Positions 1 to 29,737 of a stretch of 29,737 nucleotides of DNA are shown one piece after another (within the stretch, counting starts at the first letter, position 1; the number at the start of each line of letters is the position of its first letter). The DNA comes from a virus, in the IMG/VR virus record IMGVR_UViG_3300000116_000123, positions 1 to 29,737 of that record. One strand, written 5' to 3'. Both the position numbers and the translations under genes were made by a program. A model generated the notes under the pieces. The model did no database searches. It had not been told where the DNA came from and saw nothing but the letters and a program-made list of their open reading frames with translations.

Positions 1-546
1 AACCTCGATATCCTTATAGAAGATAGTTCCTGCTATAGTGCTACTAATTTCAAGAGTTCCCCCTAAAGTAGTCGTTATCTGATTGCTTAAAAATGAGATA
101 CGAGTGTCGCTATCCCCTGTGTGGACAATAGAATCACCCACACTAACTGTACCTGCAGTAACAGTGTTAGACACAGTTAAGATACCCGTAATCTCAACAC
201 CCGAAGAAGTAACAGAATGAATAATATCATTGCCTATCTCTATATTAAAAGGATGAGTAGAATCAATCTTAGTACTTGCATCTAAAGCCCGTAATCCTAC
301 ACTAACACTATTAGTAGTATCTGTTACAAGGATAGTAGGATTAGTATCACCTGTTAATTGTAAAGAGTTTGAATTAACATCAACATCTCCTGAAAAAGAA
401 GCACTACCCGTTCCTATACTGAGAACCGATGCATTGCCTAATCCATCTGTAATTACCTTTTCACTTGCTCCAATAACATCATTATCAGTAGTCTTTAATA
501 GACCATCATAAGTGTCTTTAATCTTTGTATTTGTAAGTGTAGCCAT
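1..546 (-). CDS. Tail-fibre-like structural protein, 3' end outside window
   Basis: The frame is open from an ATG at 546 to the window edge, giving 182 residues of an incomplete protein. It begins MATLTNTKIKDTYDGLLKT, a start I associate with fibre or receptor-binding proteins of marine phages. It continues as Ser/Thr/Gly/Val-rich beta repeats of the type 'TGDTNPTILVTDTTNS', the usual composition of fibre shafts. It has almost no cysteine and no enzymatic motif. It is the last visible gene of the virion operon, after another small fibre-associated protein, as expected for an adsorption module. The receptor-binding tip, if present, lies off the left edge. Family assignment rests on composition and the N-terminus, so the exact role is inferred. 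Confidence 0.65.
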   Translation of the reverse strand, partial: MATLTNTKIKDTYDGLLKTTDNDVIGASEKVITDGLGNASVLSIGTGSASFSGDVDVNSNSLQLTGDTNPTILVTDTTNSVSVGLRALDASTKIDSTHPFNIEIGNDIIHSVTSSGVEITGILTVSNTVTAGTVSVGDSIVHTGDSDTRISFLSNQITTTLGGTLEISSTIAGTIFYKDIEV

Positions 547-554
547 AATATGTT

Positions 555-896
555 TTAGGGTTCAGAATCCCAATATCCGATTTTGTTGTTTATTTGTTTT
601 ATTGCCTCTTCTACGCTTGTAGCCGTTATATTCGTTCCCGTTGGATTAAACGCTACTAAAGAACCTAACATCTCAGTCTGCATAGCATCCCATGTAGATC
701 CGTTATATCTATAAAGACCTTTGGTCTTTCTATTGATGCCGATTACTCCAGTGGTAGTTCTAACTAAGTAAATATCTCCCGTTCTTAGTTTCTCTACACT
801 GGAAAGCTCTGCATAAGTATCAACTGTACCATCTACCACATCATCAATGAGGTAGATAGATCCCCAACCAATATTATTTCTTTGATAGCTCGGCAT
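555..896 (-). CDS. Small virion-associated protein beside tail fibre
   Basis: This gene encodes 113 residues starting MPSYQRNNIGWG. The middle part (about residues 44-72) has the pattern 'RTTTGVIGINRKTKGLYRYNGSTWDAM', a YNGSTW-type turn common in phage fibre and fibre-adaptor proteins that end with short beta-structured modules. The C-terminus (ATSVEEAIKQINNKI) looks like a short helix of the kind used for trimer formation ahead of a fibre. The gene sits 8 bases upstream of the fibre gene and overlaps the preceding micro-gene, so it is probably translated with both. A fibre-base or adaptor role is inference from position and composition; no catalytic residues are seen. Confidence 0.6.
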   Translation of the reverse strand: MPSYQRNNIGWGSIYLIDDVVDGTVDTYAELSSVEKLRTGDIYLVRTTTGVIGINRKTKGLYRYNGSTWDAMQTEMLGSLVAFNPTGTNITATSVEEAIKQINNKIGYWDSEP

Positions 897-993
897 GCTC
901 TGTTTGATTAGTTTTCTCTTCTTTTCTTAGGAAGGCTATCAGCTTTCTGATGTTCTCTTCCTTAGGTTTGTATTTGCCTCTTAGTTCTCCCAT
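874..993 (-). CDS. 39-residue basic micro-protein in virion operon
   Basis: This short frame starts MGELRGKYKPKEENIRKL and ends in TAA at 874. Its ATG overlaps the stop of the upstream connector gene as TAATG, and its end overlaps the next gene by 23 bases. This is the junction style used for real genes across this genome. The protein is very rich in Lys and Glu and is predicted by eye to be one charged helix. Nothing in it indicates a function. The alternative is a chance frame, but the exact TAATG junction argues for translation. Confidence 0.5.
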   Translation of the reverse strand: MGELRGKYKPKEENIRKLIAFLRKEEKTNQTEHAELSKK

Positions 994-1511
994 TATCCTA
1001 AATACCAACTATGGAATCCAACATCTTTATCGGGTTGCATATCATCAGTATTTACTGTAGTGTACTCAGGGTACAATTCACTATTGTTATCCATGTAGTC
1101 CATAAAGCGTCTTGTGTAAAACTCAGCAGTCTCAGATGCTCTATTGATAAGCATGTTAATCTCATCCATAGTTACTGTGTCCGCATTCTCACTTCTGTGT
1201 TTGTACACTCCGCCATTGCCGACCTGGAAGGCAGCAAATGGCAAGTAGTCACTCTGAGTAAACCAAATAAGCATTGGCTTAATGTAGTCATCAAGAAGTG
1301 TCTTGTAGTCTGCATTACCTGCATCACCTATAGTACCATTCAATATTAAAGTCTGTAGCTTCTTATAAAGCGTACCACCTAAATAGTTCTGAATATGTGT
1401 GTCTTGAGCCACCTCAACAAATTGCACTACCTTATCAGGATCTACATTACCACTAATAATAGACTTCTGTTTTATATCTTGTATTGTAATAAATAACGCC
1501 TTCTGTGCCAT
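993..1511 (-). CDS. Head-tail connector protein (DUF6712-like)
   Basis: This gene encodes 172 residues starting MAQKALFITIQDIKQKSIISG. The N-terminal 'FITIQDIKQ' followed by 'GNVDPDKVVQFVEVAQDTHIQNYLGGTLYKKL' matches my memory of the Bacteroidetes-phage family annotated as DUF6712, a small mostly helical protein next to portal genes. Proteins in this place and of this size act as head-tail adaptors under the portal ring. The gene follows the portal with a 2-base gap and is followed by a TAATG junction. The role is inferred from family memory and synteny; no structure comparison was possible. Confidence 0.6.
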   Translation of the reverse strand: MAQKALFITIQDIKQKSIISGNVDPDKVVQFVEVAQDTHIQNYLGGTLYKKLQTLILNGTIGDAGNADYKTLLDDYIKPMLIWFTQSDYLPFAAFQVGNGGVYKHRSENADTVTMDEINMLINRASETAEFYTRRFMDYMDNNSELYPEYTTVNTDDMQPDKDVGFHSWYLG

Positions 1512-1513
1512 GT

Positions 1514-3301
1514 TTACTTAGTTGTTGGGTAAGCACCTTTGTTAGGCATGTCTACTGGTCTTACATCAACCTCACTTGGATTGTTTGGTGCTACAAAACC
1601 TTCTGATAAAGCCTCTTCTTCGCTTACTTGTTGTTTCTTCTTATATACTCTTCTCTCCCAAAAGTGGTGACAGTTCTTACCACCCTTATATTTAAAGAGA
1701 GAATAGTTACGGCCTTTATGGCCTAACTCTCTATTGACCCCTCTGAAAGACATCTGATTGATGTCTTCTAAGCGGAATACAATGTCCTTCTCTGTTAAAG
1801 ATTCTACTTTAGAGCAGAATTGACGGCTCTCAGAGGACTTTCTCACTGGCATGTATGCGTAACGCACCTTGAAGCCTTTATTGTCCTGAGAACTCTTCTT
1901 AGAGGGTGCAGCGTCATCACGCTTCACCTCTGCAAGTTTAGTAAAGTCAAATTCCTCATTCTCGTCAGTAACCTTCTCTGTATGCACAAGTTCCCACTCA
2001 TCAGAGATTACTTCACCCATCTCTTCTAATTGGTCGAAGATGTCATCGGCTTCTTCGTCTGACAAATCTGACAAGTCTTCTTGCACTTGTTTTGACAGCT
2101 TTTCGCCTGTTTCTTCTTCTCGTTTAACTCGTGTTTCAATGTTATCAAGCTCTGTAAATTCTATTGGTTGTAAGGTTACGAAGTACAAGTTAAGTACAAT
2201 GTTATTGAAGGCAAGGATCTCATCCAGGCCATCAATAATCTGCTGTTGGAATGGTCTAATCACCATGTTATCCATGATGATTGACGCTGTTCTAAGCTCC
2301 TCTGCATTGTTACCAAAACCAGTATTATCCTTAATACCTAATAGAATTGGTGATACAATGCGGTGTCCTAACATTATCTTCTCTCTCGACTCATCAGCCA
2401 AGAACTGATATTGCGCATGGGCATCAGGGAGATGAATTGGATCAATAGTCGCTTGCTCCTCACTTGACTCGTTGAACGTAAGTATGAACTTACCTGCATT
2501 CGAGCTTCCGCTAAATTTATCATATATCTTTCTTTCGATTAACTCTTGAGTCTCCTCATTCGGCACTCCATTGTTGAAGTTAACCAATAATGAAGGCTGT
2601 AGGCCGTTTTGGATATTATTGATGTGATAGTTTGCCACTTCTTCCTCAAGGTCACAGTACTGCAAACATCCATTATAATCCACAGGAGCATAGTAATAAA
2701 ATCCTGACTTGTAAGGTTTGAATATATAAAGTTCAATAACTTCGCTCTTAGAGCCATTGCCAAACGTAGGTATTCTTTTCGGATTGTCACTTGGTTTTAA
2801 TTCAGACCATTTGTGGTGGTAGTAATAAGCTTCTATGCGACCATTCTTAGCCTTCTCTGCTCTCAAGGTCTCCATTGGAAAATGAAGCACCTTAGTGATT
2901 GCAGTCTTTTGCTTATTGTAGATAACCTGTACCGCAGCTTGTCCAAGAAGCTTATAATCGTTTACTACCCTTCTCATTTCACGAGGTCTAAGAAGTAGCT
3001 TCATCTTAGCATACATCTCAGGCTTCTCTGCACTATCAGTAGCATCAAGACCTCTACCATAGATCATCTCTGTAATACCATTGATACAGCATGAGTTTGT
3101 AGGGCTGCCTAAATAGTTTTCAATAAGACCGTCAAAATAATCTTGACCGTTCTCTCCATTTAAATACAGCACCCATTCTTTGCTGTGCTGCTCCACTACT
3201 TCAGGAGACTGATAGCCACTAAGATTTACTACCTTAATGCTATCCTTGTACTTCCTTGATTCTTGCGTAGTGTTTACTAATTTTACTCTGCTTCTTGCCA
3301 T
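1514..3301 (-). CDS. Portal protein with C-terminal Cys/His module
   Basis: This 595-residue protein has the features of an HK97/SPP1-type portal: an N-terminal domain with 'FDGLIENYLGSPTNSCCINGITEMIYGRGL' (about 57-86), a central wing region with 'DYKLLGQAAVQVIYNK', and a clip/stem part with 'HRIVSPILLGIKDNTGFGNNAEELRTA', then a coil and a Glu/Asp-rich stretch. Twelve copies would form the DNA entry channel at one capsid vertex. Residues about 477-560 form an extra module (RYAYMP..., C496, SFRGVNRELGHKGRNY, then NCHHFW at 543-548) that recalls the end of MuF-type minor head proteins. The gene sits between the tail-tube region and the head-tail connector gene. The portal call is firm; the role of the extra module is unknown. 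Confidence 0.87.
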   Translation of the reverse strand: MARSRVKLVNTTQESRKYKDSIKVVNLSGYQSPEVVEQHSKEWVLYLNGENGQDYFDGLIENYLGSPTNSCCINGITEMIYGRGLDATDSAEKPEMYAKMKLLLRPREMRRVVNDYKLLGQAAVQVIYNKQKTAITKVLHFPMETLRAEKAKNGRIEAYYYHHKWSELKPSDNPKRIPTFGNGSKSEVIELYIFKPYKSGFYYYAPVDYNGCLQYCDLEEEVANYHINNIQNGLQPSLLVNFNNGVPNEETQELIERKIYDKFSGSSNAGKFILTFNESSEEQATIDPIHLPDAHAQYQFLADESREKIMLGHRIVSPILLGIKDNTGFGNNAEELRTASIIMDNMVIRPFQQQIIDGLDEILAFNNIVLNLYFVTLQPIEFTELDNIETRVKREEETGEKLSKQVQEDLSDLSDEEADDIFDQLEEMGEVISDEWELVHTEKVTDENEEFDFTKLAEVKRDDAAPSKKSSQDNKGFKVRYAYMPVRKSSESRQFCSKVESLTEKDIVFRLEDINQMSFRGVNRELGHKGRNYSLFKYKGGKNCHHFWERRVYKKKQQVSEEEALSEGFVAPNNPSEVDVRPVDMPNKGAYPTTK

Positions 3302-3302
3302 A

Positions 3303-3665
3303 TTATATTACTATGTATTCTGTCTTACCTGGATTATACTCGTTATAATTGTCAGGCAACGTAAACACATCTTTCTTACTTGTTTCCTCTGTGATATACA
3401 CAAGGTCTCTGTAATAGATGTCTGTATCAGACTTTATTGTTAGCGTGTATATTTGACCCTCCTTCAATGTTAAAGAGGGAGTAAATGTAACTTCAATATA
3501 GTTACCATTCGATGATTCTGCCCAAGTAAAACTTGCGGAAGGATCATCTACATCTGTACCATTCTCTACAAACGTAATGTCTGCTGCATTTAAATCAGCA
3601 GCCACATACGAAGAAGGTATGATGCTGAATGTTTGTGCTGTTTGTATTGGTTTAATTCGTATCAC
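3303..3665 (-). CDS. Hypothetical virion protein before portal (GTG start)
   Basis: This gene encodes 120 residues, starting at GTG 3665 (first residues MIRIKPIQTAQTFSIIPSSY). No ATG near the N-terminus keeps the conserved-looking start, so GTG is the best choice. The sequence alternates in beta strands (ADITFVENGTD, YIEVTFTPSLTLKEGQIYTLTIKS), suggesting a small immunoglobulin-like or jelly-roll fold. The C-terminus ends PDNYNEYNPGKTEYIVI, an ending I have seen on small proteins beside portals in Bacteroidetes phages. It is separated from the portal start by one base. Head decoration or connector roles are both possible; neither is shown. Confidence 0.6.
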   Translation of the reverse strand: MIRIKPIQTAQTFSIIPSSYVAADLNAADITFVENGTDVDDPSASFTWAESSNGNYIEVTFTPSLTLKEGQIYTLTIKSDTDIYYRDLVYITEETSKKDVFTLPDNYNEYNPGKTEYIVI

Positions 3666-3666
3666 A

Positions 3667-3681
3667 ATAGGGTAACTAAAG
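3667..3681 (-). promoter_or_regulatory. Leader motif CTTTAGTTACCCTAT upstream of 3665 gene
   Basis: This 15-base element sits one base upstream of the GTG start. Almost the same word lies directly before the tail chaperone (14623-14637) and, less well conserved, before the protease gene (7795-7809). It could be a late promoter element or a translation leader. Confidence 0.35.
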
Positions 3682-3705
3682 ACACTTGTTTTTGTTTTCT
3701 ATTGG

Positions 3706-3740
3706 ATATAAAAAAAGAGGCCTTACGGGGCCTCTTTCTT
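3706..3740 (-). terminator. Rho-independent terminator after tail-tube gene
   Basis: On the minus strand the hairpin AAAGAGGCC-CCGTAA-GGCCTCTTT (arms 3729-3737 and 3714-3722) is followed by a run of seven T on the minus strand. It lies 18 bases after the stop of the gene at 3759-4274 and would end or weaken transcription before the portal gene set. Confidence 0.85.
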
Positions 3741-3758
3741 ATCTGCCATTACATACTA

Positions 3759-4274
3759 CTATGAAGAAGCAGCAATAGTACCAGTACAAAGGTTAGCAGG
3801 AGTAAGCTCCATAGCTGAGAAGCTAAGAGTATATCCACTTAAATCTCCCATTGCAGCACCAGTAACAATAGTACCTCCTGTTACGTCAGCACCATGCTCT
3901 CTACCTACTAAGAAGAAGTTTCCATTGTAGTCTTCTACTACAATACGAGGTCTTCCCCAAGCAAGAAGTTTTACTTGATAGTTATCTTCCTTAGATAGTT
4001 TAGGTAAGGTTAGTTCTAACACCTGCTCGAAAGCAACTGTTCCGTTCTCTCTTGACGCCTGGATATTCGTAGTAAGTGATGAAGTTCCTTTTAGTTCATA
4101 CTTATAGTTCGTAGCATCCCAAGTGGCATCAAAAGCAACTGTGTCTTCAGAACCAGCAGTCTCTACAAGTGGAATAGAAGCAGCAGCATCATAATTGATG
4201 AAGTAAACATTCTTTAATCCACCTACGGAGTCTCTACATGGTAATGTTCTTCCAGTGTCGATTACACAAGCCAT
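3759..4274 (-). CDS. Putative major tail tube protein
   Basis: This gene encodes 171 residues starting MACVIDTGRTLPCRDSVGGL, a conserved-looking start with two cysteines. The body has repeated beta strands, including 'RENGTVAFEQVLELTLPKL' and 'LLAWGRPRIVVEDYNGNFFLVG', and ends 'GYTLSFSAMELTPANLCTG'. The last part resembles the final strands of tail-tube proteins, where 'GYTLTFxGxExxPA' is common. The gene is flanked by two strong terminators, so it forms its own transcription unit end, typical of an abundant structural protein. It follows the capsid gene. Assignment as tail tube rather than a capsid decoration protein is inferred from size, C-terminus and expression signals. Confidence 0.55.
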   Translation of the reverse strand: MACVIDTGRTLPCRDSVGGLKNVYFINYDAAASIPLVETAGSEDTVAFDATWDATNYKYELKGTSSLTTNIQASRENGTVAFEQVLELTLPKLSKEDNYQVKLLAWGRPRIVVEDYNGNFFLVGREHGADVTGGTIVTGAAMGDLSGYTLSFSAMELTPANLCTGTIAASS

Positions 4275-4291
4275 ATTTTAGATTTTTTATA

Positions 4292-4337
4292 TTAAAAAAG
4301 GGTAGGTAGGCTCTAAGGCTTACCTACCCCTTTTCAG
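4292..4337 (-). terminator. Rho-independent terminator after capsid gene
   Basis: The minus-strand RNA would form a long stem in which GGGGTAGGTAAG pairs with CCTACCTACCC (one wobble and one bulge), followed by six T. It lies 16 bases after the stop of the capsid gene. Together with the terminator at 3706-3740 it brackets the tail-tube gene. Confidence 0.85.
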
Positions 4338-4352
4338 TTAAACAATTATTTA

Positions 4353-5297
4353 TTATGCAAGAGTTAATAAGGCAAGGTCAGAACCAATACCGTATTGTAC
4401 ACCTGCAGTAAAACGCATGATTACACGAACGTTTTGTGAACCGTCAAGGTCTCCCATGTCGATTACTTTTACTTCGTTGTGGTCAGATAATAGACCAGTA
4501 CCGAAGTAAAGGTTTGAAGCCTCACCAGCTACGATGTGGTCAGATGGCATACCTGGAGCAAGCTGAACTTTGATTCCTTCGAATGAAAGAGCGTTACCCA
4601 TGTTATACCAAAGTGATCCTTGAGCGTTAACCCCAGCAGCACCTTGACCTGAAGCAGCAAATCCACCTAAAGCACGAACGTAAGCTTGGAAAGCTACAGT
4701 TGGAACATAGATAGTTAAGTCTTCTTTACCATAAACTGCAGAAGGAAGAGCGTCTACTACGTTTCCTAATAGAGTAACGATGTTAGAAGAAGTGAATGAA
4801 GTTTCAGATCCGTTAGCAGCATCGTTTACATCTCCGTCAGCAGCCATAAGAACTGTGAATCCGTCAAACTCACCTGCAGTAGCGTTAACACCACCCCAAA
4901 TGTTTTGCTCAGTCTTCTCAGCTACTTTACCAGCTACATGAGCGATAAGGAAGTCAGCGAAGTTTGGAGGAAGTTGGTCAAAAGTAGAGATTCCCATTTG
5001 TACAGCCTCCCAGTCAGAACGGAAGTCTTTTTTACAAAGTTCTACGTTTACTTGGAACTCCTCAGGCTGAATGATACGCTCTGTTAAAGTAACGCTTCCT
5101 GTGTCTGCGAAGTCACATCCTGCATTAGCAATAAGTCCAGAGGTAGCCACTTTCTTGATGACTTCTTTGTACTTGATGTTTGGTTTGATGCTGATAGCAG
5201 CATCGTTCAGGGTCTTACCTGAAAGTAGCGCAGCCGAGATATACTGATTTGCAAACTGGCCCGCATAAGTTGTTGTGATTGAAGTTGTAGTTGCCAT
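4353..5297 (-). CDS. Major capsid protein (HK97-fold type)
   Basis: This gene encodes 314 residues, normal for a Bacteroidetes siphophage capsid subunit. Notable stretches are the N-terminal 'TTTYAGQFANQYISAALLSGKTLND', 'LTERIIQPEEFQVNVELCKKDFRSDW' (a P-domain/E-loop type strand), 'AGKVAEKTEQNIWGGV' (spine helix end) and the C-terminal 'VRVIMRFTAGVQYGIGSDLALLTLA'. The gene follows a protease and an acidic scaffold-like protein, as expected for the capsid cassette. Codon use looks cleaner than in neighbours and a strong terminator follows, both consistent with high expression. The HK97 fold is inferred from length, pattern and synteny. Confidence 0.85.
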   Translation of the reverse strand: MATTTSITTTYAGQFANQYISAALLSGKTLNDAAISIKPNIKYKEVIKKVATSGLIANAGCDFADTGSVTLTERIIQPEEFQVNVELCKKDFRSDWEAVQMGISTFDQLPPNFADFLIAHVAGKVAEKTEQNIWGGVNATAGEFDGFTVLMAADGDVNDAANGSETSFTSSNIVTLLGNVVDALPSAVYGKEDLTIYVPTVAFQAYVRALGGFAASGQGAAGVNAQGSLWYNMGNALSFEGIKVQLAPGMPSDHIVAGEASNLYFGTGLLSDHNEVKVIDMGDLDGSQNVRVIMRFTAGVQYGIGSDLALLTLA

Positions 5298-5312
5298 TTT
5301 TATTTAAATAAA

Positions 5313-5774
5313 TTACTTGTTAAACATTTTAGCATAGACATTAGCCATTGTGTTGCGTGGCTTGTTGCCTGCAAATAGCTGTCTTTGTACTGTTGGTTCT
5401 ACTTCAGGAGAGTGAGAGATTGGCTCTGCAGCTGGCTCTTGAGCAGATAATTCTTCTTTTGCAAGTTCTTCGGTTGGAACCTCAACTTGCTCTTGCATCT
5501 CTTCAGAGATTAATTTCTCAGCTAATGCATCATACATAGCTTTAATTTCAGAGATAGCACTTTCGAAGTCAGACTTACTAACATATTCTACTTCTACTAC
5601 CTCTTTTTCTTCCATGCCGTCTTCAGCCATTTCTTCTTGACCTAACTCGACTGGTTCGTTTACTTCTACTTCTTCAGCAGCAAGTTCAACTTGCTCTTCA
5701 GCAGGCTCAACTTGTGGCTCCTCAGCAGAAAGAAGGACAGACTTTAGTTTGTCCACGATTTCAGTTGCTTTCAT
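5313..5774 (-). CDS. Acidic scaffold-like capsid assembly protein
   Basis: This gene encodes 153 residues with extreme Glu/Val/Pro/Ala bias: repeated 'EEPQVEPAEEQVELAAEEVEV' style segments in the first 60 residues, then a helix-forming stretch 'SKSDFESAISEIKAMYDALAEKL' (about 66-88), another acidic segment, and a basic C-terminus 'RNTMANVYAKMFNK'. An acidic, coiled, low-complexity protein directly before the major capsid gene is the usual profile of a scaffolding protein, with a basic helix at the C-terminus that binds the capsid shell. It would be degraded by the prohead protease encoded upstream. The role is inferred from context; such proteins diverge too fast to be recognised by sequence. 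Confidence 0.6.
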   Translation of the reverse strand: MKATEIVDKLKSVLLSAEEPQVEPAEEQVELAAEEVEVNEPVELGQEEMAEDGMEEKEVVEVEYVSKSDFESAISEIKAMYDALAEKLISEEMQEQVEVPTEELAKEELSAQEPAAEPISHSPEVEPTVQRQLFAGNKPRNTMANVYAKMFNK

Positions 5775-5826
5775 AAATACTTAATTTATATTTGGTTAAC
5801 TATTGATTAAACATTCTGTTGTATTT

Positions 5827-5973
5827 TCAGTATAAACTTCCAATACCTTGATTTATCATACGGCCTCTACAGCACTTTCTGCTATAGGTATTACCTTTCT
5901 TACATAAGCAAGCCCTGCGGTTTTCCTTCGGGCTTGTTCTACTCCATCTTTCTCCATAAGGTGATCTACGCAT
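5827..5973 (-). CDS. 48-residue Cys-rich micro-protein
   Basis: The protein starts MRRSPYGERWSRTSPKENRR and continues with a CxC-x9-CC motif (C22, C24, C34, C35), then ends NQGIGSLY. I remember similar 'RRxCLCxDGxTYSxxCC...QGIG' endings in virion regions of Bacteroidetes phages, so this is likely a real small family. The ATG at 5973 overlaps the upstream stop in ATGCGTAG, which fits coupling. A longer frame beginning at 6027 exists, but it would overlap the upstream gene much more and lacks the conserved-looking part. The four cysteines could bind a metal or form disulphides in the virion. Function unknown. Confidence 0.6.
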   Translation of the reverse strand: MRRSPYGERWSRTSPKENRRACLCKKGNTYSRKCCRGRMINQGIGSLY

Positions 5974-6601
5974 AGCTTTGTACTTTTTGTATAAAGAATA
6001 TGATATCCCAAATCTGAGATGCTCCACCTACTGAGGTGATGTTCCATTGACTACCACTATTCATAAAGTTTGCATCTGCATAGTATTGGAATACTTGATG
6101 GTAATCGTGTGCGGTATCGTTTCCTTTAGGGTAGGTAATTGTATCTCTAATTCTATCGTAAGGAGTTCCATTACCACCCTCAAAGTTTATCTCTAAGTAA
6201 GTTTGATTAGCATTCGGTGCTTGGTACTTAAATACAATAGTCATTAGGTAAGTATCGTTCTCATTATCCGCTAACACCTTTAGTGTACTTGAATCGTAGT
6301 AATCAACACCCGTATAACTTCTATAAGAAGTCGCTGCATTATTAGGTAATACAACACCAACTCCATCTGCTAAGGTTAGCTTACTCGCTGAGGTGAATTG
6401 CCCGTCATCGTATCTTGCCCATCCAATACCTGATCCTGCTCCTGATTGTGGATATAGCTTTACCCACTCACCATTCCATACAGTCCATACTCCTGCAGCG
6501 GTAGTTACATAAGCACCTTCTTCGATGTTATAATACAGACGTTCTTCCTCTGTATTTATATCGGCTTTTGTTCTGTAAGATGTGTTAAATACGTCTGCCA
6601 T
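5966..6601 (-). CDS. Fibre-like virion protein between protease and capsid
   Basis: This gene encodes 211 residues. The N-terminal part (about 1-55) has 'NIEEGAYVTTAAGVWTVWNGEWVKLYP', an adaptor-like Trp/Tyr-rich motif seen in phage fibre proteins. After a Gly-rich linker (SGAGSGIGW) the C-terminal 140 residues form a beta-rich domain (KLTLADGVGVVLPNN, TYLMTIVFKYQA, QIWDIIFFIQKVQ) that resembles compact trimeric head domains of fibres. The start codon overlaps the stop of the protease gene as TAATG. Because it lies inside the capsid cassette, a head-fibre or capsid-decoration role is more likely than a tail-fibre role. This is inference from layout and composition. Confidence 0.55.
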   Translation of the reverse strand: MADVFNTSYRTKADINTEEERLYYNIEEGAYVTTAAGVWTVWNGEWVKLYPQSGAGSGIGWARYDDGQFTSASKLTLADGVGVVLPNNAATSYRSYTGVDYYDSSTLKVLADNENDTYLMTIVFKYQAPNANQTYLEINFEGGNGTPYDRIRDTITYPKGNDTAHDYHQVFQYYADANFMNSGSQWNITSVGGASQIWDIIFFIQKVQSYA

Positions 6602-7794
6602 TATTTCTTAACACAATTAGGAACTCGTTTACCATCTTTCATCTTCCATCCGTCTTGTTTATATCCTTCCCAACACAAACTTGTCATATCAGTGTGTTGA
6701 AAGCATGGCATATACCATTCTCTGCCATCAAGTTCGTGAGTGTGATAACCTTCACACTTAATATCTTTAGCAGCTAATTCAGCTGCAGCTACTGTTGAGT
6801 AGGCGAGTCTGCCATCTATAATGGCAAGATCGCCCATAATAGCAACCTTATCCTCATTTAGGCTTAGTTCGTCTAATCCTTTTAGCTTAGACTCTACCCA
6901 ATTCTTCATTGACTTACCTCCCCATAGAAGATAGCTTATTGTACCGCAAGCCTCTGGCTTTGCTGGGTCGTAGTATGCTTCTGCTCTGCTTAGGTAGCTG
7001 TATATTCTCTTCAGGGTTGGTACTGTGAATTTCTCTTTCCTTGCGAGCTGTTGCGCTCTTACTTTCCCTACCTGAGTTGCGCATTTATTACCTAATTCTT
7101 TATTGCGTTTGATACCTAATTTAGCGTTATTAGAAGCACTCTCAGGATAACCTCCATAAGACTCTAATTGTACTTCCTCTTCTAAAGCAGCTACTGCTTC
7201 TAAAAGAGCATATTCCGCTTGTAGTTCCTCAAAGCAATCTGAGCAAAGGTCTTCTTCCACAGATTCTTTAGGTCTATTAGTGTTATCACTAAAATAGCCC
7301 TCAATAGAAAAACCTTTAACTTTACCACTCTTAACAAACTCTTGCCAAACTTCTTCATTGTTTACTTTTACAGATACCATCCATGTACCTTCAGGTACAT
7401 TTAAGTTGTATAATTTAGACTTATCTTTTTGGGGATCCTCAACAATCCAAGACTCTACAACGCTCAATCCGTTGAGGTCATATTGATGTTCTAACGTAGA
7501 ATTGTTTTGATTGCCCCTTGCAAGAAATAGCTCTGATGCCTTTCTCACTGTATCTTTAGAGAAGAAGATATAATACTCCTCTTCATCATTACGTCTGTAT
7601 ATCTTTCTGTCAGGAATAAGCGCAGGCCCCATTAAGATGCGCTTGTCTGTATCTACCTCAGCCATTTCAATTTTGTGTGCCTTGAGGGCCACAAAATCCT
7701 CTTCAATGGCAGGCTCTTCAACAATAGAGATAGCTTCTACTCCGCTAAACTCATTGTCTTCTTCTATGAATAATTCGTAAACCTTATAGTCCAT
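6601..7794 (-). CDS. XkdF-type prohead protease with C-terminal modules
   Basis: This protein has 397 residues. The first 175 match the XkdF-like phage serine protease family (Peptidase_U35_2): 'MGPALIPDRKIYRRNDEEEYYIFFSKDTVRKASELFL' at 55-91, the probable catalytic His in 'STLEHQYDLNG' (H103) and the probable catalytic Ser in 'KGFSIEGYFS' (S163). Its job would be to cleave the scaffold during head maturation. Residues about 220-310 hold a separate module with 'GNKCATQVGKVRAQQLARKEKFT' and 'AYYDPAKPEACGTISYLLWGG', a motif set I recognise from many phages but cannot assign to a reaction. The end repeats short 'CEGYHTHELDGREWYMPC' and 'DGKRVPNCV' elements. Such mosaics are common in this phage group. 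It precedes the capsid genes. Confidence 0.8.
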   Translation of the reverse strand: MDYKVYELFIEEDNEFSGVEAISIVEEPAIEEDFVALKAHKIEMAEVDTDKRILMGPALIPDRKIYRRNDEEEYYIFFSKDTVRKASELFLARGNQNNSTLEHQYDLNGLSVVESWIVEDPQKDKSKLYNLNVPEGTWMVSVKVNNEEVWQEFVKSGKVKGFSIEGYFSDNTNRPKESVEEDLCSDCFEELQAEYALLEAVAALEEEVQLESYGGYPESASNNAKLGIKRNKELGNKCATQVGKVRAQQLARKEKFTVPTLKRIYSYLSRAEAYYDPAKPEACGTISYLLWGGKSMKNWVESKLKGLDELSLNEDKVAIMGDLAIIDGRLAYSTVAAAELAAKDIKCEGYHTHELDGREWYMPCFQHTDMTSLCWEGYKQDGWKMKDGKRVPNCVKK

Positions 7795-7809
7795 ATTAGG
7801 ATAACTTAA
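7795..7809 (-). promoter_or_regulatory. Leader motif before protease gene
   Basis: The minus-strand word ATTAAGTTATCCTAA touches the protease ATG. It matches 12 of 15 bases of the element before the tail chaperone gene. It lies in one of the few gaps inside the virion operon, so an additional late promoter here is plausible. Confidence 0.3.
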
Positions 7810-7824
7810 TTGTTAGTATTCGTT

Positions 7825-9531
7825 TTAAATTGATGCTCCTTGAACAATATTTCTTTCTAATTGCTGTGCGGTAGTTACGTCTGAAGAAACTACATAAGCC
7901 CTCATAGGTTCTTGTTGAGAACCAAGTATAGCAGCAGCTAACTGATTCTGTGTAGTAGCACCTACTACATTAAAAGTTGGAGCCTGACTAACAGCAGCTG
8001 ATGGCTCAGAGCCTATATTTGCAGCAGAAGGAACAGCTACAGGGGCTTTAAGTGCAGATACTGCTTTAGCCGTAGAAGCAACGTTAGCTGCGATACCTAC
8101 TTTTGCAGCAAAATTATTAGCTGCTATTTCAGCCTTAGCAAGAACTTGCCCTCCTGGCACGAAAGCGTATTTTAATGGTGCTGCAGCGTTTGCAGCTTTT
8201 GTGCTAATTATAATTTTAGCAATACCAGCAGCTGATTCACCAATAAGAGCAACTGCTTGTAAAAATCTACTCTCTCCTCCAAGGTCAGATATTATTTTAA
8301 ATATCGAACCAATACTATTCGCATAAGACAGATTAATTTGCTCCATAGCATTTAATTTAATCTGTTCATTTCTCAACTGCATATCTCCAAGTTGTTGAGT
8401 AGCTATAACATATTGTCTATAATAAGCAGTTCTTTCCTCAAAACTAAAAGCTTCTTTATTAGATAAATTTTGAAAGAACGTAGCTTTCCACTGCAAGAAA
8501 CCTTCATCATCTCTAACTTCTGCTTCTTGCGCTACTCTTCTTTGTATATAGGAATTTCTAAAAGATGCGATAGCTCTTGCACCTTCTCTAATTATTGCAG
8601 ATATAGAACGCTCTCTTGTTTCGTTAAGATCTTCTTTCTCCTTTTTAGTTTTACCAGTAAGAACAATCTCTTCATTTGCTTGATAGTTTAAGAACTGAAT
8701 TGCCCTTTGTTCTGCATCAATAGCTTCTGTTAAGTCAAGTCTTGCTTGACCAAGACGCATAGATTCAGTTTGTATTGCTTTTTTGTTGTATGGTTCTTCT
8801 TTTTCAAGACGAGTAAGCTCTTCTTGAGATTTTATTAATGCTTGCTGCGCTTTATTCTGATTTATTCTTGCATTAAGAAGATCATTACCTGCATTAATAG
8901 CTGCATTATAAACTTCTTGAGTAATTGGGCCTTCTTTTCTTAATTCTTCTAAGTAGCTACCTACTTCCTTCATGTTTTTAGCAAAGAGCTTAGAAACATC
9001 ATTACTGTATTGAAAACCAATCTTAGATAATTCATTAAATATGAATTGCTGTTCCTGAAGAGTAGCATTCATTTCATCAAGTTCCTTCTTGGTTTCTTCA
9101 GATTCCTTTTTAGCTCTTCTCATAGATTGAGCAAAAAAGTCTATTGCAGCGACTGCTCCTTGGAATAGTAATAATATACCAGCAGGGCCTGCCATCACTC
9201 TTCCTAAATTAGTTAATGCATTGCCTACACCATTAGAAGAACTGACAAGTAATGCAAACATAGATCCCAACTGAGAGATGTTGTTTGTTACCGCTTGAAT
9301 ACCATAAGGCATATCTGATATAGTTCTACCAAGTTCCGCAGCGGTAGCTCCTGCAATACCTGCTGCGCCACCAAAGTCATTAGTTGCCTTAGATGCCTTC
9401 TGAAGTTGCTGTTCAACTATTTTAGCATTAGACGAAATAGATTTTAATTGCTTATTAATCTCAGCTGTTCCGCCAACTACCTTACCTGTCTGTAAGTCTA
9501 TTTCTATTAATATCTGTTTAACGTCTGCCAT
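7825..9531 (-). CDS. Tail tape measure protein
   Basis: This gene encodes 568 residues with the features of a tape measure protein. The N-terminus 'ILIEIDLQTGKVVGGTAEINKQLKSI' leads to a long helical coil. A hydrophobic stretch 'AGPAGILLLFQGAVAAIDFF' (about 113-132) could insert in a membrane. Long Gln/Glu/Lys coiled-coil regions (about 135-290 and 355-400) follow, then an Ala-rich hydrophobic C-terminal half. The protein spans the tail lumen, sets tail length and helps DNA pass into the cell. The length suggests a rather short tail for a siphovirus. Unusually, it lies five genes after the tail chaperone instead of next to it. Confidence 0.85.
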   Translation of the reverse strand: MADVKQILIEIDLQTGKVVGGTAEINKQLKSISSNAKIVEQQLQKASKATNDFGGAAGIAGATAAELGRTISDMPYGIQAVTNNISQLGSMFALLVSSSNGVGNALTNLGRVMAGPAGILLLFQGAVAAIDFFAQSMRRAKKESEETKKELDEMNATLQEQQFIFNELSKIGFQYSNDVSKLFAKNMKEVGSYLEELRKEGPITQEVYNAAINAGNDLLNARINQNKAQQALIKSQEELTRLEKEEPYNKKAIQTESMRLGQARLDLTEAIDAEQRAIQFLNYQANEEIVLTGKTKKEKEDLNETRERSISAIIREGARAIASFRNSYIQRRVAQEAEVRDDEGFLQWKATFFQNLSNKEAFSFEERTAYYRQYVIATQQLGDMQLRNEQIKLNAMEQINLSYANSIGSIFKIISDLGGESRFLQAVALIGESAAGIAKIIISTKAANAAAPLKYAFVPGGQVLAKAEIAANNFAAKVGIAANVASTAKAVSALKAPVAVPSAANIGSEPSAAVSQAPTFNVVGATTQNQLAAAILGSQQEPMRAYVVSSDVTTAQQLERNIVQGASI

Positions 9532-9667
9532 GTCTGTTTCGCTTGATTAGTTGTTTTACTTGCTTTAGTGAGCCAGGGAGCTTATTTGCTCCCTTGGCAA
9601 AGTCTATATCAGGGTCTCCTATTAGCCATTCATCTGCATTAAGGAGGTCTATAATATTCTTAATCAT
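9518..9667 (-). CDS. 49-residue micro-protein coupled to tape measure
   Basis: The frame starts MIKNIIDLLNADEWLIGDPD and ends KRNRHGRR. It overlaps the upstream tail protein's stop (ATGATTAA) and the tape measure's start by 14 bases, and it fills the only gap between them. The first half is hydrophobic and acidic, the second basic. No family is recognised. A chaperone or assembly helper for the tape measure is a possibility suggested only by position. Confidence 0.5.
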   Translation of the reverse strand: MIKNIIDLLNADEWLIGDPDIDFAKGANKLPGSLKQVKQLIKRNRHGRR

Positions 9668-11696
9668 AATAATTAATCAATTCAAATTCTGTCTTGCCTG
9701 TAGTAACATCTACATTCATATTATTAATCCTGTACTTATTATCGTTGATAATAACTATATCAGACAATTTAATCTCATCTCCACCCTTCACTAATTTCTT
9801 AGGAGGTAAATAAGACTTTACTTTTGTGATTCTATTGTCTACATCAAAGATGTTTACTATATAGCTCTCATAGAAACGCTTGAATAGCGTTTCAGTAGCT
9901 GCTATATTTTCATACTCACTAAGCTCCGCATTAAAGTGTATATTGTCAGAAGTATAATCATCTATATCCTTTAAATTAGAAGGCATATTAATACCTGTGC
10001 TTGCTGCTATTGATGATAGTGTTCCGTTGTCATTTACAGACAACTTAACTCCCGTAGCAACCTGATTAATGTATAGTATAAAAGGATCTCCTAAATACGC
10101 ATCTTGATTATCATCTACATAGTACCCATACATTACCTCAGTATCTGTAGCATTGTTAGACAAGTCAAGAAGCTTCTCAAACTTAGAGTGGTTAAACATA
10201 GGCTCGACCTTATAGGTCTCCCCGTACAAATCATCAGAAGTAGTATATTCATTACCTCCCCACTCTACATTAGATATTTCTTGCAAGTGTTGCGCAGCAA
10301 GAATAGTCTTTGTGTCTGTGTATTTAAAGAAGATTTCCTTGAATGGAAGTGCTACGTTTATTTCAGACTCATTAACATCTACATACTCCGTAATATCATG
10401 CTCAGTTGATATATAATAAGTGTCTAATGGCTGCACTTCTATCTCACCGCTATCATCTACATAAGCAACCAAGTTAAACATCTTAAATAGACTTGATAAG
10501 AAGTCCATAATCTTCATCTCAGGTATCTGCTCTTGTACATTAAATGTAATAGAAGCATCATAACTCTTACTGCTAACAGTAAACTCATCTGCTCCCGAAG
10601 AAGGCCCTGAGTAAGTACATCTCCATTTTAGCTGACTAAAGCTTGCATCTGCATCATACGTTCTGATATAAGCCTTAAACTTATAGCCATTGGTAAGCGG
10701 ATCAAGAACGGTCATTATAGTGCTTCCTGTATTGTCTTTCTGCTCTTGATATAGCGCATAACCCGAACCAGTATCTCTATAGATAGCAATATCGTATCTG
10801 AAGTCAGAAGAAGAGGCCGTAGTTTGAAAAGTAAGTACATCTGCGGTATGCGTAGCCTCATAAATCATTACTCCCTCAGTATCTGACTGAACTTTAAGCA
10901 CTACAGAGGTTGCATTTTCACTCGGATTGAATCCTGAGACCACTTGAGGGTCTCCTGCAGTAATTTCTATCTTTCCTTTCTTTCTGTGACACCACATATA
11001 CAAAGAATGAATGTCTTTAGTAGCATCATGGAAGAAACTATTGCTTGAAAAAGTAATTCCGCTATATTTAGTCTCTATAGCATCAATAATTTGGTCTAAT
11101 CTGACTGCATACTTGAGTTCCTTAGGATCTAATCCTCTAACATAGGTGGCATTGTAGTACAAATTACCCGTATCAGTAGTAGTATCTGTAGAATCATAGT
11201 ATAAACGCTGTTCTGCAGTCACTAATGGCAATGCAGTGGCTCCTGGAGCCGTCTGCAGTGCTGTTAATATCTCAGAATTAGAATATCCGAGGTCTAAAGA
11301 AGATAAAGCATCTAAATCAGTCAGTTTATCCTCTCCAATGATGTCTTTTAGGTCAATTACACTTCCAAAGAAGGTAATATTGTATGCATAAGGGGCATTA
11401 TTCTTCATTTTTACCCCATTTAGCTTAATTTTGCCGTCTTTGAACGGCAAATTATTGATTTCTATGCGTGCTGACTGTGTAGTACGAGCATCAAAGCCCC
11501 CTGTGATGTAATAATTGTAATAATGCTTAAATATCTTATTGTTTTCTTTACTCGCAGGCACAGTAAACTGCTTGCTGAAGGTCGTAAAGACCTTTGCAAT
11601 GTCTCTTGCGTTCTTTATAGACTCTACAATAGATATATTCTCATCTTTAAATAGGTCTAAGCGAGTATCATTTATATATAGCTGTACTGTTTGCAC
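9660..11696 (-). CDS. Large tail-tip (Dit/Tal-type) protein, GTG start
   Basis: This gene encodes 678 residues. It starts at GTG 11696, which overlaps the upstream stop as TAGTG. The first 70 residues (VQLYINDTRLDLFKDENISIVESIKNARDIAKVFTTFSKQFTVPAS) match a conserved start I know from tail genes of Bacteroidetes phages and prophages. The rest alternates beta strands and loops, with regions 'MKIMDFLSSLFKMFNLVAYVDDSGEIEVQPL' (about 397-427) and 'GKTEFELINYYD' at the end, typical of hub or tail-associated proteins. It probably forms part of the tail tip that caps the tube and carries fibres. No peptidoglycan hydrolase motif is visible. The role is inferred from the family start and from position upstream of the tape measure. 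Confidence 0.65.
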   Translation of the reverse strand: MQTVQLYINDTRLDLFKDENISIVESIKNARDIAKVFTTFSKQFTVPASKENNKIFKHYYNYYITGGFDARTTQSARIEINNLPFKDGKIKLNGVKMKNNAPYAYNITFFGSVIDLKDIIGEDKLTDLDALSSLDLGYSNSEILTALQTAPGATALPLVTAEQRLYYDSTDTTTDTGNLYYNATYVRGLDPKELKYAVRLDQIIDAIETKYSGITFSSNSFFHDATKDIHSLYMWCHRKKGKIEITAGDPQVVSGFNPSENATSVVLKVQSDTEGVMIYEATHTADVLTFQTTASSSDFRYDIAIYRDTGSGYALYQEQKDNTGSTIMTVLDPLTNGYKFKAYIRTYDADASFSQLKWRCTYSGPSSGADEFTVSSKSYDASITFNVQEQIPEMKIMDFLSSLFKMFNLVAYVDDSGEIEVQPLDTYYISTEHDITEYVDVNESEINVALPFKEIFFKYTDTKTILAAQHLQEISNVEWGGNEYTTSDDLYGETYKVEPMFNHSKFEKLLDLSNNATDTEVMYGYYVDDNQDAYLGDPFILYINQVATGVKLSVNDNGTLSSIAASTGINMPSNLKDIDDYTSDNIHFNAELSEYENIAATETLFKRFYESYIVNIFDVDNRITKVKSYLPPKKLVKGGDEIKLSDIVIINDNKYRINNMNVDVTTGKTEFELINYYD

Positions 11697-12856
11697 TATC
11701 GAATGTTTTGTACCTTATCGTAAGCGTATTCAAACTCAAAGGTGTATTGAACCATCTTGTCATTAACACTTGTCTTCTCTGTTAAAGAAGAGGTCTTAAC
11801 TACTACTGGGTAAGTGTCATTTCCTATATCCAACCACACCTGCTCAGATAATAATAGCTGTTTAACAGGATCATTGATTGACTCATCCATGAAGTCTGTA
11901 TTAACTACTATTGACTCACGCCCGTTCACGTCAAAACGTGACGTGGCGTGCTTATAGATGCTATAATCAAGAGTGGTATAGTCCATAATATTTCTCTTAT
12001 AGTCCTCTGAAGTAGTATTTAGCGTCTTAATAGATTTTTTATGCGCCCATAGCTCCTGAATGGCCCCATATTTGTTATAGAACACAATCTTTACATCAGG
12101 GTATTTACCTGCGCATAGTGCCTTAAACACAATATTCTGCGTTTGTGCGGTACCAGTTGTTGAGGTTACTACTGCTGTGTCTCCTGTTTGTATATCATCC
12201 GTTGGATAAATACCTACATACTGAATCTTATCTAAGCTGTCTGTAGAGTCTACAATTTGAACATCATCTAACGATGAGTTCCAAAGGCCATCGTAAGTCT
12301 CCCAATAGTTATCTAATTGTTGCCACTCTACACCTGCTCCACCTGAGAAGGTAAAGTCTATTAAAGGCTCTGCCTCAGAAAAGAATGGTAGTGTGATCTG
12401 CTCACCAGGCACAAAATAAACTGTAAGGTTGTCCTGAAGGAACATAGGTGTATAAGACTCGTCATTGGGGTCTATAGACTCTCTTGGATTGACTCCCTCC
12501 TCAAAGTACCCGTAACCATCAATAGCAAGATAGTATGAAGAGCCTCCTCCACTTAAAGTGCTTCCTGTTGCGTTAGGCCCGTCATAAAAGGTACGCTCTA
12601 CTCTTACCCACACAGCATCTACAGATTCTGTATAGTAATCAGTGTATATGTAGTCTCTGATTAGTTCACTAATCTCAAATATTGCATAATCAGTTCCGCC
12701 TCCGCTGACCGTATTCTTTATTAGAGAATAAGTGTCTGTAGCTGGAAGAGATGCCTGAAGACCTGAGTATATCCGTAAATTGACTTTTACAGATACAGCT
12801 CCACTTCTATCCATCTTTAAGTAATACGGACTCCTTGTGTTAATTATTGTACTCAT
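11696..12856 (-). CDS. Tail-tip structural protein
   Basis: This gene encodes 386 residues starting MSTIINTRSPYYLKMDRSGAVSVKVNLRIYSG, a start I associate with a conserved Bacteroidetes-phage tail protein always paired with the large tail-tip protein that follows it. Its composition is beta-rich, with Tyr/Asp/Ser-heavy loops, no cysteine motif and no transmembrane segment. The end 'VNDKMVQYTFEFEYAYDKVQNIR' is well structured. The stop codon is shared with the next gene's GTG (TAGTG), implying co-translation and possibly a stoichiometric complex. It is separated from the upstream neck gene by 2 bases. A distal tail or baseplate component is the best guess. Confidence 0.6.
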   Translation of the reverse strand: MSTIINTRSPYYLKMDRSGAVSVKVNLRIYSGLQASLPATDTYSLIKNTVSGGGTDYAIFEISELIRDYIYTDYYTESVDAVWVRVERTFYDGPNATGSTLSGGGSSYYLAIDGYGYFEEGVNPRESIDPNDESYTPMFLQDNLTVYFVPGEQITLPFFSEAEPLIDFTFSGGAGVEWQQLDNYWETYDGLWNSSLDDVQIVDSTDSLDKIQYVGIYPTDDIQTGDTAVVTSTTGTAQTQNIVFKALCAGKYPDVKIVFYNKYGAIQELWAHKKSIKTLNTTSEDYKRNIMDYTTLDYSIYKHATSRFDVNGRESIVVNTDFMDESINDPVKQLLLSEQVWLDIGNDTYPVVVKTSSLTEKTSVNDKMVQYTFEFEYAYDKVQNIR

Positions 12857-12858
12857 AG

Positions 12859-13359
12859 TTATCTCGGTGTTCCCATACGGCTTCTAAAGTTGGCCGATAT
12901 AGTAGTGTCTAATTGTTTTCCTATAGTTTCTAATACTGTTTCTGCCACATCATTGCTTAATGGCAAAATATTCTTATTAATTACATAAGTAAAGAGGTTG
13001 GTTCCTTGGTAACCAAACCTCTTAATAGTTCCTCGCTGCTTAATAGCCCTGCTGATTAAGTACGGAAGATCTCTTTGACGAATATTTGGCATATTAGGCC
13101 TAATACCCTTACGCTCTATCCATCCTTTTAAAGTCTCTTTTGGGTTTGGAACGCCCTTTCCAGCCCTCCTACCCATGTCAATCTGTTCAATGTAGCTTGC
13201 ACCTGTAATAGTCAAGCTACTTCCTGTTGCTGTATAAGTAAGACTTGCATTAGCCGTTCCGCTATCTACAGTCCTATCTTCAGACATCTTAGTACGCATG
13301 TCCTGCGTAATCCTGTCACCATACAGCTCTAATAGAGCCTGCAACTGATCTTCTAACAT
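12859..13359 (-). CDS. Neck / tail-completion protein (HK97 gp10-like)
   Basis: This gene encodes 166 residues. A helical N-terminus (LEDQLQALLELYGDRITQDMRTKM) is followed by a beta region (LTYTATGSSLTITGASYIEQIDMGRRAGKGVPNPKETLKGWIERKGI) and a basic helical C-terminus. This layout, with 'YxxxxDxGR..G..p....l..Wi..KGi', is that of HK97 gp10-like neck and minor tail proteins, which join head and tail. It overlaps the tail-terminator gene by 7 bases. The family call is by pattern; the fold would need a structure search. Confidence 0.55.
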   Translation of the reverse strand: MLEDQLQALLELYGDRITQDMRTKMSEDRTVDSGTANASLTYTATGSSLTITGASYIEQIDMGRRAGKGVPNPKETLKGWIERKGIRPNMPNIRQRDLPYLISRAIKQRGTIKRFGYQGTNLFTYVINKNILPLSNDVAETVLETIGKQLDTTISANFRSRMGTPR

Positions 13360-13817
13360 ACAGAGATATTATTAGGTATATCTATAGTAATATCCATTGA
13401 CCATCCTGCTAATTCATTCTCAAATCTGTCTTTGAATGGCTCACATACAGGATCTCCTACCAACTGATATTCCTCTCTGTATAAATCGCCACGCCTTAGG
13501 TCTTGAACCAAGGCGTTGGCAATCTGTAGTTGAGTATTATAAACATCAATCAAATTACTCGCATCTTGTCTATCCCCTAAGTCATTTGCATTATAGTCCT
13601 TTGTATAATCCACTATGTCCAAGAACAATAAAGACACCGTCACACGCATAGCGTGTTCGGTGATGCTTACATTACCTATAAAAAAGTGGGTTAATGGGAA
13701 CATAGTAGTCTTATTTAAGTCCACCTGAGTAATATCCCCATAGGTAACGTAATTAACTATAGGGTTTTCTCTAAGAAAACTTTTTATAGTGGTTATGATG
13801 TCATATACACTTGTCAT
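13353..13817 (-). CDS. Tail terminator-like protein
   Basis: This gene encodes 154 residues: a helix with basic residues at the N-terminus (VYDIITTIKSFLRENPIVNYVTYG), then strands (SITEHAMRVTVSLLFLDIVDYT), an Asn/Gln-rich helix (VYNTQLQIANALVQDLRRGDLY) and the end 'PFKDRFENELAGWSMDITIDIPN'. The alternation of strands and helices, and the final long strand, fit the tail-terminator family that closes the head-proximal end of the tail tube. Its ATG overlaps the stop of the frameshifted chaperone product (ATGA), which supports translation of that product. The call is based on remembered family pattern and synteny. Confidence 0.55.
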   Translation of the reverse strand: MTSVYDIITTIKSFLRENPIVNYVTYGDITQVDLNKTTMFPLTHFFIGNVSITEHAMRVTVSLLFLDIVDYTKDYNANDLGDRQDASNLIDVYNTQLQIANALVQDLRRGDLYREEYQLVGDPVCEPFKDRFENELAGWSMDITIDIPNNISVC

Positions 13818-14619
13818 AGTCTGTTTTTATTATATGCTTCTTTTATTCTTTTCTCTTCTAATTCGTTCTTCTCCTTCTCAAATACTAACCAAGTCAAACA
13901 CTTCGTTAAGGGTTCCTCTGCAACCTTATCAAACTTTGTGACATCTCCTCCAGCGAGTGCATAAAGTGATTGATACCAACTCCATTTGCTTCCAAAAACT
14001 TGCTCTCTACTTGCTGGCGCTGCTCCTCGGTCATCTGTTTCAGTGAAGAGTCCATCGTATGTTTCGACAATTTCATTCCTAAACGATAAAAAAAAACCAA
14101 CGCTCCTAACGCTACATTAGCAGGCATGTATTGCATATAGCCTGCATACTTAGCAGAACCCTCATAGTCCTCTATCTCATAGAACTCTCCCTTCTTAGCT
14201 GTAATCGGTCTAAATAATATTGCCATTGCCTTATGCATCTGCTTCCAATCACCAATATACCTGTCCAAGTCTATGTACTCCCCAAAGGAAATGTTGCTTA
14301 AATCAGGTATCATCCCAAACTCAACCTCCGTTCCATTATTACCTCTGAACCAAAACCGCTTCACAAGCGGTGTAGGTTCTTGTAAGCATGTAGCTATCTG
14401 CTCCAAGACAGCCTCAAAAGACTTCATAGGAAGCTTATAACTCTCTTTAAGTTCTAAGCCACAGAAGATCTCTAAAGCCTTCATATTTACAAACTCCCCT
14501 GCCTCTTCGGTCTGCTCCTCAATACCATTAATTACTTGAACGTACTTTTGGTACTGATCCAATTTAATGTCAGCTAATCTTTGCGGAATACTAAGTTCTA
14601 ATTGTATTGTCTTTGCCAT
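13814..14619 (-). CDS. Tail assembly chaperone fusion product made by -1 frameshift
   Basis: Reading starts at ATG 14619, slips back one base on the T9 run (14096-14088) near codon 177, and continues in the -1 frame to a TGA at 13816-13814. This gives about 177 + 91 = 268 residues. The -1 extension is open for 91 codons with no start codon of its own. It is protein-like throughout: 'FGSKWSWYQSLYALAGGDVTKFDKV' and 'PLTKCLTWLVFEKEKNELEEK' resemble the conserved T-domain of tail chaperones in this phage group. Its stop overlaps the next ATG as ATGA. Known lambda-type systems make a G and a G-T protein in a fixed ratio to load the tape measure. Here the slip occurs about 60 codons before the G stop, so both frames code for a long stretch. 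A homopolymer assembly error is the alternative. Confidence 0.65.
13906..14619 (-). CDS. Tail assembly chaperone, unshifted product
   Basis: This gene encodes 237 residues. The N-terminal 175 (LELSIPQRLADIKLDQYQKYVQVI..., 'FWFRGNNGTEVEFGMIPDLSNISFGEYIDLDRYI') match a family common beside tail genes of Bacteroidetes phages and annotated as tail assembly chaperone. After the T9 run the zero frame continues 60 codons (YRLGMKLSKHTMDSSLKQMTEE ... GVGINHFMHSLEEM) before TAA at 13906. This tail also looks like real protein rather than noise. The product would bind the tape measure and tail tube monomers during assembly. It is the first gene of the virion operon, downstream of the GIY-YIG island. A leader motif lies just before its ATG. 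Confidence 0.75.
   Translation of the reverse strand: MAKTIQLELSIPQRLADIKLDQYQKYVQVINGIEEQTEEAGEFVNMKALEIFCGLELKESYKLPMKSFEAVLEQIATCLQEPTPLVKRFWFRGNNGTEVEFGMIPDLSNISFGEYIDLDRYIGDWKQMHKAMAILFRPITAKKGEFYEIEDYEGSAKYAGYMQYMPANVALGALVFFYRLGMKLSKHTMDSSLKQMTEEQRQQVESKFLEANGVGINHFMHSLEEMSQSLIRLQRNP
14087..14097 (-). promoter_or_regulatory. Candidate -1 ribosomal slippery site (T9)
   Basis: The minus strand reads G-GTT-TTT-TTT-TAT in the zero frame. A slip by one base on consecutive TTT codons keeps perfect pairing and enters a 91-codon open frame. Nine T in a row inside coding sequence is exceptional here. Confidence 0.6.
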
Positions 14620-14622
14620 ACT

Positions 14623-14637
14623 ATAGGATAACTAAAG
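14623..14637 (-). promoter_or_regulatory. Leader motif CTTTAGTTATCCTAT before tail chaperone
   Basis: This 15-base word lies three bases before the ATG of the first virion gene. It is shared with the leaders at 3667-3681 (14 of 15 matching) and 7795-7809 (12 of 15). It may be a late promoter or translation element. No clear -33/-7 promoter pair is seen in 14638-14740. Confidence 0.35.
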
Positions 14638-14745
14638 TTTTAATTATTGTACCAAAACCCATCATAAGATTTCTTTATAGTTGCATAAGGAATATCTATG
14701 AACAGATTTAAATTATTTAGTTATCTTAGTATAGAAGTTTTCCCT

Positions 14746-14875
14746 GCAACTTAGGTTGCTAAAACACGCCACAGTGAGCCGAGTGGGTAAGGCTTGGGAG
14801 TTAGGCGAACGATCGTCAAGTTATCTCATTAATGTGTGGTAGGAGAGACTCTTCCGCAAAACGTGACAAACGTTA
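14746..14875 (+). ncRNA. Candidate structured RNA leader upstream of GIY-YIG gene
   Basis: This stretch has visibly higher G+C than the flanks and several hairpins on the plus strand: GCAAC/GTTGC (14746-14759), GCCACA/TGTGGT pairing over a long span (14768-14773 with 14835-14840), AGCC/GGCT inside it (14777-14780 with 14791-14794, a D-arm-like loop GAGTGGGTAA), and AACGT/ACGTT (14860-14874). No open frame fits. The layout suggests a multi-branch RNA, but it matches no tRNA (no T arm), RNase P, tmRNA or intron core that I recognise. It ends about 34 bases before the GIY-YIG start. Confidence 0.35.
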
Positions 14876-14908
14876 TAAGGGAGAGGTGTATAAAGTAACT
14901 AAGTAACC

Positions 14909-15358
14909 ATGAAGCATACGAAACAAAGAAGAGTAGGTAAGAAGAAGTTTAATCAACTAATTAATGAAGAAGTCAATAAGATAGAAGCGCACAGACCCCC
15001 AAGGGTCAAGCGCAATGGAGTAGAACTTAATACAGATAAGCAAGTAGAATATATCAAAGACAAGGAAGAGATAAGTGCTACCTCATACCAATCTAAACGG
15101 CCCCTGTCTAAACAGGGCCGTTTGAAGACAGCCTACTTCAATACTCCATGTATATACCTACTATATAAGAACGATAAGATAGTCTATATAGGTCAAACTA
15201 AATGCCTGGCTAAACGCATATCAGATCACTTCGATTCAGATAAAGAGTTTGACAACTTCGTTGTACACTCTTTCATAGAAGAAGAATACATTAGACTAAA
15301 GAAAGAACAAATACTTATTCGCAAACACAAACCAGCCTACAATGTGATCCATAAGTAA
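14909..15358 (+). CDS. GIY-YIG endonuclease (free-standing homing type)
   Basis: This 149-residue protein is the only plus-strand gene in the window. The N-terminal 75 residues are strongly basic (KHTKQRRVGKKKFNQL, RPPRVKRNG) and probably bind DNA. The C-terminal GIY-YIG domain is clear: 'CIYLLYKNDKIVYIGQT' (Y83, YIG 93-95), Arg in 'AKRISDH' (R103), the metal-binding Glu in 'LKKEQILIRKHKPAYN' (E133) and the final Asn (N145). All catalytic positions are present, so it should be active. Such genes in phages act as homing endonucleases or as seg-type free-standing nucleases. It lies between two divergently organised blocks, and the surrounding sequence differs in composition, which fits transfer. 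A strong hairpin lies inside the gene at 15095-15123. Confidence 0.85.
   Translation: MKHTKQRRVGKKKFNQLINEEVNKIEAHRPPRVKRNGVELNTDKQVEYIKDKEEISATSYQSKRPLSKQGRLKTAYFNTPCIYLLYKNDKIVYIGQTKCLAKRISDHFDSDKEFDNFVVHSFIEEEYIRLKKEQILIRKHKPAYNVIHK
15095..15123. repeat. 12-bp inverted repeat inside GIY-YIG gene
   Basis: TAAACGGCCCCTGT and ACAGGGCCGTTT form a hairpin with one bulged C and a 4-base loop. It encodes the linker between the basic N-terminus and the nuclease domain. Its G+C content stands out from the gene. It could be an RNA element, a minus-strand transcription stop, or the nuclease's own recognition region. Confidence 0.55.
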
Positions 15359-15598
15359 ATGAATTTGTTGAAATGGATAACTTAACCCACCAAACATTGA
15401 GATTGCATTAAAAGCGGTTGAATTCACTGAATTAGACAACTTACCCCTACCGATATTCCTTTTACATCAATTTATCTTATAGCACCATAAGAAAGGCTTA
15501 TAGCTGAATGTTTTGAGGTACAAAACAAATTATTTTTGTTGGTTACATCATGCATTTTTATCTTATCATGTTTTCAGTACATGAACAAAAATATAGGG
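15359..15598. other. Non-coding gap after GIY-YIG gene
   Basis: This holds no credible gene on either strand. The word TGGATAACTTAA at 15374-15385 repeats the leader word found on the other side of the island (14626-14637, GGATAACTAAAG) in the same orientation. A weak TTTTG/CAAAA hairpin lies near 15513-15527. The rest is AT-rich without a clear signal. Confidence 0.4.
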
Positions 15599-15630
15599 CA
15601 AAAAAAATGCCCTCGTTTGAGGGCGTTTTT
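15599..15630. terminator. Bidirectional rho-independent terminator
   Basis: GCCCTC-GTTT-GAGGGC (15609-15624) is followed by five T on the plus strand, one base after the stem. On the minus strand the same stem is followed by eight T. It separates the converging GIY-YIG gene (plus) and the early/middle operon (minus). Confidence 0.9.
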
Positions 15631-15650
15631 ATGGCATTTAAGATAGTTTT

Positions 15651-15851
15651 TTATTTGAGCTGATAAACTCTTACCGAATGGACATCTTCGCTCCTTAGCT
15701 TCTCGTAAATTAGTCGATTAAGGTCATTGACTAAATGTAGACCTTGTTCGCTCATTACTGCATATCTCTTGCGACTTGTAGCAATGCGAAGGGCTTGGTT
15801 CGCATTTAGACTTTCTTTGCTCAGATCTTCAAATGTATTAATATGTATCAT
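15651..15851 (-). CDS. 66-residue protein, paralogue of the 17047-17247 gene
   Basis: I place the start at ATG 15851 (MIHINTFEDLSKESLNANQAL), where it overlaps the stop of the clamp-like gene as TAATG. A longer frame to 15923 runs deep into that gene and is unlikely. The product has the same length as the protein at 17047-17247. It shares the core pattern 'LNAxQAxxIxxSRKxYxVMxE' and the ending 'VxVYxL', so the two are clear paralogues. No domain is recognised; the SRK(R/K)Y core suggests nucleic acid contact but this is a guess. It is the last gene before the bidirectional terminator. Confidence 0.7.
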   Translation of the reverse strand: MIHINTFEDLSKESLNANQALRIATSRKRYAVMSEQGLHLVNDLNRLIYEKLRSEDVHSVRVYQLK

Positions 15852-16408
15852 TACCAGTCTACTTTTATAGGCATTATTAATCCATAGGGCGCAGCTTTGT
15901 AATCGTGGTTTATTGGCGTGCAAACAATTCCTTTATTGGTGCTGTTAAATTCCATCTTAAAACCATTGGTAGCATTTAGGGCATCAGATAAATTCATTAA
16001 TAACTTAGCATTAATACCAACCTTTGCAACTGATTCCCTTGCTGATTCCTGAGGAATTACTTGCTCCCATTTAGGAAAGTTATTGTAATTTTCTCCATGC
16101 AACTGTAAAGGGAAATTTAATGTAGGTTTATTTTTAAACTTCGCATAAATATAAATTAGTCCGTTATCTCTTACCAGGTAAATATAGTCGGCATTGTAGA
16201 CTGACTTCCAAATTTGGGCATCAATCAACAGTCCAGTTTCTGGAATTAAATCAATTGAATCAGCATCTAAGATTAATTCATTAGGGACTACTGATAAAAT
16301 ATGAGCATCAGTAGCAACGAATTCTTTTTGTGTTAATAAAATAGATTGCATTACTGGTCTTAATGAATCTTTACTTGCTGATAAGTGTAGTTTAAAATTA
16401 GTTTTCAT
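15851..16408 (-). CDS. Short sliding-clamp (beta-clamp) like protein
   Basis: This gene encodes 185 residues. 'KDSLRPVMQSILLTQKEFVATDAHILSVVPNE' at about 14-44 is the pattern of beta-clamp domains (a helix followed by 'vaTDghrL' type strand). The end 'YGLIMPIKVDW' corresponds to the 'lIMPmrl' ending of DnaN. Bacterial DnaN is about twice this length, with three domains, so this protein has only one to two. It may trimerise or tetramerise to form a ring, or sequester host clamp partners. It precedes the paralogue gene by TAATG coupling. The family call is moderate: the key motifs are seen but identity to DnaN is low. Confidence 0.55.
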   Translation of the reverse strand: MKTNFKLHLSASKDSLRPVMQSILLTQKEFVATDAHILSVVPNELILDADSIDLIPETGLLIDAQIWKSVYNADYIYLVRDNGLIYIYAKFKNKPTLNFPLQLHGENYNNFPKWEQVIPQESARESVAKVGINAKLLMNLSDALNATNGFKMEFNSTNKGIVCTPINHDYKAAPYGLIMPIKVDW

Positions 16409-16427
16409 AATAGTAATTAATTAGGGG

Positions 16428-16712
16428 TTAAAATTTTTGTATTATCATTCCTTGTTCATGAGGAATTACAATAGTGTTGTCTTCCAATTCCTCAATGCTG
16501 TTTATTTCTGGGTAATCTCCTTTTATTTCTTCGAAGCTTCCGTAATCTGAAAAATCACAGCAGATAGCAACGGCATCGAATTCAATTTCTTCTCCAGTTT
16601 CTTCTTCATAGTTTTCAAACCATTCATATAAGGCATTTAGTCCATGGAAGGTGAAGTTTCTTTGTAGTCGTTCATTAGCTCTAAATTCATAGATTGATAC
16701 ACTGGTTTTCAT
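16428..16712 (-). CDS. Conserved acidic protein of unknown function
   Basis: This gene encodes 94 residues: 'MKTSVSIYEFRANERLQRNFTFHGLNALYEWFENYEEETGEEIEFDAVAICCDFSDYGSFEEI' split by strands and helices, ending 'LEDNTIVIPHEQGMIIQKF'. I recognise this as a widespread small family in phages and plasmids with the signature 'GLxALxEyxExYEEdTGEEIExDxxAixC'. Its high negative charge suggests DNA mimicry or binding to a basic partner, which is inference. No reaction is known to me. It lies between a membrane peptide and the clamp-like gene in the same operon. Confidence 0.7.
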   Translation of the reverse strand: MKTSVSIYEFRANERLQRNFTFHGLNALYEWFENYEEETGEEIEFDAVAICCDFSDYGSFEEIKGDYPEINSIEELEDNTIVIPHEQGMIIQKF

Positions 16713-16725
16713 AGTTAAAAATAGT

Positions 16726-16815
16726 TTAGTTAAAAATATACATTAATTGAATCAAGAAATAAGCGAAGCCTAATACAAATAATAAGGCAAAAGACTCTTT
16801 AATAATTGTTTTCAT
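16726..16815 (-). CDS. 29-residue single-span membrane peptide
   Basis: The frame starts at ATG 16815 (MKTIIKESFALLFVLGFAYF) and ends with TAA at 16726. It has a short basic start, then an uninterrupted hydrophobic segment of about 18 residues, the profile of a signal-anchor peptide. It begins 28 bases after a candidate -7 promoter box at 16843-16850 and is followed by the acidic protein gene. Function unknown; inner membrane location is inferred. Confidence 0.5.
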   Translation of the reverse strand: MKTIIKESFALLFVLGFAYFLIQLMYIFN

Positions 16816-16842
16816 GTTTTTAGCGTTTTAAAGTTTATAGGG

Positions 16843-16850
16843 CAAATATA
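16843..16850 (-). promoter_or_regulatory. Candidate Bacteroidetes -7 box TATATTTG
   Basis: TATATTTG fits the TAnnTTTG -7 consensus of Bacteroidetes promoters and lies 28 bases before the first gene of this group. No clear TTTG or TTGACA is seen at the expected upstream distance, so the promoter is weak or activator-dependent. Confidence 0.4.
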
Positions 16851-16907
16851 TAAACTCATTTGCATTAATGTACTCTAAAATACATTTTTTTACTCTTTTA
16901 CCCTAAT

Positions 16908-16916
16908 TTATACACA
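16908..16916 (+). promoter_or_regulatory. DnaA box TTATACACA
   Basis: This exactly matches the TTATNCACA consensus for DnaA binding. One exact box could occur by chance in an AT-rich genome; its position beside the repeats makes it noteworthy. Confidence 0.5.
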
Positions 16917-16961
16917 ATCTAAATAAAGTACTATGTAATGCAAAGTACTGAACAAAAAGAT

Positions 16962-17046
16962 ACCCCCCTACTATGTTAAAGAGGGGGGTTACTATGTTAA
17001 AGAGGGTAGATACCCTACTATGTTAAAGAGGATACTATGTTAAAGA
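16962..17046 (+). repeat. Array 1: four direct copies of TACTATGTTAAAGA
   Basis: Exact copies start at 16969, 16990, 17016 and 17033 (spacings 21, 26 and 17). The first copy sits in the loop of a perfect 8-bp stem ACCCCCCT/AGGGGGGT (16962-16969 with 16982-16989). The last copy ends on the base before the stop codon of the 17047 gene. Same orientation as array 2. Confidence 0.9.
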
Positions 17047-17247
17047 TTAATTTAATTCATAGACCTCAACAAGGTCTGGTGATACATCTGGGTACTTTCT
17101 CAAGATAGTCTTTAGATAATCATCTGTAAAGCTAAACTCATTCTCTACCATGACTAAGTACTTCTTTCTACTTGCTAAGATCTTACACGCCTGTTTGGCG
17201 TTTAGATCTAACTTATTTATTTGGCTGGTATCTTTTACTACTATCAT
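17047..17247 (-). CDS. 66-residue protein, paralogue of the 15651-15851 gene
   Basis: The protein starts MIVVKDTSQINKLDLNAKQA and ends PDLVEVYELN. It has the same length as the protein encoded at 15651-15851. The two share 'LNAxQAxxIxxSRKxYxVMxE', an Asp in the middle and the 'VxVYxL' end. It is preceded one base away by a membrane-peptide gene and is followed immediately by repeat array 1. Each paralogue closes one group of small genes, so duplication of an ending unit is likely. No known domain; the conserved SRKxY motif may contact nucleic acid. Confidence 0.7.
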   Translation of the reverse strand: MIVVKDTSQINKLDLNAKQACKILASRKKYLVMVENEFSFTDDYLKTILRKYPDVSPDLVEVYELN

Positions 17248-17248
17248 A

Positions 17249-17359
17249 TCAATTACAAAATAATTCTACAAATATCCCAAATAGATATATATTTAAAACT
17301 ACTGCTGCCATACCTACTACATAGGTACATATCATTGCACTAAAATCTTTACTATTCAT
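17249..17359 (-). CDS. 36-residue single-span membrane peptide
   Basis: The frame starts MNSKDFSAMICTYVVGMAAV and ends in TGA one base before the next ATG. Residues about 9-33 are hydrophobic, enough for one membrane span. Its ATG overlaps the upstream stop (ATGAATAG). It fills an otherwise gene-free gap in a tightly packed operon. No family recognised. Confidence 0.5.
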   Translation of the reverse strand: MNSKDFSAMICTYVVGMAAVVLNIYLFGIFVELFCN

Positions 17360-17486
17360 TGTCTTGTCTTTTATTGGCATAATCAATAGCCTCGTTATTA
17401 ATGTTTCTAAAATTGTACTCTACATAATCTACATAGTGATTGTACCATTCAATTAGCCTCTCTAATTCTTCTATTCTACTTTCCAT
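17352..17486 (-). CDS. 44-residue acidic helical micro-protein
   Basis: The frame starts MESRIEELERLIEWYNHYVD and ends ANKRQDNE. Heptad-like spacing of Ile/Leu with Glu and Arg suggests a short coiled coil. Its ATG overlaps the end of the Api92-like gene by 11 bases, and its stop overlaps the membrane-peptide start. Function unknown. Confidence 0.5.
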   Translation of the reverse strand: MESRIEELERLIEWYNHYVDYVEYNFRNINNEAIDYANKRQDNE

Positions 17487-18066
17487 TTTGTATAGTGTTT
17501 AATTGTTTTAAATAAACCTCTTTAATCTCCTCTTTGTCATCCTTAGTCATGTAGTGCAGACTTTTCTCTAAGTCATCTAAATCTTCAAACCAATCTGGAG
17601 AATATTCTAAATCCTCAATAAGATTCTGTACTGCATATTCTGGCTCTTGGAAGTAAGTCCATTCTCTGTAACTCATGTTAATTTCTTCAGTCATCACTCC
17701 ATTAACATAAGTTTCTGAACCTCCAAAGTCGCAACCCATTTCCTCGAACTCAATAGTTATCTTTACTTTGTACTTCTCAGATATCTTTTGCATAAGAATG
17801 TTAGGTGGACTCCATGCACTACTACCAATTAATATAAGTTCATCGCCTTGTATTTCATTTCGGTCAATATCCCACCATCTTGTGCCATAAGCATCATAAA
17901 GACTTTCTACATTGTGTTCATGTCTGTTCTCATCTAAGAGAAGGTCGGCTACCTTTGTTAGATAGCCTTCACCCTCCTTAATACCCTTATCAATCTTACT
18001 CTGTATTTCCTTTAGGGTATCTTCGTTACCTTCGATGATTACCCAATTCCAACAATAATTTGCCAT
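17476..18066 (-). CDS. Api92/YubB-like ferredoxin-fold protein
   Basis: This gene encodes 196 residues. The start 'MANYCWNWVIIEGNEDTLKEI' followed by 'YGTRWWDIDRNEI', 'GSSAWSPPNILMQKISEKY' and 'EEMGCDFGGSE' is the signature of the Api92/YubB-like (DUF1281-type) family with a ferredoxin-like fold, found on phages and conjugative plasmids. The family's biochemical role is not established as far as I know. The C-terminal 60 residues are acidic and look specific to this phage. It lies in the group of small genes under array 2 and is overlapped by a micro-gene. The family call is fairly sure, the function unknown. Confidence 0.7.
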   Translation of the reverse strand: MANYCWNWVIIEGNEDTLKEIQSKIDKGIKEGEGYLTKVADLLLDENRHEHNVESLYDAYGTRWWDIDRNEIQGDELILIGSSAWSPPNILMQKISEKYKVKITIEFEEMGCDFGGSETYVNGVMTEEINMSYREWTYFQEPEYAVQNLIEDLEYSPDWFEDLDDLEKSLHYMTKDDKEEIKEVYLKQLNTIQNGK

Positions 18067-18078
18067 AGTTATTTTAGT

Positions 18079-18396
18079 TTAGTGATTATATAATGTGTAG
18101 CTAACGCTACCTTCTTTATGCAGTATGTATTCAAATTCTTGACACCAATCTTCATTAATTCCTATTACACCCCATCCCGTATATTGACTTGGGTCAAGGT
18201 TGTATGTAGAGCAATCTCTTATGCTATTTCTTAATAGTTGTGCCAATTTATATGCAGGGTCATCTCCTCTGTTCTTAGAGAAGTTTCTGTTAAACTCCTC
18301 TAACCATCTTAGAGTTGCATCTGGATAGCCATCCCAATGCTTATAGACTTTTGCATAATCTATTCCTTCAATCTTAATTGTGCATCTTGTTGCCAT
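18079..18396 (-). CDS. Conserved phage protein of unknown function
   Basis: This gene encodes 105 residues: 'MATRCTIKIEGIDYAKVYKHWDGYPDATLRWLEEFNRNF' then 'RGDDPAYKLAQLLRNSIRDCSTYNLDPSQYTGWGVIGIN'. I recognise 'YKHWDGYP' and 'TGWGV' as hallmarks of a small family frequent in phages and mobile elements, often next to Api92-like proteins, as here. Two cysteines are present but no metal motif. It begins 2 bases after the previous gene ends. No function can be given. Confidence 0.65.
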   Translation of the reverse strand: MATRCTIKIEGIDYAKVYKHWDGYPDATLRWLEEFNRNFSKNRGDDPAYKLAQLLRNSIRDCSTYNLDPSQYTGWGVIGINEDWCQEFEYILHKEGSVSYTLYNH

Positions 18397-18398
18397 AA

Positions 18399-18584
18399 TT
18401 ACTTAATTAATTCGTTTTTCTTTAATCTTATATATTCTTCTGCTCGGTATTCAACTTCTTCAGAAGTCAACTGAAATTCAAAATCATCTGCTCTTAAATA
18501 CATCTTACCATTGTTAATAAAAGCATCAATGTTATGAACCTTGAACCATTTAAGAGCCTTATGTAGTATTTCGTAAGTCATCAT
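18399..18584 (-). CDS. 61-residue hypothetical protein
   Basis: The protein starts MMTYEILHKALKWFKVHNID, has an aromatic-basic N-terminal helix, then 'NGKMYLRADDFEFQLTSEEV' and a Glu-rich helix. No family is recognised. It is spaced by two bases from both neighbours in the operon, which supports it being real. Confidence 0.55.
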   Translation of the reverse strand: MMTYEILHKALKWFKVHNIDAFINNGKMYLRADDFEFQLTSEEVEYRAEEYIRLKKNELIK

Positions 18585-18586
18585 AA

Positions 18587-18730
18587 TTATTTTGTTAAGT
18601 GGTTTAATTGTAGTTTAGTTAAGAAGTCTGTAAAGTCTTGCTCGTACTTTTTAATTGCTTCTCTGTTTCTGTCTGCTTCAGCTTGTCTTTTAGCTTTTGC
18701 AATGTTGTGATTGAATTGTTCTTTTTTCAT
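18587..18730 (-). CDS. 47-residue charged protein, first gene of array-2 operon
   Basis: I prefer the start at ATG 18730 (MKKEQFNHNIAKAKRQAEAD) over an ATG 45 bases further upstream, because a promoter box (TAGCTTTG, 18761-18768) lies where the longer version would begin. The protein is one long charged helix rich in Lys, Glu and Gln, ending LQLNHLTK. Function unknown. It is the first gene after the terminator-repeat-terminator region. Confidence 0.55.
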   Translation of the reverse strand: MKKEQFNHNIAKAKRQAEADRNREAIKKYEQDFTDFLTKLQLNHLTK

Positions 18731-18760
18731 TGTAATAGTTTTAGGGGTTATTGTTGGTAA

Positions 18761-18814
18761 CAAAGCTAAATACATTTTTTTCTAAAACAAGTCAAAAGTC
18801 AGACTTTAACATAA
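18761..18814 (-). promoter_or_regulatory. Candidate promoter for the small-gene operon
   Basis: On the minus strand the order is TTATGTTAAAG (18804-18814), TTTTGACTTG (18788-18797) and TAGCTTTG (18761-18768). TAGCTTTG fits the TAnnTTTG -7 box and a TTG lies 19 bases upstream of it. The GTTAAAG word is shared with two early promoters and with the repeat arrays. Confidence 0.5.
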
Positions 18815-18828
18815 TTTTAACAAATAAG

Positions 18829-18868
18829 CTAAAAAAACCGACAAAGCCCAAGAAATGGGCTGTCGGCA
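18829..18868 (-). terminator. Rho-independent terminator between array 2 and the small-gene operon
   Basis: The minus-strand RNA forms CCGAC-AGCCCA / TGGGCT-TTGTCGG (one 2-base bulge), loop TTTCT, then seven T. Transcripts entering or starting in array 2 would stop here, before the operon's own promoter. Confidence 0.85.
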
Positions 18869-18873
18869 GGGGG

Positions 18874-18948
18874 TACTATATTAAAGAGGGTACTATGTTA
18901 AAGAGGAAGGTAGGGGATACTATGTTAAAGACCCTACTATATTAAAGA
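18874..18948 (+). repeat. Array 2: four direct copies of TACTATRTTAAAGA
   Basis: Copies start at 18874 (A at the variable base), 18891 (G), 18918 (G) and 18935 (A), with spacings 17, 27 and 17. The array sits exactly between two minus-strand terminators. Orientation is the same as array 1. Confidence 0.9.
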
Positions 18949-18950
18949 GC

Positions 18951-18990
18951 AAAAAAAAGGACTGGTTACTATCTTCACCAATCCTTTTTC
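18951..18990 (-). terminator. Rho-independent terminator after terminase/methyltransferase operon
   Basis: The minus-strand stem AAAAAGGATTGGT pairs with ACCAGTCCTTTTT through one G-U wobble and is followed by a T run of eight. It closes the long early operon about 60 bases after the methyltransferase stop. Confidence 0.85.
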
Positions 18991-19050
18991 GACTTGTCCG
19001 CAATGTTCGTCATCCAATCACCACAAGAGGATAACAGTATAAATATACAA

Positions 19051-19527
19051 CTATTTTATAAAACAAACCCAATGGGTATTCATTCTTTTACCACTTTTAT
19101 GTCCAAACAATGGTTTATGTGGAGTAAGTTCTAATATATCTTTAATAGGGAACTGAACCTCGCTCCACTTAAATATAAGTGTACCATTAGGTTTCAGCAC
19201 CCTAAAACACTCTTCAAAACCCCTTCTTATCATTTCCTTCCAATCACCCTCAAGGTTTCCATATCTTCTGGTTATCTCTCCAAGTTTATTTCTCTTTATA
19301 TGTGGTGGATCAAAGACCACCACATAAAATGATTCATCAGGCTGTTTAATGTCTGTAAAGTCTCCAACAATATCAGGCTTTATTTCAAGCCTCTTGTACC
19401 CTCTTGCACAATCATTCTCGTGAACCTCATCTCTCCTATCGAGATATAATGCTCTACTGTCTTGTTTGTCGAACCACATACCTCGTGGCCCACAACAAAC
19501 GTCTAATACTTTCTTATCTGATGACAT
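19051..19527 (-). CDS. Class I SAM-dependent methyltransferase
   Basis: This gene encodes 158 residues. Motif I is 'VLDVCCGPRGMWFD' (7-20), replacing the usual Gly-rich loop DxxxGxG with DVCCGPRG. Motif II is likely 'ALYLDRRDE', and motif IV is 'VFDPPHIKR' (71-79), a DPPY-like site of the kind used by N6-adenine and related amino-methyltransferases. The rest, 'GFEECFRVLKPNGTLIFKW', is the usual beta-strand 5 region. There is no target-recognition domain, so the substrate is open: DNA, RNA or a protein. It follows the large terminase with a 14-base overlap, a place that would suit modification of phage DNA. No restriction partner is seen. Confidence 0.75.
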   Translation of the reverse strand: MSSDKKVLDVCCGPRGMWFDKQDSRALYLDRRDEVHENDCARGYKRLEIKPDIVGDFTDIKQPDESFYVVVFDPPHIKRNKLGEITRRYGNLEGDWKEMIRRGFEECFRVLKPNGTLIFKWSEVQFPIKDILELTPHKPLFGHKSGKRMNTHWVCFIK

Positions 19528-20728
19528 ATCTTCCTAAACTTTTCCCTTGTATTAAATATTGCAAGGCATATCTCATGGCATCCATAAAGTGGTTGTAGTT
19601 ATCTATAGGCTTAGAGTTCTTCTCTTGCCATATATAGTTATTCAGCTCTCTAATGATACCATGACTTGTTTTATCTACTATGATCTCGTAATCCTGAACA
19701 AGGGCAATCCCTGAAAGGATTGACCCTTTCTTCTTTATGGTTCCCCTAATGTTTATATCTTGGTTCTTGAGTTCTGTAATCAGTCGAGGTTCACTGCTAT
19801 CACAGATAATCAAATCAATACCACAATGCTGTCTGCACTTACTTGCTATTTGAGAAGTGGTGAGAGATTTCTGCCCAAATCCCTCTTTAACCCACATCTT
19901 CTTATTCTCATTATCTACACTGATCTGGACAAGAGCTGTAATATCCTGAGCAAATCCAGGGTCAAGACCCCAGCATGTTAAATCACTATGCTGATAATCT
20001 CCTACTCTCCAGTTCTTATAAACAACTCCTTCTGCCTTGCTTAACCAGCCCCCTAATATAGCGTGCTGGTATTTATCAGGCCTCTTCAACTTCATCTCTC
20101 TAATCTGCTCTAAGAAGGAAGGAGAGAGATTCTCTTGGTTATCTCTGTAGTCAGTATGTATATAAGTAACATTCTTCTCTGAGCCATTATAAGACTCAGG
20201 AGTTCCCATGTTCTGAAAGAAGCGTTGGTAAATCCAATGCTCTTTCGTGGTAGGGTTCATAATCATTATGCATCGGTTAGGCTTGTCTTGTGTTCTGACC
20301 GAGAAGTCTATCTTATCAAAAGTATCTTCATCTACCAACTCTTCTGCCTCATCCAATACAAAGGTCGTAACGCCATTTAGAGACTTCAGAGCAGCCGTTT
20401 GATTACCACTTGATGTTCTGATACCTTTGAACATTATAGTACTCTTAGTGGTCATATTTATAATCTCATCCTTTGTAATACGGAAGTCCTCTTGCAGACC
20501 CATCAGATCAATCTTCTCTATGAACTCAGGAATAATAGAGGTCTGAGCAGAGAGCATTGTATAACGGCTAAAGAGTATTCTATGTCCTTCTTCATAGGTC
20601 AGGTTGAGTAAGAAAACTGCAACACCAAAGGACTTTCCTGATCCCCTTCCTCCAGTTACTATGAAGTACCTGGAATCAGACATAAAGAGGGGTTGGTACT
20701 TAGGATGTAAAGCTATCTGTGTCTTCAT
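19514..20728 (-). CDS. terL: Terminase large subunit (PBSX/Terminase_3 type)
   Basis: This gene encodes 404 residues. The ATPase domain has Walker A 'GGRGSGKS' (26-33), Walker B 'VLDEAEE' (124-130) and 'MIMNPT' (155-160, coupling motif). The nuclease domain has Asp residues in 'GLDPGFAQD' (D256), 'IICDSSEP' (D310) and 'NHFMDAMRYA' (D383), the RNase H-like metal site. The protein packages DNA into the prohead, cutting and translocating it through the portal. It overlaps the small subunit gene by 29 bases. The terminase is far from the portal and capsid, placed in the early block, which is not the common lambdoid order. Confidence 0.95.
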   Translation of the reverse strand: MKTQIALHPKYQPLFMSDSRYFIVTGGRGSGKSFGVAVFLLNLTYEEGHRILFSRYTMLSAQTSIIPEFIEKIDLMGLQEDFRITKDEIINMTTKSTIMFKGIRTSSGNQTAALKSLNGVTTFVLDEAEELVDEDTFDKIDFSVRTQDKPNRCIMIMNPTTKEHWIYQRFFQNMGTPESYNGSEKNVTYIHTDYRDNQENLSPSFLEQIREMKLKRPDKYQHAILGGWLSKAEGVVYKNWRVGDYQHSDLTCWGLDPGFAQDITALVQISVDNENKKMWVKEGFGQKSLTTSQIASKCRQHCGIDLIICDSSEPRLITELKNQDINIRGTIKKKGSILSGIALVQDYEIIVDKTSHGIIRELNNYIWQEKNSKPIDNYNHFMDAMRYALQYLIQGKSLGRYVIR

Positions 20729-21149
20729 CTATTTGTGCATCTTCTATATCATCTACTTCTTCTGAATCAATATCTATAGTATCTTCTTCCTTGTCTCCTT
20801 CAGGGAGCTGCGTGTTAAAGAAGTTAATTACTGGAGCATTAGTTCTCCTTGGTGCTTGCTCTTGGATGTTCTCTCCTGCTTTACCATAGGCATACTCAAG
20901 CAGCAGCTTCATGTGCTGAAAGCTGTCTTCTGATAACTCAGCTAACTTTTCCATTGCACCTGCTTCATTGCCATAAACTTTCTTGATTGCATTGATAGCA
21001 AACTTACCTACTCGGTCTTTCTTGGCTTGGTTCATAGCAGCAGGCTTAGTAGTTACACTTCCTTTGAGCTTTACCTTTGATGGAAGTCGTTTGTTGTACT
21101 TCCTTCCATCAGTAGACTTAATCTCGTTTGACTTTGGTTTTTTTGCCAT
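20700..21149 (-). CDS. terS: Terminase small subunit (putative)
   Basis: This gene encodes 149 residues. The basic N-terminus (MAKKPKSNEIKSTDGRKYNKRLPSKVKLKG) precedes a helical part 'DRVGKFAINAIKKVYGNEAGAMEKLAELSEDSFQHMKLLLEYAYGK' (about 46-91), and the C-terminus is very acidic (EEDTIDIDSEEVDDIED). A DNA-binding start, a helical oligomerisation core and an acidic tail that could touch the large subunit match small terminases. The direct overlap with the large terminase gene is the strongest support. Sequence alone would not be decisive, since small terminases diverge strongly. Confidence 0.65.
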   Translation of the reverse strand: MAKKPKSNEIKSTDGRKYNKRLPSKVKLKGSVTTKPAAMNQAKKDRVGKFAINAIKKVYGNEAGAMEKLAELSEDSFQHMKLLLEYAYGKAGENIQEQAPRRTNAPVINFFNTQLPEGDKEEDTIDIDSEEVDDIEDAQIDEDTDSFTS

Positions 21150-21411
21150 TATTAATTTGGTATAGTTGTCTATAGGTTTCGTTTACTTTGTCTATGATCT
21201 CATCTCCATGATAGATATACTCTGTTTCACTTACCTTCTCTCCTTGTCGTATAACTACTCTATACTTTCCTGTCTCTTTCCAGTACGCTCCATCTCTTAC
21301 TGCTTCAGGCTCCCAAGTAACATAGATGTGCTTACTAAAACACCACTGCATTTCTTTAACAGGGTTAGGGGTCTTTGGAGACCCCACCCTTTTCTTTCTT
21401 CTCTTAGGCAT
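21118..21411 (-). CDS. 97-residue basic hypothetical protein
   Basis: The protein starts MPKRRKKRVGSPKTPNPVKE and then has 'MQWCFSKHIYVTWEPEAVRDGAYWKETGKYRVVIRQGEKVSETEYIYHGDEI', a strand-rich middle with aromatic residues. Both ends are Lys/Arg-rich, suggesting nucleic acid binding. It overlaps the small terminase by 32 bases and the DnaA-like gene by 8, so it is part of the same operon. No family recognised. Confidence 0.6.
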   Translation of the reverse strand: MPKRRKKRVGSPKTPNPVKEMQWCFSKHIYVTWEPEAVRDGAYWKETGKYRVVIRQGEKVSETEYIYHGDEIIDKVNETYRQLYQINNGKKTKVKRD

Positions 21412-21931
21412 ATATTCTTGAGCGAATAGATTTGACCATGATACTTAACTTCTCATAAATCTCATCCATCTCACTTTGAGCTAAACCAATAGTGAGGTCA
21501 GTAAACTTCCCTCCCTCAAGTTCTGCAACAGCAAGCTGATTGCGTAGCTGTTCATTCTCTTTCTTTAGCTGTATAATACGTTCAGATAGTTCCTTACGCT
21601 CTTCATCTTCTATATCAATATCTACTTCAGAAAGTACAAACACTTCTCGCATCATATTGTATAATCTCTTATACTCCTTCTCCATCATAGCAAACTCAAA
21701 AATCACCTTTACATTGTGAAGAACAGTAGCATGGTCTCTTTCAATAACCTCTCCTATTAAAACAAGTGAAGTAGGTCTTGACTCTTCACCATTCATCTCT
21801 CTTGCTATCTTGCAGTAAATTGCTCGTGCATAAGTAACATGCCTTCTTTGATCTCTTTTAGTTAGACTGAATCCAACTTCCTTCTCAATCATTTCCTTTA
21901 AACTCGTCAATCTGTCTTTCATACATTTCAA
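21404..21931 (-). CDS. DnaA domain-IV-like DNA-binding protein with coiled coil
   Basis: This gene encodes 175 residues. Residues about 24-76 carry the DnaA C-terminal helix-turn-helix pattern: 'RRHVTYARAIYCKIAREM' (the conserved helix before the motif) and 'LVLIGEVIERDHATVLHNVK', equivalent to the DnaA signature 'GxRDHTTVxHA'. The AAA+ domain of DnaA is absent. The rest is a coiled coil ('ELSERIIQLKKENEQLRNQLAVAELEGG'), likely a dimerisation arm. Such proteins could recognise DnaA boxes at the phage origin or act as regulators. It lies upstream of the terminase genes. The start could also be the second ATG (21922); I keep the first. Confidence 0.75.
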   Translation of the reverse strand: MKCMKDRLTSLKEMIEKEVGFSLTKRDQRRHVTYARAIYCKIAREMNGEESRPTSLVLIGEVIERDHATVLHNVKVIFEFAMMEKEYKRLYNMMREVFVLSEVDIDIEDEERKELSERIIQLKKENEQLRNQLAVAELEGGKFTDLTIGLAQSEMDEIYEKLSIMVKSIRSRIYA

Positions 21932-22241
21932 TTATTATATCCTTAAACACTTTTCTACTGACTTCCTCATACTCTTCCAGTGAGTAAGTCTTCATATCTT
22001 CATTCTCTTCCAGTGGGGTAGCATCAGTGAACCTGCTGTCCATGATGTCCTCTATCTTACTAATAGCTACCTGGATGCCTGAGCATACCAAGTACTCTTC
22101 CTTATCCTCAAAGTATTGTAATACGTCATCAAACATATCAAACTTATTCCAAACCATATAGGCAAGTAGGGTAGTAAAATAATATCTTTCAATCTTGTTG
22201 CGGTCTTCATCACTTACACTAAAGTGTTTCTCTATAGACAT
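21885..22241 (-). CDS. 118-residue acidic hypothetical protein
   Basis: The protein starts MSIEKHFSVSDEDRNKIERYYF and is rich in Glu and Asp, with helices 'FTTLLAYMVWNKFDMFDDVLQYFEDKEEYLVC' and 'EEYEEVSRKVFKDIIIEMYERQIDEF'. It overlaps the exonuclease gene by 23 bases and the DnaA-like gene by 47, the longest overlap in this block, so either this end or the DnaA-like start may be misplaced. No family recognised; an all-helical partner protein is plausible. Confidence 0.55.
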   Translation of the reverse strand: MSIEKHFSVSDEDRNKIERYYFTTLLAYMVWNKFDMFDDVLQYFEDKEEYLVCSGIQVAISKIEDIMDSRFTDATPLEENEDMKTYSLEEYEEVSRKVFKDIIIEMYERQIDEFKGND

Positions 22242-22998
22242 AGTTGTTTATTAGTTCTTCTGAATGGCTGTTCTTGAAGTAGTGATTATAAGTGTTGATG
22301 CCATGTCTTATCTTGTCCTGACCTCTTTCTATAAATTCACCACTACATTCAAATATACCAATATCTTTTGTTCCCTTTTCTATTACGAGGAAAATAAATT
22401 CAGTAGCACCAAAGATATGCATATAGAGTGCAGCTTGTAAATCATAAGAATACTTCTTAGCACTCCACTTAAACTCATCAATAGAAGAACTTGTAGTCTT
22501 TAGATCAATGATTCTTTTCTTATCCTTAGAGATAACATCGGCCTTGGCTCTAAAAGCCAGGCCGTCTATTTCCTGAATGCCTGGTATCTCATAATCACAA
22601 TCATCTATTAAGAAGTTAGCTTCTGCATTATTTCTTAATGCATCAGCCACCCAATAAGCATTAGTCATCTCTGACTCTGTATAGACCATGTGTTCGCCAT
22701 GCTCTTCTACAGCATCCTTAAACTCCTTCTTAGCCTTAGTACCATTAATCACAATTAGCTCATCAATCTTGTGAGGCTCTAAGATACTCATGTGAATTAA
22801 ACGGCCATCACGAAGTGCTTGGCCTGTATCAGAAGTTCTAAGAGACTTTTGGTATGCCTTTGGACTTTGTATTAACTTCTTCAAAGAAGAGCTGCTTAAA
22901 GCGTGCTGACCAAGATGTCCGTAATAAAAAGAGTCATCCTCCATTCTTTTGAGAATGTCGGCCTCTTGCCACTCTTCTCCGTTTAGTAATGTAATCAT
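22219..22998 (-). CDS. PD-(D/E)XK exonuclease (RecE/DUF3799-like)
   Basis: This gene encodes 259 residues. An N-terminal helix 'GQHALSSSSLKKLIQSPKAYQ' (30-50), a conserved 'ALRDGRLIHMSILEP' (61-75), the core 'RAKADVISKDKKRIIDLKTTSS' with D154, D165 and K167, and 'YDLQAALYMHIF' (185-196) with the Gln of motif QxxxY are the typical elements of the RecE-type exonuclease family. It would resect double-strand ends and hand 3' tails to the ERF annealing protein encoded at 28251-28805. The two are separated by about 5 kb, unusual for such pairs. It starts 15 bases downstream of the tRNA-like gene. Confidence 0.85.
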   Translation of the reverse strand: MITLLNGEEWQEADILKRMEDDSFYYGHLGQHALSSSSLKKLIQSPKAYQKSLRTSDTGQALRDGRLIHMSILEPHKIDELIVINGTKAKKEFKDAVEEHGEHMVYTESEMTNAYWVADALRNNAEANFLIDDCDYEIPGIQEIDGLAFRAKADVISKDKKRIIDLKTTSSSIDEFKWSAKKYSYDLQAALYMHIFGATEFIFLVIEKGTKDIGIFECSGEFIERGQDKIRHGINTYNHYFKNSHSEELINNYVYRETL

Positions 22999-23013
22999 AA
23001 TATATAAATTTTG

Positions 23014-23103
23014 TGGCCCTGGTGGGACTCGAACCCACGCACAAGCAGATCTCAGGTAAATACCCTACGTCACAATGCTCTAAACCGTCTGAGCTACAGG
23101 GCC
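23014..23103 (-). tRNA. Atypical tRNA gene, isotype not determined
   Basis: The 90-base minus-strand element has a perfect acceptor stem (GGCCCTG with CAGGGCC), a D arm (GCTC/GAGC with GG in the loop), a T arm (GTGGG-TTCGAGT-CCCAC) and discriminator A. No CCA is encoded. Between D and T arms lie 38 bases instead of the usual 22-23 or about 35 in long-variable-arm tRNAs. They do not form a standard anticodon arm next to the D stem. The best 7-base loop (GTATTTA on a TAGG/CCTG stem) would give anticodon ATT, but is displaced by about seven bases. It may be a decayed or unusual tRNA. Confidence 0.65.
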
Positions 23104-23139
23104 AAGGAAATGTATGAAGGTCTTAATCATCTTATACCA

Positions 23140-23154
23140 ATCTCTAATAGAGAT
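23140..23154. repeat. Small inverted repeat ATCTCT-AAT-AGAGAT
   Basis: A perfect 6-bp stem with a 3-base loop lies in the 65-base gap between the coiled-coil gene and the tRNA gene. There is no T run, so it is not a clear terminator; a processing signal for the tRNA is possible. Confidence 0.3.
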
Positions 23155-23168
23155 CATCTCCTTAAGTT

Positions 23169-23459
23169 TTATATTCTTTTTTCTAAGTGTTCTACTTTCT
23201 TTTCGTAATACTCTATGGTCTCTACTAACCTTCTCATTCTGCCTACTCTAACAGAGTCTGCGAACTTAAGATCATCATTTTCCATTTCAAGCTTAGTGTT
23301 GTATATCATAATCTCACGCATACAAGTACCCATCTTTAGCACCCTTTCAGTAGGGTTCTTATCTGTGGCTTCCTTAATTGCTTTGGCAAGAAACTCCATA
23401 GCATCTAAGTACCTTTCCTTACGCTGTACATCTTTAAGGTCTTTATACATCTGAAGCAT
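23169..23459 (-). CDS. 96-residue coiled-coil hypothetical protein
   Basis: The protein starts MLQMYKDLKDVQRKERYLDAM. It is highly helical and charged, with heptad-like patterns at 'YLDAMEFLAKAIKEATDK' and 'RRLVETIEYYEKKVEHLEKRI'. It overlaps the two-span membrane protein gene by 17 bases. No family is recognised. The second ATG (Met4) is an equally good start. Confidence 0.6.
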   Translation of the reverse strand: MLQMYKDLKDVQRKERYLDAMEFLAKAIKEATDKNPTERVLKMGTCMREIMIYNTKLEMENDDLKFADSVRVGRMRRLVETIEYYEKKVEHLEKRI

Positions 23460-23589
23460 CTTCTAAATGTAATAAATATACAATAATGAATGCTAATAAA
23501 AGAGTATCTATACTTATAGGCAGAAGTGCATCAAGCACTGATAAGCCTATAAAAAACACAAAGGTCAGTAAGTAATGCTGCCACTTCAT
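23443..23589 (-). CDS. 48-residue membrane protein, probably two spans
   Basis: The frame starts MKWQHYLLTFVFFIGLSVLD. It has two hydrophobic stretches (about 6-19 and 28-41) separated by 'DALLPISID'. Its ATG overlaps the upstream stop as ATGA. The size and topology are those of a small holin or a membrane-stress peptide, but no charged C-terminus typical of holins is present, so that is only a possibility. Confidence 0.55.
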   Translation of the reverse strand: MKWQHYLLTFVFFIGLSVLDALLPISIDTLLLAFIIVYLLHLEDASDV

Positions 23590-23738
23590 TTCTTCTTGTT
23601 TCTATCTCTCCAGGTGACATAACAAACTGCAAGACGTTGGTCTTGTCGTTTGTATTCAATCATCATTGTGTCATCGGACATACATCTGCTAACGAACTCC
23701 TCTTGAGTCTCAGTAGCTTTTGGTTTAGGAATTGGCAT
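23586..23738 (-). CDS. 50-residue MPxPKPK-type phage micro-protein
   Basis: The protein begins MPIPKPKATETQEEFVSRCM and continues 'YKRQDQRLAVCYVTW'. I recognise the pattern 'MPxPKPxxxExxxxFxxRCMxDxxMxxEYxxxxQRxAVCxxxW', which occurs in many phages as a short separate protein or as the N-terminus of larger virion proteins. The two cysteines (C19, C39) are conserved in that pattern as I remember it. Function unknown. It overlaps the upstream gene by 14 bases and the membrane-protein gene by 4. Confidence 0.65.
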   Translation of the reverse strand: MPIPKPKATETQEEFVSRCMSDDTMMIEYKRQDQRLAVCYVTWRDRNKKK

Positions 23739-24060
23739 AATCAAAGTTGTGTTTATAGTTATTGTTCTCTACTTTCAATTTATAGTTGTTAAAGGACTGC
23801 ATACCTAATATGTGAGAGTCTGTAGGCACAAAGTACCTCCATCCTTTTAGCCATCCTTTGCTAAGATAGTAAAAGAAGAAAGCTGCTTGCTTTCCAGTAT
23901 TCTTCTCAAAGATGACCGTAGCAGTCATATCAGTCATTGGAATAATCTCCTTAACCACAAAGGTCTCTTTGTTAAAGTTCTGCTCTCTGTCCGTTCTTGA
24001 ATATCGCTCTGCAACATCAGACACATAAGCTTCTAATTCTTGGGCTACTGTCTTATTCAT
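23725..24060 (-). CDS. Conserved hypothetical protein
   Basis: This gene encodes 111 residues: a helical start 'TVAQELEAYVSDVAERYSRTDREQNF', then 'FVVKEIIPMTDMTATVIFEKNTGKQAAFFFYYLSKGWLKGWRYFVPTDSHILGMQSF' and an Asn/Lys/Tyr-rich end. I have seen 'FFYYxxxGxxKGWxYFxPTDSHIxGMxxF' in small Bacteroidetes-phage proteins, but no function is attached to them in my memory. The ATG overlaps the DUF5664 stop (ATGAATAA). Confidence 0.65.
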   Translation of the reverse strand: MNKTVAQELEAYVSDVAERYSRTDREQNFNKETFVVKEIIPMTDMTATVIFEKNTGKQAAFFFYYLSKGWLKGWRYFVPTDSHILGMQSFNNYKLKVENNNYKHNFDYANS

Positions 24061-24349
24061 TGATTATCCTTTCTTGTTCTGATTTCTCTATTTCTAATTG
24101 CAAGTTGGCTAAGGCTCTCCATGCTACTTTTGCAGAATGTCTGATGTTATCATCATCCATCTGCCCAGCTTGTATTAGATGTCTTGCTAAAGCATCTAAA
24201 TGGTCATTAGACTTCTCTCTATCCCAATGAAGTGACTTATCAGGATGATGCTGTTGGTTGCCCGCCCATGAACAGCGAGCAACTTCCATAATAGCATCAG
24301 GGAAATACTTTAATACACCAGAGAATACTGGCTTGTGTTTTCTGCTCAT
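24053..24349 (-). CDS. DUF5664-type dATP/dGTP diphosphohydrolase-like protein
   Basis: I set the start at ATG 24349 (MSRKHKPVFSGVLKYFPDAI), giving 98 residues, because the longer frame would cover two other small genes. 'GVLKYFPDAIMEVARCSWAGNQQHHPDKSLHWDREKSNDHLDALARHLIQAG' matches the DUF5664 family, described as the N-terminal domain of dATP/dGTP diphosphohydrolases. Such an enzyme would remove selected purine dNTPs and could help if the phage uses a modified base. No biosynthesis gene for a modified purine is visible here, so the substrate stays open. It is coupled to the membrane peptide upstream by ATGA. Confidence 0.75.
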   Translation of the reverse strand: MSRKHKPVFSGVLKYFPDAIMEVARCSWAGNQQHHPDKSLHWDREKSNDHLDALARHLIQAGQMDDDNIRHSAKVAWRALANLQLEIEKSEQERIINE

Positions 24350-24429
24350 AACAATATTGCTAATACAGATATTGCAAGTGATAATATCGCAACAAACAAT
24401 TGAATTAATAAAATCTTCATTGAATCCAT
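24346..24429 (-). CDS. 27-residue single-span membrane peptide
   Basis: The frame starts MDSMKILLIQLFVAILSLAI and stops in TGA overlapping the next ATG (ATGA). About 22 of 27 residues are hydrophobic, one membrane helix. It lies in a gap that would otherwise be empty. Chance is a risk at this size; the ATGA junction supports translation. Confidence 0.45.
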   Translation of the reverse strand: MDSMKILLIQLFVAILSLAISVLAILL

Positions 24430-24432
24430 TTG

Positions 24433-24594
24433 TTAGTAGATGGCATTGTCTATCTGTCTGATTAGGTCTCTTAGTTCCCAATGTTCAAACCTACCTGAAA
24501 TCTCTCCATTGTAGGTCTTAATCTTGACATCGTACCAATGCTTATCTTTTTCTTCATCCCTGCCTATAGGGTCTACTTTAACTGTAAAATTCAT
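24433..24594 (-). CDS. 53-residue acidic hypothetical protein
   Basis: The frame starts MNFTVKVDPIGRDEEKDKHW and ends LRDLIRQIDNAIY. It is a strand-turn-strand-helix pattern with no known family. It begins two bases after the ParB-like gene ends, and its stop is three bases before the membrane-peptide start, fitting the packed operon. Confidence 0.55.
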   Translation of the reverse strand: MNFTVKVDPIGRDEEKDKHWYDVKIKTYNGEISGRFEHWELRDLIRQIDNAIY

Positions 24595-24595
24595 A

Positions 24596-25354
24596 CTATC
24601 TTATTTTTCTCATTAATGTATAAGTGTCTTTAACTACCTCATTGAACCATAAAGTGAAGCTTTCATCACCATCAGGAATAGGTTGCTTACTTGCAGTAAG
24701 TTGATTAGTGACTGCATATTTAAATGCATTTACATACCCATAAGCATCATCCGATCTTAATATAAGTGTAGCTGCTTTTCTTAGTGCTTGTGCTGGAAGA
24801 TTGTTCTTGCCCCACTTAGCTACCATATTAGCAAACTCATTAATCACATGGTCGCTTAAATCTTGATTAACAAACTTCAAGTTTCCATTCTTTAGTTGCT
24901 TATGCCCACGCTCTACTCCATCATAGATAGTAGCTACAACACCGTTAGAAAGAACCTTTTGGTACTCAATCATCTTACTTCTTAGGTGCTTGTACTCTTT
25001 GATGCCATTCTCAGAAAAAGACTTTACATAGTCATACAAACTCCAAACCTTATTGTGAGCGTTGAGGTCAATAATAAATCTTTGTACATCATCAAAGTCC
25101 TCTCCATTTAACCAATCAACAATAGAACATGGTACAGAGTCTGCTCCAAGCTCTTTGAGAGCTTGTAGCCTATGCTGTCCTTCAAGAGCATAATATCTCT
25201 TTCCTTTCTTAAACACTTTAATAGTGTCAGCGAATCCATAGTCCTGAATAAGGCTCTTCATCTTTTCTTTGTGTGAGTTGTTTAGATCTCTGTTCCCAAG
25301 AACATAATCAATCTTCTCAATCGGCAGTGTTTCCACTTGTGCAAAATTTAACAT
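24596..25354 (-). CDS. ParB/Srx-domain protein
   Basis: This gene encodes 252 residues. The N-terminal ParB-like fold (1-95) has 'LPIEKIDYVLGNRDLNNSHKEKMKSLIQDYGF' and the nucleotide-binding signature 'ALEGQHRLQALKELG' (56-70), then 'VPCSIVDW'. The C-terminal part is helical, with 'WSLYDYVKSFSENGIKEYKHLRSKM', and does not look like a centromere-binding helix-turn-helix. Phage proteins of this kind often act as transcription or DNA-processing factors rather than partition proteins, and no ParA partner is seen. It is the first gene after the promoter at 25415-25445. Confidence 0.8.
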   Translation of the reverse strand: MLNFAQVETLPIEKIDYVLGNRDLNNSHKEKMKSLIQDYGFADTIKVFKKGKRYYALEGQHRLQALKELGADSVPCSIVDWLNGEDFDDVQRFIIDLNAHNKVWSLYDYVKSFSENGIKEYKHLRSKMIEYQKVLSNGVVATIYDGVERGHKQLKNGNLKFVNQDLSDHVINEFANMVAKWGKNNLPAQALRKAATLILRSDDAYGYVNAFKYAVTNQLTASKQPIPDGDESFTLWFNEVVKDTYTLMRKIR

Positions 25355-25414
25355 AATAAAACATTTTTAATAATACCTACTCTGTTCGGTTTTCGGCTAC
25401 CCCGTTTCATGAAG

Positions 25415-25456
25415 TAAACCTACTAATAAAATGTTTAAATGTCAAGCACCTTTAAC
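25415..25456 (-). promoter_or_regulatory. Early promoter: TTGACA-N17-TAGGTTTA
   Basis: The minus strand carries GTTAAAG (25456-25450), four bases, TTGACA (25445-25440), exactly 17 bases, then TAGGTTTA (25422-25415). The promoter at 29028-29068 has the same order, words and spacing. The start codon at 25354 is about 60 bases downstream. Confidence 0.7.
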
Positions 25457-25462
25457 ACTTTT

Positions 25463-25918
25463 TTAACTATTGTAGCTATCAAAGTATCTTTTAAGGTCAT
25501 TATAGACCTGTCTGATACATGAACTACAAGTAGTCAATCGTTGCTTCTTTCTGAAGACACGATTGTAAATATCTACTAATTGCTTCTGTGTGTTTCTGTC
25601 AATAATACTTCTTTTACGTTCAAAGAACTCACTTACCCATACATACTCTTCTTCTGTAAAGCATTCAGGGTTGTTAAAAGGAAGGAGCTTATTTAACTTA
25701 GCTTTTCGTTCAGAACATCCGCAATCCTCGCCTGCAATGAACTTAACCACATCTGAAACTCCAGTAGCCTCAAAGACCTTCTCAAGCGTATCTCCCACGC
25801 CTTGCGGTGCCGACTCCCTGTTCTCCTTCCATTTTTTGTAAGCCTTGTATTGCTTAGTACGTTTATCCAATGTTTCATAATACTCTTGGTTTTCTTCGTA
25901 TTTTCTAATACTATCCAT
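25463..25918 (-). CDS. Conserved Cys-containing phage protein
   Basis: This gene encodes 151 residues. 'GVGDTLEKVFEATGVSDVVKFIAGEDCGCSERKAKLNKLLPFNNPECFTEEEY' followed by 'RLTTCSSCIRQVYNDLKRYFDSYN' is a family I know from Bacteroidetes phages and prophages. The CxC and CxxC pairs, with one further cysteine, could form a zinc site. The N-terminal 40 residues are Lys/Tyr-rich and helical. No activity is known to me. It is transcribed after the gene at 25911 with an 8-base overlap and ends before the 25.4-kb promoter. Confidence 0.65.
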   Translation of the reverse strand: MDSIRKYEENQEYYETLDKRTKQYKAYKKWKENRESAPQGVGDTLEKVFEATGVSDVVKFIAGEDCGCSERKAKLNKLLPFNNPECFTEEEYVWVSEFFERKRSIIDRNTQKQLVDIYNRVFRKKQRLTTCSSCIRQVYNDLKRYFDSYNS

Positions 25919-26096
25919 AATTCTCCACTCTAATTTCTTCTAACTTATTCCACAATTTTACTGTTCGTTTAATACCATTGATGGCTATCTTAGAGTTTTT
26001 TTCTTTATCTCTAAGGTCATCCTCCCAATGATTTATGCCTTTCTCAGACAAAGCTTGAATCCACCAAATTTCTTCTTGTGTTAAATCTACTTTCAT
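25911..26096 (-). CDS. 61-residue hypothetical protein
   Basis: The protein starts MKVDLTQEEIWWIQALSEKG and ends RVENYG. 'LTQEEIWWIQALSEKGINHWEDDLRDKEKNSKIAINGIKRTVKLWNKL' has two amphipathic helices. It lies five bases after the sigma factor and overlaps the next gene by 8 bases. A small helical regulator is conceivable because of the neighbouring sigma factor, but nothing in the sequence proves it. Confidence 0.6.
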   Translation of the reverse strand: MKVDLTQEEIWWIQALSEKGINHWEDDLRDKEKNSKIAINGIKRTVKLWNKLEEIRVENYG

Positions 26097-26101
26097 ATTT
26101 A

Positions 26102-26647
26102 TTAAATTAAATTATAATCTCCGTTACAAAAGTCCTCCCAATCTTCAGAGAACTTCTCTTTTAATATTCTTTTATTTTCTCTCATGCTGTTAAAGATACT
26201 GGTCAGGCTAATGCCTGATCCAGTTGCTATGTCTCTTAGGCTATAATCGCTTTTAAGGTACTTCTCAGACAATATCTTGTCGTACTTATGCCAACTATCC
26301 ATCTCTCCTTCAATCTTGCTTATAAGCTTATGAAAAGCCGTATCTACAGCCTCATCAAAACAGAACTCTCTAAGTTCGGTATCAATAACATCATCTTCTC
26401 TGATCTCATACCAAATAAACTTATGCCTGGCAGTCTGATAGCTATTGTACATATTCTTTAGTGTTACATAAATAAAGAAGCGGTTTACCTCATCGTCATT
26501 GTACATAATACGCTTCTCATCCTTTACATACTTATGGATGCGTAAGTACATACTTTGTACAAGGTCTTGAGCAGTCTCTTTGTCTGCTCCAAAACCTTTG
26601 ACCATGCGGAGCCAAATCTTATGGTTTTCTGCTAATTTTTCAAGCAT
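26102..26647 (-). CDS. Phage-encoded sigma-70 family factor (ECF-like)
   Basis: This gene encodes 181 residues. Region 2 is seen in 'KETAQDLVQSMYLRIHKYV' (23-41) and 'FFIYVTLKNMYNSYQTARHKF' (57-77), corresponding to core binding and -10 recognition. Region 4 is seen in 'LSEKYLKSDYSLRDIATGSGISLTSIFNSMRENKRILKE', with a helix-turn-helix at about 136-160. The spacing between them is that of small group-4 sigma factors. It could redirect host RNA polymerase to middle or late phage genes, whose leaders lack the early promoter box. It overlaps the resolvase gene by 16 bases. No anti-sigma partner is obvious. Confidence 0.75.
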   Translation of the reverse strand: MLEKLAENHKIWLRMVKGFGADKETAQDLVQSMYLRIHKYVKDEKRIMYNDDEVNRFFIYVTLKNMYNSYQTARHKFIWYEIREDDVIDTELREFCFDEAVDTAFHKLISKIEGEMDSWHKYDKILSEKYLKSDYSLRDIATGSGISLTSIFNSMRENKRILKEKFSEDWEDFCNGDYNLI

Positions 26648-27054
26648 TCTATTTCTATGTTTATTTGGTTGGTTTGTCCGTAGTATTTCTGTAGGTTATC
26701 AAGTCGTACTACATTATGATCCGCTTCCCATATTATTCCTTCCAAGGCATCAAACAATGCCTTGTTCAGGTTGTCGTGCAAATCAGGTCTTGAAGTCATC
26801 CACTTAGCTTCTGCCTTCTTCTTCTTTGACCAACTCTTAGGTATCTCAAACTGATAATGTAGTTTAGTGATATGTATAGGAGTTCCTTTGGGTATAATGC
26901 TAAAATGGTCGGGGAGTTGTTCCCTGACCATTTCTATGATAGCGTTCTTATAATCTACAATCTTTTTAGGCTGATAGTTATGACCGCTACGGGTCATACG
27001 CACAGACTGATGCGGTGTAGGTCTAATGTCCAGTTGTATGCTTACTTTTTCCAA
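26632..27054 (-). CDS. rusA: RusA-family Holliday junction resolvase, TTG start
   Basis: This gene encodes 140 residues. The start is TTG at 27054; the next Met is residue 20 and would remove the first strand. 'SRPDLHDNLNKALFDALEGIIWEADHNVV' (88-116) matches the RusA core 'kPDlDNlxKxxxDaLnGixwxDDxxv', with acidic residues D91, D94, D102 and D112 as the probable metal ligands; a His is inserted between the PDL and DNL parts. The protein would resolve four-way junctions made by the ERF-type recombination before packaging. It overlaps the RecA-like ATPase gene by 32 bases. Confidence 0.85.
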   Translation of the reverse strand: MEKVSIQLDIRPTPHQSVRMTRSGHNYQPKKIVDYKNAIIEMVREQLPDHFSIIPKGTPIHITKLHYQFEIPKSWSKKKKAEAKWMTSRPDLHDNLNKALFDALEGIIWEADHNVVRLDNLQKYYGQTNQINIEIECLKN

Positions 27055-27889
27055 TGTAATCTAAGACTTCAAGTTCTTGTTCTGTAACTTCAGGATAGCC
27101 ATAGTCATTAACAAAGAAACTAAAGTCATCAAAGCTTTTGCTTCGACTGGCTTTACATTTGACTTTAATGATTGACTCGTCTGACTCATCCTTTTCTAAT
27201 TGTATTTGGGTTTCGGCTTTCTTTTCTAAAGCCGATCCCAAATGACCCGTAGGCTTATTACTATTATGATTAGTGTGAATAACAGTTATAATGTGACATT
27301 GGTATTCCTCTGTCCACTTCATAATCTTACCCACTACTTTATTACTTTCTTCTATATTATTTACATCACTTACCAAATCTGCTACACCATCAATTACTAA
27401 TACTCCAACATCATTACTGTATTTAAGAACATGCTCAATCAAATCTAAACGCTCATCATACATAAGACTCCTAAGTCCATAAGTGTTGAAGCACTGCTGT
27501 TCAAGCTTACACATATCCAATACCCTTCTGAAAGTACGCTGGGCATGAAACCTGCCCTGCTCCGTATCAAAGTGGTATAAACATTTGCCATCTCGATGTC
27601 CTTTAATCTTTCCAACAAACCTCTTAGAATCACCTCCAAGGTAAGCTGCTGATAATAAGCTAACTAAAAATGTCTTTTTATGTTTTGGAGGAGCTTGAAT
27701 GAAACTAAAGTTTCCATAAGTTCCTATAGGTGTTGGATAGGTTTGCAATCCTTCTTTGGTTTTATATGAATGTTCTCCAAGGCTTATAGCTACTGGAGGA
27801 TGCTCAATCTGTTCATTTGGGTCGATGTAACACTTTTCGACAAGTAGTTCCATCAAGGCCTCTCGGTCTTGTTCCTTTCTTGATTCCAT
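27023..27889 (-). CDS. RecA-like ATPase (AAA_25 / RepA-type)
   Basis: This gene encodes 288 residues. The P-loop is 'APPKHKKTFLVSLL' (66-79), a glycine-poor Walker A retaining KT (K72, T73). Walker B is 'VLVIDGVADL' (163-172), with the sensor-like 'ITVIHTNHNSNKPTGHLGSALEKKAET' (201-227) that matches RecA/DnaB-like enzymes of the RepA/AAA_25 group. The likely role is helicase loading or helicase in phage replication. No separate DnaB-type helicase, primase or DNA polymerase is seen in the window, so this is the main candidate replication motor. It is followed by RusA and preceded by a hairpin after ssb. Confidence 0.75.
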   Translation of the reverse strand: MESRKEQDREALMELLVEKCYIDPNEQIEHPPVAISLGEHSYKTKEGLQTYPTPIGTYGNFSFIQAPPKHKKTFLVSLLSAAYLGGDSKRFVGKIKGHRDGKCLYHFDTEQGRFHAQRTFRRVLDMCKLEQQCFNTYGLRSLMYDERLDLIEHVLKYSNDVGVLVIDGVADLVSDVNNIEESNKVVGKIMKWTEEYQCHIITVIHTNHNSNKPTGHLGSALEKKAETQIQLEKDESDESIIKVKCKASRSKSFDDFSFFVNDYGYPEVTEQELEVLDYIGKSKHTTGH

Positions 27890-27907
27890 TGCGTTTAGTT
27901 AGTTAAT

Positions 27908-27934
27908 AACCATGGGGGCCGAAGCCCCCTGGTT
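27908..27934. terminator. Strong hairpin between SSB-like and ATPase genes
   Basis: AACCA-T-GGGGGC pairs with GCCCCC-TGGTT around a CGAA loop, 11 bp with one bulge. No T run follows on either strand, so it may be a weak terminator or an RNA-stability element that raises SSB expression over the ATPase. Confidence 0.5.
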
Positions 27935-27947
27935 AGTGAGTAGTCAT

Positions 27948-28247
27948 TTAGAATGGGAAGTCTGCTTCCTCTTCTTTAGGTGCAGCAGCAGGCTGTGCAG
28001 TACGCTCCATGGCTACAATAGAGCCATTAGTCCAAACTACTTTTCCATTTGCTACATAAGTACGGCTCGCTTTAGCTTCCCGTTCTTCTTTTGATTGAGA
28101 AGTGAATACAGAGACGTTATCTCCATAAGCACTTGGCTCATCATTTACAGATACAGTAAGTGGGTAATAGTTTCCTTTCTTACCTTTAACAATCTTAGAC
28201 TTGTCTAACTTATCTAAGTTGATACTAAATTCAATAATTGCACTCAT
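27948..28247 (-). CDS. SSB-like single-stranded DNA-binding protein
   Basis: This gene encodes 99 residues. 'KSKIVKGKKGNYYPLTVSVNDEPSAYGDNVSVFTSQSKEEREAK' has the strands and basic residues of a small OB-fold. The last residues 'APKEEEADFPF' form an acidic tip ending in PF, the partner-docking tail typical of SSB. It would coat ssDNA for replication and for the neighbouring ERF annealase, whose gene ends three bases upstream. The length is below that of classical SSB. The call rests mainly on the tail and on context. Confidence 0.65.
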   Translation of the reverse strand: MSAIIEFSINLDKLDKSKIVKGKKGNYYPLTVSVNDEPSAYGDNVSVFTSQSKEEREAKASRTYVANGKVVWTNGSIVAMERTAQPAAAPKEEEADFPF

Positions 28248-28250
28248 AAT

Positions 28251-28805
28251 TTACTTAATTAATAATTGTTCTACTTCTTTTGTTACTTGATATTTCTTTT
28301 TTACTTCTTCAAGGCTACCTCCTTTAGAGATGTAGTCCTTGACCTTATTAAAGGATGCACCTGACTTAGGCAACACAGTCTTACCACTCTTTGCAGCAGT
28401 ATTACTATCATGTGTATTAGTAGCATCTGCATCTTTAGTGTCATCAATAAGGAATAGTCCATTAAGAGCATACTTTCGTGCATAGCTACTTGCAGAGCCA
28501 AAAGTCTGTTCTAAAGCCATTCCTTTCTTGCTTGGATCAATACCAGCTTGAGCATGCACCTCTACAGAAGTGCCTTCTGAATCCCAAACCTTAGCTTTTG
28601 AATCAACAAATAATACTCCTGCTACCTCGTGTATAGCATCTGTTAGCATTAATGTCAATCCATACTTAACGAGTAGAGGCTTAACGGCCTCCAAGATGTC
28701 TTCACAGTTTCGGTACTTGTACTTCCCAAAGCTGTTGAATTGTCCTTTCGGAGCTTTAAGCTCCTCTTGGACTTTTAACAATCGTTCCTGAAATGATAGT
28801 TCCAT
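28251..28805 (-). CDS. erf: ERF-family single-strand annealing protein
   Basis: This gene encodes 184 residues. The ERF signature is visible: 'SFGKYKYRNCEDILEAVKPLLVKYGL' (25-50), 'VEVHAQAGIDPSKKGMALEQTFGSASSYARKYALNGLFLIDD' (81-122). The conserved 'GSASSYARKYALxGLF' part is especially clear. The C-terminal 60 residues are a linker and a small helical tail. The protein anneals complementary single strands for phage recombination, working with the exonuclease at 22219-22998, the SSB-like protein next door and RusA. Confidence 0.9.
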   Translation of the reverse strand: MELSFQERLLKVQEELKAPKGQFNSFGKYKYRNCEDILEAVKPLLVKYGLTLMLTDAIHEVAGVLFVDSKAKVWDSEGTSVEVHAQAGIDPSKKGMALEQTFGSASSYARKYALNGLFLIDDTKDADATNTHDSNTAAKSGKTVLPKSGASFNKVKDYISKGGSLEEVKKKYQVTKEVEQLLIK

Positions 28806-28828
28806 AATGATAAATATAGTTAAAAAAA

Positions 28829-29011
28829 TTAAACTTCATCGGTATTACTAAACACTTCCTGCTGAACTACATGCTTGTAGGCTTCAGGACAATCCTTATC
28901 ACACAGCTCAAAGATATAAGTCTCTAATTGCTGAATGCGTTGGTTCTTTTTGTTTAGTTCGTTTAGCAAGGCTTCTATTCTTGCTTCCTTAAAGGACATT
29001 AAATTATACAT
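28829..29011 (-). CDS. 60-residue coiled-coil protein, first gene of an early operon
   Basis: The protein starts MYNLMSFKEARIEALLNELN. 'EARIEALLNELNKKNQRIQQLETYIFEL' is an excellent heptad pattern, and the C-terminus 'CDKDCPEAYKHVV' has two cysteines. Met5 could also be the start. The ATG lies 16 bases after the -7 box of the early promoter, giving a very short leader. Small first genes of early operons are often host-takeover or regulatory proteins, but nothing here identifies a function. Confidence 0.6.
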   Translation of the reverse strand: MYNLMSFKEARIEALLNELNKKNQRIQQLETYIFELCDKDCPEAYKHVVQQEVFSNTDEV

Positions 29012-29027
29012 AATTGATATTTTTTTG

Positions 29028-29068
29028 TAAACATATAAATCAAATTAACACTTGTCAAGAACTTTAAC
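29028..29068 (-). promoter_or_regulatory. Early promoter: TTGACA-N17-TATGTTTA
   Basis: The minus strand carries GTTAAAG (29068-29062), three bases, TTGACA (29058-29053), 17 bases and TATGTTTA (29035-29028). It is the same as the promoter at 25415-25456. It drives the ERF/SSB/ATPase operon. Confidence 0.7.
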
Positions 29069-29078
29069 ATTTCTTTAA

Positions 29079-29111
29079 GACAACAAAGGGGGCTTTGAGG
29101 CCCCCGTTGTC
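29079..29111. terminator. Strong hairpin upstream of the early promoter
   Basis: GACAAC-AAA-GGGGGC pairs with GCCCCC-GTTGTC (12 bp, AAA bulge). No T run follows. It ends the M15-like gene's transcript region and separates it from the early promoter. The GGGGGC/GCCCCC core is shared with the hairpin at 27908-27934. Confidence 0.55.
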
Positions 29112-29155
29112 AATTAACTAAACTAAAACAAAATAATGAAACTAATCAGGAATCA

Positions 29156-29545
29156 CTATACCCATATATGAAACTCAGGTGGTTTAAGTGGATCGGTATC
29201 AAAGTAAACCATTTCTCTGTCTACCGCAAACCTTGTTACACCTTGCTCCATTAATGTGCGTATAAGCTTTAATCTTTTCTTTGCTCCTACGCATCTTATT
29301 CTTACTGCATGGCCAACTCTGTGTGAGTCTGTACTGGCCAATCTCATTTTATTAGCTACAGATGCCGATGTATATCCTAATATAATGTTAGGTCTATATT
29401 CGTATCTGTGAGCAGCTCTGTCAATAGCTACTACAGGTTCTCTCTCCATGAACTTATAACCTGAACCAGGAGAATCAGGTGAGTCAAACATAGACCACCT
29501 AAGCACTCTTAATCCTTCTCTATCTAATTCTTCTTCCTTGCTCAT
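29156..29545 (-). CDS. M15-peptidase-like protein with lost zinc ligands
   Basis: I choose ATG 29545 (129 residues), where the stop of the upstream micro-gene overlaps as TAATG; a GTG four codons earlier is possible. 'FDSPDSPGSG', 'NIILGYTSASVANKM', 'SHRVGHAVRIRCVGAKKRLKLIRTLMEQGVTRFAVD' and 'DTDPLKPPEFHIWV' align in order with phage M15 D-Ala-D-Ala carboxypeptidase-type endolysins, including their 'GYR', 'SxHxxGxAxD' and 'IHVD' motifs. Here the Asp ligand is Arg (R82) and the second His is Tyr (Y114), while H75 remains. The protein is therefore probably not an active zinc hydrolase; a structural or inhibitor role is possible. Confidence 0.65.
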   Translation of the reverse strand: MSKEEELDREGLRVLRWSMFDSPDSPGSGYKFMEREPVVAIDRAAHRYEYRPNIILGYTSASVANKMRLASTDSHRVGHAVRIRCVGAKKRLKLIRTLMEQGVTRFAVDREMVYFDTDPLKPPEFHIWV

Positions 29546-29661
29546 TAATCCATCCACTTACCATGAGTTCTCAAATGCCAAAACCTGTGACTAATAACCA
29601 TTATGATTATACGCCAAAAGGTATCTGCTTCGTATGTTCCTGCTTTAGTAACTAATTTCAT
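29545..29661 (-). CDS. 38-residue basic aromatic micro-protein
   Basis: The frame starts MKLVTKAGTYEADTFWRIII and ends HGKWMD. It is rich in Trp, His and Arg and has one short hydrophobic run (RIIIMVIS). The TAATG junction to the M15-like gene supports it. Function unknown. Confidence 0.45.
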   Translation of the reverse strand: MKLVTKAGTYEADTFWRIIIMVISHRFWHLRTHGKWMD

Positions 29662-29672
29662 AACTAAAAGTA

Positions 29673-29735
29673 TTAGGGGGTCGGTCTCACCAGAATCCAA
29701 AATAGTTTAATCCCACCCCCATCTACTCTGAAAGG
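29673..29735 (-). CDS. Possible 3' end of an upstream gene at the window edge
   Basis: A frame open from the edge reads PFRVDGGGIKLFWILVRPTP and stops at 29673. It is too short to be trusted. A GGGGGT/ACCCCC pairing across 29677-29719 could instead mark a hairpin in a non-coding gap. Confidence 0.2.
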   Translation of the reverse strand, partial: PFRVDGGGIKLFWILVRPTP

Positions 29736-29737
29736 TT

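Follow-up and report, generated by a model that had tools for sequence, protein, structure and literature searches.

Organization of the locus

The window, meaning the whole stretch of 29,737 nucleotides of viral DNA that was analysed here, carries on its minus strand an open reading frame for a G-like protein, a run of nine T (T9) within it, and an open -1 frame that leads from this run through a T-like domain to the next gene (Table 1). Around the run the zero frame reads GTT TTT TTT TAT, which sets the heptamer T_TTT_TTT in phase, and the -1 reading from the run is FFLSFRNEIVETYDGLF...KWSWYQSLYALAGGDVTKFDKV...NKNRL, followed by the stop. Sixty zero-frame codons lie between the heptamer and the zero-frame stop, so that the two frames share about 180 nt. 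The ends of both frames and the position of the run, as placed in a preliminary description of this DNA, were correct when re-read from the sequence. T9 is the only A/T run of at least nine in the window and is present in all relatives examined that reach the site, and is therefore not a product of chance. The AF2 model of the 237-residue G protein has a pLDDT of 83 overall and of about 40-70 in the 60-codon tail, and that of the T-like -1 extension has a pLDDT of 78.

No function was assigned to the next gene by any library searched. Directly upstream of the frameshifted gene, on the opposite strand, lies an ORF for a GIY-YIG nuclease (UvrC-like N-terminal; 14909-15358, plus strand). The late region (1514-9531, minus strand) places tail-like genes before head genes (protease, major capsid, portal), which reverses the usual order, and most of its proteins are without a name in all libraries.

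Table 1. Features of the frameshifted gene pair and its neighbour, in window coordinates
Feature	Coordinates	Strand	Remarks
Zero-frame ORF, G-like protein, 237 aa	13906..14619	-	ATG at 14619, stop 13908-13906; includes the 60-codon tail past the slip site
T9 slip run (A9 on the plus strand)	14088..14096	-	in-phase heptamer T_TTT_TTT at 14095-14089
-1 frame extension, T-like domain, about 91 codons	13814..14087	-	stop TGA 13816-13814; without an early start codon
Double-coding stretch, constraint on both frames	13909..14088	-	rate and openness tests
-1 frame portion past the zero-frame stop, single-frame	13817..13905	-	internal control, normal synonymous rate
Next gene, 154 aa	13353..13817	-	start codon (ATG 13817-13815) overlaps the -1 stop (ATGA)

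Relatives and conservation of the T9 run

Relatives were drawn from IMG/VR as a first set of 32 (36-98% identity), a second set of 80 more out of at least 576, further sets of 63 around the isolated phage P12024 and 50 from a second clade, and 32 matches to other seeds that lay partly on contigs fetched before. Bacterial assemblies contributed six homologues, including those in Galbibacter pacificus (an 871-kb contig) and in Winogradskyella and Psychroflexus bins, and because of these the hosts are most likely Flavobacteriia. The gene family is widespread in Bacteroidota phages, where it is unannotated. No close DNA relatives were found among isolated phages. The Galbibacter homologue (L192; strain CAA-3, NZ_JAQSVC010000002) is probably part of a provirus; it has 76 zero-frame codons past the slip, and its T frame extends only about 8 codons beyond the zero-frame stop. 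One contig of this Bacteroidota-associated phage family (L190) was found in a Campylobacterota bin (Epsilonproteobacteria), probably through a binning error.

The preliminary description had proposed a -1 slip at T9 into a second frame and an alignment of homologues across the run. The T run and the open -1 frame occur together in every relative that reaches the site (more than 200 examined), and the run is never T7 or T8. An in-phase T_TTT_TTT with an open -1 frame of 83-93 codons was present at 115 of 115 loci from the first two scans, a set in which three loci were cut by the contig end. All 160 distinct sequences examined for run length carried the run, as T9 in 148, T10 in 11 and T12 in one; T9 is found throughout the second clade and also in the divergent L246 and L275 lineages. 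The seed patterns operated at the amino-acid level, so that Phe-Phe was partly selected by the search and the choice of TTT codons was not. Upstream of the slip site in G, TTT accounts for 68% of Phe codons (TTC 32%) and GTT for 38% of Val codons. The isolated phages P12024S and P12024L, at 26% identity, retain T9 and both domains. A homopolymer sequencing error is ruled out by the recurrence of T9 in independent contigs and in these isolates.

Length of the overlap and evidence for double coding

Past the heptamer the zero frame remains open for 54-84 codons in most lineages. Shorter overlaps occur in P12024S/L (25 codons), L128 (16), the L193/L219 clade (24-38) and L246-L248 (about 39), and mapping the short-overlap state onto a tree of 59 G proteins takes two changes, versus 9.4 with shuffled labels. 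The zero-frame tail had been described as looking like genuine protein. Its distal part (GVGINHFMHSLEEM) is real coding sequence in the lineage of the window, and the description stands there; this part is missing from three short-overlap lineages and is thus a lineage trait. The claim that lambda-type systems have a short overlap holds for the measured cases, which are 5 codons in lambda, 6 in P2 and about 6 in N15; HK97 can have at most 16 and TM4 at most 14. D29 and Bxb1 gave loose upper bounds alone (73 and 49), and the comparison therefore does not cover chaperone genes as a whole. The overlap in the window is ten times longer than in the textbook lambda case.

Zero-frame openness is not expected from the -1 protein alone. 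Given that protein and each phage's own G codon usage, the mean probability of an open zero frame is 0.019 (about 2% per phage), and the product over 25 clusters, which share ancestry, is about 1e-52. The third frame holds 6.5 stops on average over the overlap and is open in 0 of 88. A milder shuffle that permutes the codons present gave a probability of 0.27, because stop-forming codons are already rare in the overlap. Zero-frame similarity by itself does not demonstrate coding in this case: a tblastn search with the Galbibacter zero frame runs beyond the zero-frame stop of its relatives, the conservation being carried by the -1 frame, and for this reason rate tests were used.

Substitution rates support purifying selection on both frames over about 60 codons, which agrees with the constraint on both frames suggested in the preliminary description, where a test of rates per frame had also been proposed. 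Relative to single-coding G, -1 synonymous divergence in 57 independent long-overlap pairs was 0.34 in the head, 0.49 in the linker and 0.51 in the core of the overlap, and returned to 0.96 (0.84-1.10) past the zero-frame stop. Where the T core is free of overlap (14 short-overlap pairs), the value was 1.03 (0.77-1.25), versus 0.51 (0.43-0.59) in the long-overlap pairs. The balance between the frames changes along the overlap: constraint falls mainly on the zero frame close to the slip site (pN/pS 0.26 versus 0.83, close pairs), is shared equally in the linker, and falls mainly on the -1 frame in the core (0.15 versus 0.89). Past the zero-frame stop the -1 frame has a pN/pS of 0.22, so that T is conserved as protein.

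A constraint at the RNA level would slow every silent site, and it can be separated from constraint on the frames since doubly silent sites change at the normal rate. Leu first positions that are silent in both frames differ in 12 of 56 cases in the overlap and in 109 of 556 in G-only sequence. Wobble sites of the overlap that are silent only in the -1 frame differ in 212 of 1987, fewer than the doubly silent sites (p = 0.015) and fewer than wobble sites past the zero-frame stop (134 of 709; p = 7e-8). Zero-frame replacements in the overlap had no conservative bias (BLOSUM difference 0.06, CI -0.07 to 0.19), and no conserved stimulatory RNA structure was detected past the slip site (mean z about -0.45). 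Selection on the zero frame is therefore shown by rate, not by the kind of replacement or by the model of the tail.

Mechanism of the frame change

The passage from G into the T frame is almost certainly a programmed -1 transition at T9, as judged from the sequences compared. The transition is bounded upstream by the last -1 stop, which at its closest is a single codon ahead of the run, and downstream by the zero-frame stop. Within these bounds no conserved candidate other than the T run is present. If GT is a real protein, single proteins that match both models would be expected, and Foldseek searches of viral predictions returned eight such proteins of 226-267 aa (e.g. A0A516L611, A0A6J5N0W0), which suggests that single-frame GT forms exist elsewhere. 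Such forms are indicated by fold alone; the DNA of these proteins was not found, and tblastn searches of phage records with two junction-spanning GT queries (L219, L192) returned only P12024.

Such a transition is ordinarily explained by tandem slippage of ribosomes on U_UUU_UUU, which we consider likelier than slippage by RNA polymerase. Ordinary overlapping genes, with T started separately and no frameshift, would fit the annotation of a separate T ORF in P12024S/L but are very improbable: there is no ATG, GTG or TTG in the -1 frame before the conserved core in 100 of 145 representatives, as had been observed for the window, and an ATG in only 11, and the T run itself is kept at silent positions. 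Slippage of RNA polymerase on T9, which would yield mRNAs with extra or missing U and GT by ordinary translation (the loss of one U would truncate G a few codons on), is a possibility to be taken seriously, if clearly the lesser one. The run is never under 9, though T7 is enough for ribosomal slippage; its codon register has moved in L190 and in L246-L248 (to three full Phe codons) and its length is still 9; there is no downstream RNA structure, and runs of at least 9 are rare elsewhere. Nine A or T is also the stated length at which bacterial polymerases slip (PMC5009743), and bacterial genes with transcriptional slippage (Thermus dnaX, Shigella spa13 and many IS elements) resemble the window in having an A/T run of about 9 and two products per gene (PMC5009743), although they are not phage tail genes. 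Against polymerase slippage, the two flanking T in most relatives can also be explained by the coded residues ([VLIF] before the run and hydrophobic L/F in the -1 frame after it), the register has changed in only two lineages, and lambda-type chaperone genes use ribosomal -1 shifting (PMC5009743).

With ribosomal slippage as the preferred mechanism, most translation of the gene would yield G, and a minority of ribosomes would shift -1 on T9, with tandem slippage of tRNAs on U_UUU_UUU as the most likely route. In the GT product, residues 1-177 of G would be joined to a helical T domain. In the lineage of the window, the zero frame left open past the slip would add about 60 residues to the C-terminus of G, overlapping most of the T-domain sequence, with both products under purifying selection; and the G/GT pair would probably act, like lambda gpG/gpGT, as a two-form tail-assembly chaperone in a fixed ratio. 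We infer the shift in vivo, its ratio, ribosomes as its agent and the chaperone role. The account as a whole, comprising the -1 shift, the overprinted tail and the chaperone-like pair, appears fairly likely.

Probable function of the gene pair

In lambda, G binds the tape measure and T binds the tail tube protein (PMC5009743). Several properties of the locus are shared with lambda gpG/gpGT and with HK97 gp13/14 and P2 E/E+E': translation from a single start, a slippery heptamer for -1 shifting towards the end of G (in phase in all distinct relatives examined), a C-terminal T domain that has no start codon of its own and is conserved as protein, and a position among late structural genes. The predicted pattern of many G and some GT in that region matches lambda gpG/gpGT. 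The differences are considerable as well. Past the slip the frames overlap by about 6 codons in lambda, P2 and N15 and by 60 in the window, the slip site is T9 rather than GGGAAAG or TTTTTTG, and there is no detectable homology or fold match to the lambda-type pairs. Gene order also differs, since the lambda pair lies between the major tail protein and the tape measure, and in P12024S G/GT comes straight after terminase.

Searches of Pfam, NCBIfam and named PHROGs gave no named family for G, T or their neighbours, and neither protein had a match in the PDB by sequence or by fold (Foldseek); G and T were thus not linked by sequence or fold to any characterised chaperone. Against viral predictions, Foldseek placed G-related models in many unnamed phage proteins. 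Immediately downstream of the gene comes a series of unnamed late genes, and no recognisable tape-measure gene is adjacent; a candidate tape-measure gene, unnamed in the libraries and proposed from its composition, lies several genes downstream (7825-9531), and a candidate gene for the tail tube protein is placed at 3759-4274. The label of tail chaperone given in the preliminary description is therefore plausible by pattern and lacks a match in these libraries or an adjacent tape-measure gene. By analogy with the lambda pair, a role in tail assembly as a chaperone is nonetheless probable, and we would hold it with good confidence.

Other readings concern the role of the zero-frame tail and of the pair itself. 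The tail could be without function as protein and could serve to keep ribosomes moving through the T region, leaving no untranslated gap in the mRNA and bringing ribosomes near the next start. In keeping with this, the start codon of the following gene overlaps the -1 stop in many relatives (ATGA in 50 of 145, TAATG in 47 of 145), and the tail is poorly structured in the model, is not conservative in its replacements and differs in length between lineages. Openness alone, however, cannot explain halved change at sites that are silent in the -1 frame and alter the zero frame, beside doubly silent sites that are not slowed, and we consider a tail without protein function improbable. That the frameshifted late gene pair has a function other than that of a chaperone, as a head, neck or other assembly factor, is unlikely to much the same extent, being only slightly the more credible of the two. 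The unusual gene order speaks for it, as does the failure of sequence, profile and fold searches to connect the pair with known chaperones, but in long-tailed phages a low-abundance, conserved -1 extension within the cluster of late structural genes is the known G/GT chaperone signature (PMC5009743), and the candidate tape-measure protein is encoded only a few genes downstream.

Flavobacterium phage 6H (L195, NC_021867) was set aside as a comparison since its gp10 is a weak fold relative of G without T9. In this phage an unannotated T-like ORF occupies the gap at 10047-10352 up to gp09, with the annotated tape measure protein encoded a few genes further downstream, and the transition between frames is different.

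Implications for related phages

Frameshifted tail genes are usually described as a G protein with a T tail added near its very end. In the phages considered here the two forms would differ in their C-termini over at least 60 residues, both under selection, and G would not simply be GT cut short. Lineages with short and long overlaps and the same T domain provide a natural experiment in which double coding is visible from substitution rates, and the family would be an assay target for distinguishing ribosome from polymerase slippage in Bacteroidota. A broader proposal, which we regard as doubtful, is that a Bacteroidota phage family makes G/GT through RNA-polymerase slippage at a fixed T9 and has 54-84 T-domain codons overprinted with a second, selected G C-terminus. 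Should this be true, two chaperone forms would differ by two distinct domains taken from the same DNA.

The finding also accounts for ORF pairs that are unannotated in isolated flavobacterial phages. The Nonlabens (Persicivirga) phages P12024S and P12024L have homologous G and T with T9 in the same place, and their zero-frame tail of only 25 codons past the slip leaves the T core without double coding, unlike the window. In their records, P12024S_38/39 (L034, JQ823122.1, 8001-8695) and P12024L_40/41 (L035, JQ823123.1, 2001-2695) are annotated as separate hypothetical proteins, and each of these pairs looks like a single frameshifted T9 pair.

Follow-up and report, generated by a model that had tools for sequence, protein, structure and literature searches.

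The stretch of DNA analysed here (the window) comprises 29,737 nucleotides of the virus record IMGVR_UViG_3300000116_000123 from IMG/VR. It possesses eight exact copies of the unit TACTATRTTAAAGA, arranged as two arrays of four in a single orientation on the plus strand, opposite to the coding strand of the genes around them. Read as transcribed, on the minus strand, the unit is TCTTTAAYATAGTA. Array 1 (16969..17046, plus strand) consists of four exact copies of TACTATGTTAAAGA at 16969-16982, 16990-17003, 17016-17029 and 17033-17046, given by the coding minus strand as TCTTTAACATAGTA. Array 2 (18874..18948, plus strand) carries its four copies at 18874-18887, 18891-18904, 18918-18931 and 18935-18948. 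Each array resembles two pairs: in array 1 the pairs are spaced 21 and 17 with a gap of 26 separating them, and in array 2 both pairs are 17 apart with a gap of 27. Exact search of the whole record thus reproduced the number, grouping, orientation and spacings of the repeats as first described, and the statement that no other full copies exist was borne out on both strands, where a reversed-pattern control also gave 0. The chance expectation for exact copies from base composition is 0.0028. Allowing up to three mismatches, 36 matches were found in the record against a shuffle mean of 16.5, and the matches with two or three mismatches outside the arrays are largely chance.

Minus-strand genes and signals surround array 2. 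An intrinsic terminator detected by terminator scan after the MTase gene (18951..18984, minus strand; hairpin GGATTGGT..ACCAGTCC followed by T8) immediately precedes array 2 in the transcription direction. A terminator-like hairpin with a T-run (CCGACAGCCC..GGGCTTTGTCGG, T7; 18831..18866, minus strand), recognised by eye and missed by the scan, follows directly after it. Beyond array 2 and ahead of the small genes that follow, a promoter-like site TTG-N19-TAGCTTTG, of the Bacteroidetes-type consensus, was also identified by eye (18761..18790, minus strand). The gene of the terminase large subunit, TerL (19514..20728, minus strand; PHROG terminase large subunit, E 7e-45), served as the landmark for finding the array in relatives. 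It is preceded by the gene of a small basic protein (20700..21149, minus strand), probably the small terminase subunit TerS, of which only one in 22 homologues matched a TerS PHROG (E 0.007). Further upstream lie the gene of a DnaA domain IV-like protein with long C-terminal helices (21404..21922, minus strand; 172 aa from ATG, with a TTG start at 21931) and, adjoining it, the gene of p118, a 118-aa protein of unknown function (21885..22241, minus strand).

To follow the arrays across the family, at least about 600 stretches related by TerL were obtained per search. An array was present in the 500 nt behind TerL, in TerL's direction, in 94 of 102 non-redundant TerL loci including the window; these loci come from IMG/VR, share common ancestry and are not independent events, and the non-redundant sets follow similarity thresholds chosen by us. 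The site of array 2 is equivalent to the relatives' array 3' of TerL, with an MTase gene intervening in the window. The units are lineage-specific (in sense TTTAACATAGTA, TTAAACATAGTA, GTTTAATATGRWGG and others), and the unit-class patterns were derived from the same data. Eight loci showed no class-matched array, several of which show other repeats. On both strands of all 127 loci, 153 unit clusters run along TerL's direction and three opposite to it, all three being near-palindromic class C units read in reverse. Some genomes have extra pairs, placed between lysis genes or following a structural gene, and in some cases an array is a single pair. The pairs between adjacent lysis genes end 1-5 nt ahead of the next start codon in four genomes. 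For about half of the genomes inspected, the TerL-side array is the sole array region found (for record G027, bases up to 38,900 of 41,745 were used). In six of the 15 genomes, including the window, arrays stand more than 1 kb from one another, some of them at 8-17 kb from TerL. Five of the 15 have a pair 0.7-1.2 kb upstream of the counterpart of the gene starting at 29557, so an additional pair may lie 0.5-1 kb past the right end of the window. The arrays are a conserved, fixed-position system of a large family of uncultured bacterial viruses. The initial annotation, which had read them as a possible operator or iteron system and had named absence from relatives or scattered placement as grounds against it, was of the right kind: the comparison with relatives did not speak against it on either ground, and the arrays lie in intergenic control regions.

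The spacing between units follows a sharp quantitative rule. Among 69 distinct spacers 63 give odd spacings, a set in which similar strings of unequal length are merged, masking even ones including the 26 of the window. In a conservative count, with every even string held separate bar one duplicate, 63 of 73 are odd (P ~8e-11), and among unique spacer strings 11 of 186 are even. The analysis of spacing lengths covered 50 of 54 representatives, leaving out L146 and the D-type loci L197, L222 and L226. In seven D-subclade loci together with L146 the rule is weaker, with 25 of 31 spacings odd and every even one equal to 32. The spacings cluster at 15-21, 25-33 and 43-51, a bunching of about one helical turn, and their periodogram has a broad peak near 11.5 bp (R 0.42) and no sharp one at 10.5 (0.37). 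Binding on defined helix faces, as first suggested, would account for only part of the spacing rule: the spacings bunch, but odd parity is the stronger feature. In 34 four-unit patterns the middle gap accounts for five of the six even spacings, and because of this concentration and the occurrence of single-pair arrays, we read the array as built of pair modules. Distances from the last unit to a nearby palindrome, used to check for a parity artefact, showed no odd bias (18 odd, 16 even). Separate unit clusters 70-600 nt apart also lean odd (23 of 32, P 0.01), which is not predicted by the pair idea. The odd-spacing rule is unexplained, also by the model favoured below, and we regard it as our most interesting result. 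If it reflects binding, it implies a geometry of protein-DNA assembly for which we know of no model; if not, an evolutionary cause of even-sized insertions and deletions would be required.

Whether the units act as RNA or as duplex DNA was considered from structure, flanks and position. Folding of the window arrays as RNA and as DNA, on both strands, gave no hairpin signal (z -2.0 to 0.1). Complementarity of the flanks around the units was no greater than for re-paired flanks in classes A and C, and class B showed slightly more in one register, a level that 17 of 500 shuffles reach at three pairs. On these grounds a hairpin reading of the arrays was rejected. Rfam at gathering threshold returned no family at the arrays. 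One RNA reading takes the units as boxA-like elements, sites of NusB-S10, acting in the transcript as tandem antitermination or translation-repression signals. The units do lie on the sense strand, and five of seven unit types match GYTCTTTAANA, the gamma-proteobacterial boxA consensus given in PMC5725501 (shuffle p 0.0025 for the window class, to 0.023). Class B also matches a stretch of the Flavivirga rrn leader, TTCATAAACATA (p 0.016). The closeness of the lysis-gene pairs to the following start codon recalls suhB, whose translation is repressed by a boxA in the 5' UTR according to that source. However, flavobacterial rrn leaders have GTTCATNGACATA instead of CTCTTTAACA, and when seven units were compared with four Bacteroidetes rrn leaders, p 0.05 was reached in three of 28 cases. 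Intrinsic terminators lie just ahead of 15 of 64 arrays and within 14 of them, so that a terminator precedes or falls within 29 of 64, and less transcript would be made there. The triplet following class A units is CCC in 29 of 82 and GGG in 28 of 82, an interchange which is unexpected for RNA and agrees with a duplex DNA element; in class C the two are not interchangeable (GGG 104 of 118, CCC 0). Terminators before or inside the arrays, the class A interchange and the helical-turn bunching together argue for DNA over RNA, and the boxA interpretation is unlikely.

As possible protein partners the initial annotation had named a sigma factor and DnaA-like, ParB-like and SRK-core proteins, of which the DnaA-like protein emerged as the best candidate. 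Its gene occurs in 49 of the 53 loci that bear arrays and extend at least 5 kb upstream. Whole-record search found a DnaA-like match elsewhere in three of the four missing loci, giving 52 of 53, and two of these three run over stop codons. The window protein matches PF08299 with E 1.4e-6 (28.7 bits, under the curated cut-off of 31.5), 30 of 37 family members match the same profile, and the family profile matches PDB 1j1v, DnaA domain IV, with E 1.5e-9. The structure model has a pLDDT of 85.8. Its top four Foldseek matches are DnaA DNA-binding domains with weak E values (0.035-0.083), and TM was 0.68-0.74 by target length for three isolated-domain DnaA chains. By profile and model, with the window member under the Pfam cut-off, the protein has the helix-turn-helix fold of domain IV that characterises a DnaA initiator, and the DH of the recognition helix, counted by eye, is retained in 26 of 37 members. 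No AAA+ ATPase domain was found by Pfam in the 172-aa protein, which gave the C-terminal domain and weak matches of other kinds. Against the DnaA box TTATNCACA, units of class A, that of the window (p 0.52), and of class B (p 0.13) score no higher than shuffles, and those of L185 resemble it (p 0.018). Near-universal co-occurrence and fold make this protein the candidate binder of the arrays.

The ParB-like and SRK proteins were rejected as general partners, being present in 12 and 8 of the 53 array-bearing loci respectively, and a parS centromere, which calls for a cognate ParB, was rejected on the same ParB-like count. A different DNA-binding protein could still use the paired boxes as a transcription operator, the candidates being the sigma-like protein, p151, p118 or a host factor. 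The first three accompany the arrays as regularly as the DnaA-like protein does (50, 51 and 52 of 53 loci respectively), but none showed a clear DNA-binding domain: domain searches gave weak sub-threshold matches for the sigma-like protein, none at E 0.01 for p151 and one at E 0.11 for p118. Covariation of protein and unit, by class-change trees and distance correlations, singled out no one partner. On trees of 80 loci the unit class changes 8 times with the DnaA-like protein and 6 times each with TerL and TerS, which gives the DnaA-like protein no advantage, and p151 has the highest correlation with motif distance among close pairs in 50 common loci (0.61; TerS 0.54, DnaA-like 0.52, sigma-like 0.49). 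In a contrast of hand-picked close relatives, four D-subclade against six C loci, the DnaA-like protein falls to 39% identity between groups from 66-71% within them. For TerS the values are 88% between and 93-94% within, for TerL 93% and 95-97%. The sigma-like protein (67 vs 84%) and p151 (64 vs 85%), compared in five pairs, also fall between groups, and locus L218 has a D-type DnaA-like protein yet mainly C-type units. We consider such another partner unlikely.

The same contrast bears on TerS, which would bind the arrays if they were the packaging (pac or cos) site. An array stands immediately behind TerL in most loci and is often the only one found, and the genomes look circularly permuted, as in headful packaging, since contig breakpoints vary while gene order is circular. 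Against this, the genomes with widely separated arrays, the window among them, place some far from TerL, TerS is nearly constant where the units change, and its model, of low confidence (pLDDT 65), has no recognisable DNA-binding fold. Packaging is the least probable of the readings weighed here.

A replication origin, with iterons and an AT-rich region served by the DnaA-like protein as initiator, would be a special case of the explanation favoured here, and its additional claim is doubtful. The arrays do place at least three direct repeats in a non-coding region, as iteron origins do, and the DnaA fold agrees with such a role, as do the replication or recombination genes found next to the homologue's gene in two of the three cultured phages that have one (not in Nekkels_1). 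Alternating purine-pyrimidine runs occur behind 21 of 54 arrays versus 2.9%, and the skew switches at the array: in 11 of 14 genomes the cumulative GC skew peaks no more than 622 nt from an array, and the detrended maximum of the window record is 88 nt from array 1. In G005 and G009 the extremum is closer to the TerL stop than to the array. However, the extremum is a maximum and not a minimum, unlike an origin under the usual leading-strand rule, several genomes have more than one array, and the candidate protein is without the initiator ATPase.

On balance we favour, with a probability of roughly 0.43, that the arrays are clusters of duplex binding sites made of paired boxes, bound most likely by the phage DnaA-like protein and controlling an operon boundary. 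The sites would be pairs of direct 12-14 bp boxes, double-stranded and located between operons and at certain gene junctions, and the C-terminal helices of the protein may join two DNA-binding heads across a box pair. Behind TerL, the bound complex would delimit the replication/packaging operon from the operons that follow it and would govern starts and stops at this border, through the promoter downstream and possibly through an origin or barrier of replication. Promoter-like sites of the Bacteroidetes type are found behind TerL in 22 of 54 relatives versus 7.1% of random segments. The smaller pairs between lysis genes may serve as local roadblocks or repressor sites. A bolder and unlikely version is a private DnaA-type system, in which DnaA is reduced to a DNA-binding head and coiled coil with its own paired boxes at operon switches, and in which the odd rule, going beyond B-form geometry, would reflect an undescribed register of two base pairs. 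The arrays and the protein give this family of uncultured phages a control system open to testing, in which the sites and a candidate protein are specified.

Species genomes scanned for class A-like units in close pairs yielded 108 stretches and no convincing element of a host chromosome; 21 of them hold two units within two mismatches, and these looked by eye like coding or chance matches. One stretch, from a Trueperaceae genome (L132), carries two exact units at a distance of 23 within a different 23-nt repeat. A host-chromosome element was therefore rejected for class A-like units. Array 1 in blastn against INPHARED matched 25 records with best E 0.09, taken as chance. Four unit spellings were absent from all 5.39 million PMC papers, and such a system was not described among the matches listed for phage DnaA-like proteins and DnaA boxes. 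The stand-alone DnaA-type head itself is common throughout the family, and cultured phages encode remote homologues: Olleya phage Harreka_1 (NC_062748, annotated 'DnaA protein'; profile E 2.2e-26), Cellulophaga phage Nekkels_1 (4.5e-24) and Nonlabens phage P12024L (3.6e-15), whose TerL, 50% identical, is the highest in the phage collection. No comparable repeat array was found in Harreka_1, P12024L or the 50,000 of 53,385 bases searched of Nekkels_1.

Among known systems, the iteron arrays of plasmid and phage origins, of which the lambda O iterons are an example, are similar in carrying some four direct repeats, all oriented alike, in an intergenic position near replication genes. The phage arrays differ from them in standing at two or three places in some genomes, behind terminators and between lysis genes, and in a skew of misfitting sign. 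With the boxA of rrn and suhB (PMC5725501), they share the sense-strand orientation, and the class A unit includes CTCTTTAACA; in contrast to it, they form tandem arrays, often behind terminators, and class C drifts from boxA. The phage units also differ from the boxA-like stretch in flavobacterial rRNA leaders. DnaA domain IV (PF08299) with the boxes of oriC is akin to the phage system in the fold of the candidate and in the clustering of short oriented boxes. The phage protein has long C-terminal helices in place of the AAA+ domain, and its putative boxes, TTWAACATA/TTTAATAT, are unlike TTATNCACA of bacterial oriC and are paired, odd-spaced and sometimes gathered in several arrays per genome.

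The 14-base unit TACTATRTTAAAGA was found exactly eight times in the window, always in one orientation, while base composition predicts 0.0028 exact copies by chance. The copies form array 1 (16969-17046; four units with spacings of 21, 26 and 17) and array 2 (18874-18948; four units with spacings of 17, 27 and 17), precisely as the initial annotation had described them. Since the larger genes of the window are on the minus strand, with 14909-15358 as the sole exception in a reading of the ORF list, the unit reads TCTTTAAYATAGTA in the direction of transcription. The small gene directly upstream of array 1 (17047-17247, minus strand) and another at 15651-15923 (minus strand) look like duplicates by sequence. 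Their proteins have a common core, TSRKRYAVM / ASRKKYLVM, and in several relatives there are matches at two such places. The early region carries a tRNA gene (23014-23103, minus strand; Rfam RF00005, 46.5 bits), and a DUF805b cis-regulatory RNA (25374-25406, minus strand; RF02914, 42.4 bits) closely precedes the ParB-like gene (24596-25354).

Exact unit pairs were found in 16 stretches of IMG/VR. The terminase large subunit (TerL) of the window (19514-20728) was used as query and retrieved at least 80 relatives, with more coming from two additional searches that started from divergent TerLs. The matches listed included 168 TerL-bearing loci, counting the window, which were reduced to 127 non-redundant loci. 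An array of a recognised class was present behind TerL in 94 of the 102 non-redundant loci having at least 500 nt there. A scan of both strands of the 127 loci for groups of at least two units gave 153 clusters in the TerL direction and three on the opposite strand, the latter being near-palindromic class C units read backwards. The pattern TTWAAYRYAGKA matched 151 times in 25 whole records, 150 of them on one record strand, and its reversed control four times. Unit spelling varied by lineage, giving class A (TTTAAYRYAGKR, found in the window), class B (TTAAACRYAGKR) and class C (GTTTAATATRNNG), while class D (TCCGTCTTTGTTATGG) accompanies two C units in a single subclade and class E is rare. 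A class C unit is almost a palindrome (ATGTTTAATAT, e.g. L182, L196 and L246) and resembles the class B unit when read backwards. Retention of the array behind TerL along with drift of its spelling by lineage indicates a system fixed in place and slowly changing. The arrays are a genuine control system, conserved across a large phage family, and the general reading as an operator or iteron system was right.

An unexpected addition to the earlier account is a parity rule. Spacings between successive units were odd in 181 of 188 cases (50 of 54 representatives). After similar spacers of classes A-C were collapsed, 63 of 69 distinct ones, 13 to 65 in length and varied in sequence, were odd (P 2.2e-13 at equal odds), though this step masked some of the even strings, which number 11 among the 186 unique ones; a conservative count gives 63 of 73 (P 7.8e-11). 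Odd values made up 240 of 253 spacings across 80 distinct spacing patterns, and 25 of 31 in the D subclade and L146, which are outside the 50-representative count. Measured from the last unit, the distance to a nearby palindrome had no parity (18 odd, 16 even), so the rule belongs to unit-unit spacing, although the longer gaps between separate clusters also lean odd (23/32). Among 34 four-unit patterns the first spacing was odd in 33, the middle in 29 and the last in 34, and five of the six even spacings fell in the gap between two pairs, like the 26 of the window. This position of the even spacings, together with the existence of single-pair arrays, points to a pair of boxes as the likely module. 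Spacing lengths also cluster near 15-21, 25-33 and 43-51, with a broad periodogram peaking near 11.5 bp. No mechanism is known to us whose two-base period would demand odd spacing, and equal-arm hairpins were found neither on folding the window arrays nor in the flanks around units.

Fifteen longer contigs of about 30-42 kb share a circular gene order with differing breakpoints. Five of them have a unit pair 8.4-10.8 kb before TerL. In G001, G002, G003 and G005 this pair fills the gap between holin-like and M15 endolysin-like genes, in either order, leaving 1-5 nt between its end and the next start codon; Pfam supports one lysis gene each in G002 (M15, E 5.6e-21) and G001 (GTA_holin_3TM, E 0.0085), the others being assigned by eye. 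The pair of G010 has different neighbours. From gene order, such a lysis-gene pair might lie 0.5-1 kb past the right end of the window. Three of the four class B genomes have a pair between two structural genes, two of these pairs having a degenerate second unit; the unit includes the TAA that ends the upstream gene, and a terminator follows. For the pair between the w171 and w120 homologues of G005, G006 and G010, the unit containing TAA of the upstream structural gene is TTAAACATAG or TTAAACACAG, with a terminator-like hairpin immediately after it. All eight spacings of the extra pairs were odd (13-27).

The lysis-gene pairs and the fixed orientation of the units keep alive a reading of the units as RNA elements like boxA, which we consider unlikely. 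Within the class A unit stands CTCTTTAACA, which forms the core of GYTCTTTAANA, the gamma-proteobacterial boxA consensus (PMC5725501), and five of seven unit types match this consensus (p 0.0025-0.023), which may not be that of the host. Against the boxA-like stretch GTTCATNGACATA of flavobacterial and related rRNA leaders, 3 of 28 comparisons reached p 0.05. A duplex site is favoured by the terminators around 29 of 64 arrays and by the equal frequency of CCC and GGG after class A units. Of these 64 arrays in 50 representatives, 15 are preceded by an intrinsic terminator within 90 nt, 14 contain one and three are followed by one within 100 nt. The control rates are 2.9% for random 100-nt windows and 11.7% for 100-nt stretches that follow stop codons, an array with its flanks being longer than one control window. 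By eye, the terminator at 18951-18984 (minus strand) has an interior of roughly G(T/C)GAA(C/G)A(A/T)(A/T)AGTAGC, conserved before the class A arrays of L010, L016, L135, L140, L012, L144 and L021, with stems differing in sequence.

Other elements were enriched in the 700 nt behind TerL of 54 representatives, partly as a plain control-region effect because the controls include non-intergenic DNA: promoter-like TTG-N17-21-TAnnTTTG (22 vs 7.1% of random segments from the same loci), GTTAAANTTTTGTTAA (14 vs 1.8%) and alternating purine-pyrimidine runs of at least 12 (21 vs 2.9%). The runs, e.g. TGTATACGCGTACGCACA in L177, L166, L170, L147, L255, L273 and others, are Z-DNA-like in sequence. None of the three was found in the corresponding 700 nt of the window, where an MTase gene occupies the stretch. 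The palindrome TTTAGAATNATTCTAAA, allowing up to four mismatches, was present in 34 of 54 loci (controls 21%), and resembles Fur/Irr-type boxes. It was seen behind arrays in L188, L211, L154, L260, L273, L237 and G002 (+3.2 kb), sometimes repeated at 24 nt and often 32-33 nt past the last unit. When cumulative G-C was detrended and read along the strand of TerL, its maximum lay no more than 622 nt from an array in 11 of 14 array-bearing genomes, all except G010, G030 and G043 (P 0.005-0.045 per genome for random placement, the limit being chosen after seeing the data). The median distance of this peak was 209 nt from the array, compared with 453 nt from the TerL stop; the peak of the window is separated from array 1 by 88 nt and from TerL by 2.4 kb. 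No comparable relation to arrays was seen for the minimum in the 14 genomes. A replication origin at the arrays is possible, but the skew has the wrong sign for it, and a maximum is a better fit to an operon boundary or terminus.

Among the binders proposed initially, the ParB-like (12/53) and SRK (8/53) proteins do not track the arrays, while the DnaA-like (49/53) and sigma-like (50/53) proteins co-occur with them, as do the probable small terminase subunit TerS (53), p118 (52) and p151 (51). The DnaA-like protein is the candidate binder of the control system, on the basis of its predicted fold and its co-occurrence. It has 172 residues and is encoded 1.2 kb before TerL. The window protein matches the Pfam DnaA helix-turn-helix weakly, below cut-off (E 1.4e-6), and 30 of 37 relatives match it (best 9.7e-15); the 37-member profile finds domain IV of E. 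coli DnaA on its box (1j1v) at E 1.5e-9. The four best structural matches of the predicted model (pLDDT 85.8) are DnaA DNA-binding domains, followed in the model by helices of 39 and 23 residues suggesting a coiled coil. The 53 loci are array-bearing ones with at least 5 kb upstream; for three of the four missing the protein, another part of the record gives a match (in two cases over stop codons), and the fourth record is 7.3 kb. The neighbouring gene (21885-22241, minus strand) encodes the 118-residue p118, of no known family. Where the box has gone from oriented to near-palindromic, the DnaA-like protein has lost its DH motif.

Four D-subclade loci and six C loci, close relatives picked by hand, were contrasted. 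Between groups TerL is 93% and TerS 88% identical, near the within-group values, while the DnaA-like protein falls to 39% (66-71% within groups). The constancy of TerS, and arrays more than 1 kb apart in six of the 15 longer contigs, window included, disfavour a packaging site. This contrast, the fold, the co-occurrence and the signs of a duplex site speak for binding of the arrays by the DnaA-like protein. Against it, sigma and p151 identities also fall (five pairs available), and L218, placed in the D group, carries mostly C units. Trees and distance correlations failed to single it out, and class A and B units scored as DnaA boxes no better than shuffles. Also counted against its binding are the flank of class C units, GGG almost exclusively, and the remote homologues in three cultured phages that show no such array.

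Among the papers listed on phage DnaA-like proteins and DnaA boxes, no description of such a control system was found; in the main text of PMC8776804 the word DnaA is absent. The remote homologues belong to cultured flavobacterial phages, Olleya phage Harreka_1 (L290), Cellulophaga phage Nekkels_1 (L291) and Nonlabens phage P12024L (L289). No such array was visible in these three (for Nekkels_1, in 50,000 of 53,385 bases), and in two of them the homologue gene is situated beside replication or recombination genes.
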